DNA of 64,000 nt from a virus: IMG/VR virus record IMGVR_UViG_3300025000_002059, positions 1 to 64,000 of that record; one strand, 5' to 3'. The notes under the pieces were generated by a model. It was not told the DNA's origin, did not search any database, and worked only from the letters and a program-made list of their open reading frames with translations. Shown one piece after another: positions 1-64,000 of the stretch (the first letter of the stretch is position 1; each line of letters opens with the position of its first letter). Both the position numbers and the translations under genes were made by a program.

Positions 1-86
1 ATGGAACAATACCTCCAAGCTATGAGATCATCGTGGAAAAGAAGGATGATGAAATCAAAGTCAAAGCAATAAGGAAAAGTCCATGA
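1..86 (+). CDS. 3' end of an upstream gene (partial)
   Basis: Only the last 27 codons lie in the window, read from base 3 and ending in TGA at 84-86. The ATG of the next gene overlaps that stop (ATGA), so the two are probably translationally coupled in one operon. The visible tail is charged and lysine-rich (for example EIIVEKKDDEIKVKAI) and shows no diagnostic motif. Because the neighbours handle activated sugars, a sugar-biosynthesis enzyme such as a nonulosonate synthase is possible, but nothing in these residues proves it. Confidence 0.7.
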   Translation, partial: GTIPPSYEIIVEKKDDEIKVKAIRKSP

Positions 87-784
87 AGACATTAGCGATT
101 ATCCCGGCTAGAAGTGGATCAAAGAGACTGGTTCAGAAAAATATGAGAGAAATTAATGGGCAGAGTTTACTGGCCCATGCAATTGATACTGCTATCCAAA
201 GCGATGTGTTCTCAGAAATCGTTGTATCGAGCGATTCGAAAGATATATTGGAGAGCGTCCAACACTTTAATAAAATCGTTTACCATCTTAGGCCACCGAG
301 TCTGAGTGGAGACACGGCTAAACTGAAGACGCTTGTCAGATATCTCATGGAACTTTATGCAGCTGAAGAAAACAAGTTCGATATTGTCGCATTGATTATA
401 CCGACTTCACCACTTCGGAGATCCGAAGATTTGAGAACGGCAGCGGCACTCATGCGAAAGAACTATGACAAAATCAATGGAGTCATGAGTGTAGTAAACA
501 TGGATCACCCACCGCAGCATACTTTCAGAATTGATTATCAGGGATACATTCAGGCGATGTACCCAGAATTCATGGACACGCAATCCCAATTCTTAGAGCA
601 GACATACATACACGATGGCACAATTATCTTCGTAAAGACAGAAAGCTTTCTGAAATATGAAGATTTTTATATGCCAAATGTGATGCCTTATTATATCAAT
701 CCGGAAAGATCCATTGACATAAACACTGAATTTGATTTAAAAATAGCTGAATTTTTAATGGGGGGAAGGAAAAGTGGGAGATAA
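83..784 (+). CDS. neuA: Acylneuraminate cytidylyltransferase-like protein (CMP-sugar synthetase)
   Basis: A 233-residue protein of the NeuA/PseF/LegF family, which joins CTP to a nonulosonic acid to give the CMP-sugar used by glycosyltransferases in the cytoplasm. The N-terminal nucleotide-binding signature IPARSGSKRLVQKN (residues 7-20) and the LIIPTSPLR segment near residue 110 are characteristic, and the length is normal for the family. It starts inside the stop of the previous gene and ends inside the start of the next, so it is part of a tight operon with a Cys-rich protein and a PIG-L deacetylase. Which sugar it activates cannot be told. The gene name is by family resemblance only. Confidence 0.85.
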   Translation: MKTLAIIPARSGSKRLVQKNMREINGQSLLAHAIDTAIQSDVFSEIVVSSDSKDILESVQHFNKIVYHLRPPSLSGDTAKLKTLVRYLMELYAAEENKFDIVALIIPTSPLRRSEDLRTAAALMRKNYDKINGVMSVVNMDHPPQHTFRIDYQGYIQAMYPEFMDTQSQFLEQTYIHDGTIIFVKTESFLKYEDFYMPNVMPYYINPERSIDINTEFDLKIAEFLMGGRKSGR

Positions 785-1004
785 GTGGGATCGAAAGACC
801 GGATTCTGCTGTGCAACATGTGCATTCTATGCGCCTAAGACTTTAGAGATCGGACGATGCCGAAGAAACGCACCAACGATGAATGGCTATCCTGTTGTTT
901 ATGCAAACCACGATTGGTGTGGGGACCACAAACTAGACACCAATCCCAGTAGGGTAAGATTTGAAGAACAGCAGAAGGAAGTTCAGCCAGAATATAATAT
1001 TTGA
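774..1004 (+). CDS. Small cysteine-rich phage protein
   Basis: A 76-residue protein starting with GTG at 774, preceded by a GGGGGGAAGGA ribosome binding site that lies in the end of the neuA-like gene. Five cysteines (CCATC near residues 12-16, GRC near 28, DWCGDH near 48) suggest a small zinc- or cluster-binding fold. Proteins with this CxxC / CR / WCGxH pattern are common and uncharacterised in phages of Bacillota. Its location between two sugar enzymes may be incidental. No catalytic function can be assigned. Confidence 0.7.
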   Translation: MGDKWDRKTGFCCATCAFYAPKTLEIGRCRRNAPTMNGYPVVYANHDWCGDHKLDTNPSRVRFEEQQKEVQPEYNI

Positions 1005-1024
1005 GTCTGGAAAGAAGTGGATAT

Positions 1025-1729
1025 ATGAGCAATATTCTAATTGTAGCTGCGCATCCAGACGACGAAATATTAGGATGCGGCGGAATGATGGCTAGGGTTA
1101 CGCGTTCTGATTCTCAAAGAGTATCAGTCGGATATTTGAGTTACGGACTGACATCGCGCCAAGAATCAGAAACACTAGCCGAATTCGAGAAGGAAAAAGT
1201 TAAGGACCGATCACGAAATGCCATGGAAGCATTGACCGGAATATCAAAACAGGAAATGAGAAAGCATCTTAAATTTGCCAATTTTCCAGACAATAAATTT
1301 GATACAGTGCCACTTCTTGACATAGTAAAGCAAATTGAGAAGTGGATACAGGAAATAAAACCAGATATTATATTCACGCATTCGCAGAAGGATCTAAATA
1401 TTGACCATTGTCTAACGCACCGAGCGGTCCTCACGGCAACACGACCAATTAAGGGAAACCACAGTGTCAAGACGATTTATTCTTTTTCAATTCCATCGAG
1501 CACAGAGTGGACATTTGGGGCATTCGGAGTATTCGCTCCAAATATCTTTGTAGACATTACCGGAATGACAGCAGCTAAAGCTAAAGCATTAAAATGCTAC
1601 GATACAGAGATTAGACAATTTCCACATCCACGATCGGAAGAATATATGCATTTCCAAGCTTTTTATATGGGTTCGATCGTTGGAATGGATGAAGCAGAAG
1701 GATATGAAATGGTTAGAGGGTTTATTTAA
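1025..1729 (+). CDS. PIG-L family deacetylase
   Basis: A 234-residue zinc-dependent N-deacetylase of the PIG-L/LmbE family, which removes acetyl groups from N-acetylglucosamine-type substrates. The metal-binding AHPDDE motif is at residues 9-14, and a second expected motif (DHCLTHRA) follows around residue 124. I chose the ATG at 1025 over an upstream in-frame TTG at 1001 because the core strand of the fold begins directly after it and an AGAAGTGGA ribosome binding site precedes it. Together with the NeuA-like enzyme it suggests that the phage makes or edits an amino sugar, perhaps for capsid, DNA or cell-surface decoration; the substrate is unknown. Confidence 0.85.
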   Translation: MSNILIVAAHPDDEILGCGGMMARVTRSDSQRVSVGYLSYGLTSRQESETLAEFEKEKVKDRSRNAMEALTGISKQEMRKHLKFANFPDNKFDTVPLLDIVKQIEKWIQEIKPDIIFTHSQKDLNIDHCLTHRAVLTATRPIKGNHSVKTIYSFSIPSSTEWTFGAFGVFAPNIFVDITGMTAAKAKALKCYDTEIRQFPHPRSEEYMHFQAFYMGSIVGMDEAEGYEMVRGFI

Positions 1730-1820
1730 AAATTTAGTGGGGGCGGTTCTAAAGGATCCACGAATAGCTTCCGCACTAGTTGGATTCTTGAGTGACGCTA
1801 GGGGGACTGCAGCGCAATAA
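1704..1820 (+). CDS. Small 38-residue protein
   Basis: A short gene that begins inside the 3' end of the deacetylase gene (ATG at 1704, after the ribosome binding site AGAAGGA) and stops with TAA at 1818-1820. The product (start MKWLEGLFKNL, end SDARGTAAQ) has an amphipathic N-terminal helix. It fills most of the gap before the terminase. The good ribosome binding site and clean reading frame support it, but there is no family I recognise. It is too short for a terminase small subunit. Confidence 0.55.
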   Translation: MKWLEGLFKNLVGAVLKDPRIASALVGFLSDARGTAAQ

Positions 1821-1871
1821 GCCGGGCAGAGATGCGCACATTAAATCTTCTCAATTTGTGGAGATGAAATT

Positions 1872-3203
1872 TTGAGAAAATTAGTAGAGAAACTTAGATT
1901 GTTGAGTAGCAGGCAGAAAGAAGAGATTATAAAGAAATTATCAGACGAAGAAATCCTTGCTCTTTATTATGATTGGGAAGGAGTGTGGTCAAGACCTAGT
2001 CAAGTTGAGCCAGCTGGAGACTGGACATACTGGTTGATTCTTGCTGGTAGGGGATGGGGAAAGACCAAAACAGCAGCAGAATGGATTAGAAAAAGGGTTT
2101 GCACATTAGAGTCAAAACACATCGCACTCGTAGCACCAAGGGCATCGGACATTAGGGACATCATGATAGAGGGACCAAGCGGAATCCTTAATGTATTTCC
2201 ACCAAATCAAAGACCAAACTATGAGCCATCAAAAAGAAAGATCACATTCCATACCGGGGCAGTAGCCATAACATACTCCGGAGATGAGCCGGACCAATTG
2301 CGGGGACCAAATGTGGATACAGCATGGGTCGATGAATTAGCCAGTATCCCAAAACAAGAGCAAGTCCTAGATATGATTGCTTTCTGTTTGAGGATTGGTG
2401 TTAACCCAAGGTGTGTGATAACCACTACGCCAAGACCAACGAGAACGATCAAACGATTAATCCGGGAAGATAATACTTGCATAACGAGAGGGTCCACCTT
2501 TGAAAACAGAGATAACTTATCGACTGTTTTTTTTAGTTCAATCATTGAACGCTATAAAAATACTAGGATTGGAAAGCAAGAATTATATGGAGAAATTCTA
2601 GATGACAATCCAAAGGCTTTATGGAAAGAGAAAATAATCGAGGAATCACGAGTTATAAAGCATCCGGAATTAAGAAGGATTGTAATCGGAGTCGATCCAG
2701 CCGCCACAGCTAATAAAAATTCTGATGAAACAGGAATTATCGCGGTTGGAAAAGGGAATGATGGTCATTTTTATATCTTGGATGATAAGTCATTGAAGGA
2801 CAGTCCAGCCGGATGGGGGAAGGCTGTCGTTTCTGTTTATTATAAATACAAGGCAGATAGAGTCATAGGTGAAGTCAATCAAGGCGGGGATATGGTCGAA
2901 TATGTGCTCAAGACCATCGATAGATATGTGAGTTTCAAAGCAATCCATGCGTCAAGGGGAAAAAAGTTAAGAGCGGAGCCAATAGCAGCACTTTATGAGC
3001 AGCATAAATGCCATCATGTAGGTACATTTCCGGACCTCGAAACTCAAATGACAAACTGGGATCCGGAGAATGATGTAGAGTCACCTGATCGAGTCGATGC
3101 TTTGTGTTGGGCTATCTGGGAACTAATGGACGGTCCCAAGAAACTAAGCAAATACAATCCATCTGGAATCGAGGACTTTAAACGAGAGAGTCCTCATATT
3201 TAA
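1872..3203 (+). CDS. terL: Terminase large subunit
   Basis: The 443-residue packaging motor ATPase/nuclease that pumps genome DNA into the procapsid. Walker A is GRGWGKTK (residues 59-66), Walker B is about residues 148-155 (VDTAWVDE), and the C-terminal RNase-H-like nuclease begins at VIGVDPAAT (acidic residue about 275), with further acidic positions near 330 (GEVNQGGD) and 418 (PDRVDAL). It starts with TTG at 1872 after a GTGGAG ribosome binding site. Length and domain order are normal. No small terminase subunit is recognisable next to it; the SpoIIID-like HTH protein downstream is unlikely to fill that role. Confidence 0.95.
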   Translation: MRKLVEKLRLLSSRQKEEIIKKLSDEEILALYYDWEGVWSRPSQVEPAGDWTYWLILAGRGWGKTKTAAEWIRKRVCTLESKHIALVAPRASDIRDIMIEGPSGILNVFPPNQRPNYEPSKRKITFHTGAVAITYSGDEPDQLRGPNVDTAWVDELASIPKQEQVLDMIAFCLRIGVNPRCVITTTPRPTRTIKRLIREDNTCITRGSTFENRDNLSTVFFSSIIERYKNTRIGKQELYGEILDDNPKALWKEKIIEESRVIKHPELRRIVIGVDPAATANKNSDETGIIAVGKGNDGHFYILDDKSLKDSPAGWGKAVVSVYYKYKADRVIGEVNQGGDMVEYVLKTIDRYVSFKAIHASRGKKLRAEPIAALYEQHKCHHVGTFPDLETQMTNWDPENDVESPDRVDALCWAIWELMDGPKKLSKYNPSGIEDFKRESPHI

Positions 3204-3247
3204 ATTTTGGGCAAAATTGAAAATGATTTACAAAAGGAGTTGAGGTA

Positions 3248-3457
3248 ATGGATAAGCTATTAGAACACTGGCAAGCCATGGCGGTTATAGTACTTGAGGA
3301 AAGACAGATAGAAAAAGAGTGTTTGCGAACCAACATTAAGATTGATGTTGTCAAGCGGATAGCCGATTCAACGTCATGGTCCTTAAGGAAATCATTTGAA
3401 TTTTGCCTTCGCGAGAAGGAGGGAAATCAAAGATGGCCCTGCCAAATGATCCTTTAA
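3248..3457 (+). CDS. Small unknown protein before the portal gene
   Basis: A 69-residue protein with an excellent ribosome binding site (AAAGGAGTTGAGGTA) before ATG 3248. Its last 25 bases overlap the start of the portal gene in another frame, and its end carries the portal gene's AAGGAGG ribosome binding site, consistent with translational coupling. The sequence is helical and charged (EERQIEKECLRTN) with no motif I recognise. Its position between terminase and portal suggests a packaging or head-assembly accessory role, which is inference only. Confidence 0.6.
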   Translation: MDKLLEHWQAMAVIVLEERQIEKECLRTNIKIDVVKRIADSTSWSLRKSFEFCLREKEGNQRWPCQMIL

Positions 3458-4758
3458 ACAAAAACGTAGGTAATCAGAAGATCACGCCACAGATCGCCAC
3501 AAGGGAACTTGGCCGGACAGGACTTATTGAATATGATGGCTATGTTTATGAAGAACAATTAAGGCAGTTATCCAGCTTTGACGTAAGGGTCCGAGTTTAC
3601 CGGGAAATGTCTGAAAACGATAGTGTTATCGGAGCAATTTTATTTGTCATTGATATGCTTATTAGACAGGTAACATGGCGGGTTCAGGCCGGGGGTGGAA
3701 CTCCAGAGGATGAAGAAGCAAAGAAATTTCTGGAAAGTTGTTTACAGGATATGTCCTCGACATGGGAAGATACCATATCGGAGATCATGTCCTTTTTAGT
3801 TTATGGGTTTTCATACCATGAAATCGTTTACAAAAGGCGGCTGGGAGAAAATAAAGATCCAACTAAGAATAGTCGTTTTAATGATGGCCGGATAGGATGG
3901 AGAAAAATACCTATCAGAGCACAAGAAACTCTATGGCGCTGGCTATTTGATGATGAAGGCGGCATTCATGGGATGGTTCAGCTTCCACCACCGGATTATA
4001 GAATAAGAACCATACCCATTGAAAAAGCTTTATTATTCAGAACAGCCATCCATAAAAATAACCCAGAAGGACGATCAATCTTAAGAATTGCCTATCGCAC
4101 ATGGTATATAAAAAAGCGAATAGAAACATTTGAAGCCATCGGAATTGAGCGGGAATTGGCCGGATATCCAGTGGTTTATGTTCCGGTTGAATGGACGGAC
4201 ATTAATGCAACACAAGGTGAAAAAGATGCTTATGCCCAAATGAAAAAGCTCGTTACCAACATAAGACGCGATGAACAAGAAGGTGCCGTTCTTCCTGCGA
4301 TTTATGATGAGCAAAATAATCAGTTGGTGCGCTTGGAACTTTTAACGAGCGGCGGTCGAAGGAACTTTGATACAAGCCAAATTATAACAAGACTAGATCA
4401 ACGACTTGCCATGACTGTTATGGCAGATTTCATACTTTTGGGGACAGCAACACCGAATGGTAGCTTTGCACTGAGTGCAGATAAGACGCGACTCTTCAGT
4501 ATGGCATTGGGAACATGGCTGGATTCAATAGCCGCAACCTTCAATCGCTATGCAATCCCAAGACTATTCTCACTCAATAATTTCAAGTTAGAGAAACTTC
4601 CAACATTGGAACATGCCGATATTGATAATCCAGACCTTAAGGATCTTGGAGAGTATCTTGGTAAGCTGGCAGGGGCCGGAGCTCCTTTATTCCCAGATGA
4701 GGACCTAGAAGATTATCTCAGGGAAGTCGCTGGGATGCCACTTACTAAAAAGGAATGA
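3433..4758 (+). CDS. Portal protein (Mu gp29 / DUF935-like)
   Basis: A 441-residue portal protein, the dodecameric channel at the capsid vertex through which DNA is packaged. The C-terminal half shows features typical of the Mu-type portal family: LLTSGGRRNFD, the DQRLAMTVMADFILLG segment and GSFALSADKTRLF. I placed the start at ATG 3433 because an AAGGAGG ribosome binding site lies about 10 bases upstream; an in-frame ATG at 3403 lacks one. The stop overlaps the ATG of the MuF-like gene, as usual for this gene pair. Confidence 0.9.
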   Translation: MALPNDPLNKNVGNQKITPQIATRELGRTGLIEYDGYVYEEQLRQLSSFDVRVRVYREMSENDSVIGAILFVIDMLIRQVTWRVQAGGGTPEDEEAKKFLESCLQDMSSTWEDTISEIMSFLVYGFSYHEIVYKRRLGENKDPTKNSRFNDGRIGWRKIPIRAQETLWRWLFDDEGGIHGMVQLPPPDYRIRTIPIEKALLFRTAIHKNNPEGRSILRIAYRTWYIKKRIETFEAIGIERELAGYPVVYVPVEWTDINATQGEKDAYAQMKKLVTNIRRDEQEGAVLPAIYDEQNNQLVRLELLTSGGRRNFDTSQIITRLDQRLAMTVMADFILLGTATPNGSFALSADKTRLFSMALGTWLDSIAATFNRYAIPRLFSLNNFKLEKLPTLEHADIDNPDLKDLGEYLGKLAGAGAPLFPDEDLEDYLREVAGMPLTKKE

Positions 4759-5681
4759 CGGTCATGTTTATATTTAGAGAGCCGAAAATTATCGAGATTT
4801 ACAAAGAGCGAGCAGAAGATATTGAATGGAGATCATTGCATGGGATAGCGGATCAGGCAAAGCCGGAGATGATCGAAGCATTCCAAAAAGCCGTAGAGCG
4901 GACCAAAGCCGATATGAATCTTACTGAATTAGAGCAAGCAATGCTGATAGCTAATGTGGAAATTGCTCTTAATACTATTCCGTGGGAAACATTTATTTCT
5001 GAACTTGCCAGTATAGGGATAATTTATAAGACTATCTTTGATAGGGCGGGAAATAAATCAATCGATTATCTGCCGGATGATATAGAACTTAAGGCAAGTT
5101 TTAATACTTTAAATCCTAAATCCTTGGATTATATTAAAGATCACACAGGGGAATTAATTGTGGAAATAACTGAGCAAACCCAATTAGCAGTAAGAGCAAT
5201 AATCAATGATGCGTTTATTGAAGGGTTACATCCTTATCAGTCCGCAAGGGAAATCAAAAAAATTGTTGGACTTACTGAGCGCCAAGCAAAAGCGGTCAAC
5301 AATCTCCGAAAGAGTTTGATTATCCAGAAATTATCAGACAAAGTTATCGAACAAAGAACGAAGGCGTATGCTCGCAGATTGCTTATTTACAGATCAAATA
5401 ATATTGCGAGAACCGAGACAATCAATGCAGCAAATAGAGGGCAACAAGCGCTATGGGAACAAACTGAGGAACAAGGATTAATTAATAGGGCAACGGCAAG
5501 ACGCAAATGGATTACAACACCAGATGATCGTTTGTGTCAGTGGTGTAAGTCATTGGATGGAAAAATAGTGGGGTTAGGTGAAGAATTTGGAACACCAATC
5601 ATTTCAGGGATCAATTATACAGCGCTCACACCAACCTTACATCCGAGTTGTAGGTGTGCACTTGGCCTAGTTTTTATCTAA
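4755..5681 (+). CDS. Phage Mu F-like head morphogenesis protein
   Basis: A 308-residue minor head protein of the Mu gpF/SPP1 gp7 family, found immediately after the portal and usually carried inside the capsid on the portal. The C-terminal MuF signature is clear: RTETINAANRGQ, KWITTPDDRLCQWC (a CxxC pair) and the terminal LHPSCRCALG near residue 300. The start ATG at 4755 overlaps the portal stop; a second ATG is present three codons later. No toxin domain follows the MuF domain, so it is the plain structural form. Confidence 0.9.
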   Translation: MTVMFIFREPKIIEIYKERAEDIEWRSLHGIADQAKPEMIEAFQKAVERTKADMNLTELEQAMLIANVEIALNTIPWETFISELASIGIIYKTIFDRAGNKSIDYLPDDIELKASFNTLNPKSLDYIKDHTGELIVEITEQTQLAVRAIINDAFIEGLHPYQSAREIKKIVGLTERQAKAVNNLRKSLIIQKLSDKVIEQRTKAYARRLLIYRSNNIARTETINAANRGQQALWEQTEEQGLINRATARRKWITTPDDRLCQWCKSLDGKIVGLGEEFGTPIISGINYTALTPTLHPSCRCALGLVFI

Positions 5682-5721
5682 AATTAAAAAACCATATTTA
5701 TTTTAGGGGGGTAAAATTTTT

Positions 5722-5997
5722 ATGGGAACACAGGACCATATTCTAAAAAGAACGATTGCTGAAGCTCATTATATCATCGAGAATCGAGCAACCATACGTG
5801 AAACGGCAGCAGCTTTCAATGTTAGTAAGAGCACCGTCCACAGAGACGTTAAAAAATTTCTAGAGGAATTAGATCTTAATTTATATGGTAAAGTTATCCA
5901 TATTATAGACATCAATCTTTCAGAGCGACATATGCGAGGTGGGGAAGCAAACAAGCAGAAGTCGATTGAGCGTCATGCAAAGGCCGTTAATCGATGA
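5722..5997 (+). CDS. spoIIID: SpoIIID-like sporulation transcription regulator
   Basis: A 91-residue DNA-binding protein that matches the SpoIIID family of mother-cell sporulation regulators along its whole length. The helix-turn-helix reads ETAAAFNVSKSTVHRDV (about residues 26-42) and the family tail RHMRGGEANKQKS (about 71-83) corresponds to the RHLRGGEATKLK segment of Bacillus SpoIIID as I recall it. An AGGGGGG ribosome binding site precedes ATG 5722. The stop overlaps the next ATG. It is unexpected inside the head-gene cluster: it could tune late phage genes, or let the phage sense or alter sporulation of its host. Confidence 0.85.
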   Translation: MGTQDHILKRTIAEAHYIIENRATIRETAAAFNVSKSTVHRDVKKFLEELDLNLYGKVIHIIDINLSERHMRGGEANKQKSIERHAKAVNR

Positions 5998-6350
5998 AGT
6001 ATCCGCCAATTATTGCAGTGGATTTCGATGGGACGATTACCAAGGAAAATGACTTTCCAAACTTAGGTGAACTTATGCCGGGGGCTAAAGAAGTCATAAA
6101 CGAATTACATTCATACGGATGCATTATCATTTTATGGACCTGTAGAACTGACAGTTATCTTGAACAAGCCATAAACTATTGCAACCAATGTGGAATTCAT
6201 ATTGACTATGCGAATCAGAACTATCCATCCATTCAGGGATATGCATACCCCAAAATATATGCCGATTATTATATCGATGATCTAAATATCGGGGGATTCC
6301 CCGGATGGCACAATGTCCGAGAAACCATATTCCAACGAGAGGGGTTTTGA
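5994..6350 (+). CDS. HAD-superfamily hydrolase (small phosphatase)
   Basis: A 118-residue haloacid-dehalogenase-like phosphatase of the short, capless type. The nucleophile motif DFDGTIT (residues 9-15), the LWTCRTDS motif II segment (about 46-53) and the YYIDDLN motif IV (about 91-97) are all present, so it should be active. It overlaps the SpoIIID-like stop by four bases (ATGA). The substrate is unknown; related small HAD proteins occur in many phage structural operons. Confidence 0.85.
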   Translation: MKYPPIIAVDFDGTITKENDFPNLGELMPGAKEVINELHSYGCIIILWTCRTDSYLEQAINYCNQCGIHIDYANQNYPSIQGYAYPKIYADYYIDDLNIGGFPGWHNVRETIFQREGF

Positions 6351-6357
6351 TGGGCAA

Positions 6358-6612
6358 ATGAGCGCTCTTAAAGTAAGTGTGGTATGTAGTTCATCAATTA
6401 TTCTTGAGTCCAAGAACCAAGCGATTGTAGACGACCTACTGAGAAAACCCATTATTCACCCGAGCACCATAAATCTAAAAGCGGTTAGATGTCCATACTG
6501 TAATAATTTACTTGGATTTCTGGATGGAACTGCTCAAATAAAATGCTATAAATGTAAATTCATACACCTTGAGGAAACTAGAGTCGCGCCGACGACCAAC
6601 GCATTGATTTAA
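6358..6612 (+). CDS. Com-like zinc-finger protein
   Basis: An 84-residue protein whose core VRCPYCNNLLGF ... IKCYKCKFIH holds two CxxC pairs about 17 residues apart, the pattern of the Mu Com zinc-finger translational regulator and related phage proteins. I chose ATG 6358, 12 bases after a GAGAGGGG sequence; an upstream in-frame ATG at 6313 lies inside the HAD gene. It sits between the head genes and the protease, where Com-like proteins often occur. Binding to nucleic acid is inferred from the fold, not shown. Confidence 0.7.
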   Translation: MSALKVSVVCSSSIILESKNQAIVDDLLRKPIIHPSTINLKAVRCPYCNNLLGFLDGTAQIKCYKCKFIHLEETRVAPTTNALI

Positions 6613-6664
6613 AAAAATGTGTTTGGTTTGTCGGCGTATTTTTGTTTTAAGGAGGAAGAGAGAG

Positions 6665-8125
6665 TTGCACGTTAAAGATTATGTAGATGCGATATTTAAT
6701 TCATTAAGAAATCTTTTATCAGATGATGAGATCAGCAAAATTGACAAAACAGAATTAATAAAAGATGTGTTACTCAACATAGAAAAAAAAGTATTACCAT
6801 TCGGAGATTTGCCACTTGCTGATAGGGATAGAGAGTGGGATGGTTCAGGAGCTGAAAGTAATATTCGCGAATGGGCCGGAGGCAAAGATAATTTGGATTG
6901 GGCAAAATATGGCAAAGGATTCTTGTGGGTTAATGATGAGGACAGGGAAAAGTTTGGTAGTTATAAATTTCCGATTGCCGATGTGATCGATGGAAAATTG
7001 ATTGCTATACCGAGGGGAATATTTGCAGCTGCTGGTGTTTTGAGTGGTGCTAGGTTAGAAGGTGGCGTGGGCCAATTAAATGTGCCAAAGGAAGACATAC
7101 AGGGCTTAAAGGATCATGTCGATAAGTACTATGCCAAGATGAGGAAAGAATGGGATGACGATAAGTTAGTTAGTCCGTTCAAGGAAAAACAAGTATTGGA
7201 AAAATTGATTGATTATAATCCAATGGTTCCTAGTTTTGGGAAGGTTAATTGTGAGATTGCATTTGTGGGGGCATCTCCGGGTAAGATTGAGTCGATAAGA
7301 GGTGAACCTTTCGTTGGACCGTCCGGTGAGACATTTAATGAGTTGTATCTTGGGCCATTAGGATTAAAGCGTGACGATATATTCCTTACTAATGTTGTGC
7401 CAGATTTACTAGTTGACGATATGGGCAATGCGAGAGAACCAAATAATAGGGAAGTTAGTGCTTGGAGCGGGTGGCTTGATGGCGAGATAGAACGATCTAA
7501 TCCTAAAGTTATTGTTGCTCTAGGAAAAATCGCAAAGAAAGCTCTTGGTGAAGACGTTGATTTTGTTTTGCCACATCCGATAGCTATCCGGAAGTATAGT
7601 AATTCAGGAGAAGTTGGAAGGAAGATAAAGCAAATCAAGTTAAAACTTGATGAAATTAACAAAGGTTTGCCTAGTGTTAATGATGTTCATGTACAAAGTA
7701 CAAGTTGGAAAAGACCAAGAAGGACACAGAAATCAGATAATCATTATAAAGATTATGCCGATATATTTAAGGCTGATGATGAAAAGCACCTTATTTATGG
7801 TGTAGTCTTAGAACCCGGTAGTGTCGATGCCCAGAATGATACTATAAGTGCAGAAGAAATTGAACGAGTGGCGCATGTTTATCTCCAAAATTCTAGAATT
7901 GTTGGCAATGGCCATAGATCAAAGGCGAAAGCTGATGTGGTCGAAAGTTTTATAGCGCCGATAAACTATGAATTTGGAAATCAAAAAATTACTAAGGGAA
8001 CATGGGTTATGGTAGTTAAAGTCAATGATGATAAATTATGGGAAGGTGTTAAGGAAAAATTGTATACAGGGTTCTCTATTGGCGGCTTTTCAAAGAGGAT
8101 TCTGGTGAATGAGCCAGCCAATTAA
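6665..8125 (+). CDS. Three-part protein: XkdF-type prohead protease fused to a uracil-DNA glycosylase-like domain
   Basis: A 486-residue protein starting with TTG 6665 after AAGGAGG. Three segments can be seen. Residues about 52-165 are a phage domain with GFLWVND, FPIADVIDGKL and IPRGIFAAAGVLSGAR. Residues about 197-330 resemble family-4-type uracil-DNA glycosylases: GASPGKIES, GEPFVGPSGETF, then LPHPIAIRK as the second active-site motif. Residues about 375-480 match XkdF-like phage serine proteases (VVLEPGSVDAQNDTIS, GNGHRSKAKADVV, TGFSIGGFSKR). The iron-sulphur cysteines of classical family-4 enzymes are not evident. The gene lies between head genes and the scaffold, so the protease is probably the prohead protease; the glycosylase part is unusual there. 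Confidence 0.8.
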   Translation: MHVKDYVDAIFNSLRNLLSDDEISKIDKTELIKDVLLNIEKKVLPFGDLPLADRDREWDGSGAESNIREWAGGKDNLDWAKYGKGFLWVNDEDREKFGSYKFPIADVIDGKLIAIPRGIFAAAGVLSGARLEGGVGQLNVPKEDIQGLKDHVDKYYAKMRKEWDDDKLVSPFKEKQVLEKLIDYNPMVPSFGKVNCEIAFVGASPGKIESIRGEPFVGPSGETFNELYLGPLGLKRDDIFLTNVVPDLLVDDMGNAREPNNREVSAWSGWLDGEIERSNPKVIVALGKIAKKALGEDVDFVLPHPIAIRKYSNSGEVGRKIKQIKLKLDEINKGLPSVNDVHVQSTSWKRPRRTQKSDNHYKDYADIFKADDEKHLIYGVVLEPGSVDAQNDTISAEEIERVAHVYLQNSRIVGNGHRSKAKADVVESFIAPINYEFGNQKITKGTWVMVVKVNDDKLWEGVKEKLYTGFSIGGFSKRILVNEPAN

Positions 8126-8141
8126 GGATGGTGAGCATCAA

Positions 8142-9056
8142 ATGTTAATCAATGAATTAAAAGATCTCAACGTGGAAGAAGTTTCGCTTGTAGGAAAACC
8201 CGCAAATCAAAGAAAATTTCTTTTATTAAAAAATCAAGAAGAAGGGAGCTGTAATGCAGAAATGTTAAATGAAATTTTAAAGTCTCTTAGTGAATTGGAT
8301 ATTGATCTTGAAAATGAGGAATCGCTTGAGAAAACAATGAAGGCTATGAAGTTAGATACTAATGCCGTTAAGGCCGTTAAGGGTGCGCTGAAATTGATGG
8401 AGGCGTATAAAGAGCAGATTCCAAAAGGGATTTTGGATAAACTCATGTCGATGATGATGGAGTATGAAGAGGGAATGGATTATATGGAACATTCCCAAAA
8501 AGAAAAAATGGGGGCAGGAAAGGAGAAAGAGAAAGGTATGGGCATGAATCCAGAAAAGAAAATTAAAAAGGAAGATGGCTCATTGGATTTGAGTGCTATT
8601 CCAGAAGAATCCCGCGAATTGGTCCAGATGTTATGGAAAGAACAGGAGACAGCGGTTAAGAAAGCTCAGGAATTAGAAACGATTCTTAAAGCGGAACGCG
8701 AAATAAGGATTGCTAAAGAGTTCTTAGATCGTGGGATTGCCTTCCCGAATATTGGGACAGCAGAAGCTGTTGGATCGGTTCTCAGGAAAGCCTACGATGT
8801 TTCCGAGGATTATGGAAAGCAACTAGAAGGTATCCTGAAAGATGCAAATACCAAGATCGAAAAGTCCGAGCTTTTTGTTGAAAAAGGTTCAAATGCAAGA
8901 TCATCGGCAGATACAACTTGGGCCAAGATTGAAGAACTGGCCAAGGGAATTGTCATCAAGGGTGAAGGTCAAACTATGGCGCAGGCGATCGATAGAGTTC
9001 TGGCCGAAAATCCAAAACTCTATGATGAGTACACCAAAGAAAGGAGCGGAAAATAA
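8142..9056 (+). CDS. Scaffold-like protein of the head operon
   Basis: A 304-residue protein, highly charged and predicted helical (long lysine/glutamate stretches around residues 100-160), placed between protease and capsid genes as a scaffold normally is. Its first 30 residues (LKDLNVEEVSLVGKPANQRKF) resemble the conserved N-terminus seen in XkdF-type prohead proteins. Start ATG 8142 follows AAGGATGGTGAG; an upstream ATG at 8109 overlaps the protease gene. It should guide capsid assembly and be removed by the upstream protease. Assignment rests on position and composition more than on a catalytic motif. Confidence 0.65.
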   Translation: MLINELKDLNVEEVSLVGKPANQRKFLLLKNQEEGSCNAEMLNEILKSLSELDIDLENEESLEKTMKAMKLDTNAVKAVKGALKLMEAYKEQIPKGILDKLMSMMMEYEEGMDYMEHSQKEKMGAGKEKEKGMGMNPEKKIKKEDGSLDLSAIPEESRELVQMLWKEQETAVKKAQELETILKAEREIRIAKEFLDRGIAFPNIGTAEAVGSVLRKAYDVSEDYGKQLEGILKDANTKIEKSELFVEKGSNARSSADTTWAKIEELAKGIVIKGEGQTMAQAIDRVLAENPKLYDEYTKERSGK

Positions 9057-9442
9057 TGGGATACGATATCAAAAATTTGAGCTTTTCATTGATTGCATCT
9101 AGCAGTATGCAAAATCGGCAATATCAGGGTGTTAGAGCTTCGACAGCCGCAGATTATTTTGCTATTGGGGCAACAACTGCTGCAATTACGCCTGTTGGTA
9201 TTTTGCAGAATAATCCCCTCACTGGAGAAGCGGGTGAAATTTGGATACCGGGATGTATTTCCAAGATTGCATGTAGAAGTGCATTGAATCCGGGAAGTAA
9301 TTTCTGGATTGCAAACAATGGATTAGCTTATAGTACGGCTGCCATTCCTGCTAAAACATCAATGTATGGGCCTGTTCTTGTTGCTTCTGCATCTAGCGGA
9401 ATTGCTACTGTTGCTTTCTCGGCAGTAGGGATGACAACTTAA
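9056..9442 (+). CDS. Capsid decoration-like protein (DUF2190 type)
   Basis: A 128-residue, small-residue-rich protein between scaffold and major capsid genes. The pattern GATTAAITPVGILQNNPLTGEAGEIWIPG with later glycine/alanine beta segments is typical of the small capsid cement proteins of the DUF2190 group. A good AAAGGAGCGGAAAATA ribosome binding site precedes ATG 9056. It should bind the outer capsid surface and stabilise it. Identification is by pattern and location. Confidence 0.65.
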   Translation: MGYDIKNLSFSLIASSSMQNRQYQGVRASTAADYFAIGATTAAITPVGILQNNPLTGEAGEIWIPGCISKIACRSALNPGSNFWIANNGLAYSTAAIPAKTSMYGPVLVASASSGIATVAFSAVGMTT

Positions 9443-9474
9443 TTCCGGTTTGATTTAAAAAATTTAATATTTTT

Positions 9475-9531
9475 GCACGGTCAAGGCTTTTGCCTAGATT
9501 ACTGAACCCCCCCAGTAAGACCGTGCTTTTT
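9475..9531 (+). terminator. Three-way-junction RNA hairpin with U-tract before the capsid gene
   Basis: An outer 8-bp stem (GCACGGTC 9475-9482 with GACCGTGC 9519-9526) encloses two perfect inner hairpins: AGGC/GCCT with a TTTT loop (9484-9495) and TTACTG/CAGTAA with a C-rich loop (9499-9518). TTTTT follows directly. This may terminate part of the transcripts from the head operon or process the capsid mRNA. The nested structure is more elaborate than a simple terminator. Confidence 0.75.
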
Positions 9532-9610
9532 GTTTGCCAATTTTTCAACACAGGGGGTTTTTTATTATCCGATTTTAGTTAAGTAAACATGAACAGAAGG
9601 AGTGATTAAT

Positions 9611-10585
9611 TTGCCGAATCCAACGCTTAGTGATGTGCACGTAGACCGTGCCTTAACCAACATTTCAGTAGCCTATATTCAAAATACAGAGAAAAATTTT
9701 ATTGCGAACAAGGTATTCCCGATCGTGCCAGTCAATAATCGTAGTGACAAATATTTCGTGTTTAGTCAAGCTGATTTTTTCCGTAATGAAGCTAAATTGA
9801 GGGCACCCGGAGCCGAAACTGCTGGTGGCGGCTATCGCTTGAGCACAGACAATTACTCTTGTGATGTACTCGGATTCCATGCGGATCTTGACGACCAAAC
9901 AAGAGCCAATGCTGATGAACCATTGCAACTTGAGAGAAGCCATACGATTTATGTGACACAGCAAATTCTTCTCAAACGTGAAGTTGACTGGGTTACCAAT
10001 TTCTTCACAACTGGCTTATGGACCGGATCCACCACTGGTACGGATTTAGTCGGAACTGTAGATTTTACGCAATGGGACAATATTGTCAGCACTCCAATTG
10101 AGGATATTACCCAACAATCTGACAGCATTTCTCAAAAGACTGGCTATCGGCCAAATACTCTTGTTTTAGGGCCAGAGGTCTATACCACACTTAAGAATCA
10201 TCCAGATATTCTAGACCGGGTTAAGTACAGCCAAAAAGGGATTATAACCGAAGATATTCTAGCTGTTCTTTTTGATGTGGAAAGAGTTCTTGTTCCAAGG
10301 GCAGTAAGGAATACGGCGGCAGAAGCTGCTACTGCAAGTTACAGTTTCCTCTACGGTAAAAATGCATTCCTCGGATATTCAGCACCAGCACCGGGATTAT
10401 ATCAACCATCGGCTGGATATCTATTCACATGGCAGGGTTTATTCGGAGCTGGGGCCGAAGGTGTGCGGATTAAGAATTTCCGGATGGAGCAAAATGCTGC
10501 AAATAGAATTGAGGGTGAATCTGCTTATAACATGAAAGTTGTTGGTGCGGATCTTGGATGTTTCTTCTCGGCAGCTATAGCTTAG
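9611..10585 (+). CDS. Major capsid protein
   Basis: A 324-residue protein that follows scaffold and decoration genes and has the features of Mu/P2-unlike HK97-fold capsid proteins of this portal class: NTEKNFIANKVFPIVPV near the start, FFRNEAKLRAPGAET, and the P-domain segment RPNTLVLGPEVYTTLKNHPDI around residue 180. TTG 9611 is chosen as start because AAGGAG ends eight bases before it; a GTG at 9602 overlaps that ribosome binding site. Expected to form the icosahedral shell. Confidence 0.85.
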   Translation: MPNPTLSDVHVDRALTNISVAYIQNTEKNFIANKVFPIVPVNNRSDKYFVFSQADFFRNEAKLRAPGAETAGGGYRLSTDNYSCDVLGFHADLDDQTRANADEPLQLERSHTIYVTQQILLKREVDWVTNFFTTGLWTGSTTGTDLVGTVDFTQWDNIVSTPIEDITQQSDSISQKTGYRPNTLVLGPEVYTTLKNHPDILDRVKYSQKGIITEDILAVLFDVERVLVPRAVRNTAAEAATASYSFLYGKNAFLGYSAPAPGLYQPSAGYLFTWQGLFGAGAEGVRIKNFRMEQNAANRIEGESAYNMKVVGADLGCFFSAAIA

Positions 10586-10604
10586 GCATATATATATTAA
10601 AGTT

Positions 10605-10652
10605 GAAATAAAAATGGCTTGTAACTTTAGTTGTTAGGGTCATTTTTATTTC
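10605..10652 (+). terminator. AT-rich inverted repeat after the capsid gene
   Basis: A perfect 12-base inverted repeat (GAAATAAAAATG at 10605-10616 and CATTTTTATTTC at 10641-10652) separated by 24 bases. It lies in the gap after the capsid gene and could be a weak terminator or mRNA 3'-end stabiliser. There is no clear T-tract beyond the stem itself. Confidence 0.5.
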
Positions 10653-10690
10653 GATGTTCATTTTCAATCTTAATGGAGGTGAAATTAAAA

Positions 10691-11077
10691 ATGGGATTCG
10701 AGAAAGAACAACGTCCATTTATGAAAACTTATGATGAGAGATATGCTATACAAGCTATTACTAGTACCGGAACAGCTATCACTGGTTATGGAATAACAAC
10801 TTTATCATCCACAAAAGCAGGAGCATTGACATTTAGGATTGATCCACCACTTTATGCAGGAGTGGATAAGACAGTTATTTGCTTAGTTCAATCTGGTTCA
10901 TCTTCTTCATATAAGATTATCCCAAATACAACTACAGTTCAGTTTGGCTCAACTGTATCCAGTACAGGAAGATCATTCAATTTAAGTGATGCAGGTGAAG
11001 TTGTCCAGTTTGTTGCAATTTCAGCAACCAAATACTTTGTCGTTTCCAATATAGGTTCGACATTCGGATCTAGTTAA
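10691..11077 (+). CDS. Unknown structural-operon protein
   Basis: A 128-residue protein rich in serine, threonine and glycine with alternating beta-type segments (YGITTLSSTKAGALTFRID; VQFGSTVSSTGRSFNL; VVQFVAISATKYFVV). ATG 10691 follows the ribosome binding site ATGGAGGTGAAAT. The all-beta composition and its place behind the capsid suggest a head-surface protein, a head fibre base or a decoration protein. No catalytic motif or known family could be recognised. Confidence 0.6.
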   Translation: MGFEKEQRPFMKTYDERYAIQAITSTGTAITGYGITTLSSTKAGALTFRIDPPLYAGVDKTVICLVQSGSSSSYKIIPNTTTVQFGSTVSSTGRSFNLSDAGEVVQFVAISATKYFVVSNIGSTFGSS

Positions 11078-11120
11078 AAAAAAGATATAAGGGAGGACAG
11101 GGGCAATCCTTTGGGGGGAG

Positions 11121-12035
11121 ATGCCCACTAAATTTATGAATGAAATAGAAACAAATAACCCAATAGAAGTTAAAAATGTTGCCATTGAGCCACCATTAGA
11201 TTTAGAAAAAGTGACAAAGGTTAAAGATGATGTTCTGGAATTTAAACGATATTCAGATAGCGTTATGATCTTAGGATTTGCACCAGATAGTCTTAAATGG
11301 GCACCATTGGACGCTAAAAATATTGATATTTGGGGACTTAATGAACTTTATATGGATAAGCCAAAAATTGCGATTCGTGCGACTGCATGGTTTCAGCTCC
11401 ATGGATATGAGCCACCAACAGTGAGAGATGTTAATCAAGTTAGAAATTTATCATTCCTAAAATGCCCAGTGCTTATGTGGAGAAAACATCCCAATATCCA
11501 AAATTCAATTGAATATCCATTACAAGAAATCATGGAAGAATTTGACATCTATGGCGAAGACATGGCACTGGATCAACCTGATATTAGGCAGAGAGTTTAT
11601 TTCACCAATACGATTTCATGGATGATTGCACTAGCCATTAAAATGGGATACAAGGACATTCAAATTTATGGAGTCAATATGGCACAAGATCAGGAGTTCC
11701 AGCATCAAAGACCAAGCTGCGAATTTTTCCTTGGCTGGGCAAGAGGGAAAGGTATCAAGATATATAAGCCGCCAGTATCGGATTTGCTTTTATCGCCTTT
11801 CCTTTATGGATACGATGATGCAACGGCGTACATGCAGAAACTAGAAGCGCGAAGAAAGGAACTAATAGAGCGGGTCGAGAATACGCGCAGGCAAAGGATA
11901 GGCATGCAAGAGCAGGCTAATCAACAATTACAAGCAGAACAAAATCTATTAGGGGCACTTCATGATGTTGAATACATTATGAGACTTGGAAATCCTGTAA
12001 AGCCGGATAAGTTTTCTAAGCCAGCGAAAGGATGA
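11121..12035 (+). CDS. DUF115/MptE-like Rossmann-fold protein
   Basis: A 304-residue protein. The core resembles the phage and motility-associated DUF115-like group: VMILGFAPDSLKWAP (about 48-62), IDIWGLNELYM, WFQLH, and later TNTISWMIALAIKMGYKDIQIYGVNM (about 175-200), ending in a coiled-coil tail (residues 240-285). Such proteins are linked to nonulosonate transfer or nucleotide-sugar handling elsewhere, which would fit the neuA-like and deacetylase genes at the left edge. The ATG at 11121 abuts GGGGGGAG; an ATG at 11136 is an alternative start with 15-base spacing. Function is inferred. Confidence 0.55.
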   Translation: MPTKFMNEIETNNPIEVKNVAIEPPLDLEKVTKVKDDVLEFKRYSDSVMILGFAPDSLKWAPLDAKNIDIWGLNELYMDKPKIAIRATAWFQLHGYEPPTVRDVNQVRNLSFLKCPVLMWRKHPNIQNSIEYPLQEIMEEFDIYGEDMALDQPDIRQRVYFTNTISWMIALAIKMGYKDIQIYGVNMAQDQEFQHQRPSCEFFLGWARGKGIKIYKPPVSDLLLSPFLYGYDDATAYMQKLEARRKELIERVENTRRQRIGMQEQANQQLQAEQNLLGALHDVEYIMRLGNPVKPDKFSKPAKG

Positions 12036-12041
12036 GTTTAG

Positions 12042-12299
12042 ATGTGCGAGATCTTTTATTTGATCTTAAAAAATGGACATAGGTTTCATGACTCTTGTTT
12101 AGAAGCTGGGCAAATTTATTCATCCGAAGACTTCGAACATGTCCATGAACAGCGAAAAGCAGCTCTTGTTTTAAATAGGATTTTATACAGGGGCACAGAA
12201 TCCGAAGTTAGAGAAAAACGAGCTAAATTATTTGGCATTGAAAATAATAATGAACAAATGGTGGAATCTAAAAAGGAGAAACGTAAGGCGGCTAAATAG
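12042..12299 (+). CDS. Small basic unknown protein
   Basis: An 85-residue protein following the DUF115-like gene by six bases. The first half holds hydrophobic and cysteine residues (MCEIFYLILKNGHRFHDSCLEAG), and the second half is strongly basic and helical, ending KKEKRKAAK. Its 3' end and stop codon form the left arm of the terminator at 12285-12306. No family is recognised; a role in head assembly is suggested only by location. Confidence 0.6.
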   Translation: MCEIFYLILKNGHRFHDSCLEAGQIYSSEDFEHVHEQRKAALVLNRILYRGTESEVREKRAKLFGIENNNEQMVESKKEKRKAAK

Positions 12300-12308
12300 C
12301 CGCCTTTT
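12285..12308 (+). terminator. Rho-independent terminator overlapping a stop codon
   Basis: Perfect 9-bp stem AAGGCGGCT / AGCCGCCTT with AAAT loop, followed by TT. The TAG stop of the preceding gene lies in the hairpin. It probably reduces transcription between the capsid and connector genes. Confidence 0.75.
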
Positions 12309-12333
12309 CCGTTAAGGAGGTGTTAGATTTCGC

Positions 12334-12774
12334 ATGACTTGGAGCTACGAAGGCTATCCCGCAGATAATACGAAAGATGAAGTCCGATTCCTAGTAAGGG
12401 ATACGGATATAACTGAACAATTATTAAGCGATGAGGAAATTTATTATTTACTTTCAGTCTTCCCGAATCCTATCGCTTCGGCAGCCATGGGATGCGAAAC
12501 ACTTTCTAGTAAATTTGCTAGAGATGCATCGGAAAAAACTGTGGGCGATCTTAAAATTAACCTAACTGAAAAAGCAAAATCATTTAGGGACCAAGCATCC
12601 AGACTGTGGGCTTTATCAAAACTATACCGTGGTAGGCCGCAAGTCTATGCGGGCGGAATTTCAGTTGCAGATAAGCAAACTCAGGTGGCTAATAGTGATC
12701 GGGTTAAACCGGATTTCTATAAACACATGAATGATTTTCCGGGGACTGGAACCGGATATGGTTCTTCGAGCTAA
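12334..12774 (+). CDS. Head-tail connector (adaptor) protein
   Basis: A 146-residue protein in the position of the gp6/gp15-type adaptor that docks under the portal. The N-terminal half is helical (TKDEVRFLVRDTDITEQLLSDEEIYYLL), as in these connectors, with a typical middle segment of ASAAMGCETLSSKFA. The ribosome binding site AAGGAGGTG precedes ATG 12334. Start of the head-completion cluster of four genes (adaptor, stopper, tail completion, terminator). Confidence 0.75.
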   Translation: MTWSYEGYPADNTKDEVRFLVRDTDITEQLLSDEEIYYLLSVFPNPIASAAMGCETLSSKFARDASEKTVGDLKINLTEKAKSFRDQASRLWALSKLYRGRPQVYAGGISVADKQTQVANSDRVKPDFYKHMNDFPGTGTGYGSSS

Positions 12775-12794
12775 AGGGGGGTGTTGACTAGCCT

Positions 12795-13139
12795 ATGAGC
12801 TTTGAGCCTGAATTTCTAGAGTTCATGAAAGACACCATTATTAGGAATCAAATCACAGGATATACAGCCTATGGAGCGCCAACACATTCTACTGCATCAA
12901 CAAATTATTCATGCCGAATTGTTAGAGTTCACGACACTATTACAGGGGACGATGGCGCGGAAAAATTAATTGAGTCGATCGTGTATGTTGCATCGACTGG
13001 ATCTTTTGATGCACAGGATTTATTTACATTTCCAGATGGATCTAAACCCATCTTGCAAGCGATGGCTGCTTATCCTGACGAAGATGGACCATATCATCAT
13101 GTTCAATTGAAATTTGGCAATAGATCGGGGAGGGTTTAA
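12795..13139 (+). CDS. Head closure (stopper) protein
   Basis: A 114-residue small beta protein between the adaptor and the gp10-like gene, in the order adaptor, stopper, tail completion that is standard for siphoviruses. The sequence (YSCRIVRVHDTITGDDGAE; ESIVYVASTGSF) fits head-tail joining proteins of the SPP1 gp16/HK97 gp7 kind. Its stop overlaps the next ATG (TAATGG). Assignment relies mainly on synteny. Confidence 0.65.
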   Translation: MSFEPEFLEFMKDTIIRNQITGYTAYGAPTHSTASTNYSCRIVRVHDTITGDDGAEKLIESIVYVASTGSFDAQDLFTFPDGSKPILQAMAAYPDEDGPYHHVQLKFGNRSGRV

Positions 13140-13528
13140 TGGATATTACCGTTACAGGTGTCTCGCGAACCATTAGAACTTTGAGCCGGATGGGCGAAGA
13201 TCTTCTGCCGATTATTGCAGCAGCATTAAACGAAGAGCATGAAAAGATTATGACATTAGCTAAAGAACGAACGCCAGTCGATACCGGGGCATTAAGGGCA
13301 TCCGGACATGTTGTTCCACCAAGAATAGTAGCTCGATCAATACAAAGTATTGGTGCCTTTGGGGGAACCGCAGCACCATATGCAATAGTTGTGCATGAAA
13401 ATCTTTCGGCATTCCACCGAGTCGGGCGATCAAAGTTTTATGAAAGCGCTGTTCAAGACCGAGTATCAAATATAGGCCCGGCAGTAAGAAATGCAGTTCG
13501 AGGATATCTCGTTACAGTTTCCAGATGA
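13139..13528 (+). CDS. HK97 gp10-like tail completion protein
   Basis: A 129-residue protein with the signature of the HK97 gp10 family: helical start, then KERTPVDTGALRASGHV (about residues 41-57) and PYAIVVHENLSAFHRVGRSKF (about 78-98), where the VDTGAL and Y..VH.. pattern is diagnostic. It joins tail to head. It overlaps the previous gene by one base and the next begins after AGGAGGTG at 13530. Confidence 0.85.
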   Translation: MDITVTGVSRTIRTLSRMGEDLLPIIAAALNEEHEKIMTLAKERTPVDTGALRASGHVVPPRIVARSIQSIGAFGGTAAPYAIVVHENLSAFHRVGRSKFYESAVQDRVSNIGPAVRNAVRGYLVTVSR

Positions 13529-13547
13529 TAGGAGGTGTTTTATTAAA

Positions 13548-13964
13548 TTGTTATTAGACGAAGTCGCAAGACACCTTCAAGATGATTCAGTCGGGACAAT
13601 CGGAGTAAATATATTTAAGTCTTACTCACCAAATGCACCGGATACGACTCTTACCGTTTATGAAACAGGAGGTTTTCGACCGCAGGATACATTTGGATCG
13701 ACATGCGAAGTGGCGTGGGAAAATCCTTCGATTCAAATAGTATCAAGATCGACGGATTATGAGACTGCTAGAAGGACAGCGGAGAATGCCTACCGATCAC
13801 TTATAAGTGTTACAAATGAGACGTTAAAAGCTTCAAGTTCTGATGCCGGAAGTTTTTATTTGAGAATTTGGGCGGTACAGTCTCCATTTCGATTAGGCGT
13901 TGATGAAAATGAACGAAATCTGGTAGCCTGCAATTTTGATGTCATGAAAACTTTATCGACATAG
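13548..13964 (+). CDS. Tail terminator protein
   Basis: A 138-residue protein in the tail-terminator slot, after the gp10-like protein and before the tail tube. TTG 13548 is 10 bases after the AGGAGGTG ribosome binding site, so the upstream open frame from 13491 is not expected to be translated. The beta-rich core (TTLTVYETGGFRP; NPSIQIVSRSTDYETARRTAENAYRSL) fits minor-capsid/tail-terminator proteins. Role inferred from order and length. Confidence 0.7.
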   Translation: MLLDEVARHLQDDSVGTIGVNIFKSYSPNAPDTTLTVYETGGFRPQDTFGSTCEVAWENPSIQIVSRSTDYETARRTAENAYRSLISVTNETLKASSSDAGSFYLRIWAVQSPFRLGVDENERNLVACNFDVMKTLST

Positions 13965-13980
13965 AAAGGAGGGGAGGGAC

Positions 13981-14691
13981 TTGACTGGAACTCATGGTAA
14001 ACAGGCTAGAACTTACATCAATGGATACGACCTTAGCGCTTACCTAAATAGTTTCGGAGTAGCACAGACTGCGGATACCGTAGAGACTAGCGCATTTAGC
14101 TCTAGTGATAAAACATATGTGGTTGGATTGAGGGATGCAACAGTATCGGCAGAGGGATTTTTTGCAGGAAGTACAGTCGAAACCGATTATGTGTTTGATC
14201 AAGCATTAGGATCTACGGCGTTATGGTCATACTACCCGGCTGGCCCGGCACTTAGTAATGCTGGATATGGAGCCAAAACGATTGAAACATCTTATGAAAT
14301 TACTAGCCCGATTGATGGTGTCGTTTCTGTAACTGCTGAAGGACAGGCGATTCTTGGTGCTGATAGAATTTTATCGCATCATGATTTGATAGCTGAAACA
14401 ACTACTGGTGCAGAAACATCAATTGATGCTACTGCAGCTAGTACAAGGGGTGCTATAGGTTATTTGCAAGTAACGGGATTTACTTTAGGACAAACTGCTC
14501 AAATCACGATTGAAGACTCTTCAGCAGGGACGTCATGGGCGACACTAATATCATTTTCATCAGGTGGAACTATAGGTGCTCAGAGAGCCATTTCATCAAG
14601 TGGGACAGTTAAGCGATTCACTAGGGCAGCATGGACTATATCATCGAGCAGTGGTTCAGTGACATTTAATGTTGGCATGAAACGTAAATAG
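13981..14691 (+). CDS. Major tail tube protein
   Basis: A 236-residue tail tube protein, starting with TTG 13981 after AAAGGAGGGGAGGGA. The N-terminal domain has the tube-protein pattern YINGYDLSAYLNSFGVAQT ... DTVETSAFSSSDKTYVVGLRDATVSAEGFF, and a glycine/serine-rich beta domain (residues 140-236) is added at the C-terminus, perhaps on the tube surface. The next gene is a shorter paralogue. Expected to polymerise around the tape measure. Confidence 0.85.
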   Translation: MTGTHGKQARTYINGYDLSAYLNSFGVAQTADTVETSAFSSSDKTYVVGLRDATVSAEGFFAGSTVETDYVFDQALGSTALWSYYPAGPALSNAGYGAKTIETSYEITSPIDGVVSVTAEGQAILGADRILSHHDLIAETTTGAETSIDATAASTRGAIGYLQVTGFTLGQTAQITIEDSSAGTSWATLISFSSGGTIGAQRAISSSGTVKRFTRAAWTISSSSGSVTFNVGMKRK

Positions 14692-14708
14692 GAAAGGGGC
14701 TGGATAAA

Positions 14709-15122
14709 TTGGCCGTACATGGAAAGTCAGCGGGGTTTTCAATTACAGATACTGGAGGAACACCAAGATTATTGAATTGTTGGCTTACGAGTGTTTCATT
14801 CCCAAAAACTGCGGATACCGTAGAGGTATCAAATTTTTGTAGTTCTGCAAAAGAGTATGTTGCTGGTCTAAGGGATGCAACTATTTCAATTGAGGGTATA
14901 TGGGCAACGACACCGGACGCATATTTAAGTGGAATCCTTGGCACGTCAGCAGCCTTTGTTTATTATCCGGGGACCACAGCGCCAGTTGCAGGAAAATATG
15001 CGAAATATACTGGTGTGTGTTTTGAGACAAGTTATGAGGTTCCAACGGCCATTGATGCTGCCGCAACCTTTACGGCTGAATTTCAAGTAACTGGAACTGT
15101 TACAAGATCAACCGCAGCCTAA
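14709..15122 (+). CDS. Second tail tube-like protein (paralogue)
   Basis: A 137-residue protein clearly related to the preceding tail tube protein: both have DTVE(V/T)S.F.SS.K.YV.GLRDAT.S.EG followed by a Y(Y)PG/YYPAG element and an F/IETSYE segment. It lacks the extra C-terminal domain. TTG 14709 follows GAAAGGGG. It may form part of the tube together with its neighbour, or a tube end ring; two tube proteins are known in a minority of siphoviruses. Confidence 0.8.
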   Translation: MAVHGKSAGFSITDTGGTPRLLNCWLTSVSFPKTADTVEVSNFCSSAKEYVAGLRDATISIEGIWATTPDAYLSGILGTSAAFVYYPGTTAPVAGKYAKYTGVCFETSYEVPTAIDAAATFTAEFQVTGTVTRSTAA

Positions 15123-15164
15123 ACTATTTTTCTGAAAAAACAAATTTGTGGGGGGAAATTATTC

Positions 15165-15521
15165 ATGACTAAAGCTAAAAAGCGATTATCATCAGAAGAC
15201 ATTCTCAAAGCTTCAGTGCTTCAAGAAAAAGAAGTTCCAGTTGAGCAATGGGGCGGAACTGTTATGATCCGGGAATTTAGTAAAGCACGGCAACAGCAGA
15301 TCAGAAAAGAAGCCACAATGGCTGACGTTATTGATGTCGATAAGCTAGAATTGTTAATGTTTATCCATGGTGTCATTGATCCTGTATTTTCCGAGCAGGA
15401 TTATTTTTCTCTCAGAGAAAAATCAGCAATGGCGATCGATGTTGTGCTCAAAGAAATTATGGCTGTATCGGGACTAAATGAAACAGCCATAAAAGATGCG
15501 GAGAAGAAATTTCGCAATTGA
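15165..15521 (+). CDS. Tail assembly chaperone, upstream frame (gpG-like)
   Basis: A 118-residue protein between tail tube and tape measure, the constant position of gpG-type chaperones that hold the tape measure during tail assembly. The fold is helical (REFSKARQQQIRKEATMADV; LLMFIHGVIDP). The frame ends at TGA 15519-15521. Just before the stop lies AAA TTT CGC (15507-15515), where a +1 (or -2) shift would join it to the downstream T frame. A GGGGGGAAA ribosome binding site precedes ATG 15165. Confidence 0.8.
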   Translation: MTKAKKRLSSEDILKASVLQEKEVPVEQWGGTVMIREFSKARQQQIRKEATMADVIDVDKLELLMFIHGVIDPVFSEQDYFSLREKSAMAIDVVLKEIMAVSGLNETAIKDAEKKFRN

Positions 15522-15687
15522 TGGAGATTTTAGATTTCAATTTATACTAGCAAAAGATCTAGGTAAGACAGTAAGCGAAATAAAACAAATGGGAACGACC
15601 GAATTTTATGAATGGATGGCTTTCTATTCTTATCAAGAGAAGATGAGGAAAGCCGAAGAAGCAAAAGCAAAGTCCAAAAAACGATAA
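15511..15687 (+). CDS. Tail assembly chaperone, frameshifted T extension
   Basis: This frame overlaps the end of the gpG-like frame and continues after it. It reads FAIDGDFRFQFILAKDLGKTV..., then MGTTEFYEWMAFYSYQEK, which is the usual signature of T-type extensions (LG.T..E....T..E...W.A.Y). It lies +1 (equivalently -2) relative to the upstream frame, and the shift could occur at UUU-C (15510-15513). A fused product would be about 177 residues. An ATG at 15496 without a convincing ribosome binding site makes separate translation less likely. Confidence 0.7.
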   Translation, partial: FAIDGDFRFQFILAKDLGKTVSEIKQMGTTEFYEWMAFYSYQEKMRKAEEAKAKSKKR

Positions 15688-15722
15688 ACTCTTAGTCAAC
15701 TAAAGTTGACCGAGAGTTTATC
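15683..15722 (+). terminator. Long hairpin terminator after the tail chaperone
   Basis: Outer 10-bp stem GATAAACTCT / AGAGTTTATC and inner 6-bp stem GTCAAC / GTTGAC with a TAAA loop, followed by TTTATTTT. It separates chaperone from tape measure and probably lowers downstream transcription. Confidence 0.8.
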
Positions 15723-15765
15723 TTTATTTTGACTAATTTTCCATTAAAGGAAGTTGGTGAAATAG

Positions 15766-18700
15766 ATGGCTCTTACCGTAGCTGATATACAGGTGATTTT
15801 GGGAGCTAATATTACAGCATTCCAGAACAACATGAATAGTGCAGTATCGACGGTACAACGATTACAAGGATTTATGACTGCGGCAGGAACGGCATTAACT
15901 GTTGGGTTAACTGTGCCTATAGTTGCTATGGGAAAGGCATCAGTCGATGCTGCAAGTAATTTTGACCAATCAATGGCTAACATTAGAGCTATTACTGGTG
16001 CGACCGGGTCTGAAATGCAAGCAATGTCAAAACTAGCATTACAGCTGGGTGCGGATACAACATTTTCGGCAACAGAATCAGCCGAAGCAATGCTCGAATT
16101 ATTGAAAGCCGGATTAAGTGTCGAACAAGTTATGGGCGGAGGATTAAAGGGTGCATTAGATCTAGCTGCGGCTGGTGGAATAGAGTTAAGTGACGCTGCT
16201 ATTGTGGCATCAACGGCACTTAATGCTTTCAGGAAAGATGGATTAAGTGTATCGGATGCAGCAGATATATTAGCTGGTGCAGCGAATGCTTCGGCAGCGT
16301 CTGTTAGTTCGCTTCAATTGGGATTATCCCAAGTATCGGCGATAGCATCGGGAGTAGGATTATCATTTGCAGATACTTCGGCAGCATTGGCTTTATTTGC
16401 TAATAATGGATTAAAAGGTAGTGATGCTGGAACATCACTCAAAACAATGTTTTTGAGGTTACAGCCAAGCACTAAAGAGCAAACTGCATTATTTAAAGAG
16501 TTGGGTCTAACAACAGCACAGGGGACTAGCGCATTTTTTGATCAAGAAGGTAAAGTTAAAAGCCTAGCGGAAATATCTGGGCTTCTTCAAAGATCGCTTT
16601 CTGGGATGACAGATGCACAAAGATTGTCAACATTAGAAACGTTATTTGGGTCGGATGCAATTAGGGCAGCTAATATTCTTTATAAGGAAGGCGAAGATGG
16701 CGTTAAAAAATTAAAGGAACAAATTGGTAAAGTTTCTGCAGAAGAAGTTGCTGCAGATAGAATGAATAGTTTTCAAGGCGCTATTGAAGAGATGAAGGGT
16801 TCAATAGAGACTGCCGCAATAGCAATTGGGCAGAAGCTTATCCCTATTATCTTAAAATTGGCTGGATTAATTGAGAATGTAGCGGATTGGTTTATTAAAT
16901 TAAATCCAAATGTACAAAATTTTATCTTAATAGCTCTTGGCGTATTTGCAGCCTTGGGACCAGTATTACTAATCTTGGGTGGAATAACGGCAGCAATGTC
17001 AGCCTTAGCGCCAGTTGCTTTGCTTTTAGGCACAACCGTTGGTGGTTTGGCAGCAGCATTTTTATTAGTTCCATTAGCTATTGCTGCGGTAATTTCAATT
17101 GGGCTTGCTTTAATTAAAAATTGGGATCAAATAAAGGAAAAGGCGGCAAAGGATTGGAGAGAAATAACTGATACCATCTCAACATTCCTATTTGGATCAA
17201 AAGAAGATATTGATACGTTTAGTAATGATTCAATGACAAGTTGGTCAAAGTGGCTAGAAAATCTAAAAAACAAGACGAGTACCGACTGGAAAGACGTAAA
17301 GACATCAATATCAAATGCATTAATTGCATCTGATACGGTGATCAACGATAACGTTAGATCTTGGGGCGAATCATTCACCAAATGGTTAAATGATACAGAT
17401 TCCAGTTTTGCCACAACTATGCCAAGGATTGGTGCTAGTATCCAAACGTTTATGACGAATTCAGATACAAATATTAATAACTTTGTAACTAAAGCGGGCG
17501 AATCATTCACCAAATGGTTAAATGATACAGATTCCAGTTTTGCTGATACATTGCCAAGGATTGGTGCTAGTGTCCAAAAATTCTTAACAGATTCAGATAC
17601 AAATATTAATAATTTCGTAATCAGAGCAGGGGATTACTTTTCAAATTTATGGAAGAGAATGTTTTCTGATTCATCGGAAGAATTACCAAAAACTGAACAA
17701 ACATTCAATGAATTCTTGTATCAATTAGGATTTAGGGCTGGTGAGACTGTAGGAACTGTTGTTAAGTTTTTCATGGAATTACCTGTTAAAATTGGAATCG
17801 AACTTCAAAAAACATGGCAAATAATTTCCGATAAATGGAGTGAAGTACAGACCAATACAGATGCATGGTGGGCTTCGATTGTCAAAAATGTTGGTGATTA
17901 TTTAAGTAAATTACCGGGGATAGTCGGTGAATGGCTTACGAATGCAGCAACTACCGCAGAGAACACAGCACGAAATATTTATTATGCTATCAATAACTGG
18001 ATTGCGAGAATTATTACGAGCGGAACCGAATGGATATCAAAACTTCCGGGTGTCATTGGAACTGCGGTGACGAATGCAGCAACTACCGCAGAGAACACAG
18101 CACGAAATATTTATTATGCTATCAATAACTGGATTGCGAGAACAATAACAAGTGGGAGAGAATGGATATCTCAATTACCAAAGATAATCGGGGATTATGT
18201 TAATAATGCTGCTGCCGCTGCTGCAAATACAGCAAGAGGAATCTATAACGGTGTTGTAAATGCTATTGCAGCAATACCGGGGCAATTTGTTAATATCTTT
18301 AATTCTATTTGGTCTTACATTTCAAGCCAATATAACAGATTGTATTATGCAGCAGCTAATATCGCGGCTGGATTTTGGGCGGGATTCAAGTCCAAATTAT
18401 TTGGATCGCCAAAAACAAAAATGGAATATGCATTTATAGCGATGAGCGAACAAGCTAAGCAAACTTTATCGGATATAGCTGGACTTACACCGGGATATGC
18501 TGCAGCAGGAAAAAAAATGATGGATTCATTTGGAGCGCCATCAACGGGCATGATGGGAGCACCAGCCTATGGTGTGGCGGGAGGAACATCAGGATTGAGC
18601 GTTCCAACAACGCCGATGAGTACAACGCCAATAGCGACACCAGAAGTAGACACGGGAGAAGGAACATGGGGTGGATTAAGTGTTTCTGTAGCTCAATTAG

Positions 18701-18789
18701 TTGTTAGAGAAGAAGCCGATGTCCTAAAAATAGCTCAACAATTATATCGACTTCAAAAAGATAGGACGAGAGGGAGGGGGCAGCGCTAA
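15766..18789 (+). CDS. Tape measure protein
   Basis: A 1007-residue protein that sets tail length and is ejected with the DNA. Residues 60-370 form a TP901-like core (FDQSMANIRAITGATGSEM; GLSFADTSAALALFANNGLKG; LETLFGSDAIRAANIL), followed by a hydrophobic stretch at about 385-445 with several membrane-type helices. Internal repeats occur: GESFTKWLNDTDSSFA twice (about residues 535-600), and NAATTAENTARNIYYAIN twice (about 725-790). The ribosome binding site AAAGGAAGTTGG lies before ATG 15766. No lytic domain was noticed. Confidence 0.95.
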   Translation: MALTVADIQVILGANITAFQNNMNSAVSTVQRLQGFMTAAGTALTVGLTVPIVAMGKASVDAASNFDQSMANIRAITGATGSEMQAMSKLALQLGADTTFSATESAEAMLELLKAGLSVEQVMGGGLKGALDLAAAGGIELSDAAIVASTALNAFRKDGLSVSDAADILAGAANASAASVSSLQLGLSQVSAIASGVGLSFADTSAALALFANNGLKGSDAGTSLKTMFLRLQPSTKEQTALFKELGLTTAQGTSAFFDQEGKVKSLAEISGLLQRSLSGMTDAQRLSTLETLFGSDAIRAANILYKEGEDGVKKLKEQIGKVSAEEVAADRMNSFQGAIEEMKGSIETAAIAIGQKLIPIILKLAGLIENVADWFIKLNPNVQNFILIALGVFAALGPVLLILGGITAAMSALAPVALLLGTTVGGLAAAFLLVPLAIAAVISIGLALIKNWDQIKEKAAKDWREITDTISTFLFGSKEDIDTFSNDSMTSWSKWLENLKNKTSTDWKDVKTSISNALIASDTVINDNVRSWGESFTKWLNDTDSSFATTMPRIGASIQTFMTNSDTNINNFVTKAGESFTKWLNDTDSSFADTLPRIGASVQKFLTDSDTNINNFVIRAGDYFSNLWKRMFSDSSEELPKTEQTFNEFLYQLGFRAGETVGTVVKFFMELPVKIGIELQKTWQIISDKWSEVQTNTDAWWASIVKNVGDYLSKLPGIVGEWLTNAATTAENTARNIYYAINNWIARIITSGTEWISKLPGVIGTAVTNAATTAENTARNIYYAINNWIARTITSGREWISQLPKIIGDYVNNAAAAAANTARGIYNGVVNAIAAIPGQFVNIFNSIWSYISSQYNRLYYAAANIAAGFWAGFKSKLFGSPKTKMEYAFIAMSEQAKQTLSDIAGLTPGYAAAGKKMMDSFGAPSTGMMGAPAYGVAGGTSGLSVPTTPMSTTPIATPEVDTGEGTWGGLSVSVAQLVVREEADVLKIAQQLYRLQKDRTRGRGQR

Positions 18790-20747
18790 TGGCGTTTTCA
18801 TTTATATATGGTGGAGTTAGATCAGAGTTTAAAAATATTATTGTAAATGATGTGCGCAGAAGTGTGCTTCCTCCCATTAGTGCTAGGACAATTGATGTCC
18901 CGGATAGAGATGGTATCTATTTTTTCAAAACAGATTTTAACCAAAGGATTATTGAAGTAGATATAACGCTAGTTGAAACATCCAAGGAAAGATTAAGAAG
19001 TAATATTGAAAACATATCAATTTATTTAGATCCTAGAAATGGAACCCAATCTCTAGTATTCGATGACGAAACAGATCGGACATATTTTGCTGTTTTATCT
19101 AATGATACTGATTTTTCACAATTGAGATCATGGGGAAAAACAACCTTAGTTTTCTTGGTTCCGGATGGATTCTCATATTCAAGTTTACCAATTATTCAAA
19201 ATATCAATGCCGCGCAGGATGCTATTTTAACTAGATCATCCGGTGCTTATACTTCAAGCGGGACTCTAGTCGGACCGAATATACCTAGATATGAAACTGG
19301 AGTATTTGGTACGGCTATTCATGTCGAAGAAGGAACAACGAATATGCTTACTGCAAACCAAAGTAGCGTAGAAACAAATTTGGTAGGCTTTACGGCAACG
19401 ACTGGTGCAACGATCGGTCAAGAATTCACCTATGCTCACGTTGGCATAACTGGATTAGTTATAGTCACACAGGGACAAGTGGTAGAGGAAGGTGTATCGT
19501 TAGATTTTGTTACAGTGGCGGCGGCAACAACCTATACATTTAGTGTTTATTTACTCGGTAGTGGTCGAGTAAAATTAAATATTGAGGAACAAACTGGTGG
19601 AGGCGTTTTTATCACTGATACAGATTCCGCAGAAATAGTGGCAACTTGGGATGAATTTGTAAGATATTCCCTTACAGTAACGACTTCAGGTACGACAGGG
19701 AGACTAATTCCAAAAATTTTAACTTCAGTCCAGATGTTTGTACAGATTTATGCAGATGCTTTTCAAGTTGAAGCAAAGGCGTATGCAACGAGTTGGCATT
19801 TAGGTGGTGCTTCAAGAGGGAATGAATTATTAAAAATAGCAACATCAACTCGATTATTCGGTCAGCAAGGCACTTTAGATTTTTTCTTCAAGAAGACAGG
19901 CACAGCTGGAGACTTCGGTGGAATGTTTGATTGGGGGTCATTTACGGCTGGATCAACAAAGGACCGGATAGCTATTTTTCATGGGACCATGATTGGATCA
20001 GGTGAAGACGATATTCAATTCAATATTGTTAACTCATCGCAAACACAAAGCAAAACAATTACTCTTAGTTTAACAACAGATTTGATTGTTGATCGAAGTT
20101 ATTATTTGGCAGTTAGGTGGTATTTGGATGGAACAAGTAACGGTGTCATGGCAATCACACTTGCTGATCTAGTAACTAATCAAGAATACAATACCATTGC
20201 ATCTGCGACCATAAACCCACCGACGATGACAGCATTTAGTACGGCATTTATCGGGAGTTTAAATGGTGGTAACTATTGGTCAAATTGTACCTATGATAGT
20301 TTTAGGTTATCAATTATCAATAGGACATCTGCAGATATTACGGAATCATGGGAATTCAGGCGACCACTTATCAAGGATCCGGATTCGAGTGTTAAATATT
20401 CATTTGCAGAAACTTTATCGGGTACATTATTAACTAATCTTGGTACAGCGCCAGCCGATCCTACAATCACACTCACGTTTTTATCCGCGACAACGGATCC
20501 AATTATAACTCAATATAAAGCAGGATCAACAGAAGTTCAGGCGTTGCAAGTTACAGGATCGTTTGCTTCCTTGGATCAAGTGGTTATTAATTCGGATACC
20601 CGCAAGGTGACATTTAATAATGCAGTCATTAATGACCAAGTAACACTAGCTAGTGAATTCCCAGTTTTATCAGGTGACCATTTTTATACCTTTGCACCAA
20701 CGACCAGCACAAATATCGATATTAATTACACTCCGAGGTGGTTATAA
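18789..20747 (+). CDS. Distal tail protein (Dit) with a large inserted binding module
   Basis: A 652-residue baseplate protein. Residues 1-140 are a normal Dit N-terminal domain (FIYGGVRSEFKNIIVNDVRRS, ISARTIDVPDRDGIYFF, YLDPRNGTQSLVFDDE). The Dit C-terminal strands appear to resume only at about 575 and end in NIDINYTPRWL. Between them lie about 400 residues with lectin-like/jelly-roll character (TLDFFFKKTGTAGDFGGMFDWG). This is the arrangement called an evolved Dit, whose inserted carbohydrate-binding module touches the host cell wall. It shares its first base pair region with the end of the tape measure (overlap at 18789). Confidence 0.8.
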   Translation: MAFSFIYGGVRSEFKNIIVNDVRRSVLPPISARTIDVPDRDGIYFFKTDFNQRIIEVDITLVETSKERLRSNIENISIYLDPRNGTQSLVFDDETDRTYFAVLSNDTDFSQLRSWGKTTLVFLVPDGFSYSSLPIIQNINAAQDAILTRSSGAYTSSGTLVGPNIPRYETGVFGTAIHVEEGTTNMLTANQSSVETNLVGFTATTGATIGQEFTYAHVGITGLVIVTQGQVVEEGVSLDFVTVAAATTYTFSVYLLGSGRVKLNIEEQTGGGVFITDTDSAEIVATWDEFVRYSLTVTTSGTTGRLIPKILTSVQMFVQIYADAFQVEAKAYATSWHLGGASRGNELLKIATSTRLFGQQGTLDFFFKKTGTAGDFGGMFDWGSFTAGSTKDRIAIFHGTMIGSGEDDIQFNIVNSSQTQSKTITLSLTTDLIVDRSYYLAVRWYLDGTSNGVMAITLADLVTNQEYNTIASATINPPTMTAFSTAFIGSLNGGNYWSNCTYDSFRLSIINRTSADITESWEFRRPLIKDPDSSVKYSFAETLSGTLLTNLGTAPADPTITLTFLSATTDPIITQYKAGSTEVQALQVTGSFASLDQVVINSDTRKVTFNNAVINDQVTLASEFPVLSGDHFYTFAPTTSTNIDINYTPRWL

Positions 20748-22598
20748 ATGCAATTAAAGAAGACATCAAATACGATAGGCATTGATTGCTCATGCTTTAA
20801 TAGCACGATTAGTTGGGGCACGGTCGCTACCGATTCAAGGAATATTCAATTTGCATATCTTCGATGCTCAATGGGGACAAGTAACTTTGATACAAAGTTT
20901 GCTGTGAATGCAAATGGTGCAAGAGCTAATAATATTCTTGTGGGAGCATACCATTTCATGAGGCCGGATAATCCAGTATATTCTTCATCAAGAGCAATAG
21001 TTGAAGCAAATCACTTTGTTAACAGAATGCAGATAGGGTTAGGAAATGGTAAATTTGGTGATCTGTATCCAGTTGTTGACCTTGAATTCCCAAGTACGCC
21101 AGCTATTGCAAATGATCCGGGAGAAACAAGATTATTAATGGATTATTGTCAGACTTTCAGAAACCAAGTCGAACAACTTACCGGAAGAACAGTAATGGTT
21201 TATGCTGGTATAGATTATATTCAGAGTCCTTGGAACAATTTTAATTACCCGACATCTGCTGGTCCAATATCAGATATGCCGTTATGGGCAGCATATTGGC
21301 TTAGGCTTCACGTTGGTTCAAGCGCTCCACCAGATGCAGGGGGGTGGTCGCAATGGCGTGTGTGGCAGTATTCTGATACAGGCGTAGTGGCCGGGATAAC
21401 AACGGCTACAGATTTAAATTTTGGTCCTGATAATTTAAGATTACTTCAGGACAATACACCTGAATCTAAAGGATTGGCACCAGTTGGCCAACTTTATATT
21501 TTGAATTCGAATAGAGAATTGCAGGTTGTTTTAAGTAATGATAGTTCAGCTTGCCCGTTTTATAATTCGATACACCAAGAGCAAATAAATCAGGAAAATA
21601 AATTAACATTTAGTGTTCCAGCCGATCATCCGGATGCCAGTGATGTGATCGAAGGAAATCTTGTATTTTTTAGAGACTTCGATGATCCAACACTAATCCA
21701 ATTATTTGAGATATTGAGAGTTGAGGAAACTCATATAGGAAGCTTATACAAGGATGTTGTTTGCCAACACAAAGTATTTGAGCTTGTAGATGATTGGATC
21801 GATAGCCTAACTTTGACCAATGTAACCTGTGCATCTGCACTTAATTCTATTCTTACTGGAACTAAGTGGATTGTTGGCGTGACAGAACCTCTTGAAACAC
21901 ACTCATTTTCTTTTTCAAGGGTCACGGTCATGGAAGCGTTAAGAAGAATTATTATCGTATGTGGTGCTGAATGGAGATTTAGAGTTCAATTTGTTGGAGC
22001 GACTATCACCGCACAATACATCGATATCCTAAATCGAAGGGGAGAAGACCGGGGCCGACGATTTGAATACAGCAGAGATATGAAAAAGATTAAGCGTACC
22101 ATTGATAATTCTAGGTTGGTTACTAAGGCGTTTGGATATGGGGGAACTACTGCCATTACTTTTTCAACAGTTTCATGGGCAACGAGCTCTGGAGATCCAG
22201 CAGATAAGCCAGTGGGCCAGTTATATGTTGAAGATGTCGATGCAACAAGTACATGGGGACGATATCGCGGTTCAACGAATGTCTTACCTATTGAAAATTA
22301 TTTTACATCCACAACATCTAACCCAACAACATTACTAGACCAAACATGGGATTATATACAAGATAACAATAGTCCATGGATTGCCTATGAGGTTGACGTT
22401 GCCGATCTTGAAATTATCGCTGGAAGTCAGCACCAGAAAATAAGGTTAGGGGATACCGTTAAGGTTATCGACACATTATTTAATCCGGTCTTGAGATCTT
22501 GTACCAGAATACAAGAACTTGATAGATATCTTAGTGAGCCGGAAAAAAATCAAGCGGTAATTAGTAATATTCCACCGATTATTGTGGCAGATAGCTAA
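20748..22598 (+). CDS. Baseplate hub (Tal) with N-terminal GH25 lysozyme
   Basis: A 616-residue fusion. Residues 10-235 are a glycoside hydrolase 25 muramidase (IGIDCSCFNSTISW, GAYHFMRPDNP, YPVVDLEFP with the catalytic acidic pair, WAAYWL, WRVWQYSDTG). Residues about 250-610 are a phage hub/Tal domain (LNSNRELQVVLSN, CPFYNSIHQEQINQENKLTFSV, RRFEYSRDMKKIKRTID). The hub pierces the cell envelope at the tail tip, and the lysozyme would open peptidoglycan locally. Having the muramidase at the N-terminus rather than the C-terminus is less common. Confidence 0.9.
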   Translation: MQLKKTSNTIGIDCSCFNSTISWGTVATDSRNIQFAYLRCSMGTSNFDTKFAVNANGARANNILVGAYHFMRPDNPVYSSSRAIVEANHFVNRMQIGLGNGKFGDLYPVVDLEFPSTPAIANDPGETRLLMDYCQTFRNQVEQLTGRTVMVYAGIDYIQSPWNNFNYPTSAGPISDMPLWAAYWLRLHVGSSAPPDAGGWSQWRVWQYSDTGVVAGITTATDLNFGPDNLRLLQDNTPESKGLAPVGQLYILNSNRELQVVLSNDSSACPFYNSIHQEQINQENKLTFSVPADHPDASDVIEGNLVFFRDFDDPTLIQLFEILRVEETHIGSLYKDVVCQHKVFELVDDWIDSLTLTNVTCASALNSILTGTKWIVGVTEPLETHSFSFSRVTVMEALRRIIIVCGAEWRFRVQFVGATITAQYIDILNRRGEDRGRRFEYSRDMKKIKRTIDNSRLVTKAFGYGGTTAITFSTVSWATSSGDPADKPVGQLYVEDVDATSTWGRYRGSTNVLPIENYFTSTTSNPTTLLDQTWDYIQDNNSPWIAYEVDVADLEIIAGSQHQKIRLGDTVKVIDTLFNPVLRSCTRIQELDRYLSEPEKNQAVISNIPPIIVADS

Positions 22599-22623
22599 AG
22601 GTAAAATGAGGTGATCATTTAAA

Positions 22624-23871
22624 ATGTCAGCTTTTGTTCCTCCCCAAAATCACAGGAATTCAAATGAGCTCATATATGGGGGACAAACTCTTCGTGATGC
22701 TTCTAAAAAAGCACCAATGTATTCAGTATTTGGAGATACAATAACTGGGCTCAAGCAAGATGAGATATCTGTATCATTCCAATATGGAATATCGAATTTG
22801 GATGCAGTATCAACGGTTACTGGTGGAGGTGCTGTAACAGCCGTTATACCACAGGCTCAAGTCGCGAGTGGTGTCCCGGCTGCTGGAACGGCACAAGTAC
22901 AATCCCTCTATTCATCTGGTTATAGAGCGGGAAGAGAGGGTTATTCGTTCTTTACTTGTGAGTTCACAACTCAAGCGGGTGGAGTGTTAGGAATAGCTGA
23001 TTCAAATCAGCAAATAGGACTATTTGATGATCAGAACGGATTCTACGTTGGATTTACTGGCGTAGATTTTTGTATTGCCAAAAGAAAAGAAGGTGTAGAT
23101 ACAATTGTCACGCAAACAAATTTTAATCGTGACAAATTGGACGGAACTGGATATAGTGGATTTACGGCAGATTTATCCAAGAATAATGTTTTCAAAATCT
23201 CATTTGGTTATTTAGGGGCAGCAGTAGTCGTGTATGAAATATTGAGACAAGATGGAGTGTGGATCACGTTTCATGTTATTGAATATCCTAACAGTTCAAC
23301 TGGTACCCACATTTCAAATCCTGTTCTCCCGGTAACATGTCGAGTGGAGAAAACAGCAGGAGCAACAAACGTAATTCTGCGTACTTCAAGTTGGAGTGCT
23401 GGAACGATTGTAGGAGATGATTCGCTCGCAATTTCAAATCGTCCTTGGGCTATTAATAACAATAAGACATTAGTTGCTGGTAATAGAACGAGCATATTAA
23501 CATTAAAATGCAGCACAATGTTTGCGGGATTAACAAATCGCATTCCAATGCAAGTTGTATATGTAGCTGGTTCTGTAGATGCATCCAAAAATGGAAGTAT
23601 TCAACTTTTCAAAAATGCCACTGTATCTAATACGAGTTTCCATTATGTCAGTTCGGGAGATAGTGTTGCACAATATGATATAGTCGGTACTACTGTTACA
23701 GGTGGGACGTTGATGCTTCCTATTCATATCCCAAATGGTGGAGCAGTAACTCTAGGCACGGCAGATTTTAGATTATTAGTTTTACCGGGTGAGACTATAA
23801 CTTTTCAAGGACTGTCTACTCAAGTTAATACCACAATAAATGCTGGAACTCGTTGGTTAGATAAATTCTAA
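22624..23871 (+). CDS. Tail fibre or receptor-binding protein
   Basis: A 415-residue beta-rich protein right after the hub. Its first 20 residues include PPQNHRNSNELIYGG; the next gene starts similarly (PPAPANHRNSGIL), suggesting a shared docking peptide for the baseplate. The body contains glycine/threonine-rich strands (FYVGFTGVDFCIAKRKEGVDT; GRSF-like and GATNVILRTSSWSAG). A role in adsorption is inferred from position and composition; no enzymatic motif was seen. Confidence 0.65.
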   Translation: MSAFVPPQNHRNSNELIYGGQTLRDASKKAPMYSVFGDTITGLKQDEISVSFQYGISNLDAVSTVTGGGAVTAVIPQAQVASGVPAAGTAQVQSLYSSGYRAGREGYSFFTCEFTTQAGGVLGIADSNQQIGLFDDQNGFYVGFTGVDFCIAKRKEGVDTIVTQTNFNRDKLDGTGYSGFTADLSKNNVFKISFGYLGAAVVVYEILRQDGVWITFHVIEYPNSSTGTHISNPVLPVTCRVEKTAGATNVILRTSSWSAGTIVGDDSLAISNRPWAINNNKTLVAGNRTSILTLKCSTMFAGLTNRIPMQVVYVAGSVDASKNGSIQLFKNATVSNTSFHYVSSGDSVAQYDIVGTTVTGGTLMLPIHIPNGGAVTLGTADFRLLVLPGETITFQGLSTQVNTTINAGTRWLDKF

Positions 23872-23891
23872 CAAAAAGGGAGGTTTTTACA

Positions 23892-24281
23892 ATGACATTC
23901 ACCCCGCCAGCTCCCGCGAATCATCGAAACAGTGGGATTCTCGTAGCGTCTACGAGTCTTACTGTAAATATTGCAGATTTATTAAATGCTAGTTGGGGAT
24001 CTGCAACAAAAATCGGGACAGTGACATTAGGATCAACATTCGTCACAGAATTAAAAGTTGGAACGACAGGATTAAGTGGCAGACATACATTATATCTAAC
24101 CAATGATTCATCACGTTTATTTTATGTCAAGAATACAACCAATTTGAATTCATCGGATGGGTTATTGGTCAACTCAGGTGTGGCTGCAACTATAAAATTA
24201 GATCCGGATCAGAATCAAAAAGTATATGGTATTACATTTACTGGATCGGCATCAATTAAAGTCATGGAGATGAAGAATTGA
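23892..24281 (+). CDS. Small tail-tip protein sharing the NHRNS start motif
   Basis: A 129-residue protein with an N-terminal segment PPAPANHRNSGILVAS like that of the preceding fibre protein, then beta strands (TKIGTVTLGSTFVTELKVGTTGLSGRHTLYL) and a closing strand KVYGITFTGSASIKVMEM. GGGAGG precedes ATG 23892. It may be a baseplate accessory or a small decoration protein on the tail tip. Confidence 0.55.
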   Translation: MTFTPPAPANHRNSGILVASTSLTVNIADLLNASWGSATKIGTVTLGSTFVTELKVGTTGLSGRHTLYLTNDSSRLFYVKNTTNLNSSDGLLVNSGVAATIKLDPDQNQKVYGITFTGSASIKVMEMKN

Positions 24282-24303
24282 TAAAGGAAGGAGATGGTTA
24301 ATT

Positions 24304-24789
24304 ATGGTCTTTGAACTAAATCAATTCAGAGAAACACCTTATGACCTTCAATTTGTGTTTGTTGGAAAAATGTATCAATGGCAATATAATACAACGTTTG
24401 GATCTGGCGTTACTAATTATCAAATTCATACTAGCTCAAACGTATTAACACACCTAACCAATAGAACAATCCGAACAGCAAGTACGAGTATTAATATCCA
24501 ATTTATTGAATTACCAGTATTTGTATCTACTGGTACAACACTCTTGCCAGCTTATGATGTTAACAGGATATCGGCAACGACTCCAACGCTTGCAATTTAT
24601 AGTAATCCAAGTGCAACAAGTGGTACTGTTATTGAAAATATTGATCTTATTGCAGGCGAGAAATGGAACCAAGTCGCTACTGAATTTATCTTGAATCAGG
24701 GAGCCGATTACCTTATCCGGGTCAGTAATACTGCATTAACGGCACAAAGTGTTGATTTTAATTATGTTTGGTACGAATCGAGTAATTAA
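24304..24789 (+). CDS. Tail-tip paralogue 1
   Basis: A 161-residue protein, first of three tandem relatives. It begins ELNQFRETPYDLQFVFVGKMYQW and ends SVDFNYVWYESSN; the paralogues at 24814 and 25361 keep the FR(E/D)TP start and the (I/L)VWYE(S/T) end. The middle holds LLPAYDVNRISATTP, also echoed as YNTDRTSATT and FNVDRTSSN. Probably a receptor-binding or baseplate-appendage protein. AAGGAGATGG lies upstream of the start. Confidence 0.6.
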   Translation: MVFELNQFRETPYDLQFVFVGKMYQWQYNTTFGSGVTNYQIHTSSNVLTHLTNRTIRTASTSINIQFIELPVFVSTGTTLLPAYDVNRISATTPTLAIYSNPSATSGTVIENIDLIAGEKWNQVATEFILNQGADYLIRVSNTALTAQSVDFNYVWYESSN

Positions 24790-24813
24790 AAAGAGAGGGG
24801 ATGCTTAAAAAAG

Positions 24814-25308
24814 ATGATCGCTCCATCAATGGAACTTAGATCTTTTCGGGATACACCTCTTAATACTCAAAAAATATTTGAATCTGAAGTATTTAAGACA
24901 ACTTATAGATTTACAACAGGCGGTGATATCGAATATGAGTTAATAACTGCTGCAAGTAAAGATGTTCATATCACAAATATGATTATTACAGCAGAGTCAA
25001 GTGTCACGACATTTTTGCTTGTCGAAAATGGGGCTGCTGTAGATGGGACAACAGTCGGTATACCAACTATTTATAACACAGATAGAACTTCGGCAACTAC
25101 CAATGGATCGAGAATCCTTGCAGCACCAACGACCGGGGCTGGAACTATTTTAATTGACGCTAATTTAATATCGTTTGATTCTTGGGAGAATGATTGGCCG
25201 GAACTTATACTTCCCAGAAATACAAAGTATGTTCTTAAGTATGTTCATACCGGAGTACAGGCGGCTTCCGTGACAACATCTTTAGTGTGGTATGAAACCG
25301 ACATGTGA
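24814..25308 (+). CDS. Tail-tip paralogue 2
   Basis: A 164-residue relative of its two neighbours (MELRSFRDTPLNTQKIF at the start, TTSLVWYETDM at the end, IYNTDRTSATTNGS in the middle). It is the most diverged of the three: the start region has lost the QF.FVGK segment. AGAGAGGGGATG lies before ATG 24814. Function is presumably adsorption-related, as for the whole cluster. Confidence 0.6.
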   Translation: MIAPSMELRSFRDTPLNTQKIFESEVFKTTYRFTTGGDIEYELITAASKDVHITNMIITAESSVTTFLLVENGAAVDGTTVGIPTIYNTDRTSATTNGSRILAAPTTGAGTILIDANLISFDSWENDWPELILPRNTKYVLKYVHTGVQAASVTTSLVWYETDM

Positions 25309-25360
25309 AAACTTCTTTCATAAGAAAGGGGAGAGGGGAGAGGGGAGCTGAGATAAAACT

Positions 25361-25855
25361 TTGATTAATCCTATGATATTAAAAACATTTAGGGAAACGC
25401 CTTATAATTTACAATTTATTTTTGTCGGTAAGTATTTTAAGTTTCAACAAAAACTCACAGTTGCTCCTGTAACTAGAGTAAATATCGAAATCAAGACTGG
25501 GGCTACTCAAATTGTTCATTTTTTAGAAAGAAATGTGAGGATTATATCTTCCGTGTCAACTGTCTCAGTCGGATATGAACTTTACGAAAATTCTACTACC
25601 ACAACTGTTGCAAGTTACCCCATATTTAATGTGGATAGAACATCATCAAATGTATCGACAGTTAGTATCGCAACATGCACATTTACTGCCATAGGTAACA
25701 ATTTAGAAGCATATGTAATTAGGAATGGGCAGGCTCATCAAAGATCGAAGGAATTGATTTTAAAACCTAGTACAACATACATGATATCTTTTGTTACTGC
25801 CGCATCCACGGCACAAATTGATATCAATTATATTTGGTATGAATCTGATAATTAA
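25361..25855 (+). CDS. Tail-tip paralogue 3
   Basis: A 164-residue relative of the two preceding proteins (MILKTFRETPYNLQFIFVGKYFKF; YPIFNVDRTSSNVS; QIDINYIWYESDN). Its closest match within the window is paralogue 1. The start is uncertain: TTG 25361 or ATG 25373, with a GAGAGGGGAG tract somewhat far upstream (25325-25347). Three diverging copies in a row suggest selection for receptor variety. Confidence 0.6.
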   Translation: MINPMILKTFRETPYNLQFIFVGKYFKFQQKLTVAPVTRVNIEIKTGATQIVHFLERNVRIISSVSTVSVGYELYENSTTTTVASYPIFNVDRTSSNVSTVSIATCTFTAIGNNLEAYVIRNGQAHQRSKELILKPSTTYMISFVTAASTAQIDINYIWYESDN

Positions 25856-25881
25856 AAATTAAAAGTAAAGGAGTTTTCAAA

Positions 25882-26379
25882 ATGGCAAACACAGTATTTA
25901 ACACATTTAAAAAGTTTTCAGTTGGTTCGTCAAGTGGAGCATTTAAAAAAATCACGTTACTCACGGATACGATTAAAGTAGCATTGGTAACTTCTGGTTA
26001 TTCTGTTGATCCAGATGATAATCTTTTTTCAGATGGCACCACTTCAGATGCAGCATCCTATGAATTTAATAATTCGACTGGTGGGTATGCCGGGGGTATT
26101 GGCGGATCAACAGGTAGGAAAACGTTAGCATCTAAAACTATGACGCAAGACAACACCAATAATCGAGCTGTATTTGATGCCGCAGATATAACTTGGACAT
26201 CCATTAATGCTGGTACTGCTGGAGCAGCAATTTTGATCAGGGAAGGTGGAGCTGGGACAACTACGAGCGATACCGGAACAACTATGATTTGTTACATTGA
26301 TAGTGGATTCCCTGTTGTGACCAATGGTGGGGATTTAACTATTAGTTGGTCAACGGCAGGGATCGTTGATTTGACTTAG
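25882..26379 (+). CDS. Tail fibre-region beta protein
   Basis: A 165-residue glycine-rich beta protein (KKITLLTDTIKVALVTSGYSVDPDDNLF; GGYAGGIGGSTGRKTL; VFDAADITWTSINAGTAGAAILI). Similar proteins with the IKVAL......D....F pattern accompany tail fibres in many phages and may be small fibre or capsid-fibre subunits. AAAGGAG precedes ATG 25882. It is followed by a hairpin at 26437-26464. Confidence 0.6.
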   Translation: MANTVFNTFKKFSVGSSSGAFKKITLLTDTIKVALVTSGYSVDPDDNLFSDGTTSDAASYEFNNSTGGYAGGIGGSTGRKTLASKTMTQDNTNNRAVFDAADITWTSINAGTAGAAILIREGGAGTTTSDTGTTMICYIDSGFPVVTNGGDLTISWSTAGIVDLT

Positions 26380-26436
26380 TTCTATTATTTAAAGCTATAC
26401 CCACAAGAACTCATCGCCGATTATAACCGACAAAAA

Positions 26437-26464
26437 AGAACCGTGGAATTATTTCCACGGTTCT
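26437..26464. terminator. Perfect 12-bp hairpin
   Basis: AGAACCGTGGAA / TTCCACGGTTCT with a TTAT loop. A run of six A residues precedes it and no T-tract follows, so on sequence alone it would terminate leftward rather than rightward transcription; it may instead stabilise mRNA ends. Confidence 0.6.
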
Positions 26465-26507
26465 AAGTATGCATAAATTGAAAAAATCCTTGAGAGAAGT
26501 TGATTAA

Positions 26508-26855
26508 ATGCTTTATTTCTCTATGTCTGAAATGATAGGCAAATCATCTTCAGAGTTCAATGAAATAGTTGAGAATCTTATGCCTGATTCATATATCGTC
26601 TTTGAACATACTGGATGCTATATGTGTAAAGGGTGTGATTTCTGTACGGTGAGTTCTCCATCTACGTCTATAGTGATGAGAAAATCAGAATGGAGATTAG
26701 TTTCAAAAAATATGTTCAATACTGAAGCGGAAGCTCAGGAGTATAGTGATCTTACTTCTAATGCAACACCTATGTTTACCTGTAATTCATTCACGTTTAT
26801 AAGATCAGGAAGCACAGAAATTCTTAATTGTGTTTCGATTTGGATGAAAAATTAA
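26508..26855 (+). CDS. Unknown protein with a cysteine cluster
   Basis: A 115-residue protein with a cluster HTGCYMCKGCDFCTV around residues 38-52 (CxxCxxCxxC spacing), suggesting a metal site, and a hydroxyl-rich remainder. The start may be ATG 26508 (after AGAGAAG) or ATG 26523. It lies alone between two fibre genes, set off by the hairpin upstream. I do not recognise a family. Confidence 0.5.
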   Translation: MLYFSMSEMIGKSSSEFNEIVENLMPDSYIVFEHTGCYMCKGCDFCTVSSPSTSIVMRKSEWRLVSKNMFNTEAEAQEYSDLTSNATPMFTCNSFTFIRSGSTEILNCVSIWMKN

Positions 26856-26903
26856 AACTCCATCCACCTTCCCAAAATATTGAAGAAAGGAGGTAATTCC
26901 TTT

Positions 26904-28514
26904 ATGAGCGATTTTCCTTTCGGAACTTATTTAGGATATAAATTCAATGGAGCTAATAGTTATGCACAGGTACCAGATAATGTAGCAATAGATCCAACTA
27001 CTTACATTACAATTGAATGTCGATTTGCGCTTACCGTTCCTCTTCCATCACAAAGTTTTAATGCTGTTGAACTTGTACAAAAGATGGATGTTACAGTTAC
27101 CACCAAAACTGGGTATGCAGTTTATTTAACAAAAGGCGGATCGTTAGTTTTTCTTCTCAAGGAATCAAATGATAGCACCTATAGGCAATTAGTATTTAGT
27201 GTTGGAACTACTTTCGATGATTTAAGATTACATGTTGTCACTTGTGTATACGATGGTTCCCATATCATAGCATATACCGATGGAGTCTTTGGGAGTCAAG
27301 TCGTTGCAACGGGATCAATCCAACAGGATACTGGTCAAAGTCTTAATATTGGTGGATTTAGAATAGGAACCAGTCCACCAAATACGAATTTCTTTAACGG
27401 TTTTATTGATGAAGTAAGAATATGGGATACGGCTAGGACACCAACGGAAATTAGTGATAATGCTTGGAATCAACTTACTGGTGCTGAATCTGGACTAGTT
27501 GGGTATTGGAAATTTAATGAAAATAGCGGTACAGTGGCAACGGATTCATCGCCATCGGGAAATGATGGAACACTTTCCAACACTAAGCGATTAGCCTTAA
27601 ATTATACTCCAGCAGTTGATGCTAATTTTTCAGCACAAAATCCTACATTAATTTTTGATCAGATCGTTTCACCAACTGCATCTGTATCAACTTTTATAGC
27701 TTCCAATCCTACATTAATTTTTGATCAGACTGTTTCGCCAACTGCATCAGTCGCAACTTTTTCTGCTCAAGATCCAATAATTAAAGAAACGATTCAGGCA
27801 AGTCCTGCATCGGCAACATTCTCCATCCCAAACGCAACGATAATTGCCGGAGCTGTTACGATTCAGGCAAGTCCTGCATCGGCAACATTCTCCATCCCAA
27901 ACGCAACGATAATTGCCGGAGCTGTTACGATTCAGGCAAATCCTGCCTTTGCAGCTTTTACGGCAAATTCAATTAAGGTAAATCTTGTTATCGAACCTAG
28001 CCCTTCAATAATAAATTTCGTCGTTGGAACTCCAACGATTAGATTAACTCAGCAAGCAATGCCAAGTGTCATAACTTTAGCGTTACCACCACCGACTATC
28101 ACAGTGGGAGCAGTAACGGTTCAAGCTACCCCAGCAGTAGCTACTTTTTCAGCCAATGCTATAACAACAACACTCACCATAAGCACTACCCCAGCAGTAG
28201 CTACTTTTTCAGCTAATTCACCAACTATCACAGTGGGAGTAGTAACGGTTCAAGCTACCCCAGCAGTAGCTACTTTTTCAGCTAATTCACCAACTATCAC
28301 AGTGGGAGCAGTAACGGTTCAAGCTACCCCAGCAGTAGCGCTATTTACATTGCCAACTCCAACTATATTAATGGATCAAATAGTATTTCCTGATCCAGCG
28401 ATAGCAACATTTAGTATTCCAACTCCCACAGTATTTGTTGTTAGAATTACGATCAGTTTCGGAGTTAAGATATTTAATGAGATCAATTACCATGTCATTA
28501 TCGAAAATAGTTGA
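26904..28514 (+). CDS. LamG-domain tail fibre with tandem repeats
   Basis: A 536-residue protein. Residues about 10-225 form a concanavalin/LamG-type lectin domain (YKFNGANSYAQVPDN; ITIECRFAL; IDEVRIWDTARTP; GLVGYWKFNENSG). The rest is a series of beta repeats about 23 residues long, of the form VTVQATPAVATFSANSPTI, encoded by 69-base repeats that are identical or nearly so at 27789, 27858 and again from 28119 on. AAAGGAGGT lies 11 bases before ATG 26904. It is probably an adhesin or fibre whose stalk length can change by repeat recombination. Confidence 0.75.
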   Translation: MSDFPFGTYLGYKFNGANSYAQVPDNVAIDPTTYITIECRFALTVPLPSQSFNAVELVQKMDVTVTTKTGYAVYLTKGGSLVFLLKESNDSTYRQLVFSVGTTFDDLRLHVVTCVYDGSHIIAYTDGVFGSQVVATGSIQQDTGQSLNIGGFRIGTSPPNTNFFNGFIDEVRIWDTARTPTEISDNAWNQLTGAESGLVGYWKFNENSGTVATDSSPSGNDGTLSNTKRLALNYTPAVDANFSAQNPTLIFDQIVSPTASVSTFIASNPTLIFDQTVSPTASVATFSAQDPIIKETIQASPASATFSIPNATIIAGAVTIQASPASATFSIPNATIIAGAVTIQANPAFAAFTANSIKVNLVIEPSPSIINFVVGTPTIRLTQQAMPSVITLALPPPTITVGAVTVQATPAVATFSANAITTTLTISTTPAVATFSANSPTITVGVVTVQATPAVATFSANSPTITVGAVTVQATPAVALFTLPTPTILMDQIVFPDPAIATFSIPTPTVFVVRITISFGVKIFNEINYHVIIENS

Positions 28515-28526
28515 GGTGATGAAAAT

Positions 28527-28823
28527 ATGAAAGTGGGGGACGTGGGAGCACTCTTGATTTTCACGATTACTGATCCATCGGATACAGTCGTTGATCTAAC
28601 AGGAGCAACAACGATTTCGTTATGTATCTATAATGGGCAATCGGTATCGAGTAATCCGATGATGTTTTATAATGCCACAGGGGGACAATTATCATATCTT
28701 GTGGTCGCTGGGGATCTTCCCACGACTGGTGTTTATAAATTTGAAGTTCATGTAGGATTTGCGGGAGGTAGTGAATTTACATCGAGCAGAACATTTGATG
28801 TTGTGCAGCCAACTCTTTGTTAA
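28527..28823 (+). CDS. BppU N-terminal-like baseplate protein
   Basis: A 98-residue protein matching the small Ig-like domain at the N-terminus of BppU-type baseplate proteins: GDVGALLIFTITDPSDTVVDLTGATTISL followed by GVYKFEVHVGFAGG and FDVVQP. Here it occurs alone without the helical linker and receptor domain of full-length BppU. ATG 28527 follows GAGGTGATG. It probably attaches to the baseplate. Confidence 0.65.
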   Translation: MKVGDVGALLIFTITDPSDTVVDLTGATTISLCIYNGQSVSSNPMMFYNATGGQLSYLVVAGDLPTTGVYKFEVHVGFAGGSEFTSSRTFDVVQPTLC

Positions 28824-28850
28824 AAAAAAAGAGAAGGAGGAAGATGTTCT

Positions 28851-29132
28851 ATGGATATCATTATTAATGCTAATGATTGGCAGCTTATTATATTTTTTGT
28901 CCCAATCATTGTGGCATTAACAGAAGTTTTCAAGAAAATGGGATTGGATAAAAAATATTTTCCGGTTTCAAATATCATCTTAGGGATATTGGCAGCCTAT
29001 TTCTTCGTTCCCACTGGCGAACAGGATATAGCATTAGCCGTTCTGATAGGAATAATAATCGGATTATCGGCTAGTGGCCTATATTCAAGTGGAAAATCTA
29101 CCATTGAGGAAGTCAAAAATGGCAAAAGTTAA
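28851..29132 (+). CDS. Holin
   Basis: A 93-residue membrane protein with hydrophobic segments at about 11-27, 41-56 and 62-80 and a charged tail (EEVKNGKS). The pattern WQLIIFFVPIIVALTEVFKK ... ILGILAAYFFVPTG resembles small phage holins of Bacillota. AGAAGGAGGAAG precedes the ATG. It ends the rightward late operon, directly before a bidirectional terminator. No endolysin lies next to it; the GH25 domain in the hub or an enzyme outside the window may act as lysin. Confidence 0.75.
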   Translation: MDIIINANDWQLIIFFVPIIVALTEVFKKMGLDKKYFPVSNIILGILAAYFFVPTGEQDIALAVLIGIIIGLSASGLYSSGKSTIEEVKNGKS

Positions 29133-29158
29133 AGGCGGCATTTAGCCGCCTTTTTTAT
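29132..29158. terminator. Bidirectional terminator between late operon and leftward genes
   Basis: AAGGCGGC / GCCGCCTT with an ATTTA loop, followed by TTTTATTT on the right; the left flank has AAA. It ends the late genes and may stop the leftward operon from 30077. Confidence 0.8.
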
Positions 29159-29172
29159 TTTTCAATGTTAAT

Positions 29173-29436
29173 TTATTCATTTGCTGCAGCGACTATATGG
29201 AATTGACGATTGGTAAAATATTGTTCTATTTTTTCATCACTAGTAGACATTTTTGATTCCATTCTCGAAAGGGTAAAACTTGTCTTATCATGATCAGCTT
29301 TATTAACCTCAGTCAAGTGCTCTAGAGTCTTCAATATTTGGGTATTTTCTTTAACTTGGGATTCCAAACTATCGAACCGGGAATTCATTTTTTCAAATTG
29401 AGCTAAGACCAGTTCCTGAAACTTTTCATTATCCAT
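29173..29436 (-). CDS. Small coiled-coil protein, paralogue A
   Basis: An 87-residue helical protein that starts MDNEKFQELVLAQFEKMNSRFDSLE and continues with heptad-like spacing. Two similar genes lie just upstream (29464 and 29781, same strand). The first 12-20 residues are nearly the same in all three. GGAGGATAAAAA precedes its start. It probably forms coiled-coil oligomers; related XhlA-like small proteins near holins are known to take part in lysis or membrane association, but no membrane segment is visible here. Confidence 0.65.
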   Translation of the reverse strand: MDNEKFQELVLAQFEKMNSRFDSLESQVKENTQILKTLEHLTEVNKADHDKTSFTLSRMESKMSTSDEKIEQYFTNRQFHIVAAANE

Positions 29437-29463
29437 TTTTTATCCTCCTGATTTGTTACAGCT

Positions 29464-29742
29464 TCAAAATGCAGATATGGATCTTTGTTTGCGTTTTACA
29501 ATTAAATCCACGACATCATTCTCGTTATCTATTAATTGTTTAGTCCGCAAAGCAATTATATCAATATTTCTATCAACATTATCAAATCTAATATCATGAT
29601 CGATTTGTTTTTCCTTTATGATACATAGATCATTTTCCATCTTCTCAAAGCGCTGGTCCATCTTTTTTTCCATCTTCTCAAAGCGCTGGTCAATCTTCTC
29701 AAATTGCTTTAAGACTAAATCCTGAAATTTTTCATTATCCAT
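29464..29742 (-). CDS. Small coiled-coil protein, paralogue B
   Basis: A 92-residue coiled-coil protein that starts MDNEKFQDLVLKQFEKIDQRFEKM and repeats the unit QRFEKMEKKMD twice, with the repeat also visible in the DNA around 29650-29695. The C-terminus is basic (VKRKQRSISAF). Same promoter and leader as its neighbours; AGGAGGATAAAAAA precedes the start. Confidence 0.65.
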   Translation of the reverse strand: MDNEKFQDLVLKQFEKIDQRFEKMEKKMDQRFEKMENDLCIIKEKQIDHDIRFDNVDRNIDIIALRTKQLIDNENDVVDLIVKRKQRSISAF

Positions 29743-29780
29743 TTTTTTATCCTCCTATAATTTGATTTAGCTGCCTTTTT

Positions 29781-30077
29781 TTATTCCCCTTCCATGACAA
29801 GAGAGAATTTTTTCTTAGAAAAATAATTTGTAACATCATCCTTGTTAGGTTCTCTTTGTAATCCTCTAATCTGAATAGCAACGAGTTCAATTTCGTCATG
29901 ATGTTGCCTAGCGTGTTTGTCGAGTTTATCTAACTGATAAGAATTTGCAGAAAATTGTTGCTGTATTTCTCCGAAATGCCTTACTACTATTTCCTGAAAT
30001 TTTTCATTACTTTCCAGTTTTTTATCAATTTTATCAAGCCTTTCAAGAATCAGTTCCTGAAATTTTTCATTATCCAT
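29781..30077 (-). CDS. Small coiled-coil protein, paralogue C
   Basis: A 98-residue coiled-coil protein, first of the three in the leftward operon. It opens with MDNEKFQELILERLDKIDKKLE and repeats a related element (NEKFQEIVVRHFGEIQQ) from residue 24, so the family grows by internal duplication too. AGGAGGATAAAAG precedes its start. Two promoters lie upstream: an extended -10 at 30106-30114 and the operator-type promoter at 30216-30255. Confidence 0.65.
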   Translation of the reverse strand: MDNEKFQELILERLDKIDKKLESNEKFQEIVVRHFGEIQQQFSANSYQLDKLDKHARQHHDEIELVAIQIRGLQREPNKDDVTNYFSKKKFSLVMEGE

Positions 30078-30093
30078 CTTTTATCCTCCTATA

Positions 30094-30114
30094 CTTTGTC
30101 CAATTATTATAGCA
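30094..30114 (-). promoter_or_regulatory. Extended -10 promoter for the coiled-coil operon
   Basis: Read leftward, TGCTATAAT (30114-30106) is an extended -10, followed four bases later by GGACAAAG, an element also found after other promoters of this phage. No good -35 is evident. The ribosome binding site of paralogue C begins shortly after. Confidence 0.6.
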
Positions 30115-30116
30115 TA

Positions 30117-30207
30117 TTGAAGCGGGATATGTTGACCATGTGTGTTCCATATGCACTGCATTAGCCACGTCTACACACTCCGTCATTTTTCATATCCCGC
30201 GCTTCAA
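30117..30207. repeat. Inverted repeat flanking a 59-base spacer
   Basis: TTGAAGCGGGATATG at 30117-30131 is mirrored by CATATCCCGCGCTTCAA at 30191-30207, with a two-base GC insertion. The spacer contains no gene. The structure lies in the leader between the operator promoter and the extended -10, so it may act in RNA as a regulatory hairpin or in DNA as a looped operator. Confidence 0.6.
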
Positions 30208-30215
30208 CTATATAC

Positions 30216-30255
30216 AGTTTAACATTATTCTATGAATTATGCAATACATATATCA
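30216..30255 (-). promoter_or_regulatory. Operator-promoter module 1
   Basis: Leftward promoter TTGCAT (30244-30239), 17-base spacer, TAAACT (30221-30216). The -35 is embedded in a 9+5+9 inverted repeat (TGAATTATG 30233-30241, CATATATCA 30247-30255). It serves the coiled-coil operon and overlaps the end of the zinc-ribbon gene. Confidence 0.7.
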
Positions 30256-30627
30256 AGTACAATTACTTCCATTACGAGCTTTAAAATTACTTGATATCAT
30301 CCCAATTCTTGCCCGGCTAATTTCCTGAGCAGCAGCATCAATTTTAGTTATCATTTCTTCTCCCCTATTAATTTTAAGGCCACAGATTCTACAGTAATTT
30401 GCACCGGGACCGTGTTCTTCATTTCGGCACCGTGGGCATTCATGCACCAGCATGAAGGTACCTTCATTTATTTCTTTGTTCATATTGGTAAGGCGAGCAG
30501 CGATCCTTCTGTATAATTCCAACTTTTCCTGCAGCCCAGCCAGTAATGATTCATCCGGGGAGAAGGATATCTTAAATTCCAAATCTTCAATATAGGTTAG
30601 ATAACGAGCGATATCAACTTTCAGCAT
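30253..30627 (-). CDS. Coiled-coil plus zinc-ribbon protein
   Basis: A 124-residue protein. Residues 1-60 are helical (ARYLTYIEDLEFKISFSPDE, LAGLQEKLELYRRIAARL); a zinc ribbon follows with HECPRCRNEEHGPGANYCRICGLKI at about 66-91 (two CxxC pairs). The combination suggests nucleic-acid or protein binding. It begins the cluster of leftward small genes from 31221; no family name can be given. Confidence 0.6.
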   Translation of the reverse strand: MLKVDIARYLTYIEDLEFKISFSPDESLLAGLQEKLELYRRIAARLTNMNKEINEGTFMLVHECPRCRNEEHGPGANYCRICGLKINRGEEMITKIDAAAQEISRARIGMISSNFKARNGSNCT

Positions 30628-30652
30628 CTAAAATATCCCTCTACCTTTCAGA

Positions 30653-30853
30653 TTAATAGACTTTCATAATCCGGTACTTTTTATTGAATTTTATCAAGTC
30701 CCAGCTTTCGCTCTTTTCGCCGATCTTTAATGTTTGATTGTCATCATTGAATCCCAGAACTGGTTTAGTCCAGACTAAATCATGGTGATTATTTATTGCG
30801 TAAACTTCAAATTCAATCTTTAATGTTTTACGATTAACGGCTAATTCCATCAT
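30653..30853 (-). CDS. Small unknown protein
   Basis: A 66-residue beta-rich protein (LAVNRKTLKIEFEVYAINNHHDLVW ... WDLIKFNKKYRIMKVY). The likely start is one of two adjacent ATGs (30853 or 30850), after AGGAGATGG. It follows the 58-residue gene at 30869-31045 with a short gap. No family recognised. Confidence 0.55.
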   Translation of the reverse strand: MMELAVNRKTLKIEFEVYAINNHHDLVWTKPVLGFNDDNQTLKIGEKSESWDLIKFNKKYRIMKVY

Positions 30854-30868
30854 TTGCGAGCCATCTCC

Positions 30869-31045
30869 TTATTCATTCCAATCTTCATCGATTTCGTTTT
30901 CATCACAATAATCGGTGTATTCATTTTTTATATCTTCCCAAACGGTAGAAATGTCTTCCTCCGAATGACCACGAACAATCATATTTTCTCTCATAAGTTG
31001 ATACGGATAATAGTTATTCTCGATTCGCCATTCCCTGAATCCCAT
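30869..31045 (-). CDS. Small acidic protein (58 residues)
   Basis: A short leftward gene: ATG at 31045-31043, TAA at 30871-30869, with CGGAGGAAAACAAA as ribosome binding site. The product starts MGFREWRIENNYYPYQLM and ends in a very acidic tail (DYCDENEIDEDWNE). The rightward open frame over the same stretch is a shadow. No family recognised; small acidic proteins of this kind are common in early phage regions. Confidence 0.65.
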   Translation of the reverse strand: MGFREWRIENNYYPYQLMRENMIVRGHSEEDISTVWEDIKNEYTDYCDENEIDEDWNE

Positions 31046-31071
31046 TTTGTTTTCCTCCGTTCGTCATATAC

Positions 31072-31221
31072 TTATTCGCTGATTGCATCAATCCGGATGA
31101 AGTTATCTTTATCTTGGAGTTTTGCGATGAATTTATCCAGCGCAGCCCGCGTTTTGAATTCCTTTTCTTTTCCGACCATTTGATCTTTGCGATTTATTTC
31201 AATCCATTTTATAGCTAACAT
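31072..31221 (-). CDS. Small basic protein (49 residues)
   Basis: A leftward gene from ATG 31221 to TAA 31072. The product MLAIKWIEINRKDQMVG... has a strand followed by a lysine-rich helix (REF-like TRAALDKFIAKLQDKDN). AGGCAGGA lies upstream, and the gene follows operator-promoter module 2 by about 40 bases. It heads the small operon 31221-30253. Function unknown. Confidence 0.6.
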   Translation of the reverse strand: MLAIKWIEINRKDQMVGKEKEFKTRAALDKFIAKLQDKDNFIRIDAISE

Positions 31222-31262
31222 TTTTCATTCCTGCCTTTCGTCCTGTCCCCTTCGACATCTGT

Positions 31263-31302
31263 ATATTAACATTATTCTATGATTTATGCAATACATATAT
31301 CA
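31263..31302 (-). promoter_or_regulatory. Operator-promoter module 2
   Basis: Leftward TTGCAT (31291-31286), 17-base spacer, TAATAT (31268-31263), overlapped by inverted repeat TGATTTATG (31280-31288) / CATATATCA (31294-31302). It precedes the 49-residue gene. Confidence 0.7.
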
Positions 31303-31349
31303 TTTAGTAATGATCTATTTTTTGGCTATTAATCTTTTTGTGCTTAAAA

Positions 31350-31379
31350 GCGGAGCGCCTGTGGTTCAGGAAGCTCCGC
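31350..31379 (-). terminator. Terminator after the DUF932 gene
   Basis: GCGGAGC / GCTCCGC stem with a 16-base loop, followed (leftward) by TTTTAAGC. It lies just past the end of the leftward DUF932 gene and before module 2. Confidence 0.75.
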
Positions 31380-31389
31380 CTTATTTTGT

Positions 31390-32241
31390 TTAGCATGCTT
31401 TGATTTTTGCCATTTCGTCTGCGAGGATCCAGAGTGCCCGGTTTAGTTTTACATTGCCATCTATGGAGTTTACAGCCCTTGTCGTTGCCCTTCTTCCACT
31501 TGCGGACCGTCCACTTTGTCCACCACGAATTAGATTCTCTTGCACCACGTTAAACTTTGTCCATAAGTCTGATTGCCTATCTTCTTGGCGCTTTATTGCT
31601 AGTAACTGATTGGGAAGGATTGGTGCGCTACTTTCTCGCCATTGTCCTTCTTCGACTTCATCCTTGTCATATTTTAAGGCTAATGAAGCTTTAGCAAAGG
31701 CTTCCTGCTCTTTTACGCTCATAGGTATTTGCTTCATTCTTTCCATGCTTTCATTCGCTAGATCGAATTCATTCATGATACGGAAAGCACCTTCTACAAC
31801 ATTATCAACGATATTTCCCTTATGGAGAACTCTGATATCCTCTACAATATCGCCAGTGATCATTCCGTTTGAGCAAATGTGGCGGATCATTCCGGATACC
31901 ATTCTGTAGCTACTTGTTCCATCGTGTGAATTAATCAATACAATTTCATTCGATTCAGTCCTTGTGATTCCATCCATTTTACGGAACCGCATTAGATGCT
32001 TAGTAAATTCCGCCTTACCCTCGATTCTGCTTCTTCCCTGTGCTACAGCGAAGGGGAAAAATCCTTCTTTTCTAAGACCTTCTACGACTTCGATTGTGGG
32101 AATGTAAGTGTACCGTGCGGACCTTGATTCATGTTTTTCTACTGCGAAGATCGATGGCGCTACTCTGAAAAGTTGTTCATTGTCCATTGGTCTGTCCATT
32201 GTGATAATTCCTGCTCCACCCATTCTGGTTTGTATTGTCAT
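31390..32241 (-). CDS. DUF932-family phage/plasmid protein
   Basis: A 283-residue protein of the DUF932 (phage/plasmid-like) family: FRVAPSIFAVEKHESRSARYTYIPTIEVVEGLRKEGF at the start, GMIRHICSNGMITG near residue 140 and a basic C-terminal region with NSIDGNVKLNRALWILADEM. AGGAGGAAAATAAA precedes ATG 32241. Members are common on plasmids and phages and of unknown biochemical role. It has its own strong promoter (32298-32326). Confidence 0.8.
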   Translation of the reverse strand: MTIQTRMGGAGIITMDRPMDNEQLFRVAPSIFAVEKHESRSARYTYIPTIEVVEGLRKEGFFPFAVAQGRSRIEGKAEFTKHLMRFRKMDGITRTESNEIVLINSHDGTSSYRMVSGMIRHICSNGMITGDIVEDIRVLHKGNIVDNVVEGAFRIMNEFDLANESMERMKQIPMSVKEQEAFAKASLALKYDKDEVEEGQWRESSAPILPNQLLAIKRQEDRQSDLWTKFNVVQENLIRGGQSGRSASGRRATTRAVNSIDGNVKLNRALWILADEMAKIKAC

Positions 32242-32297
32242 TTTATTTTCCTCCTATTTATTTATATATTTTACTTTTTTTTCAACACCACATCTGT

Positions 32298-32326
32298 AGT
32301 ATACCATAATTGTTGACATTGTCAAC
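32298..32326 (-). promoter_or_regulatory. Promoter with palindromic -35 for the DUF932 gene
   Basis: Leftward TTGACA (32325-32320), 16-base spacer, TGGTATACT extended -10. The -35 is inside the perfect palindrome GTTGACA-N-TGTCAAC (32312-32326), a likely operator. Confidence 0.75.
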
Positions 32327-32343
32327 AGTATTATAAAAAAAGT

Positions 32344-32598
32344 TTACAATCCAATTTTGGCCAAAATCAAATTTTCATAATCCGGACCATCTCCGGCACA
32401 AATAAAGGACTTCTTCTGGTAGAAATTATCCTTCAGCCAATAGATTTTCTTCTGGACCTCCCAACTAATATCGTTGTTCCCCGCCATGATCGCGAAAGCT
32501 TTATCAAAAGAATTTTTTGCAGCTATCTTATTATCATTTCGCATATGTCTGGATGAATTATTCAAGGCCCGGATTATCAAGATTTCATTTTTGTTCAT
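32344..32598 (-). CDS. Small helical unknown protein
   Basis: An 84-residue protein (MNKNEILIIRALNNSSRHMR; KNSFDKAFAIMAGNNDISWEV; NFYQKKSFICAGDGPDYENLIL). GCGAGGTAG precedes ATG 32598. It shares the promoter module 3 with the gene upstream. No recognisable motif. Confidence 0.6.
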   Translation of the reverse strand: MNKNEILIIRALNNSSRHMRNDNKIAAKNSFDKAFAIMAGNNDISWEVQKKIYWLKDNFYQKKSFICAGDGPDYENLILAKIGL

Positions 32599-32621
32599 TT
32601 CAATCTACCTCGCTTTTGTTT

Positions 32622-32783
32622 TTATTTTCGCGACTTCGAATTTTTTCCCATTTCATATGCTTTTTCCAGCATTTCTTTGAGTGTCCATATCGATATTTCA
32701 TGGAAATCAAAGCTATCGGAATTTCTAGTTTCTAAGGTTTCAATTCCAGCAATTTTTGCGATTTCTAATAATTTATTTTCCAT
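32622..32783 (-). CDS. Small unknown protein (53 residues)
   Basis: The open frame extends upstream to 32861, but the first 26 codons are promoter and leader sequence; ATG 32783 (MENKLLEIAKIAG) with GCGAGGG before it is the real start. The product ends EMGKNSKSRK. First gene behind operator-promoter module 3. Confidence 0.6.
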   Translation of the reverse strand: MENKLLEIAKIAGIETLETRNSDSFDFHEISIWTLKEMLEKAYEMGKNSKSRK

Positions 32784-32827
32784 TTTTTTATTTCCCTCGC
32801 TTTTTGTTTTTTCTTGACCACATGTGT

Positions 32828-32867
32828 ATATTAACTCTAAAACATGATTATTGCAATACATATATCA
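32828..32867 (-). promoter_or_regulatory. Operator-promoter module 3
   Basis: Leftward TTGCAA (32856-32851), 17-base spacer, TAATAT (32833-32828); inverted repeat TGATTATTG (32845-32853) / CATATATCA (32859-32867). The leader continues ACATGTGGTCAAG, shared with other modules. Confidence 0.7.
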
Positions 32868-32914
32868 TGTTAATACTCATCCATATGTTGTCAATCGCAA
32901 CATGGAGAAAAAGA

Positions 32915-32941
32915 AAACAAAGAGATATTTACTCTTTGTTT
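32915..32941 (-). terminator. Terminator after the HTH gene
   Basis: AAACAAAGAG / CTCTTTGTTT, 10-bp stem with ATATTTA loop; leftward it is followed by TCTTTTTCTCC. The stop codon of the HTH gene lies in the stem. Confidence 0.75.
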
Positions 32942-33162
32942 CCTTTGGCGCTGGTGGAGCCGTTTAATGATAACCACTGGAGGATTTGATTCTTAGTCCA
33001 GAATGGACGTTTACCAACATGGGTGGCGGGCTTTGGCAGCTTCCCGCGTTCTAGGTAGACTGATACTTTTCGACGGTCCCAGCCGATGAGTAGCCCGACT
33101 TCCGTGGTGCCCAATAGTTCAGGTAGTGCAGAAACTTCTTCCATGATTTTATCTTCGTTCAT
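32929..33162 (-). CDS. Excisionase/AlpA-like helix-turn-helix protein
   Basis: A 77-residue DNA-binding protein with a winged-helix pattern of the MerR/excisionase type: LLGTTEVGLLIGWDRRKVSVYLERGKLPKPATHVGKRPFWTKNQILQWL. The order helix-turn-helix, then KRPFW wing, is typical. It follows the 80-residue gene at 33172 in one transcript and could regulate the neighbouring leftward promoters; this is inference. Confidence 0.75.
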   Translation of the reverse strand: MNEDKIMEEVSALPELLGTTEVGLLIGWDRRKVSVYLERGKLPKPATHVGKRPFWTKNQILQWLSLNGSTSAKGNKE

Positions 33163-33171
33163 TTATATCCC

Positions 33172-33414
33172 TCATTTAAATTTTATAAGATTTTTATCTT
33201 TCAAGGCAGAAACGATACGTTCACATTTTTCCTCGGTCGATAAACAGCATTCAAGATAAATTCCTATCTTTTGAAACTTCCAAAGATTTGCCCGGATTCG
33301 GTCAAGAAATTGATCGAGTGAAGCGAATTGTTCTGGGTCGAATGTGTTCTCCCAATAGGTTGTCATGATATCTATGGCTGGGGTGCCTTGCTCAAATTCA
33401 AGTGTTTCATCCAT
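33172..33414 (-). CDS. Small acidic unknown protein
   Basis: An 80-residue acidic protein (DETLEFEQGTPAIDIMTTYWENTFDPEQFASL) with later cysteine pair ECCLSTEEKCERI. It is the first gene of the two-gene unit with the HTH protein; AAGAAGGTA precedes the ATG. No family recognised. Confidence 0.55.
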   Translation of the reverse strand: MDETLEFEQGTPAIDIMTTYWENTFDPEQFASLDQFLDRIRANLWKFQKIGIYLECCLSTEEKCERIVSALKDKNLIKFK

Positions 33415-33441
33415 TTCAAAATACCTTCTTTCTACTTCATA

Positions 33442-33469
33442 AGCTTAACATTTTTGTCGCGTTTGTCAA
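33442..33469 (-). promoter_or_regulatory. Promoter of the HTH unit
   Basis: Leftward TTGACA (33469-33464) with a 16-base spacer to TAAGCT (33447-33442), a fair sigma-A-like promoter just upstream of the 80-residue gene. Confidence 0.5.
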
Positions 33470-33505
33470 CATGGAAAGAATGGGAAGGGTGAGCCAGAAG
33501 CCCGC

Positions 33506-34390
33506 CTAAGCGGGTCTTCTGCCACTCCGGAAGGAACTATCCCCTTCAAGGTTTTTCATCAAGTGGAGCCGCGCTGTGGCGAACTCTGGGCCAATCATCC
33601 CTAGACGGAGCAGCCAGCATCTGAATGAATATTTGGCATTTTCAGTTTGGCTTTTGCTGGCCTTGCTGGACTTTTGGCAGATTGCCTGAGCAGATACTGC
33701 GAGACAAAACTGAATATAAGATTTGATTTTTCCAGCATGGAGTGTTGCGTTGAAATAGCGGAACTCGACAGTCGAAGCATACCAGACATTGTGGAGATTT
33801 AGGCCATGATACCGAGTTGAATTATAATGGCCGGATGAATGTGTTCCTTCATACCAGATATTGCCGAGTGTTTCTAGGTCGTTGGGTTTGATTTGATTAA
33901 TGCCATTTACCAGATTTTGTTCAACTGGCTTACAATAGGAGATTTTACGATTGTAGTTTACGCCAAAAGCTTCGAATATGAGGTCTTCTTTTGAGTAGAC
34001 GATGTTTATAAGATTGCGGAGCGTTTTAGCATTGTGGGCATCTTTGCCAACATGGATATGAATTCCGCATGAATTATTTACGACTGCGCCACCTTTGCGA
34101 AGGAGACGAACAATTTCTTGTAGGGTTTCGATATCGCCATAGTTCAGGATTGGAGTAACTAATTCGCAAGAATAATCCCGGCTGGCTGCTGCGCCACTTT
34201 TCAGCATTGTGGCGATTGAGCCATCGGAGACAATTTTCCATGTTCGACCTGAGTTATCGCGGGCATTCGTTCCCATCGTTCCATTTCCAAAATATTGACC
34301 AATTATATTAGCTGCCTGCTGGCGTGTGATTCCGGTAAATTCAATTTCAACTCCAAATGTTTGATTTTTAATTACTGCTAAATTTTCCAT
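33506..34390 (-). CDS. Amidoligase-family enzyme
   Basis: A 294-residue protein of the ATP-grasp-like COOH-NH2 amidoligase superfamily, which forms amide or peptide-like bonds. Motifs: FGVEIEFTGI near residue 11, WKIVSDGSI, CELVTPILNY, NNSCGIHIHVG (about 115-125) and HNVWYASTVEFRYFNATLHAGKI (about 215-240). ATG 34390 (MENLAV) is the start; the longer frame includes promoter leader. A hairpin overlapping the stop (33490-33523) may terminate it. A gamma-glutamylcyclotransferase-like gene lies 2.2 kb away on the same strand, a pairing known from peptide-tagging systems. Confidence 0.85.
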   Translation of the reverse strand: MENLAVIKNQTFGVEIEFTGITRQQAANIIGQYFGNGTMGTNARDNSGRTWKIVSDGSIATMLKSGAAASRDYSCELVTPILNYGDIETLQEIVRLLRKGGAVVNNSCGIHIHVGKDAHNAKTLRNLINIVYSKEDLIFEAFGVNYNRKISYCKPVEQNLVNGINQIKPNDLETLGNIWYEGTHSSGHYNSTRYHGLNLHNVWYASTVEFRYFNATLHAGKIKSYIQFCLAVSAQAICQKSSKASKSQTENAKYSFRCWLLRLGMIGPEFATARLHLMKNLEGDSSFRSGRRPA

Positions 34391-34440
34391 TTTTATGTCC
34401 ACTCCCTGCTGTTTTTTGTTGTGTGCCTTGCCACATCTGT

Positions 34441-34480
34441 ATATTAACTCTAAAACATGATTTATGCAATACATAAATCA
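34441..34480 (-). promoter_or_regulatory. Operator-promoter module 4 (perfect operator)
   Basis: Leftward TTGCAT (34469-34464), 17-base spacer, TAATAT (34446-34441). The operator is perfect here: TGATTTATG (34458-34466), five bases, CATAAATCA (34472-34480). It drives the amidoligase gene. Confidence 0.75.
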
Positions 34481-34512
34481 AAGTAGTGTGCATCCAATTT
34501 GTTGCAAAAAAA

Positions 34513-34531
34513 GAAGGCTTTTTCAGCCTTC
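34513..34531 (-). terminator. Terminator after the Pro-Ala-rich membrane protein
   Basis: GAAGGCT / AGCCTTC stem with a TTTTC loop; leftward it is followed by seven T residues. Confidence 0.75.
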
Positions 34532-34564
34532 AGATGGAATACCCTATTTTGATTTATTTATTTT

Positions 34565-35128
34565 CTACAGTGATTCGTAAGCTTTCATTTGAAGATTATA
34601 TTCAAACTGGACCATCTGGAAGTCATTGTCCCACTTGGAGATTGCCCTGACCAGAGTATCATGTTTAACTTTTGAGTCAATCTTGATCCCCTTCAGCGCA
34701 ACGTAAGCTTTTGTCTGAAGATCAGTTTCAAACTTAATCATCTGGTAGTCAGTACCCCATTTTCCTGTTGCGGCACTCTTGATAACAGCTGTAACATTAT
34801 TTGCATCCATTTCTGATACAGGATTAGTGTATGTCGGGGATGATTCTGCTACTGGGGCCGGGTCCGGAGCCGGAACTGGAGCCGGAACTGGAGTAGGAGC
34901 CGGAACTGGAGTAGGAGCCGGAGTAGGAGCCGGAGCATTGTCTACAACTTTTGTTTCGTTATTCGGTGTCTTTGTTTCCTGATTTTCATTGGAACCAATC
35001 GATATCAAAGTTAGGAGACAAATAAATAATACACCAAGTGCCTGTTTCCTGTTTTTTATTTTATAGAATTTACCTCGAATTAAGGATACCATACCAACTA
35101 TGAATGTTATTACTGCTAAAAATCCCAT
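34565..35128 (-). CDS. Membrane-anchored protein with a Pro-Ala stalk
   Basis: A 187-residue protein with two hydrophobic segments (about residues 2-14 and 29-44), a stalk of PAPTP/VPAP repeats (about 68-95) encoded by GGAGCCGGAACTGG-type tandem repeats, and a C-terminal domain made of two similar units (KWGTDYQMIKFETDLQTKAY and KWDNDFQMVQFEYNLQMKAYESL). The layout resembles phage superinfection-exclusion or host-surface proteins (Ltp-like), with the last domain outside the membrane; that is a suggestion, not shown. Confidence 0.65.
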   Translation of the reverse strand: MGFLAVITFIVGMVSLIRGKFYKIKNRKQALGVLFICLLTLISIGSNENQETKTPNNETKVVDNAPAPTPAPTPVPAPTPVPAPVPAPDPAPVAESSPTYTNPVSEMDANNVTAVIKSAATGKWGTDYQMIKFETDLQTKAYVALKGIKIDSKVKHDTLVRAISKWDNDFQMVQFEYNLQMKAYESL

Positions 35129-35195
35129 TATTTTTTCCCCCTTAAATTTTTACTCTTTTATCTTCCATTATCTTTTCTCATTTTAGCCCACTTTC

Positions 35196-35276
35196 TCAAT
35201 TACGATACCTATAAATTTCATACGATTCTCCCACGGCATCACACATTTTCTGAAGTTCATCCCTTGTGACTTTCAC
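35196..35276 (-). CDS. Possible 26-residue protein
   Basis: A short leftward frame starting with GTG 35276 that overlaps the stop of the Cys-rich gene (GTGA). Product VKVTRDELQKMCDAVGES..., ends at TGA 35196. The overlap suggests coupled translation. It is too short for certainty. A longer 106-codon frame covering it and the upstream stretch is judged a shadow of the Cys-rich gene. Confidence 0.35.
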   Translation of the reverse strand: MKVTRDELQKMCDAVGESYEIYRYRN

Positions 35277-35431
35277 TTGAAATATCCCTCGTCTTTTATG
35301 AAGTCCCGGCAATTGATCCCGCCATACTTTTCCTCTTCGCAAGCAGCGCTGCAGCCGTACTGGTATCCCCAGAGACATCCGGAGCACTTCGGGACCAGAT
35401 GATATTTCTTCGAACTTTTTACCAATTTCAT
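35273..35431 (-). CDS. Small cysteine-rich protein (52 residues)
   Basis: A leftward gene from ATG 35431 to TGA 35273 with AAAGGAAATGG upstream. The product has five cysteines in an ordered pattern (KCSGCLWGYQYGC, AACEEE, INCRDF), which looks like a zinc-binding phage protein of the same broad type as the one at 774-1004. A longer frame on the same strand has no such pattern. Behind operator-promoter module 5. Confidence 0.6.
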   Translation of the reverse strand: MKLVKSSKKYHLVPKCSGCLWGYQYGCSAACEEEKYGGINCRDFIKDEGYFK

Positions 35432-35520
35432 ATTTACCATTTCCTTTCATAGTTGCCATTGTCAACATGTGGGCACAAATATTGAATATTTCAGTTTGTT
35501 TTCCCTTCGTCCACATTTAC

Positions 35521-35560
35521 AGTTTAGCTCTAAATAATGAATGTTGCAACACGTTTTTCA
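35521..35560 (-). promoter_or_regulatory. Operator-promoter module 5 (degenerate operator)
   Basis: Leftward TTGCAA (35549-35544), 17-base spacer, TAAACT (35526-35521). The operator is weaker: TGAATGTTG (35538-35546) with CGTTTTTCA (35552-35560). Confidence 0.6.
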
Positions 35561-35604
35561 TAGTAGTTTGCATCCAATTTGTTGCATTTTGATTCTCAAA
35601 TTTC

Positions 35605-35793
35605 TCAACCCCACATTCCACATGATGAATTGAATCTTTCCTCGGCTTCCTCTAGTGTTTCAGCCCCATACTTTCCCCAATAATAACCAATTTCATTCAT
35701 AGATTCAGCACATACAAGATAAGGGTAATTACCTTCTACTTGGAATATATATTTTTTGCATTTTCCCTCGACTTCTTCTTTAATTATTTTCAT
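35605..35793 (-). CDS. Small unknown protein (62 residues)
   Basis: Starts MKIIKEEVEGKCKKYIFQVEG and ends NSSCGMWG. ATG 35793 is used because AAAGGTGG lies about 10 bases upstream; the longer frame from 35805 would start inside that site. A beta-alpha pattern (YIFQVEGNYPYLVCAES ... AETLEEAEERF) is seen but no family. Confidence 0.6.
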   Translation of the reverse strand: MKIIKEEVEGKCKKYIFQVEGNYPYLVCAESMNEIGYYWGKYGAETLEEAEERFNSSCGMWG

Positions 35794-35813
35794 CTTATTT
35801 TCCACCTTTCTAA

Positions 35814-36026
35814 TTAAAACAAATTTTGATGTTCTTTAAGGATGGCATTCATTTCTGACTTGATCTTGAATAATTTTATTTCGTTGGCATTGAAGGAAGC
35901 AACGTCCCCAGAATATCTAGCCATGAATCCTTTGAGTGAGGGTTTCGCGCTGCCCATTTCCTTTTTGTAGCTTTTGCCAACCAAGGCCCTATATTTTGCG
36001 ATTCTTTCTAAATCGAATTTATCCAT
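35814..36026 (-). CDS. Small basic helical protein (70 residues)
   Basis: Starts MDKFDLERIAKYRALVGKSY at ATG 36026, preceded by AAAGGAGGAAATG; upstream codons in the same frame belong to the neighbouring gene's region. The end is EMNAILKEHQNLF. Part of the operon behind module 6 together with genes at 36029 and 35605. Function unknown. Confidence 0.6.
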   Translation of the reverse strand: MDKFDLERIAKYRALVGKSYKKEMGSAKPSLKGFMARYSGDVASFNANEIKLFKIKSEMNAILKEHQNLF

Positions 36027-36028
36027 TT

Positions 36029-36196
36029 TTACATTTCCTCCTTTACTTCTTCGCAAGAAATTATTTTGTAACCAGAAGATCCAGCGCATGGCTTTCTGCA
36101 AATGAAACCAACTTCAAACTTGACTGATGTTGTTTCGGTGTAGAGTTTTCCCTTAAGGGTTCCACTTGTAAATTCTCTCGTTACGATATATTTCAT
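36029..36196 (-). CDS. Small unknown protein (55 residues)
   Basis: Starts MKYIVTREFTSGTLKGKLY at ATG 36196 after AAAGGTGG; upstream in-frame codons are the promoter leader. It has a strand-rich N-terminal half and two cysteines (FICRKPCAG, IISCEEV). First gene behind operator-promoter module 6. Confidence 0.6.
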   Translation of the reverse strand: MKYIVTREFTSGTLKGKLYTETTSVKFEVGFICRKPCAGSSGYKIISCEEVKEEM

Positions 36197-36247
36197 TTTT
36201 TTATTTACCACCTTTGCGTTTTTTTGTTTTCCCTTGTCCACATCTGT

Positions 36248-36287
36248 ATATTAACATTATTATATGAATTACGCAATACATTATTCA
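36248..36287 (-). promoter_or_regulatory. Operator-promoter module 6
   Basis: Leftward TTGCGT (36276-36271), 17-base spacer, TAATAT (36253-36248); operator halves TGAATTACG (36265-36273) and CATTATTCA (36279-36287). The leader continues CAGATGTGGACAAGGGAAAAC. Confidence 0.65.
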
Positions 36288-36363
36288 ATAATAATAAGAC
36301 TTAAATTCTTCCATATAAAAAGGGTCTTTTGTAATTTATTGTTGGTTAAGTGACAACTAAAAG

Positions 36364-36390
36364 AACCCGTTGATCTACATTCAACGGGTT
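36364..36390 (-). terminator. Terminator after the 68-residue gene
   Basis: AACCCGTTGA / TCAACGGGTT, 10-bp stem; leftward it is followed by CTTTT. It closes the unit from 37417 to 36425. Confidence 0.75.
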
Positions 36391-36424
36391 AAATACATAA
36401 AATCCTTAAGTGAGAAACTAAAAA

Positions 36425-36631
36425 TTATTGTTTTGTCCGATTATTGATTCTGTTTAAATGTTTTTCATGTAAGCCATTTCCAAAACCATTATTCTCATCT
36501 TTCCAAGTGTACCAGAACCCATGTTCAGTATTTTTTATCCCCATAATAACATGTGTTGTTACGTGACCTCCTGCCCAATTAGCATTCACAGTTTCTCCAA
36601 TTTTATATTTTGCCGTTTTATTATTATCCAT
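36425..36631 (-). CDS. Small SH3-like unknown protein
   Basis: A 68-residue protein (AKYKIGETVNANWAGGHVTTHVIMGIK ... GFWYTWKDENNGFGNGLHEKHL). The pattern 'GETVNA......G.V' is typical of small SH3-like barrels (compare hypervariable YorP-like or DUF2158 domains), but no definite family is claimed. It overlaps the start-side neighbour by 8 bases. GAAGGAGAGAAAG precedes ATG 36631. Confidence 0.6.
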   Translation of the reverse strand: MDNNKTAKYKIGETVNANWAGGHVTTHVIMGIKNTEHGFWYTWKDENNGFGNGLHEKHLNRINNRTKQ

Positions 36632-37139
36632 TTACTTTCTCTCCTTCACGTTCCCAAGCTTGGAACCAAGAATTTATGGATCGCTCGGAAGCGCCAACAC
36701 AAAGCAGCGTTTCCTTCAAGCCATCGAGACGGATACCAAAATCTTTATAGCCTTGGACAATGGAGTTTAAGTAGCTGGCACCGATCGGATCCACCTTCAT
36801 CCCTTTCTTTACAATCCAGTAGGTTATAGCTCGCCGGGCATGACCATTCTCGTCAACGACTTCCACGATTCCCCGGTCATAAAGTCGCGGGTAGCCTTCA
36901 TACTTATCAAGCGCCTTCAGGCATTCCGGTGTGATTAACCAAAGCCCACCTTCCACGCCAAGAGTAGCGGAACCTTGCTCCGGGAAGATAGTAGCTACTC
37001 CACCAAGGAAGCCAAGCTCGGCACCTCCTAGCGAAGCTGAACAGAGTTTCCTTGCAGCCGGGCAGCGCTTCTTCATTTGAGCGACATTAAGGTTTGATCC
37101 ATAACTAAAGTAAAGCATATTATCTTTGGATATTTTCAT
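36624..37139 (-). CDS. Gamma-glutamylcyclotransferase-like protein (AIG2/GGCT fold)
   Basis: A 171-residue protein of the GGCT-like family, which cleaves gamma-glutamyl amine or peptide bonds with release of pyroglutamate. The substrate-loop motif YFSYGSNL is at residues 9-16, the expected catalytic glutamate is in LDKYEGYPRLYDR (about 75-87), and the length is normal. It sits in the same leftward group as the amidoligase. Known families combine the two activities to add and remove isopeptide-like tags, so the phage may modify a small molecule or protein in that way. AAAGTTGG precedes the start. Confidence 0.85.
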   Translation of the reverse strand: MKISKDNMLYFSYGSNLNVAQMKKRCPAARKLCSASLGGAELGFLGGVATIFPEQGSATLGVEGGLWLITPECLKALDKYEGYPRLYDRGIVEVVDENGHARRAITYWIVKKGMKVDPIGASYLNSIVQGYKDFGIRLDGLKETLLCVGASERSINSWFQAWEREGEKVNG

Positions 37140-37162
37140 TTTTATTTACCAACTTTCTTAAT

Positions 37163-37417
37163 TTATATTTCCTGAATCCAATCCATATCATCGAAGCTTG
37201 TGAATCCGCCAGCCTTTAGGATTTCCTGCAGCGCCTTTTTCCCGCCAACTGGGATATAAGGAATGAAGGTTTCGTCGCTTTCAAATTTAAGATAGCCCAG
37301 TCTTGGAACAAAGAATGCAAAGCCTTTTGAGATTTCAGTGTATCCTCCCGGACAAGTAAACTTTTTGCCTTTCACGTTGACTATTTGGATTGTATTTTTA
37401 ATTTCTGCTGTTGTCAT
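37163..37417 (-). CDS. Unknown 84-residue protein
   Basis: Starts MTTAEIKNTIQIVNVKGKKF at ATG 37417 after AAAGGTGG; the longer frame from 37456 is leader. The product is beta-rich with FTCPGGYTEISKGFAFFVPRLGYLKFE and ends FTSFDDMDWIQEI. First gene behind operator-promoter module 7. No family recognised. Confidence 0.6.
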   Translation of the reverse strand: MTTAEIKNTIQIVNVKGKKFTCPGGYTEISKGFAFFVPRLGYLKFESDETFIPYIPVGGKKALQEILKAGGFTSFDDMDWIQEI

Positions 37418-37462
37418 TTTCAATTTCCACCTTTCAGCTTGTTTTCCCCTTGCCACATTTAC

Positions 37463-37502
37463 AGTTTAACTCTGAATGATGATTATTGCAATACATATAT
37501 CA
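37463..37502 (-). promoter_or_regulatory. Operator-promoter module 7
   Basis: Leftward TTGCAA (37491-37486), 17-base spacer, TAAACT (37468-37463); operator TGATTATTG (37480-37488) / CATATATCA (37494-37502). Divergent from the rightward promoter at 37529. Confidence 0.7.
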
Positions 37503-37528
37503 AATAAAATATTATCCAATTATGAACA

Positions 37529-37557
37529 TTGCCGTACTAGATGTAGTACGATATAAT
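37529..37557 (+). promoter_or_regulatory. Rightward promoter with palindrome in the spacer
   Basis: TTGCCG (37529-37534), 17-base spacer, TATAAT (37552-37557). The spacer holds GTACTA-GATG-TAGTAC (37534-37549), a likely operator. GGGACAA follows at about +15. It starts the rightward plasmid-type region. Confidence 0.75.
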
Positions 37558-37580
37558 AGAAGCAGGGGAGGGACAACAAC

Positions 37581-37820
37581 ATGAGGATTTGCATTGATAA
37601 TACGGATGTTGAGTACAACCTTACCATTGGAAAGGAATACGAGGGAATTGATGACGATGGGCAATTAGTTAATGTCATAGACGATACAGGATTCATGGAG
37701 ACTTATGTCGTAGAACGATTTGAGAAAAAGGGAAAGAACGATTTTATAAAAGGGGATGTTAAAAATAGAAATCACAGAAAAACACCTGAGAACAGTTTGC
37801 AAAATAGGACAAGAACATGA
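37581..37820 (+). CDS. Small acidic unknown protein
   Basis: A 79-residue protein starting MRICIDNTDVEYNLTIGKEYEGIDDDGQL with GGGGAGGGACAACAAC upstream. The first 60 residues look like a small beta domain; the last 20 are basic and overlap the next gene in another frame. First gene of the rightward unit containing the toxin-antitoxin pair. Confidence 0.55.
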   Translation: MRICIDNTDVEYNLTIGKEYEGIDDDGQLVNVIDDTGFMETYVVERFEKKGKNDFIKGDVKNRNHRKTPENSLQNRTRT

Positions 37821-37974
37821 CTGTTGCCGATATCTTGTAGTCGGATCGAAAGGATTTGAGTGTGTTAAACACACCAGAATAGCAACGGAGCTAGACTATC
37901 GGGTAAGAGAAAACAAAATGGTCGCTCAAGGTGATAATTGCGTAGGCTATATAATCGTAGGAGGTGATCAATAA
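37756..37974 (+). CDS. Small unknown protein with cysteines
   Basis: A 72-residue protein (MLKIEITEKHLRTVCKIGQEHDCCRYLVVGSKGFECVKH...), starting inside the previous gene after AAAAGGGGATG. It resembles small zinc-free phage proteins with the DCCRYLVVG.GF.C pattern; no function is known to me. It ends two bases before the antitoxin gene. Confidence 0.6.
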   Translation: MLKIEITEKHLRTVCKIGQEHDCCRYLVVGSKGFECVKHTRIATELDYRVRENKMVAQGDNCVGYIIVGGDQ

Positions 37975-37976
37975 AT

Positions 37977-38237
37977 ATGAAAGTAATACCGATATCAAGA
38001 GCGAGAGATAACATCTACCAAATCGTAGAAGAAGCCGTGAAGTTTAGCGAGCCAGTCGAAATCAGCTCGAAGAAAGGTGATGTGGTTATAGTTTCAAAAG
38101 CGGACTGGGGAAGCATTCAGGAAACTTTATACTTGATGTCATTTCCAAAGCTGTGGCAGGACATCGTGGATGCTCACAATACACCACTAGACGAACTTTT
38201 CACCTTGGAGGACTTGGGATGGAATTTGGATGAGTAA
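37977..38237 (+). CDS. Antitoxin of the Phd/YefM family
   Basis: An 86-residue antitoxin: MKVIPISRARDNIYQIVEEAVKFSEPVEISSKKGDVVIVSKADWGSIQETLYL matches the Phd/YefM DNA-binding domain, and the remaining acidic tail (PLDELFTLEDLGWNLDE) should wrap the toxin. GGAGGTGATCAATA precedes ATG 37977. The stop overlaps the toxin start, the usual arrangement. Besides neutralising the toxin it normally represses its own operon. Confidence 0.85.
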   Translation: MKVIPISRARDNIYQIVEEAVKFSEPVEISSKKGDVVIVSKADWGSIQETLYLMSFPKLWQDIVDAHNTPLDELFTLEDLGWNLDE

Positions 38238-38487
38238 CTATGAAGTAAGATTCAGCAACAGAGCAAAAAAAGATGCTCTAAAATTAGAGCAATCCAATCT
38301 TGACGATAAAGCTAAGGAGTTAGTAAAAATAATTAAAAGTAACCCCTACCAAAACCCGCCACCGTTTGAAAAGCTGGCAGGCGGGGATTATTCTAGAAGA
38401 ATTAATATTCAGCATCGCTTAGTTTATTATGTTTTGAGGGAAGAACGAATAATTGTTGTGACATCGATGTGGACGCATTATGAATGA
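38230..38487 (+). CDS. Toxin of the YoeB/Txe (RelE-like) family
   Basis: An 85-residue mRNA interferase-type toxin: YEVRFSNRAKKDALKLEQSNLDDKAKEL, then PPPFEKLAGGDYSRRINIQHRLVYYVLREERIIVVTSMWTHYE, with the conserved PFEKL.G..SRRIN..HRLVY.V and C-terminal WTHYE. YoeB-type toxins cut mRNA on the ribosome. With the overlapping antitoxin it forms a complete stabilisation module, as expected on a plasmid-like prophage. Confidence 0.9.
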   Translation: MSNYEVRFSNRAKKDALKLEQSNLDDKAKELVKIIKSNPYQNPPPFEKLAGGDYSRRINIQHRLVYYVLREERIIVVTSMWTHYE

Positions 38488-38502
38488 AAGAAGGATTAAG
38501 GA

Positions 38503-38976
38503 ATGAATAGACACCAGCTAGAAAAAATATACGAGGTCAATGGTCTAAAAGATTACAAGCTAAAGCACCCCACGGACCTGATAAGGACCCATGGGATTGA
38601 TTATATTGCGGTCGACGGATTCGACCGACTCGACGAAGCGAACAAGCTTTTATATGCAGAGTTTATCGTTAATTTTTTTAACTGTTTGGGCATGGAGAGC
38701 CGGGCAACGCTGGTGCCCAAGGGTATCTACTACGTCGAGGACGTGGACTTTTCAGTCAAAGAAAACCCGGATGACGAATACCGCATTGCGTCAGGTGGCC
38801 GCGTGATGGCCATCGATCGCAACGGACTTAAAACAGTGCACCGCACATGGACTGACCCAGACTACGCACACCTTGACGCGACAGAGAGCAAGCCTAAACA
38901 ATACCTTAGATTCGAGTATGAGAACGAAGGCCGGGAAGTATGGCAGCATATTATAGATCCCAAAACGTGGTACTAA
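38503..38976 (+). CDS. Unknown 157-residue protein
   Basis: A protein of alpha/beta character (MNRHQLEKIYEVNGLKDYKL; HGIDYIAVDGFDRLDEANKLLYAEFIVNFF; GIYYVEDVDFSVKENPDDEY). Its codon use looks richer in G+C than its neighbours (for example around 38570-38900), which may indicate recent transfer. AAGGATTAAGGA lies before ATG 38503. Terminated by the hairpin at 38981-39026. Confidence 0.65.
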   Translation: MNRHQLEKIYEVNGLKDYKLKHPTDLIRTHGIDYIAVDGFDRLDEANKLLYAEFIVNFFNCLGMESRATLVPKGIYYVEDVDFSVKENPDDEYRIASGGRVMAIDRNGLKTVHRTWTDPDYAHLDATESKPKQYLRFEYENEGREVWQHIIDPKTWY

Positions 38977-38980
38977 AACA

Positions 38981-39026
38981 AAAAAAGCATTCCTGCGCCA
39001 TTCAATCGGCTAAGGAATGCTTTTTT
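38981..39026. terminator. Bidirectional terminator
   Basis: Fourteen-base perfect stem AAAAAAGCATTCCT / AGGAATGCTTTTTT with an 18-base loop; A-tract left and T-tract right allow termination in both directions. Confidence 0.85.
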
Positions 39027-39027
39027 A

Positions 39028-39290
39028 ATGGAAAAGACTAGGTATATTATTACCAACTACTTGTCCGAAACATGTGATATAATGGCGGAAAGAAGAATAA
39101 AGCGAAAACCTCCAAGGACGGTAATCCTTGAAGGCTTTCTGGTCGAAGCATTGCCACCAGCAACGCTAAGATTTCAATATGGGAAATTGATACTTTTATT
39201 ATATCATTTCATGGTACAAAGTATCAAGGTAAATATTTGGAATTTTAAGCTGTCTGGCGAATGCGTTAGATAGCTTTTTATATTTGGAGG
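39028..39290 (+). ncRNA. Hairpin-rich intergenic leader before the replication genes
   Basis: An 81-codon open frame here lacks a ribosome binding site, while the DNA shows an extended -10 (TGTGATATAAT near 39075-39086) and three inverted repeats: CCAAGGA/TCCTTG around 39111-39130, TTGATACTTT/AAAGTATCAA at about 39187-39226, and AAGCTGTCT/AGATAGCTT before a T-tract near 39275. A structured leader or small regulatory RNA that controls the Rep-like genes is the best reading; it remains a hypothesis. Confidence 0.4.
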
Positions 39291-39299
39291 AAAGATGAG

Positions 39300-39575
39300 A
39301 TGTTGATGAAAATATCCAAGGATCAAAATTTAAGCATAGAAGCAAAGGGATTATATTTATATTTCTATTCATTTACGAAAAGTGGTCATGATGAATTTCC
39401 TTATGTAGGAGAGATACTTGAGGATTTAGGGATAAGCAAAACTAGATATTATAAGCATTTAAAATTATTGATTAATTCAGGGTATTTGAGACTAGGGCAA
39501 GATAAATTATCTGGAAAATATATAAGTAATTTTTATGAAGTTGTAATGAAGTATTCATTGGAGGGTAACAGATAA
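39300..39575 (+). CDS. Winged-helix replication-type protein (upstream)
   Basis: A 91-residue protein with a helix-turn-helix domain: LSIEAKGLYLYFYSFTKSGHDEFPYVGEILEDLGISKTRYYKHLKLLINSGYLRL, the arrangement found in phage replisome organiser and replication-initiator N-terminal domains. TTTGGAGGAAAG precedes the start (ATG 39300 or 39306). It overlaps the next gene by one base; both probably act at the DnaA-box region downstream. Confidence 0.65.
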   Translation: MLMKISKDQNLSIEAKGLYLYFYSFTKSGHDEFPYVGEILEDLGISKTRYYKHLKLLINSGYLRLGQDKLSGKYISNFYEVVMKYSLEGNR

Positions 39576-39967
39576 TGTTTAGATTACCCAAACCGCAGAA
39601 AAATTATACAGAGGTGCCCAATGTAGTTTTTGATTTAGTAATTCCAAATATAACAAATCTTTCTGCATTGAAATGTTATCTTATTCTCATAAGAAAAACT
39701 TGGGGATGGGGTAAAATTGGTGATTGGATTTCAATGTCGCAAATAGTTAAATTAACAAAACTTGCACGGTCTAGTGCTGTTGTAGGAATGAAATGGTTAG
39801 AAGATAATGGATACATCTGGTCAGCAAAAGCTGGAATTCCGGGAAAAGAAAAAATTATGTATTTCTTGTGTTCAGAGGAAAATGAACTCATGGAAAGATC
39901 AGTTAAAGAAGGAATAATAAAGCCGGATAAATTATTTGAGCTTATGATGAAAGAACGAAAAGAATGA
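39575..39967 (+). CDS. Replication initiator-like winged-helix protein
   Basis: A 130-residue protein: PNVVFDLVIPNITNLSALKCYLILIRKTWGWGKIGDWISMSQIVKLTKLARSSAVVGMKWLEDNGYI resembles the N-terminal domain of phage replication protein O/Rep proteins (L..AE.kvllvl.RkTyGW.k..D.iS.sql...T.l.r..v..al..L...g.i). Only the DNA-binding domain is present; the gene stops just where two DnaA boxes and iterons begin. Probably the origin-binding initiator of this replicon. Confidence 0.75.
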   Translation: MFRLPKPQKNYTEVPNVVFDLVIPNITNLSALKCYLILIRKTWGWGKIGDWISMSQIVKLTKLARSSAVVGMKWLEDNGYIWSAKAGIPGKEKIMYFLCSEENELMERSVKEGIIKPDKLFELMMKERKE

Positions 39968-39968
39968 G

Positions 39969-40066
39969 TTATCCACAACCAGTCCGGAATTCGGATAGGT
40001 ATACTTATCCACAACCAGTCCGAATTCAATACCCCCCCAGTCCGGAATTCGGACACACAAAAGAAA
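39969..40066 (+). other. Candidate replication origin with DnaA boxes and iterons
   Basis: Two perfect DnaA boxes TTATCCACA (39969-39977 and 40005-40013), exactly 36 bases apart, each followed by ACCAGTCCGGAATTCGG or a one-base variant; a third copy of CCAGTCCGGAATTCGGA lies at about 40038-40053 without the box. The element starts at the stop codon of the initiator-like gene, the typical location of plasmid or phage origins. Confidence 0.75.
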
Positions 40067-40123
40067 CCTATACAAGGTTTATACATCCTAATAATAATGA
40101 GAAAAAACTAAGGAGAAAAATTA

Positions 40124-40513
40124 ATGGAACCATACACAAAGGAAATGATCACATGGGCACGGCACTTGGATGTGGTCAAGCTGAGAAAGAGAATCGGATA
40201 CTTGCCCGGATACGTTGTGCTTAGGCTATACCAAAACTTAACTGAAGATGAGAAGGAAGAAGTGAGAATCAATGTAGGTTTCTCCAAGGACCGCAAGCGA
40301 TTTTACATAAGAGTAATCGAGAGAGGTGTTAAACTTTCAGAAGTTGGTGACGGAAGGGGAAGGATGGCAAAAACATTCTGTCTTCAGGCGATAAGGCGTC
40401 AATTTGGAGATGAGATCATCGGAGAGTACAAACTGCTCGAAGAAGCCGGATTTGACGATGATAAAATCCTAGCTTTTGAAAAAATAGAAGAGTCGGAATT
40501 AGACGAAATATAG
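40124..40513 (+). CDS. Unknown 129-residue protein downstream of the origin
   Basis: A charged protein (MEPYTKEMITWARHLDVVKL; GYLPGYVVLRLYQNLTEDEKEEVRINVGFSKDRKRFYIRVIERG) without a recognised domain. AAGGAGAAAAATTA precedes ATG 40124. It may belong to the replication region because of position. The next gene has its own promoter. Confidence 0.6.
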   Translation: MEPYTKEMITWARHLDVVKLRKRIGYLPGYVVLRLYQNLTEDEKEEVRINVGFSKDRKRFYIRVIERGVKLSEVGDGRGRMAKTFCLQAIRRQFGDEIIGEYKLLEEAGFDDDKILAFEKIEESELDEI

Positions 40514-40535
40514 GAGATAATGAAAATAATTTCCG

Positions 40536-40572
40536 TTGATGAAAATTCTTACACATGGTATACTAGGACAAG
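40536..40572 (+). promoter_or_regulatory. Promoter for the parA region
   Basis: TTGATG (40536-40541), 17-base spacer, extended -10 TGGTATACT ending at 40564, then AGGACAAG. It would start the operon 40600-44367 and possibly read into array A. Confidence 0.75.
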
Positions 40573-40599
40573 ATACAGAATTGAAAGGAAGTTGAATTA

Positions 40600-41004
40600 A
40601 TGTCAAAATTTGAAGGCTTGGATAGTTTGTTCGAATTAATTAGTAATTCAATAACAGATTCGCAGTATGACAAGGTGACAATCGGTAAGATTTCAGAAAA
40701 TCTTAGGGTTCGATTTGCTAAGATGGGCAAGGAAAAAGAAATGATCGCAAGGGAAATGAAGACTAGAAAAGAAATACTCGAAGCGGAAATGGAGCTGAAA
40801 CTATTCAAGGAATTCAGTGAACGAATAGAAGCGCACAGTGACGAAAAGGATGCTTGCTGGCTGGCGGCATCTAGGGAACTAAATATTCCAGAGGAAGGAC
40901 GTTATTCTTGTAATTTCAAAGACGGAACGATTAGCGAGAAAGTGACCAAAAAAGATGTGCCAGATAATCCATTCACGAATCCAAATAAGAAGAAAAGATG
41001 GTAA
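40600..41004 (+). CDS. Unknown coiled-coil protein
   Basis: A 134-residue protein, strongly helical in residues 40-95 (RFAKMGKEKEMIAREMKTRKEILEAEMELKLFKEF) with a lysine-rich end (NPFTNPNKKKRW). AAAGGAAGTTGAATTA precedes ATG 40600. First gene behind the promoter at 40536. Partition or replication accessory roles are conceivable; no family recognised. Confidence 0.6.
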   Translation: MSKFEGLDSLFELISNSITDSQYDKVTIGKISENLRVRFAKMGKEKEMIAREMKTRKEILEAEMELKLFKEFSERIEAHSDEKDACWLAASRELNIPEEGRYSCNFKDGTISEKVTKKDVPDNPFTNPNKKKRW

Positions 41005-41007
41005 AAC

Positions 41008-41205
41008 ATGATCAATATGATGCTTGCGAGAAGAAGGAGTAAGCTAACCCAGAAGCAACTAGCTAAAAAAGTGGGGATAAGCAACATCCAAATAAGCCGA
41101 TTCGAGACTGGAATATCGAGTCCAAAAGCGGATTTGCTACAGAAAATAGCGGTTGAGCTTGGAGTTAGTCTGGATTACCTAATGCAAGGGAGAAATGAAG
41201 AATGA
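41008..41205 (+). CDS. XRE-family helix-turn-helix regulator
   Basis: A 65-residue protein consisting of just the Cro/C1-type HTH: RRSKLTQKQLAKKVGISNIQISRFETGISSPKADLLQKIAVELGVSLDYLMQG. All helix positions are canonical. It overlaps the next gene by four bases. As the third product of the par operon it may regulate that operon or the neighbouring promoters. Confidence 0.85.
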   Translation: MINMMLARRRSKLTQKQLAKKVGISNIQISRFETGISSPKADLLQKIAVELGVSLDYLMQGRNEE

Positions 41206-41501
41206 TGCTAGTTAATGGAACTCCGGCTATTGCAGATATTAAGAGTCAGTGTTCAATTATTCCCGGATTTGAATTTAACTACATCGCTTACAAGGGGAAA
41301 GTATTGTGGAGCACGGTATCGGCATCGCTTGATGATTATTTCATTTATCTTTATGACGGACCAAATTATAAAAATGGGTGGGATCCATATACGGTAGCCT
41401 GCGTAGATGAACACGGTGATCTGTTTTACTACGGTCGCTGGACGAAATTAAAAAATGCACTTGCATGGCTTGCGGATCCAAACATGCCAGAAAGGGACTA
41501 A
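41202..41501 (+). CDS. Unknown 99-residue protein
   Basis: Starts MMLVNGTPAIADIKSQCSII at ATG 41202, overlapping the HTH gene stop (ATGA). Beta-rich, with aromatic-rich middle (SASLDDYFIYLYDGPNYKNGWDPYTVACVDEHGDLFYYGRWTKL) and end PNMPERD. Directly precedes parA. No family recognised. Confidence 0.55.
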   Translation: MMLVNGTPAIADIKSQCSIIPGFEFNYIAYKGKVLWSTVSASLDDYFIYLYDGPNYKNGWDPYTVACVDEHGDLFYYGRWTKLKNALAWLADPNMPERD

Positions 41502-41506
41502 AGCAA

Positions 41507-42268
41507 TTGGAGACACTAGCGGTAATAAACCAAAAGGGCGGCGTAGCCAAAACTACAACGAGCGTGAATATGGCGGCCATAATAGCCGCCATGGGATTCA
41601 AGACATTACTTATTGATGTGGATCCGCAAGCTAATCTTTCCCAATCCTTGGGCATTGTTGCCTTTGATATGGGAACACCTAATCTTTTCGAGGATCCGAA
41701 AATAACACTTAGCAAGTGCGTTAATGAAACAAGCATAACGAAATTATCCATTATTCCATCGGACCTATCACTAGCACAAGTTGAATGGGAACTTTTGAAA
41801 ACATTTAAAGGCACCAATACTTCTATTCTGCGAGACAAGATCAAGGCAAGTGAGGAAGAATTTGATTATTGCATTATCGACTGCCCGCCAAGCTTAGGAA
41901 TTTTCAGCCTTAATGCGCTCATTGCAGCGGACCGTGTGCTTATCCCGGTTGGTCTTGATCCGTTCGGATTGATTGGAATAAAGTATCTAGTGAGCACGAT
42001 CACTGATATCAGAATGAGTATAAACAAGCATCTCAAAATTCTGGGCATTGCACGGACCATGTGGGATATGCGGCAGAGACTTGGACGAGAAATCAGCGAA
42101 AGTATGGAAAAGGATTATCCGGGAAAAGTCCTTGAGACGATTATAAAAATGAATGTAAGCGTCAAGGAAAGTGCTGTTGCCCAAATGCCACTGGTCATTT
42201 ATGAGCCAAATGCTCCGGCTGCGCTGCAATACATTCAATTAACGAATGAAGTGTTACAGAGATGGTGA
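41507..42268 (+). CDS. parA: ParA-type partition ATPase
   Basis: A 253-residue Walker-type ATPase that drives segregation of low-copy replicons. The deviant Walker A KGGVAKTTT is at residues 10-18, with DVDPQANLS (A') at about 41-49 and the IIDCPPSLG switch at about 123-131. TTG 41507 is used as start because the open frame upstream is non-family sequence and overlaps the previous gene. There is no N-terminal HTH, so it is the short (type Ib-like) form, which pairs with a small ribbon-helix-helix centromere protein, as encoded next. Confidence 0.9.
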   Translation: METLAVINQKGGVAKTTTSVNMAAIIAAMGFKTLLIDVDPQANLSQSLGIVAFDMGTPNLFEDPKITLSKCVNETSITKLSIIPSDLSLAQVEWELLKTFKGTNTSILRDKIKASEEEFDYCIIDCPPSLGIFSLNALIAADRVLIPVGLDPFGLIGIKYLVSTITDIRMSINKHLKILGIARTMWDMRQRLGREISESMEKDYPGKVLETIIKMNVSVKESAVAQMPLVIYEPNAPAALQYIQLTNEVLQRW

Positions 42269-42543
42269 GAAAACAGGGTAGGCCAAATATTCAAGCAATG
42301 CTGGAAGGAATCGATCTGGATAATAAGGAAGTACAGGAAGAAAAGCCAGATAAGTCAGAGGTAGAAGCGATAGCTGAACCGGACTTAAATGAAAAACTAA
42401 AGCGATGCTATGTAGTAACAGGATTTCATCTTGAAAAAATAATGCTTCTAAAGACCAAAAAATACAGAAAATATGATATGAGCGAAATTGTCTGTATGGC
42501 GATTGATTCATTTTTTGAAAAAGAAATGAACGGAGAGAAGTAA
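42262..42543 (+). CDS. Small ribbon-helix-helix-like ParB/centromere protein
   Basis: A 93-residue protein with a disordered acidic N-terminal half (IQAMLEGIDLDNKEVQEEKPDKSEVEA) and a C-terminal segment KRCYVVTGFHLEKIMLLKTKKYRKYDMSEIVCMAIDSFF (about 48-87) that reads as a beta strand followed by two helices, the ribbon-helix-helix fold of omega/ParG-type partition proteins. It overlaps parA by 7 bases. The N-terminal arm could stimulate ParA. Its DNA target is unknown; candidates in the window are array A/B and the octamer repeats. Confidence 0.7.
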   Translation: MVRKQGRPNIQAMLEGIDLDNKEVQEEKPDKSEVEAIAEPDLNEKLKRCYVVTGFHLEKIMLLKTKKYRKYDMSEIVCMAIDSFFEKEMNGEK

Positions 42544-42549
42544 TACAAT

Positions 42550-43308
42550 ATGATTGAAGAAATAGATGACCAAATATTTACCATGACAAGTGATCTCTCG
42601 GATGAAGAACTGGTCGATTTTGCAGCTGGGATATTTAAGAGCAATTGGAAAACATCATACGATTACCAGAAAACGGATCCTATTATATTTCAAAGCTTGC
42701 CGATCGATGGGAAAATACTTAAGCATACCGATTTTTTGTCTTCGGCTGTTTATATATCAGAACTAACACAAAAGGCATTATCCTATAGATGGAATGAGAT
42801 AGGAGGTCTAGCCGGGAAAGAACTGAAGGAGTGGGATGCCAATGGCGGCCTTTGTATTTATCTATCCATTTTGCATTTTTGTTTACTGCTGGAAAGCAAA
42901 GCCGTAAAAGAGAATGAACTATGCTTAGTCCAAGGATTTTATAGGCATCCAACACACGGAATACTCAGTATATTCTCAAATCTGGGAACTCAATGCGGAG
43001 TTCATGCCTTTATAAGCGTTCAGGGAGCGGTTGTTGATTTTTCGATACAGCAAGAAGCATCAACGTTCGAATTTGGAGAAAAAGAATTCATTATTGGCGA
43101 TATCCCAGATGAGATGGAGATGGTCGGCTGGACAGAAGGAAAGCATTTAGTCAAGCAATATGCGCGTGAGATAGCCCGGAGCAGCGGACTTAATTATTTT
43201 GAATGGATTGAACAGCACAAAATCAATTCATATAAACTTGCAAGCAAAGAACTTAACAAAGAGCTTGTAAGGCTTAAAAGATTATATAAAAGTTTGGAGG
43301 ATGAATGA
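42550..43308 (+). CDS. Putative transglutaminase-like cysteine hydrolase
   Basis: A 252-residue protein with a possible papain/transglutaminase-type triad: cysteine at the start of a helix in NGGLCIYLSILHFCLL (about residue 97-112), histidine in GTQCGVHAFISVQGAVVDFSI (about 152) and aspartate about 11 residues later (VVDF). A helical N-terminus precedes it. The arrangement C...HA....D is that of the superfamily, but overall similarity cannot be tested here. Located in the par operon; it might process a protein partner. Ribosome binding site GGAGAGAAG before ATG 42550. Confidence 0.45.
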   Translation: MIEEIDDQIFTMTSDLSDEELVDFAAGIFKSNWKTSYDYQKTDPIIFQSLPIDGKILKHTDFLSSAVYISELTQKALSYRWNEIGGLAGKELKEWDANGGLCIYLSILHFCLLLESKAVKENELCLVQGFYRHPTHGILSIFSNLGTQCGVHAFISVQGAVVDFSIQQEASTFEFGEKEFIIGDIPDEMEMVGWTEGKHLVKQYAREIARSSGLNYFEWIEQHKINSYKLASKELNKELVRLKRLYKSLEDE

Positions 43309-43311
43309 GCG

Positions 43312-44367
43312 ATGGCTAGGAAAAAGAATGAAGAAGAAGTCACCCTAACCAATCAGGAAATGATTCAAAAAGAAGAGCGCCATAGAAAAGATTTAGAAAA
43401 TAAACTAAAGGCATCGGAAGCATCAGCGGAAGATCAGAAACAATTTACTCCCTTGGTCAAACTTACTAAGGATTTAAGAAGCGCAAGCCGGACATTGAAT
43501 CCACAAGAAGCCCGGTATCTAGTGGACAGGTACTACCAAATCCAACAATACCGGACCAGCGCCAAGAATCAGATTAGAGCATCGGAAAGCGAAGAACCAA
43601 ATGAAGTTATTGTCTGGTTTGCAGAGAACTTTGAGGAACTGGAGAAGAACATAAAAAAGGCGCTGGATGCTTATACGAGTAGTCATCCGGTCGGAGCTTG
43701 GGCCAAATCGGTGATCGGCGTAGGTCCGACATTCGCAGCCGGGCTTCTAGCGCACATTGATGCGAAGAAAGCACCAACAGCCGGAGCCGTGTGGAGTTAC
43801 GCAGGATATAATCCAAGTGTTGAATGGTTAAAAGGTCAGAAGCGTCCATGGAATGCTGATTTAAAAAAACTATGTTATCTCATAGGTGAATCATTTGTAA
43901 AGGTTTCCAATAATCCTAAAGATATCTATGGTAAATTATATCGCCAAAGAAAAGATCAGGAGATAGCGAAGAATATAGCGGGAGAATTTGCGGAACAAGC
44001 AATATCAAAGCTGGAGAAATTCAAGATAGGTAAAGATACTGATGCTTACATATGGTATGCAGGATGTCTGACTGAAGATAAAGCCAGAGCAATTCTTCTG
44101 GGTGAAAAATCCGGATCAGCCAAAAGTCTAGCGGGAGAAAAGGATTCTGGGATTCGTATGCTTCCACCAGCACATATCAACGAGCGGTCCAAGCGATATG
44201 CTGTTAAAATATTCCTAGCCCATTTTCATGAGGTCTTATTTGAATATGAATTTGGGACCAAGCCACCAAATCCATATGCTATCTCAATCCTGGGACATGC
44301 ACATAAGCTGGAAGTTCCAAACTATGAAGTATTTAAAAAAGCGATGGAAGAAGATCCGTCACTATAG
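43312..44367 (+). CDS. IS110-family C-terminal (Transposase_20) domain protein without the catalytic N-domain
   Basis: A 351-residue protein. The middle holds the helix-hairpin-helix core of the IS110 C-terminal domain: WAKSVIGVGPTFAAGLLAHID (about 137-157), then AGAVWSYAGYNPSVEWLKGQKRPWNADLKKLCYLIGESF (about 165-203). Helical coiled segments precede it. The DEDD RuvC-like domain at the N-terminus of true IS110 recombinases is absent, so it is unlikely to be an active transposase and more probably a DNA- or RNA-binding derivative. It is the last gene before array A, whose first motif is 33 bases past its stop. Confidence 0.75.
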   Translation: MARKKNEEEVTLTNQEMIQKEERHRKDLENKLKASEASAEDQKQFTPLVKLTKDLRSASRTLNPQEARYLVDRYYQIQQYRTSAKNQIRASESEEPNEVIVWFAENFEELEKNIKKALDAYTSSHPVGAWAKSVIGVGPTFAAGLLAHIDAKKAPTAGAVWSYAGYNPSVEWLKGQKRPWNADLKKLCYLIGESFVKVSNNPKDIYGKLYRQRKDQEIAKNIAGEFAEQAISKLEKFKIGKDTDAYIWYAGCLTEDKARAILLGEKSGSAKSLAGEKDSGIRMLPPAHINERSKRYAVKIFLAHFHEVLFEYEFGTKPPNPYAISILGHAHKLEVPNYEVFKKAMEEDPSL

Positions 44368-44399
44368 CCAAGTTACTTTGATTTTAAACAAAGCCATTG

Positions 44400-46258
44400 A
44401 GCGAACCATCAGACAAGAGAGTATCAACAATAGAAGAGTGAGCCAACAAGCGTGAGCTAATTGCATCCCATAAAAGCGAGCCACTAACCATGAATTATGC
44501 AACGAAAGAAAGCGAGCCATAGCAACAGATTACCCCATCTCGACGAGAGCGAGCCAATGGTCTATGAAAGCAGAATTGACCATCAAACAAGAGTGAACCG
44601 TGTGCAAAGATTGTATCAATTAGGAGAAGTGAGTCATTAGATTAGAATAGCACCATATCCGCAAAGCGAGCCGTTAGATCAGAAATTTATTTTATTCATT
44701 CCCATTGAGTGAGCCAAGAGCCAAGGTATACGAAAGCACCAACAACAACGAGCGAGTCATCCGATATGAAATTAGATACAAATGCGTTGAGCGATCCAAA
44801 ATGAATTGTAGCGAAACAAAGCGAACCATGGGTATGGAGAAATACCATTTATCTCCGAGTGAACCAAAAAATTAGAATAAATCGCCAAAGTAGAGTGAGC
44901 CATATGAAATAGATTAAATCACACTCTAAGAGCGAGCCAAGCTAACTTAATATAAAATGAACGAACCAGAATGCTTGATTGGGACAAAAATAACGAGTGA
45001 GCCACTAAAGGGAATTATAATATTTAATCAAAAAATGCAATGAGCGAAACAAAATATTTTGATCGAACCATTATAAAGGAGATATTCCGGGGATAACGAG
45101 TGAGTCATGCAGGAAAGCGTGATGGGATGTTGGCTTAGAAGCAGCCATGGCTGGAAGGCTGATTGCTTTATGCAATCCATCTAAGGAGTGGGGCGATGGC
45201 TATTTGTGACTTGATTGTTTTTCCACATTATTAGCAATCTGAACCCGATGAGGGAAAATGAATGTGGTAGTGTTACGATGATACCGATGCATTTGTAGTG
45301 ACAAGGTAACATAAAAGCTGCAAATGAAGGAAAGCGTATAGCTTGGGAGTTGCTTTAGAGTTACACTTGGTTATCCCTTTTGGCGTAATAGCACACCATC
45401 ACATGAGTCATGCGGAATGATTGAACGAAATAGTGAGTGAACCATCAATAATGACCGGAACATTGTGTCAGAGTGAGCCACGATATAAGAATAGCAACAT
45501 TAATAGTTGGAGCGAACCAATCAAGCCGAAAATTAACATTCCCTATGAGTGAGTCAGGTATATTTATGAAAAATATGAACGAGTCGAAGGAAGTAAGGGT
45601 ACCAATCTCATAGAGCGAGCCATAAGGAATAATGGCAACATCACAGGAAAGCGAACCACTAATAGCGAGTTACATCATTATACGAGAGTGAACCGTCAGA
45701 AGCGAAACTAAGTATCATATATTCAGAGTGAATCGGGATATTGGAGAGCACCACACATACTGAGTGAATCAGGACTATGGAAAGCAGCAGATAAGCCGAG
45801 TGAGCCGAATAATGGGATAGCACCACGCTGGTTAAGCGAGCCATTGAAGGAAATAGGATCAGAAATGCAGAGCGAGCCGCAGGATGTAAAAGCACAATAA
45901 AAAGAGAGCGAGCCAGACCAACCGAAAGCAGTATTGAGCGAGAGCGAGCCAGAGGAAAAAGATTAATTCATTGCAGGACAACGAGCCATAACTACAGATT
46001 AACGACAAGATTATAAGAGCGAACCAAAATCACGCTTAAATAAAATTGAAACATTAGCGAGTGAGTCATAGGACTTGATTGAATCACCCCATCGGAGCGA
46101 TCCATATTAAGCGAGAATAACCAGCGTAGGTTGAGTGAGCCAAATGGAAGCGAGAGTACCAATTGCATAGAGTGAGCCAGAACTGGTGATTAAAATCATT
46201 AATGCGAGAGCGAACCATGGCAAGAGAGGACCACAAATATAGAGTGATTCAAAAGCGA
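44400..46258 (+). repeat. Repeat array A, main block (about 36-base period)
   Basis: Non-coding DNA with the degenerate motif AGYGARYCA recurring through the block. Seven consecutive copies start exactly 36 bases apart (45727, 45763, 45799, 45835, 45871, 45907, 45943); elsewhere the gap is mostly 36-38, with outliers 29-44. A related motif (like ATAGCACCA or AGAGCACCA) sits about 18 bases into many units. Units differ in the remaining bases. There is no long open frame, no exact direct repeat and no tRNA. A structured RNA element interrupts the block at 45119-45402. Confidence 0.9.
45119..45402 (+). ncRNA. Structured RNA insert resembling the 23S rRNA L11-binding domain
   Basis: The insert is closed by GTGATGG (45119-45125) pairing with CCATCAC (45396-45402). 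The 23 bases 45125-45147, including GTTGGCTTAGAAGCAGCC, are identical to the helix 43 region of bacterial 23S rRNA as I remember it, and GGCGTAATAGC (45382-45392) contains the helix 44 loop sequence GCGTAATAGC in the same order. Between them about 230 bases hold further hairpins: GATTGC/GCAATC (about 45161-45176), CCACATT/AATGTGG (about 45224-45268), CATTTGTAG/CTGCAAATG (about 45289-45326). It interrupts array A. Likely a functional RNA; similarity search was not possible. Confidence 0.7.
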
Positions 46259-46268
46259 GGAATTATCG

Positions 46269-46553
46269 ATGAGAGATTTAATCAGTTATGATGAGATGCT
46301 AGAAAACAAGGATAAGCTAAAAACCATATTCCTCGATTTCAAGGCACGGTATTATGCTTTGGGCAAGAAGCAGAATGGAAAATTTAAAACGAGTGATCTT
46401 GACCGATTAATCCGGGAGACGATCGCAGAATTAAAAGGCAAAGAAAAACTTATTGCCGAAGGATTTCTGGAATTCGTGCTGGGATTTTTATTCAACAGCT
46501 CGTGGGATTCTACGAAGGCTTTTAATTCTGTAGATAAAATGTTTAACTGGTAG
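46269..46553 (+). CDS. Small helical protein inside array A
   Basis: A 94-residue all-helical protein (MRDLISYDEMLENKDKLKTIFL; LDRLIRETIAELKGKEKLIAEGFLEFVLGFLFNSSWDS). ATG 46269 follows AAGCGAGG, which is itself a variant of the array motif, so the repeat supplies the ribosome binding site. It is flanked by array units on both sides. No family recognised. Confidence 0.65.
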   Translation: MRDLISYDEMLENKDKLKTIFLDFKARYYALGKKQNGKFKTSDLDRLIRETIAELKGKEKLIAEGFLEFVLGFLFNSSWDSTKAFNSVDKMFNW

Positions 46554-46584
46554 ATAAATTTAGCCAAAACAGATGATAGTATCA

Positions 46585-46960
46585 CGGCATCCAAGCGAAC
46601 CATTGACTATCGCCGGAAAGCGAGCCAATTCACACGACTAAAAACAAGATACTGAAGCGAACCAGAGGAAAAGACTATTTCATTACAGGAAAGTGAGCCG
46701 GACCAATTGATAAATACATTAAATGAGAGTGAGCCACGGTTAGGGACAATTTCAATTATTAGAAGCGAGTCAAACAGATAAGATTTCCATTTAAAGAGAG
46801 CGATCCATTTCAGATGACAGTAACAGCCTTTACGAGTGAGCCAGAAAATAGGATAGCATCATTATGCGAAAGCGAGCCAAGTGCATGAAGATATAAACCA
46901 TTAAACGAGATCGAACCAGTAGACAAGGAAAGTATCATGATCATAAAGTGAGCCAAACAC
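46585..46960 (+). repeat. Repeat array A, second block
   Basis: About a dozen units of the same motif (for example AAGCGAACCA near 46592, AGCGAGCCA near 46620, GAGTGAGCCA near 46808 and 46949) with the same spacing. Units AGCGAACCAGAGGAAA and GTGAGCCGGACCAAT here match units near 45907-45960, in the opposite order, showing duplication and shuffling of units. Confidence 0.85.
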
Positions 46961-47016
46961 CATGATTAGTAACATTATGGACAAGCGGACTAATACACCC
47001 TTGGGAGGTGGAACGA

Positions 47017-47454
47017 TTGGACCACGAAATATCATACCCAGAAAAGAAATGTCCCGGATGCGGAAATGATAATCTACTGGATGGACCGCGAGGTGGACTA
47101 TCTCAAAATGTCTTATGCCCGGAATGCCAAAGAGAATGGAACTATGGACCATTTGGGTATGAAGAAATCAGCCCGGCACGAACATACTTATACCGAGTTG
47201 TGTCTCCAAAACTTGATCTGCGGATCATCCCAGTAGGATGCAAGCCGGGATGCTGTGGGGAAACATATCCATGCATTGATGAGGTAGCCATGATTATAGA
47301 ACAGGGCAATCTTGCCTTTATGATTCACGGCGAGCACGTTAAGGAGCAGTTAGAGAAACTAGAATACAGAATTGATGTAACGAGTCATAACAACATACCG
47401 ATTGGAATGTATATATCTGAAAAGGGATCAAAAAGCGTGTACGAAAGATTTTAG
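47017..47454 (+). CDS. Zinc-ribbon protein inside array A
   Basis: A 145-residue protein. The zinc ribbon KKCPGCGNDNLLDGPRGGLSQNVLCPECQREWNYGP (about residues 10-45) has two CxxC pairs and the GP.GGLS.N insert found in many phage zinc proteins. A second cysteine group (GCKPGCCGETYPC) follows near 75-87. TTG 47017 is preferred over GTG 47008 because GGGAGGTGG ends six bases before it. Array motifs surround the gene. Confidence 0.7.
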   Translation: MDHEISYPEKKCPGCGNDNLLDGPRGGLSQNVLCPECQREWNYGPFGYEEISPARTYLYRVVSPKLDLRIIPVGCKPGCCGETYPCIDEVAMIIEQGNLAFMIHGEHVKEQLEKLEYRIDVTSHNNIPIGMYISEKGSKSVYERF

Positions 47455-47478
47455 CCAGCACATGAGAAAATCCAGAGA

Positions 47479-47700
47479 TCGTGAGCGAATCAATTGATGA
47501 AAAAAGCAACATTACTCCGGAGTGAACCGATTGAAATGATGATCCATTGACCAAGAGTGAGCCAATATCTATGAGCCACCCAATTTAAAGTAGCGAGCCA
47601 TCCCAAAGGATTTTTCAATTCCACGGAAGCGAGCCATTATAAGGCGATATTTCAGTCCACGGGAGCGATCCAATTCACCAGTCTAATATTTCTTGGAGTG
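47479..47700 (+). repeat. Repeat array A, third block
   Basis: About six units between the zinc-ribbon gene and the next gene (for example GTGAGCGAATCA near 47480, GAGTGAACCG near 47520, GTGAGCCA near 47556, AGCGAGCCA near 47594 and 47630). Confidence 0.8.
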
Positions 47701-47711
47701 AAAATATTTTT

Positions 47712-48086
47712 ATGGATAGACTGCGAAATGAGCGAAAGGCCAACGGTTTATGTGCTCAATGTGGAACTAAACTTGATAGGATTGGGAGATATTGCAAAAA
47801 ATGCAATACTTCAGGGAATATTAATAAGCACAAACGTTGCCTAAAGCTTTATGCAATCGGTTTATGTACTACTTGCGCTGAGCCATTAGACAGAGATGGT
47901 TGGTTTTGCTCAAGGTGTGCAAACAACTTAAAACTTAGGGCAAGAGTTAGAGACACAGAAAGAAGATTAAAAGGATTATGCGTTCAGTGTGGCGCTTGGG
48001 CAGATGGGTATTCCTATTGCCAACGCTGCAGGGATATGAGGATGGAGAGATATCACTCAAAGAAAAGGTCCATTCACCAAGAGTGA
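47712..48086 (+). CDS. Triple zinc-finger repeat protein inside array A
   Basis: A 124-residue protein made of three copies of a zinc-finger unit: NGLCAQCGTKLDRIGRYCKKC, IGLCTTCAEPLDRDGWFCSRC, KGLCVQCGAWADGYSYCQRC (each CxxC...CxxC), joined by basic helices. Its stop TGA is part of an array motif (GAGTGAGTGAGCC), so the gene merges with the repeats. The basic linkers suggest nucleic-acid binding. It could be the protein that reads the array, though nothing proves it. Start ATG 47712 lacks a strong ribosome binding site (GGAGTG at about 47694). Confidence 0.7.
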   Translation: MDRLRNERKANGLCAQCGTKLDRIGRYCKKCNTSGNINKHKRCLKLYAIGLCTTCAEPLDRDGWFCSRCANNLKLRARVRDTERRLKGLCVQCGAWADGYSYCQRCRDMRMERYHSKKRSIHQE

Positions 48087-48315
48087 GTGAGCCAATATTG
48101 GATTTTTACATTAGAGAAAGAGCGAATCAAACAGATATTATTTTTCAGATACCAAGAGTGAGCCAATTATGATGACAGAAACAACCCAAGAAAGCGAGTC
48201 AATGAATACGAACTTTATCAACAGATATGAAGCGAGCCATAACAATGAAGTATAACCATCATCCAAGAGCGAGCCTAAGCAATTGATCACCCCACACTCA
48301 CTGAGCGATTGAAGG
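48081..48315 (+). repeat. Repeat array A, fourth block
   Basis: The last six to seven units of array A, from the stop of the zinc-finger gene to the GAGCGATTGAAGGAG that serves as ribosome binding site of the next gene; examples are AGAGCGAATCA near 48118, AGAGTGAGCCA near 48157 and AAGCGAGTCA near 48194. Confidence 0.8.
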
Positions 48316-48326
48316 AGTAAAATAAA

Positions 48327-48455
48327 ATGGATGCCCTACTATTCCTGATGGCTTTAGGGAATTTCATAGCATTTCATAGAGCAATGAACGAGCGCGAACT
48401 TAACCTTACATATTTATTTTCAGCTCTAGTATTCTTCATGCTACTTATAATTTAA
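48327..48455 (+). CDS. Small membrane protein (42 residues)
   Basis: A short gene with GAAGGAG before ATG 48327 and TAA at 48453. The product MDALLFLMALGNFIAFHRAMNERELNLTYLFSALVFFMLLII has two hydrophobic segments flanking a charged turn and should be a hairpin membrane protein. Function unknown; the size would fit a small lysis or exclusion protein. Confidence 0.6.
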   Translation: MDALLFLMALGNFIAFHRAMNERELNLTYLFSALVFFMLLII

Positions 48456-48469
48456 GGAGGTGATGATAC

Positions 48470-48637
48470 TTGGGATGGCTAAAAACGAAAACTCATAGAG
48501 ATGGGAGCGTAAGTTATTTCAGCGACCAAGAAAATAAATGGATTGAGTATGTTAGGGAAATCCCCCAGAAGGAATTAAGTAAGATGACAAAGGAAGAGCA
48601 GCAGAGAATGCTCAAATTCTTAAGTAAACACAACTGA
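48470..48637 (+). CDS. Small basic protein (55 residues)
   Basis: TTG 48470 follows AAGGAGGTGATGA; stop TGA at 48635. Product starts LGWLKTKTHRDGSVSYF and ends MLKFLSKHN, with a lysine/glutamate-rich helix. The leftward open frame on the other strand here is a shadow. Function unknown. Confidence 0.6.
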   Translation: MGWLKTKTHRDGSVSYFSDQENKWIEYVREIPQKELSKMTKEEQQRMLKFLSKHN

Positions 48638-48654
48638 ATGGAAGAAGGTATTTG

Positions 48655-48930
48655 ATGGCGAAATACTTCAGACATGAAAACGGAATTACCGTCAGCGAAT
48701 TTCAAATGTTAATCATTTTCTTAAACCGGAGCTGCGATTATCAGATTGCACTCCGGATCGTTCGTGATGAATTAAGCGCCAAGAAGGAAAAGAATCGATA
48801 CTGGATTGTTGGCCATGAGCAAGCATGGAATTATTTTCATATAAATTTAAGCGAATCATTGAAGAGAAGAAACATCGGCAGTATGGATGAATTACTGGAG
48901 AGCGCAAAAGAAAACTTAAGGAAGCGATAA
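48655..48930 (+). CDS. Unknown 91-residue protein
   Basis: Helical protein (AKYFRHENGITVSEFQMLIIFLNRSCDYQIALRIVRDELSAKK ... NIGSMDELLESAKENLRKR). ATG 48655 follows GAAGAAGG. Part of a short operon of small genes after array A. No family recognised. Confidence 0.55.
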   Translation: MAKYFRHENGITVSEFQMLIIFLNRSCDYQIALRIVRDELSAKKEKNRYWIVGHEQAWNYFHINLSESLKRRNIGSMDELLESAKENLRKR

Positions 48931-48944
48931 GGAGAAAGATAAAA

Positions 48945-49289
48945 ATGTTTTTTAAGCTTTGCAATCATAGAGAAATTGATCCAGATGAAAGACTTAGTGT
49001 TATTATTGGAAGTGGATCGGATGATGAATTTGAAACTCACAATCCTTTAAATTTATTTGGGGCAATTATTAATGATTATGATCCGGATTCAGGTGTTCCG
49101 ATTATTCCTCTTGTCGTTGGACAAATTAGTCCGGGAATGTTGATGTCTTATCTATCGGCCATGACAACAATTGCTGTCGAGATGTTAAAGGATACAGATA
49201 TACCGAGAGAAGTATTAAAGGAATTATTGCAAAGAGCTGTTGATGAAGGACTGAATGGAAAAATTGTTCCGTGCAAGTGCCAGAACTAG
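48945..49289 (+). CDS. Unknown 114-residue protein
   Basis: Starts MFFKLCNHREIDPDERLSVI and has an unusual Asp/Asn-rich middle (GSGSDDEFETHNPLNLFGAIINDYDPDSGVPIIP) followed by helices (MTTIAVEMLKDTDIPREVLKELLQRAVDEG) and a CKC end. AAGGAGAAAG precedes it. The stop lies at the base of the terminator hairpin. No family recognised. Confidence 0.55.
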   Translation: MFFKLCNHREIDPDERLSVIIGSGSDDEFETHNPLNLFGAIINDYDPDSGVPIIPLVVGQISPGMLMSYLSAMTTIAVEMLKDTDIPREVLKELLQRAVDEGLNGKIVPCKCQN

Positions 49290-49310
49290 CCGATAGAGAT
49301 ATCGGCTTTT
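49289..49310 (+). terminator. Terminator after the small-gene operon
   Basis: GCCGATA / TATCGGC stem with GAGA loop followed by TTTTATTTTG; it overlaps the stop of the previous gene. Confidence 0.8.
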
Positions 49311-49435
49311 ATTTTGTTCAAATATGAATGTAACAAAATATGTGAATTGTTACATTGGGGGCTTAAACATGGATGTGGCAAGGATGGTAATAATTGAATG
49401 TAACTTAGGGCGTAGAAATGATACATGGAATGTAG

Positions 49436-49452
49436 TATAATGAAGGACAAGC
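49436..49452 (+). promoter_or_regulatory. Promoter of the recombinase gene
   Basis: TATAAT at 49436-49441 followed by GAAGGACAAG; no strong -35 is visible. The upstream region 49311-49435 repeats AATGTAAC/GTTACAT-type words and may hold operator or crossover sites. Confidence 0.5.
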
Positions 49453-49480
49453 TTAATAAAAAGAGAGGAATTAAAAATTC

Positions 49481-50023
49481 ATGAATGTTCAACCAATTAG
49501 AGATATTTCCAAAATAGAAGAATTAAAAAATGAACTCCTTAAGATCAGTTACCGAGATTATATGATTTTCTCATTTGGAATAAATACTGGATTAAGAATA
49601 AGTGATATCTTGAAGTTAAAAGTAAATGATATTAAGGGCAAAAGCCATGTTTCTATCAAGGAACAAAAAACGGGCAAAACAAAAAAGTTTAAAATACAAA
49701 GTCAATTTAAACCGGAAGTTGATAGGTACATACATGGAATGAAAATGACTAATTATTTATTTAGAAGTAGAAAAGGAGTAAATAAACCAATTAGTAGGAT
49801 TCAGTATTATAGGGTGTTAAGGAACGCTGCTGCGCCAATTGGGATTACAGAAATTGGAACACATACATTGAGAAAAACATTTGGATATTTTCATTATAAG
49901 AAAAACAAGGATGTTGCTATGCTGCAAGAAATATTTAATCATTCTGGACCGAGTGTGACCTTGAGATATATAGGGATAAACCAAGAGGAAATAGATGAGT
50001 CGATGGAAGGTATGTATTTATGA
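49481..50023 (+). CDS. Short tyrosine recombinase
   Basis: A 180-residue tyrosine recombinase made only of the catalytic domain: R39 in NTGLRISD, H128 and R131 in GTHTLRKTF, H154 in IFNHSGPS and the nucleophile Y163 in TLRYIGI, with a lysine in the KTGKTKK turn. The N-terminal arm- and core-binding domain is missing. Such short forms act as resolvases that separate phage or plasmid dimers, which fits a plasmid-like prophage. GAGAGGAATTAAAAATTC precedes the ATG. Confidence 0.85.
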   Translation: MNVQPIRDISKIEELKNELLKISYRDYMIFSFGINTGLRISDILKLKVNDIKGKSHVSIKEQKTGKTKKFKIQSQFKPEVDRYIHGMKMTNYLFRSRKGVNKPISRIQYYRVLRNAAAPIGITEIGTHTLRKTFGYFHYKKNKDVAMLQEIFNHSGPSVTLRYIGINQEEIDESMEGMYL

Positions 50024-50034
50024 AGGAGGATATT

Positions 50035-50340
50035 ATGAGAAATTTATGGATACCAACAGCGATAGGAAAACCTACCAATGCAAAAGTTGTTAGGGGACGT
50101 GAAAATGTTCCTGCTGGGGATAATTTTGCGTGGTGGAGTTGTCATTTTGAGTATAGAAGTAAGGATATATGTGAAGCATTTATATTTGAACAATTACAAG
50201 AGAAATATAGTCTTGGATTCGGACAACAAGAATTATGGAATATTATTGAACGTGATTATACTGCTGAAGAAGTCTATGTTAAAAATGTAAATCATCCTAA
50301 TTATAACGAAGAATCAGATGATATCGTATTTGAAGATTAA
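50035..50340 (+). CDS. Unknown 101-residue protein
   Basis: Starts MRNLWIPTAIGKPTNAKVVRG at ATG 50035, seven bases after AAGGAGG; an in-frame ATG at 50020 overlaps the recombinase stop. The sequence is mixed alpha/beta (NFAWWSCHFEYRSKDICEAFIFEQLQEKY) and acidic at the end. No family recognised. Confidence 0.55.
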   Translation: MRNLWIPTAIGKPTNAKVVRGRENVPAGDNFAWWSCHFEYRSKDICEAFIFEQLQEKYSLGFGQQELWNIIERDYTAEEVYVKNVNHPNYNEESDDIVFED

Positions 50341-50364
50341 GACACATTAGGAGATGAGATAAAT

Positions 50365-50586
50365 ATGCAAAACAGAATCAAGCCGGAGCTAGATAGATTA
50401 CGGAGCACTTGGTGTGATCTTCCGGATTATATCTACACAGAAAAATATGAACAAGCACTAACGGAATGGATCATGAAACATGTGGCCAACGGCAGAACGG
50501 ATATTGAAACACTTATCCTGTATGCGCTGCATCACGAAACCGGGGATAAGCTGCCTTACTTTCCATTCGATCGAACAGAGGTGTAG
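50365..50586 (+). CDS. Unknown 73-residue protein
   Basis: Starts MQNRIKPELDRLRSTWCDLPDYI after AGGAGATGAGATAA. Helical, with WIMKHVANGRTDIETLILYALHHETGDKLPY. Transcribed with the next two genes. No family recognised. Confidence 0.55.
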   Translation: MQNRIKPELDRLRSTWCDLPDYIYTEKYEQALTEWIMKHVANGRTDIETLILYALHHETGDKLPYFPFDRTEV

Positions 50587-50589
50587 CAC

Positions 50590-51012
50590 TTGGAAACCAT
50601 GTATCAAGCAATTAAGAGAACGCGCGAAAAATACAGGGACTGTGAAATCGAAGTGGATCCGATCTATAAAGAGCACACCATAAATCGCGTTTATCCAAAA
50701 GGATGCTTCGAGAAAAGCTGGGAATACATTTCAATGAAAATTCATTTACCAGAAGTTAAATTAATCCATGGTTCCTGCTTGGCTATTGATCGGATCCGGA
50801 TCCATCATGCATGGATAGAGATCGGGCCTGACATTTTATTTGAGGGTGTATTCCAGAGATTCTACGATCGCGAGAAATATTATGTCGCTAGAAGCTTGAT
50901 TAAGCATTTTGAGTATGATTTTGCTGAGACAATGAAATGGTCTTTGGAATCCAAACACAAAGGACCATGGCAATTCCCGGAGCAGGAATCATGCTTTGAT
51001 TTTTTATTATAA
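50590..51012 (+). CDS. Unknown 140-residue protein
   Basis: Starts with TTG 50590 or ATG 50599 (METMYQAIKRTREKYRDCEIEV). A mixed fold with LIHGSCLAIDRIRIHHAWIEIGPDILFEGVFQRFYDREKYY in the middle; this H.W.EI......F.....F...Y pattern is seen in uncharacterised phage proteins. Four bases separate it from the previous gene. No function can be given. Confidence 0.55.
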   Translation: METMYQAIKRTREKYRDCEIEVDPIYKEHTINRVYPKGCFEKSWEYISMKIHLPEVKLIHGSCLAIDRIRIHHAWIEIGPDILFEGVFQRFYDREKYYVARSLIKHFEYDFAETMKWSLESKHKGPWQFPEQESCFDFLL

Positions 51013-51023
51013 CAGGGGAGGAA

Positions 51024-51227
51024 ATGAAGATGGAAAAGGGCGATTATATCAAGACACCTAGATTTTTGACAGTAAAAATTGCAGATGTATTTGAGGACAT
51101 TAAAACAGCTAGGGAGCAGGGTTATAAAGAACCGACTTATTACGACGATGAAAATTATGAAATCTCAGGAAAACATATCGGAACTAACAGGATGATTTTT
51201 GCAGCAATAAAAAAACCCGGCAAATAA
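51024..51227 (+). CDS. Small unknown protein convergent with a radical SAM gene
   Basis: A 67-residue charged protein (MEKGDYIKTPRFLTVKIADVFEDIKTAREQGYKE; end IFAAIKKPGK). ATG 51024 or 51030 after GGGGAGGAAATG. It ends directly against the stop of the leftward radical SAM gene. Whether it is a substrate of that enzyme is unknown; it does not look like a typical RiPP precursor (few Cys/Gly). Confidence 0.55.
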   Translation: MKMEKGDYIKTPRFLTVKIADVFEDIKTAREQGYKEPTYYDDENYEISGKHIGTNRMIFAAIKKPGK

Positions 51228-51977
51228 TCACCGAGTCAGAACGTCCCTATATTTACCGCTGATATTATCTTCCAGTCCACATTTATTGCAATCTCCAATT
51301 TTCAGGGATTTTATATTATCAAATAATATTTTAGGATTATCTCTCACTGTCCCGATCTGGAAGCATTCGTCAGTTTCACCAATATGAACCCCACCGTTAA
51401 TATCTATGGAAGGTATACAAAATTTTTGAAGTTTAAATTCATAAAATTCCATAAGATCTTGAAAACTTGTAATGTGTCCAGATCGTATGATACTCCGCGC
51501 ATTAAAGCATTTTGGGTAAGTAATTTTAATTTCCATATCATCCATACACAGGTTATTTGTTACTGCTCTGCCGATTGGAAATAAATGATTTATTTCAGTT
51601 ATATAGCATAGATTCTCATGTTCGATCACTGGGACACCTTGAGGATAGAACCTTTTATCATTCGTAATCTGGATCATGATGCCCAAGCTGAGTATTTCTT
51701 TTGCATACTGTTTATTGTGTAGAAACATGCCATTACTTGCTATTATCAATAATTCTGGACGTTCCATTTTTCTTTTTAACAATTCAACTATCTCGATGAA
51801 CTGCGGGTGCTCGCTTGGTTCGCCACCAGTCAGAAGAATCATTTTTGCACCTGTTTTTGGAATAAACTTAAGAGAATCCCGGAAATTATCAAAATCCATA
51901 TGTTTCCCGTTCGGGGAAGCATTATCAAAACAATGCGTACAGTTCATATTGCATTTATTGGTTATTCGTAGAATCAA
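51228..51977 (-). CDS. Radical SAM protein
   Basis: A 249-residue radical SAM enzyme: the [4Fe-4S] motif CNMNCTHC (C9, C13, C16), the ILLTGGEPSEHPQF glycine motif (about 47-60) and IIASNGMFL. A shortened C-terminal auxiliary-cluster region is hinted at by ECFQIG and CNKCGL. It uses TTG 51977 after AAAGGAGG. Such enzymes may modify peptides, nucleic acids or sugars. It is alone on the left strand; the hairpin 52005-52033 upstream could be an attenuator. Confidence 0.85.
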   Translation of the reverse strand: MILRITNKCNMNCTHCFDNASPNGKHMDFDNFRDSLKFIPKTGAKMILLTGGEPSEHPQFIEIVELLKRKMERPELLIIASNGMFLHNKQYAKEILSLGIMIQITNDKRFYPQGVPVIEHENLCYITEINHLFPIGRAVTNNLCMDDMEIKITYPKCFNARSIIRSGHITSFQDLMEFYEFKLQKFCIPSIDINGGVHIGETDECFQIGTVRDNPKILFDNIKSLKIGDCNKCGLEDNISGKYRDVLTR

Positions 51978-52004
51978 TTAAGGAACCTCCTTTTATTATT
52001 AATA

Positions 52005-52033
52005 AGTCCTAGCTAAAAAAATAGCTAGGACTT
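52005..52033. terminator. Twelve-bp hairpin upstream of the radical SAM gene
   Basis: AAGTCCTAGCTA / TAGCTAGGACTT with a run of six A in the loop, followed by TATTTCG. It lies between the leftward radical SAM gene and the rightward promoter at 52065, so it may terminate leftward read-through or act as a leader attenuator. Confidence 0.65.
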
Positions 52034-52064
52034 TATTTCGACATTCTAACAGAATTTATTAATC

Positions 52065-52093
52065 TTACAAACTGGGACAAAGAGGAATATAAT
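52065..52093 (+). promoter_or_regulatory. Promoter of the 48-residue gene
   Basis: TTACAA (52065-52070), 17-base spacer containing GGGACAAAG, TATAAT (52088-52093). Confidence 0.7.
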
Positions 52094-52144
52094 AGGAGTA
52101 CACTTCGTCAGCCTTCGAGAATAAAACGTAGGAGGTATTGCCCA

Positions 52145-52291
52145 TTGGGAACGGAAATAACAGTAAATGAATTACGAATTATGTTATCTGATAGCGAGCT
52201 AATGAAAGACCTTCCAATCTCAAAAGAAATGATCGATTTCATAGTTGAGCTGATAAAAAATAAAGCGGAGATGGAATCTACGACTACTTAG
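52145..52291 (+). CDS. Small acidic helical protein (48 residues)
   Basis: TTG 52145 follows TAGGAGGTATTGCCCA; stop TAG at 52289. The product (LGTEITVNELRIMLSDSELM ... FIVELIKNKAEMESTTT) is acidic and helical. Its last eight bases overlap the end of the repressor gene on the other strand. It has its own promoter, which suggests an early role, perhaps as an anti-repressor; that is speculation. Confidence 0.55.
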   Translation: MGTEITVNELRIMLSDSELMKDLPISKEMIDFIVELIKNKAEMESTTT

Positions 52292-52646
52292 ATGATTTGA
52301 TTTTGGTTAAGACGGAGATGTACTCGATGAGTGTATCTACCGTTTTTTTATCAATTGTGTCATTGGGCCTTACTAGACCAGATTCCCGCAGCTTAATCAA
52401 GAGATAGTCAATAGCTTCTTCTTCCTGCCTGAATCCAGAAACACCCATAAGGTAATCAACTGATACTTTGAACAGTTTAGCGATCTTACTTACCATATCC
52501 AGACTTGGTTCTCTTGATCCGGCTTCCCAGTGACCGACCGCACCTTTTGAAACTCCTAGCACCTTCGCTAAGTCCGGCTGCGTTATGTCCGATTCTCGCC
52601 GGAGCGCCTTTAAGCGTTTCATAAAATATGTATTACGATTTTCCAC
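52284..52646 (-). CDS. Cro/CI-type repressor
   Basis: A 120-residue XRE-family regulator: HTH in MKRLKALRRESDITQPDLAKVLGVSKGAVGHWEAGSREPSLDMVSKIAKLFKVSVDYLMG (about 9-68), plus a short C-terminal helix for dimerisation. It is transcribed leftward from the promoter at 52718-52746, divergent from the recombination operon at 52854, as expected for the lysogeny switch of the phage. ATG 52646 is used; GGCAGAAGAGAAC is a weak ribosome binding site. Confidence 0.85.
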   Translation of the reverse strand: MENRNTYFMKRLKALRRESDITQPDLAKVLGVSKGAVGHWEAGSREPSLDMVSKIAKLFKVSVDYLMGVSGFRQEEEAIDYLLIKLRESGLVRPNDTIDKKTVDTLIEYISVLTKIKSSK

Positions 52647-52717
52647 TGTTCTCTTCTGCCTTTCCGTTTTTAATTTCTATGTGAGTTTCTTACAGAATAG
52701 AAGAACTATTCTTCGTT

Positions 52718-52746
52718 ATTATATGACAAAAATAGAAATAGGACAA
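52718..52746 (-). promoter_or_regulatory. Repressor promoter (leftward)
   Basis: TTGTCC (52746-52741), 17-base spacer, TATAAT (52723-52718). The region up to 52850 contains words such as AATAGGAC and TCCTATTAGT that could be operator sites between this promoter and the rightward one. Confidence 0.75.
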
Positions 52747-52853
52747 GACTACTAATAGGACTAATTTACTATAAATTATAGGTAATATTTCCTATTAATG
52801 TTATTTAAGTATACATTCTGTATTCTTATCTGGTCGATAAACGTCATATTTGG

Positions 52854-52882
52854 TTGATATTCTTCCATTTTGGTGGTATAAT
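52854..52882 (+). promoter_or_regulatory. Rightward promoter of the recombination operon
   Basis: TTGATA (52854-52859), 17-base spacer, extended -10 TGGTATAAT (52874-52882), followed by AAGGAGGTGAGG for the gene at 52903. It is divergent from the repressor promoter. Confidence 0.8.
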
Positions 52883-52902
52883 CACATTAAGGAGGTGAGG
52901 AA

Positions 52903-53175
52903 ATGCTTATAAACGAACAAGAGTTCAAGGCGCGAATCGAGTATGCAAGAGCATTATCAAACTACAGTAAGACGGAATTAGCAAGCAAAATCAACATGCC
53001 GCCAAGCACATTTAGGCGCAAAATGGATAAGCCATCACGATTAACGCTCGAAGAATTTTTTATTCTGACGGAAGCGCTACCAAACGGAGTTTTAATTGAA
53101 TATCTCAAAGAAGAAATAGGAATTAAGGCATTAAAAAAAGTCCCCAAAAAAGGGACTAGAAAAGAAGTTTCATAA
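52903..53175 (+). CDS. Cro-like small HTH protein
   Basis: A 90-residue protein with FKARIEYARALSNYSKTELASKINMPPSTFRRKMDKPSRLTLEEFFILTEAL, an HTH of the Cro/XRE type with SKTELASKINMPPSTFRRKM as recognition part, and a lysine-rich tail (KKVPKKGTRKEVS). As first gene of the rightward operon opposite the repressor, it takes the Cro position. AAGGAGGTGAGG precedes ATG 52903. Confidence 0.75.
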   Translation: MLINEQEFKARIEYARALSNYSKTELASKINMPPSTFRRKMDKPSRLTLEEFFILTEALPNGVLIEYLKEEIGIKALKKVPKKGTRKEVS

Positions 53176-53245
53176 AATTATTATATCACAGCATGTCCAG
53201 CATGGTTAAAGAGAAGTAATGAGAAATTTATGGGAGGATAATATA

Positions 53246-54196
53246 ATGGCGGCAATTTCATTGGCATCAACTAGGAACATGACGAGAGAGCAATGGTTGG
53301 AGGTCCGGAAACTTGGGATTGGTGGCTCGGACGTTTCTGCTATCGCCGGAATGAATCGATGGAAAAGCCCAATCGAGGTCTGGATGGAAAAGACCGGGCA
53401 ACTTGAATCTAAAGAACTTGGCGAAGCGGCCTATTGGGGAACCATGCTCGAAGATGTTGTGGCAAGAGAATACGCAAAGAGATCTGGGCTCAGAGTACAG
53501 AAGCGAAATGCGATTCTCCAGCATCCAAAGCACACCTTCATGCTTGCTAACGTCGACCGGATAATTCACGACAAGGATCGCGGACGTGGAATCCTTGAAT
53601 GTAAAACGACGAACGAGTACAAAAAAGGAGAATGGGAAGAAGAAAAAATTCCCGAAGAATACGCGATTCAGGTCCATCATTACCTAGCCGTTACCGGATT
53701 ACAATTTGCTAGAATTGCGGTCCTGATCGGGGGGAACAAATTCGAGATTAAAGATATCGAGCGGGATGAAGAGATCATTGATTATCTGGTGAAGATCGAG
53801 AGCGACTTCTGGCAGATGGTCCAGAGCAATACCCCGCCAGAGATGGACGGATCAAACTCAGCCACAGAACTTTTAAAATACCTTTACCCGAACTCTAACC
53901 AATCATCAATTGAACTTCCACAAGCCGGAAGCATGGTCGAAGAATTCCTGATGCTGCAAGAAATGGAGAAGACCATAGGCACCAAGAAGGATTCAATCGC
54001 CAATCAAATTAAACAAATGATGGGAGAGAATGAGACAGCCTACACGCTCACCCACAAGATCGGATGGAAATCATTAATCACCAACAGATTTGATACTAAC
54101 AGATTTAAAACAGCGCACAAAGACTTGTACAAAGAATTTGTGAACGAGACACCATCGCGAAGATTCACAGTCGGAGATATTAAAAAATTGAAATAG
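53246..54196 (+). CDS. YqaJ-type viral recombinase/exonuclease
   Basis: A 316-residue alkaline-exonuclease-like nuclease (YqaJ family). Motifs: LGIGGSDVSAIAGMNRWKSPIEVWMEKTG (about 22-50), the first acidic position in RGILECKTTNEYKKGEW (E.K, about 119-135), and ILIGGNKFEIKDIERDE. ATG 53246 is used with GGGAGG eight bases before. It resects DNA 5' ends for annealing by RecT, encoded next. Confidence 0.9.
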   Translation: MAAISLASTRNMTREQWLEVRKLGIGGSDVSAIAGMNRWKSPIEVWMEKTGQLESKELGEAAYWGTMLEDVVAREYAKRSGLRVQKRNAILQHPKHTFMLANVDRIIHDKDRGRGILECKTTNEYKKGEWEEEKIPEEYAIQVHHYLAVTGLQFARIAVLIGGNKFEIKDIERDEEIIDYLVKIESDFWQMVQSNTPPEMDGSNSATELLKYLYPNSNQSSIELPQAGSMVEEFLMLQEMEKTIGTKKDSIANQIKQMMGENETAYTLTHKIGWKSLITNRFDTNRFKTAHKDLYKEFVNETPSRRFTVGDIKKLK

Positions 54197-54209
54197 GGGG
54201 ATTTGAGCA

Positions 54210-55151
54210 ATGGCAGGATTGAAAGGAAAACTAGCCGATAAGGCAAATGGGACCAGTGTGGTAAAGAAGGAACTACCAAAGGCAACATTCAGTAACTTCC
54301 TAGCCCAAGATGGGGTAAAGGCGAAGATCAACCAGATCGTCGGCGGTAAAGACGGTCAGAGATTCATCACAGCGATTCTTTCAGCGGTCAGCACGAACCC
54401 GTTACTCGCCGACTGCGACCATGGAACCATACTAAGCTGCGCATTGCTGGGAGAGAGCCTAAAGCTTTCACCCAGCCCGCAACTTGGGCAATACTACATG
54501 GTGCCATTTGACGATAATAAGAATAATAGAAAAACAGCCCAGTTTATAATTGGGTATAAGGGCATGGTGCAACTTGCCGTGCGATCTGGATACTACAAGA
54601 AAATAAATGTTATCGCCATTAAAGAGGGAGAATTACAGCACTTCGATCCACTCAATGAAGAAATTTCCTGCCTTTTGATTGATGATGAGGATGCCCGCGA
54701 ACGAGCCAAGACCATCGGATACTACGCGATGTTCGAATACATGAATGGATTTAGGAAAGTCATGTACTGGAGCAAGGCTAAGATGGAGGCCCATGCACTA
54801 CAATACTCAGCCGGATTCCGAGCGGACCGGAAGAAGGGAAACTCATACACCTTCTGGAGTAAAGACTTTGATGGGATGGCCTTTAAAACAATGTTGAGAC
54901 AACTCTTGTCCAAATGGGGTATAATGTCAATAGACTTACAGACAGCCTACGAAAGAGACATGGGGACTATAAGAGAAGATGGGACCGTCGAATTTGTGGA
55001 TAACGTAGAGGACATAGAATCAAACGAGACAAAGCCAGAACAGCAGCAAGAGCAGGCGGACCAAGCAGGGCAGCCGGAGACAGGGCAGGATGGGCAGCAG
55101 GCGGAACAACCGGATATTAGCCGGGAGCAGGACCAGACACCCGCAGAGTAA
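54210..55151 (+). CDS. recT: RecT-family single-strand annealing protein
   Basis: A 313-residue annealing protein: residues 22-245 cover the RecT fold (SNFLAQDGVKAKINQIVGGKDGQRFITAILSAVSTNPLLADCDHGTILSCAL; FIIGYKGMVQLAVRSGYYKKINVIAIKEGEL; FDGMAFKTMLRQLLSKWG). The last 50 residues are glutamine/glutamate-rich (EQQQEQADQAGQPETG). Works with the YqaJ nuclease upstream in phage recombination and concatemer formation. Confidence 0.95.
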   Translation: MAGLKGKLADKANGTSVVKKELPKATFSNFLAQDGVKAKINQIVGGKDGQRFITAILSAVSTNPLLADCDHGTILSCALLGESLKLSPSPQLGQYYMVPFDDNKNNRKTAQFIIGYKGMVQLAVRSGYYKKINVIAIKEGELQHFDPLNEEISCLLIDDEDARERAKTIGYYAMFEYMNGFRKVMYWSKAKMEAHALQYSAGFRADRKKGNSYTFWSKDFDGMAFKTMLRQLLSKWGIMSIDLQTAYERDMGTIREDGTVEFVDNVEDIESNETKPEQQQEQADQAGQPETGQDGQQAEQPDISREQDQTPAE

Positions 55152-55163
55152 GGAGATCGAGAA

Positions 55164-55337
55164 ATGTTCATGACCGTAGATATTATCCTTCAGGAGTTGG
55201 AGATCAGGATCAATAAATTGAAAGAATTCGAAACTGAAGCTTTAGAAATAAAAGATGTTGATCTTTACCGATTCACTAAGACAAGGCGGACCGAGTATGA
55301 ATCATTCAAAAACTGGATAGAAGCGAGGAATAATTAA
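55164..55337 (+). CDS. Small helical protein after recT (57 residues)
   Basis: AAGGAGATCGAGAA precedes ATG 55164; stop TAA at 55335. The product (MFMTVDIILQELEIRINKLKEFETEA ... SFKNWIEARNN) is an acidic/basic helix pair. It closes the recombination operon before the terminator. Confidence 0.6.
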   Translation: MFMTVDIILQELEIRINKLKEFETEALEIKDVDLYRFTKTRRTEYESFKNWIEARNN

Positions 55338-55347
55338 TTAAAAAAAG

Positions 55348-55391
55348 AAAAATGCCCATTAGATTTATAAATTAAATCCTTGGGCATTTTT
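55348..55391 (+). terminator. Terminator of the recombination operon
   Basis: AAAAATGCCCA / TGGGCATTTTT, 11-bp stem with a 22-base loop, T-tract after. An extended region TATTATAATTC just after it, then GGACAAAG (55410-55417), forms a promoter for the next gene. Confidence 0.8.
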
Positions 55392-55439
55392 TGTATTATA
55401 ATTCTAATTGGACAAAGTTAAGAAGGGCGGGCCAAAGGA

Positions 55440-55769
55440 ATGAAACAAAAATGCGATCCACATAAATGTATTGGAAATTTTGAATGTGAAAAATGCCCAG
55501 CTAGATGGACACCGAAGGATCCGGACTGTAAAGATTCGTTAATGTATAACTGTGATAATTATAAATCTTGTGATGAGTGTTATGGTAATAAACCTAATAC
55601 TTGGCCGCGCAAGGATAATATTAACATATTACTTAACTTATCAACCAAAGAAAAGGTTATGGCATTTGATTCGATGGTTAAAAGATACGTTTCGGCAAAA
55701 AATCACCTTGATATGGAAATTTGGATAGCGAATGTGCTTAGTTTTTACATCAAGAAATACTTAAAATAG
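55440..55769 (+). CDS. Cysteine-rich protein
   Basis: A 109-residue protein with many cysteines in the first half (QKCDPHKCIGNFECEKCPARW; DCKDSLMYNCDNYKSCDECYG), probably binding two zinc ions or an iron-sulphur cluster, then a helical second half (STKEKVMAFDSMVKRYVSAKN). Its promoter lies directly after the recombination terminator (TATAAT about 55397, GGACAAAG). Confidence 0.6.
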   Translation: MKQKCDPHKCIGNFECEKCPARWTPKDPDCKDSLMYNCDNYKSCDECYGNKPNTWPRKDNINILLNLSTKEKVMAFDSMVKRYVSAKNHLDMEIWIANVLSFYIKKYLK

Positions 55770-55774
55770 AAACT

Positions 55775-55957
55775 TTATTGAAGAGATTTCATTCTTACAT
55801 AATCAGAGGGATTTGTTTTTTCAAGACTTGCACGTTCAGTAATTAATTCCCACTCTTTATCGCTAAACCGGATGGGATGTGTAAGGCGAGGTTCATTAAC
55901 TCTTTTACGACCAGCGCCAATCCGTCTACCACCGCGAGTTTTTAGAGTTTCAGACAT
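55775..55957 (-). CDS. Ribbon-helix-helix-like small DNA-binding protein
   Basis: A 60-residue leftward gene: basic start (TLKTRGGRRIGAGRKRVNE) followed by HPIRFSDKEWELITERASLEKTNPSDYVRMKSL, which reads as strand-helix-helix and matches short CopG/Arc-like RHH proteins. Upstream lies TTGAAT-17-TACAAT (about 56000-55978) and GGGACAAC. A candidate binder of the octamer repeats at 57974-58416 because RHH dimers read such short sites. Confidence 0.7.
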   Translation of the reverse strand: MSETLKTRGGRRIGAGRKRVNEPRLTHPIRFSDKEWELITERASLEKTNPSDYVRMKSLQ

Positions 55958-56073
55958 AATGTTGTCCCTCCCTTTTTATGTTTATTGTAATGCATAATTC
56001 AACATAAAGCAAGAGACAAAATAAGGTGCCCAGATGGCAAGTCTAGGCACCAGAGAAAAAGGAGGAATGAGCA

Positions 56074-56607
56074 ATGACTATAAAAGTACCACGGCAATGG
56101 CTTTGTATGGGGAAAACTCAGATATTGAATAATATGTTTGAGCCGATTCAAAATAGACCAGATGCGGTCCTAAAACCATATGGCGGGCTTTGGGTATCTC
56201 CATATGTACGGAATGGGAAATATAAAAGTCACTGGCACGAATGGTGTGAACAGAATAAATTTATGACAAGCACCGAAGGAACGATAATAAGACTCCAAGA
56301 TAATCTAAATGTCTATATAATAAATTCGCAAATTGACTTAATGAAACTTATAGAAGAAGTTGGAGAATATAATCCATTTCTGGGATTAGGCTTTGAGCCA
56401 TGGAAAACGATAGATTTTGAAGAAGCAGCCAAACGATATGATCTGATTTATTTAACAAGGCAAGGATTAAATTGCACTAGACTTCCATTTATGAATCAGA
56501 AATTTAACTTATATACATGGGATGTATCTTGCGCGATTTTATTTCATTTTGGGTGCATAAAAGGGCAATTCCCTACGAAGGTACGCGCTCCTGAAGAGTT
56601 AGACTAA
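56074..56607 (+). CDS. Unknown 177-residue protein
   Basis: Starts MTIKVPRQWLCMGKTQILNN after AAAAAGGAGGAATGAGCA. Mixed alpha/beta with aromatic- and histidine-rich stretches (LWVSPYVRNGKYKSHWHEWCEQNKFM; YDLIYLTRQGLNCTRLPFMNQKFNLYTWDVSCAILFHFGCI). Similar stretches exist in uncharacterised phage and plasmid proteins; an effector role such as a toxin is conceivable. Its 3' end overlaps the leftward gene by 35 bases. Confidence 0.55.
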   Translation: MTIKVPRQWLCMGKTQILNNMFEPIQNRPDAVLKPYGGLWVSPYVRNGKYKSHWHEWCEQNKFMTSTEGTIIRLQDNLNVYIINSQIDLMKLIEEVGEYNPFLGLGFEPWKTIDFEEAAKRYDLIYLTRQGLNCTRLPFMNQKFNLYTWDVSCAILFHFGCIKGQFPTKVRAPEELD

Positions 56608-57625
56608 TCTCAAAATCACTTTCTTGGCCTTCAACAAATAATTCCAAGCGCGTGAAAAGAGATTTAATCTGGTCTGCTCTATAAATATTTTTAAGAGATA
56701 TTCTGAGTAATTCAATTTCAGGTTTTTTGACTTCAACCAAAGTTAATTGACTTGGAGGAATTTCTTCTTGATCCATCTTATCAACTACTTCCTCTTTTTT
56801 CACTATTGCATTTTCATTGCTTGGTGGAACTAGGGGAACCACTTTCTTTACACGTTCCTTGTATTTACGTTTAGGAGGTGTAGTTTCTGAATTAGCAGCA
56901 GCACCTTGGCCTTCAGCAGAGTCAGCAGCTGCTTTATCATTATCCCTTTTCGTCTGTGCTTGATTCAGTCTATTGTCTCTAAAATTACGCAATACATCTA
57001 AAGCATCATCACCAACTAAAATTTGCTTTCCTTTCCGGGCAACTTTAAAATTCCATGATAGTTCTGATAATTGAGCGGGAGCACAATCAAGACCTTTGAG
57101 TATTTCAGTCGTTGTATGAAGTCTCCTTAATTCAGCGTAGATCTTTTGACCTTCTTTATATTCAATAGCGTTGAGTTCGGAGACTTTTATCCATTCTCCA
57201 TATTGTATCCTTTTCATCCAATCCAAATTAAAAATACAAGATAATTCTAATATTTGCTCTAAAGAACAGTCTAATGCATTTTGTAATTCAACTATGTCAT
57301 ATATTTTCCTGAGTTCATTATAAACTTGAGCACCATCTTGAATAGGTAATTCTTTAAGTTCATCAATCGTAATTTGTTCTCTACTTTTTACCTTCTCCAT
57401 TAATTCCAACAATTTCATCTCCCTTAGAGTTGTGATAAAACAAGGACCAGCACCCATAATTAATCGTCTTTGAAATTTATCAGGTTCCTGTTCGGATGGC
57501 ATTTTGACGGATTCATGTTTACGGAGCCGGGCGGCCCTACCGTGAATACCATTTCCAGTCTTTTTCTTTTCCCTGACATCCTGATTAAAAATCCATTCAA
57601 CATCTTCGTTATAGATCCCAATCAC
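56573..57625 (-). CDS. Unknown 350-residue protein with two repeated domains
   Basis: A basic N-terminus with GNGIHGRAARLRKHESVKM, then two similar helical units of about 50 residues (ITIDELKELPIQDGAQVYNELRKIYDIVELQNALDCS and IKVSELNAIEYKEGQKIYAELRRLHTTTEILKGLDCA), followed by a low-complexity lysine/glutamate hinge and a C-terminal domain (LTLVEVKKPEIELLRISLKNIYR). The two units may each be small DNA-binding helices. The start is uncertain (GTG 57625 or a later ATG such as the one at MPSEQEP). It lies next to the octamer repeats, so a segregation or replication role is possible. No family recognised. Confidence 0.5.
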   Translation of the reverse strand: MIGIYNEDVEWIFNQDVREKKKTGNGIHGRAARLRKHESVKMPSEQEPDKFQRRLIMGAGPCFITTLREMKLLELMEKVKSREQITIDELKELPIQDGAQVYNELRKIYDIVELQNALDCSLEQILELSCIFNLDWMKRIQYGEWIKVSELNAIEYKEGQKIYAELRRLHTTTEILKGLDCAPAQLSELSWNFKVARKGKQILVGDDALDVLRNFRDNRLNQAQTKRDNDKAAADSAEGQGAAANSETTPPKRKYKERVKKVVPLVPPSNENAIVKKEEVVDKMDQEEIPPSQLTLVEVKKPEIELLRISLKNIYRADQIKSLFTRLELFVEGQESDFEISLTLQERVPS

Positions 57626-57741
57626 ATCCTGTCAAATTCGACATTTCATTTCTTACATTTTAAATATACTTCAATTTATAGACCATGTCCACATTTTGTA
57701 TATTTCATAATATGACAAATTATTTTGTTTTATTTTTATGC

Positions 57742-57756
57742 TATACTTGGGACAAG
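57742..57756 (+). promoter_or_regulatory. Promoter of the 68-residue gene
   Basis: Extended -10 TGCTATACT at 57739-57747 followed by TGGGACAAG; weak -35. Rightward. Confidence 0.65.
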
Positions 57757-57782
57757 TTTATTTATATTTGAGGTGGTTATGA

Positions 57783-57989
57783 ATGGCTTTGACACTTTGG
57801 TCCGGCAGAGGAACATGGGAAGGCTGGAAAATACGGAAGCAATATCAAGGCTGCAAATTTGGAGAGTCCGTCCTTGTGGATCCCGATGGAGTGCCATACA
57901 GTCCCAGCGATATACTAGCGAGCAGAAATTCTGCAAATCTTTCTGAAAAAGAGAAAATTAATAAAAGCAATAAATCGATAAAGGAATAA
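57783..57989 (+). CDS. Small unknown protein beside the octamer repeats
   Basis: A 68-residue protein, ATG 57783 after TTGAGGTGG. Residues 1-45 look like a small beta domain (WSGRGTWEGWKIRKQYQGCKFGESVLVDPDGVPYSPSDI); the end is lysine-rich and already made of octamer repeat sequence. Competing open frames on both strands are shadows. No family recognised. Confidence 0.5.
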   Translation: MALTLWSGRGTWEGWKIRKQYQGCKFGESVLVDPDGVPYSPSDILASRNSANLSEKEKINKSNKSIKE

Positions 57990-58416
57990 ATCCATAAATC
58001 CATATAAGAATATATCGATACATCCATAAAGGAATATTTGCTGAAGATTCTATTTAATAGACAGAATGAAAGAATTGGATTTTGTTTATAAGTTTAGGAT
58101 TTTATGTAAATATTCCATTTTTTAGTGATTGCGTATCGATATCCATATATCAATATATCCATATATCCATACGGAGCATAATTATCGTAAGAATCAATTC
58201 CTGATCGCGACGAGTAGCCTAACATTTTCTGTCAAATTGTCTAAGAGTGTATTCCTATCCATATATCAATACATCCATATATCAATACAAGAGGGACTTA
58301 TGGACCAAATATGTAATTTAATGGATTCTTTCAAATTGTAGGCAAACAGAATATTCTCAAATCTATACATCAATAAATCCATATTTCCATAAATCAATAT
58401 ATCGATAAATCAATAC
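57974..58416 (+). repeat. Four clusters of tandem octamers (ATCNATAN)
   Basis: Tandem 8-base units in fixed register with consensus ATC-N-ATA-N: cluster 1 at 57974-58037 (8 units, some AGGAATAA or AAGAATAT), cluster 2 at 58141-58172 (4), cluster 3 at 58257-58288 (4) and cluster 4 at 58361-58416 (7). Between them are about 70-100 bases of AT-rich, apparently non-coding DNA. No gene occupies the region 57990-58529. Tandem short sites of this kind are typical binding arrays for ribbon-helix-helix proteins, for example at partition sites. Confidence 0.8.
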
Positions 58417-58420
58417 AGAC

Positions 58421-58502
58421 CATTTTCGTGAGATCACGAAAATGATAAAAATATAACCATATAAGTTATAAACGGCAATTATAACTCATACGGTTATATT
58501 TT
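58421..58502. repeat. Two large adjacent inverted repeats
   Basis: First: CATTTTCGTGA (58421-58431) and TCACGAAAATG (58434-58444) with a two-base centre. Second: a 24-base arm (58448-58471) and its complement (58479-58502), differing at two G-T wobbles, with the seven-base loop ACGGCAA. They directly follow the octamer clusters and could be an origin, terminator or cruciform. The long stem is followed by CGATTTTATGG rather than a clean T-tract. Confidence 0.7.
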
Positions 58503-58529
58503 CGATTTTATGGATATTTATGGAAATTA

Positions 58530-58691
58530 TCAGGGGTAATAATTAGAACATCGCTGGCAGACTTCCTCATCAAAATTTTCCCGGTAACAGAATTTATCTT
58601 GGTTATATCGACAAACGAGAAAAAATTCTTTTCCAGTTAAGCAGAGTGGGGATCCGCAGCCAAGCGGAAAATCATCGCACCCATCGCACAT
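58530..58691 (-). CDS. Small cysteine-rich protein (53 residues)
   Basis: A leftward gene from ATG 58691 (after AGGGATGTG) to TGA 58530. Product MCDGCDDFPLGCGSPLC ... RYNQDKFCYRENFDEEVCQRCSNYYP, eight cysteines, ordered as a possible two-metal zinc or iron-sulphur protein. It is divergent from the array B promoter. Another frame over the same bases has no such pattern. Confidence 0.6.
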   Translation of the reverse strand: MCDGCDDFPLGCGSPLCLTGKEFFLVCRYNQDKFCYRENFDEEVCQRCSNYYP

Positions 58692-58709
58692 TTCATTTTC
58701 ACATCCCTA

Positions 58710-58734
58710 TGCTATAATAATTACATAGGACAAG
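58710..58734 (+). promoter_or_regulatory. Promoter upstream of array B
   Basis: Extended -10 TGCTATAAT (58710-58718) followed by AATTACATAGGACAAG. The first array motif starts at 58771. The next gene rightward is beyond 61400, so the promoter should produce an RNA made of array B. Confidence 0.65.
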
Positions 58735-58770
58735 TATAAGCCATGAACTGCGATTAAATCAATTATTGTA

Positions 58771-60925
58771 AGCGAGCCAAGAATAGAGATTTTACAGAAT
58801 TTTGAGCGAGTCAACTAGGTAGATTTTTTCAAATGTCCAAAGCGAACCAAAGCGCTTGAGAGCGCCAAAATTGGCAAGTGAACCATCAGTAGCAATAGTG
58901 CCAAACTATCAGAGTGAGCCAAAGTATTTGAGTTAAAATCATAAAAAGGTAAGTGAGTCATCGAACCAGATTATAAACATTGAAGAATAGCGAACCATTT
59001 TTGATTAAGAGAGTGAGTCAAAGTTTCCGATCGTACCTAAGTAAGGGAGCGAGTCCAAAGGTTTTTCAGTGTACCAGAAAGAGGGAGCGAGTCATACCAA
59101 ACAGAAAAAAGAACGAACCACGAACATAGACTTATTCATTTTACGAGAGTGAGCTAATAATGCCGATAGCAACAAAAACAGTGAACGAGCCAAGAATACT
59201 GAGAGTACCATATTTCGAGAGCGAGCCAGTAAGATGGGTATTTCCAAAAAAGAGAAGCGAGCCAAGAACTCTGATATCCCAGACCAAGCAAGCGAGTCAA
59301 GGTTTCCGACCATACCCAAACGTAAGGGATCGAGTCAAGGTTTCCGAGTGCACCGAAATTAGGGATCGAGACATGATAGCTGATTTAATCGTAAATAATG
59401 ATCGTTTCAATCCACGCACCAGAAATGAGGTGCGACAATAAATATAAGTGAGCCAGCTGCATTGAGATTACCAATGTAGAGAAGCGAACCAACGAATGTG
59501 ATTAGTTTACAATTGAAGAGTGAACCACACGATAAGATGTCACCGTATGTTTGGAGTGAGCCAAAGAATTAAAAAAACATTATATGCAAGCGAACCAAAA
59601 ACCTTAGACAATATCAAACCCCAAGAGTGAGTCAAGCTTTCCGAGAGGTCCAGAACGGATGAACGAATCATGTTTCGTGAGAGCACCAGAAACATGGAGT
59701 GAGCCAAGAACACTGAGATACCAATTGCGAGAGAGCGAGCCAATAACTACGATCGATCACTGAAAAGAAGCGAACCAGTGTTGCTGGATTTGAGCAAAGT
59801 CTCTGAGTGAGTCATGGAGACAGGATAAGATCCAAATATGTCATGACTTTCTATTAGTCGTGTGGGATTGAAACATAGCTGCTAAACGAGCCAAAATATA
59901 GAATAGCAACATTAATAGTGGAGCGAACCATGGCGAATGATAATGACAATTTCCATTGAGTGAACCATTAGGAATGAGAGAACCAGTTAAATGAGTGAAC
60001 CATGTATCGTGAAAAATTTCAAGCGTTACGAGTGAGCCAACAGAGTTAATCATTACAATTGTTCAGAGCGAATCATTAAACTTGATTGTATCAGAGGTTA
60101 GAAGTGAATCAATGGGACGGAGAGTACCACAAACCATTAGTGAGCCATTCAATCGGAGAGCACCGTAAAGAACGAATCATAAGCGGCGAAAGAATCAGAA
60201 CCTCGAAGTGAACCATGTATTGTGATATTTCATAATCTGTGAAGTGAGCCATCATTAGGGATTGTTTCAATTATTAGGAGTGAACCACTTTTTGTGAGAA
60301 ACACAGCGATATAAGGGTGAGCCAAGAACACCGACAGTCAACAAAGCCACAAAGCGAACCAATGTTGGAGAGAGCACCGTGCCATTCGAGTGAACCGATG
60401 TCGCACCATTTTTAAACAGAGCGAGCCAATGACGATGGAGAGCACCATGATCACGGAGCGAACCACCATTAGGGATAGTAACATATTTTTGGAGTGAGCC
60501 GAGGATACTGACATTTAAACCAGATGGAAAGAGTGAGCCAAAGTATCCGAATACAACAACCTTCTAGAGCGAGTCACCCCACAAGAGCACACCCATGTCC
60601 GTTAAGCGATCCATCAAGGCATAGAGCACCATCAAGCATGAGTGAATCGACATTCGTGAGATACCCAATACTTGTGAGTGAGCCAGCATATCTGAATATT
60701 TCAATAGTCGTGAGTGAGCCACTGCCGCAAGATAATACCATGTCCATAGAGCGATCCACTACGCAAGATAGCACCACAACTGTAGAGTGAACCATCGGGG
60801 AGAATTAATCATCGGTTAGAAGTGAGTCATTAAACTTGATAGCACCATATCCGCAAATCGAGCCAATCATGCTGAATATTTCAATGAGCCAGAGTGATCC
60901 AATTATTTAGATCGAATCAATAAAT
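58771..60925 (+). repeat. Repeat array B (36-base period, about 60 units)
   Basis: Same motif AGYGARYCA as array A, with a tighter period: successive starts at 58805, 58841, 58877, 58913 and again 59148, 59184, 59220, 59256 are exactly 36 apart; other gaps are 34-39, with a few shortened units (23 and 26). Most units carry a second motif (AGAGCACCA, ATAGTGCCA, ATATTTCA) 18 bases later. Frame-breaking gaps and stops rule out a conserved protein. Several units match array A units (for example ATAGCACCATATCCGCAAA at 44647 and 60840). One stretch (59825-59885) deviates, with a GTCATGAC palindrome. Confidence 0.9.
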
Positions 60926-61095
60926 CTGAGTGACCAAAAATGAACAAAGAAGTCTTACAATATGGCAACATATGTGATAATGTATGGATAAGCCAACGCT
61001 GCTGGCGAACTTGACTAGAGTACCAGATGCCAGCAAAACGAGTCGACAATGATGAGTGACCAACAATAATGAGCGTAAAAATTGAACAAAAAAAT
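60926..61095 (+). other. Transition between array B and hairpin domain
   Basis: About 170 bases without a gene. A few degenerate motifs persist (GAGTGACC near 60928, GAGTGACC near 61052). GCTGGC (about 61000) and GCCAGC (about 61032) can pair. A leftward 79-codon frame has no ribosome binding site and is considered a shadow. Confidence 0.5.
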
Positions 61096-61210
61096 GACCT
61101 TCGCGGAGTTTGCACCTCCCGAAAGTCGTGGCTAAAGACCAAACTCTTTAGACTTGAAATTTAAATCTAAGGACGGAACCCTTAGACTTAAGTACTTAAT
61201 TTGGATTAAG
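61096..61210 (+). ncRNA. Hairpin-rich 3' domain of the array B transcript
   Basis: Four consecutive hairpins: 61096-61127 (GAC-TTCG-GGAG pairing with CTCC-CGAA-GTC), CTAAAG/CTTTAG (61132-61151), TCTAAGG/CCTTAGA (61166-61186) and CTTAAT/ATTAAG (61195-61210). With no open frame, this is best read as a structured RNA domain ending the array RNA. Confidence 0.6.
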
Positions 61211-61282
61211 TATAACAAAGGATACTCAACGAATCAAGGGGGACAAGGGTAGTATCATTTGTAATATTTTCAAATAAAAGTA

Positions 61283-61320
61283 AAGTCGGGTCAGTATCTT
61301 TAGCTGGCCCGGCTTTTTTT
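61283..61320 (+). terminator. Strong terminator of the array B region
   Basis: AAGTCGGGTCAG / CTGGCCCGGCTT, 12-bp GC-rich stem with two G-T pairs, nine-base loop and seven T residues. It precedes a promoter region for the gene at 61435 (GTATATAATTTAG near 61393). Confidence 0.85.
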
Positions 61321-61434
61321 GTTTCCCAAAAATTACAAGGTGAAAGAATTGGAGGGACAATAGTTTTCTATCTATCGAGCGTCCGTCAGATTGTATATAA
61401 TTTAGTTACTCACCTAAAAAATGGGGGGAGAGTC

Positions 61435-61683
61435 ATGGAGGTTTCAGTAAGAGCCAAAGAAATATATAAATTTATCGAAAATTTTAATGGCCACCCAATT
61501 TTTATAGACATCATGACCATCGATCTGGGAGATAGGGGGACGGTTAGGTTTGCATTGTGTGAATTAATAGATGTTGGATCCGTAAAACCTGTAAGGGCTA
61601 AAAATAAATTTGATAATATTTACCAAGTCGAGTATCACATTATCAATAACAATGATCCAACAAGTGAATCATTCTGGAAATAA
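61435..61683 (+). CDS. Small winged-helix-like protein
   Basis: An 82-residue protein (VSVRAKEIYKFIENFNGHPIFIDIMTIDLGDRGTVRFALCELIDVGSVKPVRAK) with a helix-helix-strand order like small winged-helix domains in phage replication operons. GGGGGGAGAGTC precedes ATG 61435. First gene of the replication operon with the DnaD-like and DnaC-like genes. Confidence 0.6.
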   Translation: MEVSVRAKEIYKFIENFNGHPIFIDIMTIDLGDRGTVRFALCELIDVGSVKPVRAKNKFDNIYQVEYHIINNNDPTSESFWK

Positions 61684-61701
61684 ATATGGGGAGGGGAATT
61701 T

Positions 61702-62043
61702 ATGATTAATGAATTGGAATTACTTTCAAAGAAAGAATTTTTAGAATTGGATATCGAAGATTTTAAATCATTATGGAGGGAACTAAAGGGTGAGATCTTG
61801 GATAAGAGGGACTTATATCAAAGATGCGATCCAGAGAAGTATGAAAGAGAATTGCATATTCTCCAATCCGTATTAAAGGCAATGGATCTAGCTGTGTCAG
61901 TTAAGATAACTGAAAGAAGAATAAAGGATAAAGTTTGCCAGTTTTGCAGAAATACAGAACTTGACACCAGAGGATATGGTACCTTGTGTACAAATTGTTT
62001 TAATGAGTATGAAGAGAGAATGGGCAGGAGGATTGTAAAATGA
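61702..62043 (+). CDS. Small protein with a zinc finger
   Basis: A 113-residue protein: helical acidic N-terminus (ELELLSK KEFLELDIEDF), then KVCQFCRNTELDTRGYGTLCTNCFNEYEE (CxxC...CxxC) at about 78-106. GGGGAGGGG precedes ATG 61702. Overlaps the initiator gene by four bases. It may be a replication accessory protein. Confidence 0.65.
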   Translation: MINELELLSKKEFLELDIEDFKSLWRELKGEILDKRDLYQRCDPEKYERELHILQSVLKAMDLAVSVKITERRIKDKVCQFCRNTELDTRGYGTLCTNCFNEYEERMGRRIVK

Positions 62044-62870
62044 ATGATGTCACTTCAACATTTCGACCAGCAGTATTTCCGGCAGACATAATGTATGACG
62101 AAAATCTTACCTCAAGTCAGAGACTAATACTGATTGTTTTATTCACTTACACGAACGCACATACTAATACAGCTTTTCCAAGTTATCAAACGATAGCCGA
62201 ACGGTCTGGATTTGAAAGGAGGACATGTATAAAATTAGTCGATGAATTAATAACTAAGGGATACATCGAAAAGCAAGAAAATTACACAAAAACAAAAGGT
62301 GGAAAACCTAATCAGACATCAAATTTATACACGCTACACTTTAAGGAGAGACAAGTAGGTAGTGATTTTAAATCACTAGGGGGTAGTGATTTAAAATCAC
62401 TAGGGGTAGTGAACGACGATCACCGGGGTAGTGATTTAAAATCACCCAAACTATCCATAGGAACTATCCATTGTGATCTTAATAATAATGATGAGGAAAA
62501 AATCGAAAACGAAGACTTTAAAAAATCGGTTCATCTCTGGGAAAATATCATGGGTAATGCAATTTCAGGAGTCGAAAATGATTATATCGACGAATGGATA
62601 TCACAATTTAATATGCCATTCGAAATGGTGAAGGAAGCAGTTGATCGCATGATTGCGTTGAATATAAGACCAAGGAATATCAGATATGTCGATTCAATAA
62701 CAAGAGGATGGCATAAGTCCGGGATCAAAACATTACAAGCGGCAAAAGAGGAAGTTCTTGATCGTGAAGCTAGTAAATTAAAAAAGAGACAAGGGAATAA
62801 GCCATTAAAACAGGGAGAGCAGAAGCCAGTAGAGCCATCTAGCTCAAAATACGATAAGTTTTACCTTTAA
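62040..62870 (+). CDS. DnaD-type replisome organiser (initiator)
   Basis: A 276-residue protein. N-terminal winged helix (about 10-95: AVFPADIMYDENLTSSQRLILIVLFTYTNAHTNTAFPSYQTIAERSGFERRTCIKLVDELITKGYIEK), a linker of repeated GSDLKSLG peptides, and a C-terminal DnaD-like domain (about 165-225: LWENIMGNAISGVENDYIDEWISQFNMPFEMVKEAVDRMI). The linker DNA carries four iterons (62358-62447), so the gene contains its own origin, as in lambda O. It recruits the helicase loader encoded next. Confidence 0.9.
   Translation: MNDVTSTFRPAVFPADIMYDENLTSSQRLILIVLFTYTNAHTNTAFPSYQTIAERSGFERRTCIKLVDELITKGYIEKQENYTKTKGGKPNQTSNLYTLHFKERQVGSDFKSLGGSDLKSLGVVNDDHRGSDLKSPKLSIGTIHCDLNNNDEEKIENEDFKKSVHLWENIMGNAISGVENDYIDEWISQFNMPFEMVKEAVDRMIALNIRPRNIRYVDSITRGWHKSGIKTLQAAKEEVLDREASKLKKRQGNKPLKQGEQKPVEPSSSKYDKFYL
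62358..62447 (+). other. Iterons within the initiator gene (candidate origin)
   Basis: Four copies of GGTAGTGATTTAAAATCAC(TA) starting at 62358, 62382, 62405 and 62427 (period 22-24); three are near-perfect palindromes around TTTAAA, the third is degenerate. They encode the GSDLKSLG repeats of the protein linker. Confidence 0.8.
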
Positions 62871-62890
62871 ACGAAGGGCCGTGATTAGCA

Positions 62891-63661
62891 TTGACTAACG
62901 GTTTTGAACGAATCATTGAGAACTTAAGACTAAAGCATGAAGCATTTAAGGCAAGCAATACACAGCCCATGGAGCCGATAAACTACGAGTGCTCGATTTG
63001 TGAGGACCGGGAAATCGTTTTGATCGAGCAGGAAGATGGTTCAGTTTCAGCACGAAACTGTCAATGCAAAGCACAGAAGATCCAGCGACGAATGTTCAAA
63101 GCATCGGGACTGACCGAAGAACAAGCTTTGATGACGATAGATGACTATAACGTTTCACCAGATACCATGAAGATGTACCAGATGACGAAAAATTATTTAT
63201 GCGGACAATCATGGCGGGAAGGCAAAGGATTTGCACTGGTCGGAAGTGTGGGAGCAGGCAAGACGATGCTGGCACAGATCATCGCAAGCGAGATCATGCG
63301 CGACATGAAGACCGTGATCTTTATCCCAACGACAAGCCTGATGGCTGAACTTTTGGCAGCCCAATTTTCAAATGACAAATCAGAATTTGAGCAGCGTATA
63401 GACAAGTTAATCAAAGCTGATGTTGTTATTTTTGACGATATAGGAAAAGAGAAACCTACGGAATGGGTCCAGAATCAATATTTTAGAATCATCGACGGTC
63501 GCTACAACAACCGGAGAGCAACCGGATATACATCGAATTATGATTTTGATCGATTAGCAGATCGGTTTTCTGAATTTGGGGATGCGATCATATCCCGGAT
63601 CATAGCGATGACGCGAGATTATGTAGTCAATGTTAAGGCCAAGGATTACAGATTGAAATAA
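62891..63661 (+). CDS. DnaC-type helicase loader
   Basis: A 256-residue AAA+ ATPase. N-terminal zinc motif YECSICEDR ... NCQCKA (C34, C37, C57, C59), Walker A GSVGAGKT (about 118-125), Walker B VVIFDDIG (about 178-185), sensor region ISRIIAMTRDYVV near the end. TTG 62891 is the start. It loads the replicative helicase at the origin bound by the DnaD-type initiator. Confidence 0.9.
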   Translation: MTNGFERIIENLRLKHEAFKASNTQPMEPINYECSICEDREIVLIEQEDGSVSARNCQCKAQKIQRRMFKASGLTEEQALMTIDDYNVSPDTMKMYQMTKNYLCGQSWREGKGFALVGSVGAGKTMLAQIIASEIMRDMKTVIFIPTTSLMAELLAAQFSNDKSEFEQRIDKLIKADVVIFDDIGKEKPTEWVQNQYFRIIDGRYNNRRATGYTSNYDFDRLADRFSEFGDAIISRIIAMTRDYVVNVKAKDYRLK

Positions 63662-63948
63662 GGGAGCGGATCACATGTCAGAAATTGAACAAAAAAAAGC
63701 CAGCACACACTAATAATGTACTGACAAAGGGAAGAAAAACGACAGACCACGATACCATCAACAATATTCAGTCATATATGGGATTCCGCAATGCCATATA
63801 GACAAGCATAATGATACCAATAATTTGAAATTTTGTCCAACTAAAAATATTCCATTTGTAGTAATATAAAGGTAGGACAAAATAATAAATTCTAAGGGCA
63901 CATATTAACGGTACAAGCGTTCAGGATTAATGATTAGGGGGAAAGGTA
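63662..63948 (+). other. Intergenic region
   Basis: About 290 bases with no credible gene (a 12-codon frame from 63675 only). A promoter-like TATAAA followed by GTAGGACAAA lies near 63865-63880. Otherwise nothing recognised. Confidence 0.5.
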
Positions 63949-64000
63949 ATGAGGACATTCATTGAGAACAAAGAGCGGGCAGACATGGATATTATTGTCG
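63949..64000 (+). CDS. 5' end of a gene cut by the window edge
   Basis: ATG 63949 with GGGGGAAAGGTA upstream opens a frame MRTFIENKERADMDIIV that runs off the end. The good ribosome binding site supports it; too short to classify. Confidence 0.55.
   Translation, partial: MRTFIENKERADMDIIV

Follow-up and report, generated by a model that had tools for sequence, protein, structure and literature searches.

A phage head maturation protease with a non-canonical uracil-DNA glycosylase-like domain, and its multidomain XkdF relatives

Introduction

Why should a protease that matures a phage head carry a domain of the kind found in DNA repair? The question is raised by a locus of IMG/VR virus record IMGVR_UViG_3300025000_002059, of which we analyzed the first 64,000 nucleotides (the window), a part of the 87,959-base viral record. 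An earlier note on this DNA had placed a uracil-DNA glycosylase (UDG)-like core within a 486-residue head protease and had offered DNA scanning during packaging, defence against uracil-DNA phage or host attack, or a redundant scaffold role as possible functions. The domain, its position and the missing iron-sulphur (Fe-S) cysteines stood in our analysis; none of the proposed roles was shown.

Results

Locus and domain layout

The protease gene (6665..8125, + strand) encodes 486 amino acids from a TTG start, with a Shine-Dalgarno sequence, AGGAGG (6650..6655, +), read directly 9 nt upstream of the TTG. On the same strand lie genes for the terminase large subunit (TerL, 1872..3203), a portal protein of the Mu type (3403..4758), a MuF-like head morphogenesis protein in a separate ORF (4755..5681), a scaffold-like ORF (8109..9056) that shares 17 nt with the protease gene, and a gpE-like major capsid protein (MCP; phrog_1005, 9602..10585). 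The order TerL-portal-MuF-...-protease-scaffold-...-MCP confirms the head operon in which the earlier note had set the chain. The scaffold-like ORF opens with a VSLV.KPAN..KFLLLK segment, and the same segment precedes the protease in XkdF of the PBSX type. No toxin or other added domain was found in the MuF ORF, which is thus not a MuF-effector fusion of the kind seen in MuF polymorphic toxins.

Several other genes were noticed in the window. A small ORF directly before the protease gene (6313-6612) has a CPYC...CYKC zinc-ribbon-like segment and looks Com-like by eye, with no Pfam match, and a HAD-like hydrolase (weak Pfam match, E=6e-4) lies within the head operon at 5994-6350. Adjoining the terminase gene are phage-borne sugar-related genes for a cytidylyltransferase (83-784) and a PIG-L deacetylase (1001-1729). 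Positions 26880-28514 encode a protein of structural appearance that contains degenerate 'VQATPAVATFSANSPTITVGAV'-type repeats, and a radical SAM protein (E=7e-13) is encoded on the - strand at 51228-51977. Neither a second UDG nor an ATP-dependent DNA ligase was found elsewhere on the whole 88-kb contig, and PADLOC gave no match to the window protease.

The protease chain begins with a helical segment (residues 1-43; 6665..6793, +) whose likeness to its relatives was recognized by eye. In the relatives this segment reads 'EYLE..L..AK.FLP.W.....I..A.P.SGGKA'; 16 ORFs, most of them relatives, were picked out by the NT profile, and the copy in the window has diverged too far to be found by it. 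A head-protein-associated domain follows (KFGSY, after 'KFGSYKFP'; residues 48-163; 6806..7153, +), which by tblastn recurs in head proteins of MFTV1 and Thermus phage Riverbug and in Streptomyces MuF-protease fusions, and is also present in one relative (L114), so the N-terminal phage domain proposed earlier is real. The UDG-superfamily domain (residues 187-333; 7223..7663, +), identified by Pfam, AF2 and Foldseek, is joined by a linker containing the peptide PSVNDVHVQ (residues 336-344; 7670..7696, +) to the XkdF/Peptidase_S78_2 protease domain (7760..8101, +), which Pfam matched over residues 366-479 (E=3.8e-30; 104.9 bits against a cut-off of 24). His417 and Ser471 are invariant in both protease alignments (A5 and A7) and are, from what is known of the family, the probable catalytic residues. 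With the Pfam UDG match at residues 189-312, the glycosylase-like core does sit between the N-terminal domain and the protease; the three motifs by which it had been recognized, GASPGKIES, GEPFVGPSG and LPHPIAIRK, fall at residues 202-210, 213-221 and 302-310. Homologues with the same domain order, one at 97% and several at 64-66% identity, were recovered from several other contigs, showing that the fusion is not an accident of assembly. An AF2 model of the full 486-residue protein, made with 7 sequences, had a mean pLDDT of 42 and was discarded.

Fold and family of the UDG-like domain

Pfam UDG (PF03167) matched the domain with E=1.7e-20 (74 bits against a cut-off of 24.3), and a single-sequence search of the PDB returned the family-4 UDG 4zbx at E=3.9e-16. 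An AF2 model of residues 171-353, built from 37 aligned sequences, reached a pLDDT of 87 and a pTM of 0.79, and Foldseek placed UdgX 6ajo as its best match (E=1.8e-11, TM 0.68), with family-4 UDGs among the first matches. The structural match to the UDG fold that the earlier note had asked for was therefore found. Since the AF2 alignment included 8 ordinary UDGs, it is the Pfam and PDB sequence matches that serve as independent evidence of the fold.

The domain nevertheless fell below the NCBIfam cut-offs for family 4 (TIGR00758, 69.9 bits against 125.3) and for UdgX (TIGR03914, 70.4 against 189.95 bits). UdgX has an extended motif-3 loop with a cross-linking His (H109), and no His was found at residues 244-262 of the window protein. 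In the comparison with family 5 UDGb, which has a motif 1 without an acid, N120 and an Fe-S cluster, the Fe-S cysteines were absent and 2d3y, which we take to be a family 5 structure, matched weakly (E=0.016). A branch with 100/100 support separates ten ordinary UDGs from the UDG-like domains of head proteases, which on this tree are a distinct clade of the superfamily. The domain is under strong purifying selection (dN/dS about 0.03-0.06): the values, 0.027 for the window against L003 and 0.065 for L022 against L023, are at least as low as those of the protease and indicate that it is not debris.

Active-site residues

The key residues of Thermus (Tth) UDGa are E41, G42, E47, F54, N80, N89 and H155, of which H155 carries most of the catalysis; E41A substantially reduced activity, and E41Q lowered k2/Km by about three orders of magnitude (PMC5387724). 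The window protein has A203, S204, E209, F216, N243, an Ala and H304, respectively, at these sites, and Pro in place of K83. Motif 1 (GASPGKIE, residues 202-209; 7268..7291, +) has thus kept the Glu of the E47 site and lost that of the E41 site, motif 3 (TNVVP, residues 242-246; 7388..7402, +) has kept the Asn and lost Lys83 and the Fe-S Cys, and motif 2 (LPHP, residues 302-305; 7568..7579, +) has kept the His. A further motif, G315-E316-x-x-R319-K320 (7607..7624, +), is specific to the clade and absent from true UDGs.

The same pattern was seen among 34 head-protease relatives. The motif-1 Glu (GE[AG]PG) was absent in 34/34, while the motif-2 His was kept in 33; the E47 site was Glu or Asp in all 34, the N80 site Asn in 24, the N89 site Ala or Val, and the F54 site was split evenly between Phe and Leu (17 each), some lineages being without the pocket Phe and Asn as well. 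The Fe-S cysteine sites were lost, with a Trp (W267) in 30, and R319 (33/34) and K320 (34/34) are conserved here and not in true UDGs. The single cysteine of the window protein, C196, leaves no room for a four-Cys Fe-S cluster like that of family 4, bearing out what the earlier note had said of it. The constant absence of the motif-1 Glu, the lost Fe-S sites and the peculiar R319/K320 pair mark the domain, by its residues, as a non-canonical member of the superfamily that is neither family 4 nor UdgX.

Multidomain relatives of the protease

The survey of XkdF-like proteins proposed in the earlier note was made in IMG/VR, with the UDG domain as the first query and the XkdF domain as the second. 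The UDG-like domain was present in 38 of 72 distinct ORFs, a frequency that is biased upward because the survey comprised the 80 best of 172 XkdF matches, those nearest to the window family. Local profiles gave a constant module order in the 72 ORFs, NT-NTase-(D12)-(MT)-LIG-OB-UDG-PE-XkdF, with many losses, and by this layout the window protein is a short, reduced member of a larger family of multidomain proteases. A 1,051-aa relative (L024) joins a DNA ligase, a UDG-like domain, a phosphoesterase-like (PE) module and XkdF in the same kind of head operon; two others (L034 and L035) add methyltransferases, with a D12 N6-adenine (N6A) enzyme in L034. Two very long forms, L126 (1603-6354; 1,584 aa) and L057 (835-6372; 1,846 aa), have a Dam-like N6A methyltransferase and a DNA ligase, and L057 has UDG-like and PE-like modules in addition. 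In L080 (2-2107; IMGVR_UViG_3300035130_000086), the anti-CBASS protein Acb1 (Pfam E=2.8e-33, both HxT motifs present) is fused to a ligase-type OB domain, a LigD-phosphoesterase-like module and XkdF; a search for a relative of this fusion recovered the same contig alone. The other multidomain proteases named here, and with them L119, L104 and L054, likewise lie in head operons.

Other relatives carry different modules. A histidine phosphatase and a NUDIX domain are fused to the head protease in L123 (4720-6693), and L114 (3751-5880) combines KFGSY, rubrerythrin/rubredoxin-like domains and a UDG-like domain. Pfam searches of representatives gave a metallo-beta-lactamase-like domain in L054 and ChaB in L072 and L108, and some XkdF relatives have small non-enzymatic add-ons only (ChaB, DUF3721). 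Three proteins (L095, L097 and L102) contain degenerate ligase-like modules without the motif-I lysine signature, possibly pseudo-ligases that parallel the altered UDG-like domain.

The active-site motifs of the cargo enzymes read as mostly intact. The ligase signature K.[DN]G.R was kept in 13/13 non-degenerate modules in which motif I was covered, and D12 DPP[YW] in 3/3. Of 22 PE modules, 18 had the motif H..H[GA]D[LM]R, and several of the others were truncated. The PE-like module weakly matched LigD phosphoesterase structures of archaea, 5DMP (named in PMC8656161) and 3p43, and keeps the H, H, D and R residues. LigD_N matched it below the cut-off (E=0.003-0.007), and we accept its identity on the conserved Q.H/H.D.R residues, as a likely assignment. 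The NTase-like module had no PDB match, and its label is taken from motifs.

On the XkdF tree, which comes from a short alignment and is weakly resolved, the UDG-like domain was gained or lost several times, with at least four changes forced. In L083, L087 and L091 it lies in two pieces about 110 aa apart and seems to have received another domain as an insertion. In L050 (3780-7588) it is split across two overlapping frames, through sequencing error, a frameshift or a real split. Intein-like insertions were seen by eye in translations of the ligase module of L052 (3786-6482), the portal of L041 (2555-4945) and the MuF protein of L051 (3-1685).

Nearly all of these loci are metagenomic. A search of genome contigs with the whole window protein gave no match; when the UDG-domain alignment was used instead, the long form came up on a single Bacillota MAG contig, as a 1,241-aa protein in a head operon (L041). 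Among the 60 best of 250 matching INPHARED records there was no UDG-XkdF fusion, the UDG, XkdF and KFGSY domains occurring in different proteins, and the 40 best of 259 records matching the long form held no ligase-XkdF fusion. We set aside the 'DNA methyltransferase' labels on XkdF proteins of Pseudomonas, Rhizobium and Lactococcus, which look like annotation spread, as the Lactococcus, Rhizobium and psageK4e proteins inspected have no methyltransferase domain before the protease. We found no report of such a fusion in the open-access literature, to which our coverage was confined, and this absence is weak evidence.

A peptide shared with the major capsid protein

The MCPs of these phages start with 'NPTxSDVHVN..LTNISIAY', and the linker between the UDG-like domain and the protease resembles this N-terminus. 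The window linker reads LPSVNDVHVQST and the window MCP reads NPTLSDVHVDRALTN, with its N-terminal peptide PTLSDVHVD at 9620..9646 (+). We searched with a strict pattern, P-x(1-4)-[DE]-[VL]-H-[VI]-[DNPQ], which excludes the beta-strand 'GVHIS' inside XkdF. It was present in 30 MCPs (29 of the 35 classed, plus that of L057). Eleven head-protease ORFs, from about five separate lineages (the window clade with L094, L104, L108, L116 and L123), also had it, and among about 1,070 ORFs it occurred in none other than MCPs and head proteases. The peptide might be a docking peptide on the inner face of the capsid or a processing signal, and either would fit equally.

Discussion

We propose that the protease is a carrier that would load DNA-active and anti-defence cargo into the prohead, and that its UDG-like domain is more likely a non-canonical binder of DNA or bases than an efficient glycosylase; we give this reading about an even chance of being right. 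The protease part and the assembly elements, that is, the N-terminal helical segment and the capsid-like DVHV peptide, would carry the entire chain to the core of the prohead, where the protease would process the scaffold and probably itself too. The cargo, here KFGSY and the UDG-like domain and in relatives also NTase-like, methyltransferase, DNA ligase, LigD-phosphoesterase-like or Acb1 modules, would then be too large to leave and would remain with the DNA, to act inside the head or, as T4 internal proteins do, after ejection into the next cell. For the UDG-like domain we think it most likely that it binds DNA with uracil, abasic sites or other damaged or modified bases, or cleaves such DNA slowly; efficient excision of uracil seems less likely, and the domain may instead be purely structural.

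That the UDG-like domain is one module among ligase, methyltransferase, LigD-phosphoesterase-like and Acb1 fusions points to cargo loading as the theme, and no other single observation hints as strongly as the Acb1 fusion that at least some cargo acts in the infected cell. That heads can carry enzymes is an established idea, with the T4 internal proteins and Alt, which have capsid-targeting sequences (PMC9026906), and the MuF-fused effectors, thought to be loaded in a like manner (PMC5512222, PMC5576092), as precedents. Counting against the carrier reading are the loss of the motif-1 Glu in 34/34 relatives and of the pocket Phe and Asn in some lineages, which also fits a purely structural role, the relatives with small non-enzymatic add-ons or degenerate ligase-like modules (L095, L097 and L102), and the PBSX-type XkdF proteins inspected in Bacillota genomes, which are without such cargo. 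In a wider form that we put forward tentatively, as somewhat more apt to fail than to hold, XkdF proteases would be a general loading vehicle for interchangeable repair, modification and anti-defence enzymes, docked partly by the MCP-mimicking peptide and delivered with the genome as a repair and counter-defence kit.

The losses of the motif-1 Glu and of the Fe-S cluster would also suit an assembly module. Here the UDG-like fold would have been co-opted as a folded domain that binds DNA or scaffold, so placing the protease within the prohead core or sensing the DNA as it comes in, and would be neither enzymatic nor delivered. This reading gains from the new invariant R319-K320 and W267 that true UDGs do not have, from the many ORFs in which the UDG-like domain is the sole recognized large module, directly before XkdF, and from a dN/dS that does not exceed that of the protease. 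We consider it rather unlikely, however, since a pure spacer would not need the nearly invariant equivalents of His155 and Glu47, the modules next to it in longer relatives are enzymes whose active sites are intact, and the repeated gain and loss of the UDG-like domain on the XkdF tree suggests that assembly does not depend on it. The redundant scaffold role of the earlier note is at odds with selection as strong as that measured here.

An active glycosylase that removes uracil from packaged or competing DNA, for quality control or in attack on uracil-containing phage or host DNA, would agree with the match of H304, N243, F216 and E209 to the Tth residues (PMC5387724) and with UdgX and family 4 as the closest structural neighbors. 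We regard it as quite improbable: E41 has become Ala, the N89 site Ala or Val and K83 Pro, the Tth E41A and E41Q enzymes are impaired (PMC5387724), there is no Fe-S cluster, and neither NCBIfam cut-off was reached. The scanning and attack functions suggested earlier both presume such activity and are made doubtful by the altered motif 1. A base pocket kept without its catalytic Glu could also belong to a virion-loaded binder that covers uracil, abasic sites or modified bases in the phage genome as soon as it has entered, protecting them from the repair or restriction systems of the host without repairing them. The Acb1 of a sibling protease and the theme of polyvalent proteins (PMC5512222) would accord with this, yet the window genome gives no sign of modified bases, no known counter-defence partner was identified and the reading is wholly inferential, so we think it very unlikely. 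Chance similarity or a chimeric assembly has next to no probability; nearly all relatives are from metagenomic contigs, but the Pfam and PDB matches, the many independent contigs together with a MAG, and dN/dS far below 1 refute an artefact.

If the carrier reading is correct, many 'head maturation protease' annotations would hide enzymes that possibly act at infection, among them ligase, methyltransferases, LigD-like phosphoesterase, Acb1 and the UDG-fold clade, and a maturation protease would be a modular carrier beside the internal proteins and the MuF or portal fusions described so far. The DVHV peptide offers a concrete, testable element for how proteins enter heads, and the UDG-like clade a natural system in which to ask what the UDG fold does once its canonical motif-1 residue is gone.

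Compared with known systems, the window protein shares its protease domain, the invariant His and Ser and its place in the head operon with other XkdF/Peptidase_S78_2 proteases (PBSX, the Lactococcus ul36 group, psiM2). In the PBSX-type XkdF proteins inspected, no large enzymatic module precedes the protease and the scaffold is part of its chain, whereas in the window the scaffold has an ORF of its own and the KFGSY and UDG-like domains occupy the N-terminus of the protease chain. With family 4 (UDGa) and UdgX the window domain has in common the fold, the motif-2 His and the pocket Asn, Phe and Glu; it differs in the missing Fe-S cysteines, motif-1 Glu and KRRIH-type loop, in the clade-specific W267 and R319-K320, in its fusion to a head protease and in its separate clade (100/100). 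A UDG-superfamily domain is likewise attached to another phage protein in the UDG-fused DNA polymerases of the SPO1/phiLo type (e.g. PDB 9qhs), where the partner is a replicative polymerase and not a late-operon head protease. The long relatives resemble bacterial LigD of NHEJ in having an ATP-dependent ligase and a PE-like module with the Q.H/H.D.R residues, and differ from it in module order, in the weak similarity of the PE sequence (LigD_N E=0.003-0.007) and in that no primase-polymerase module was found in them.

Phage polyvalent proteins and MuF-fused effectors also have several enzyme domains on a late, virion-associated chain (PMC5512222, PMC5576092). Late-gene chains that combine a number of effector or DNA-enzyme domains are likewise found in L034, L035, L041/L053, L057, L126 and others, with the window protein as a reduced form, but the carrier here is the XkdF maturation protease, which the main text of those two papers does not mention, rather than MuF or portal, and the cargo is mainly of DNA repair and modification. 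The T4 internal proteins and Alt are enzymes put in the prohead core and ejected with the DNA, as is proposed here for the cargo of the window family; in T4 the cargo consists of separate proteins with a short targeting peptide, whereas here it would be fused to the protease itself.
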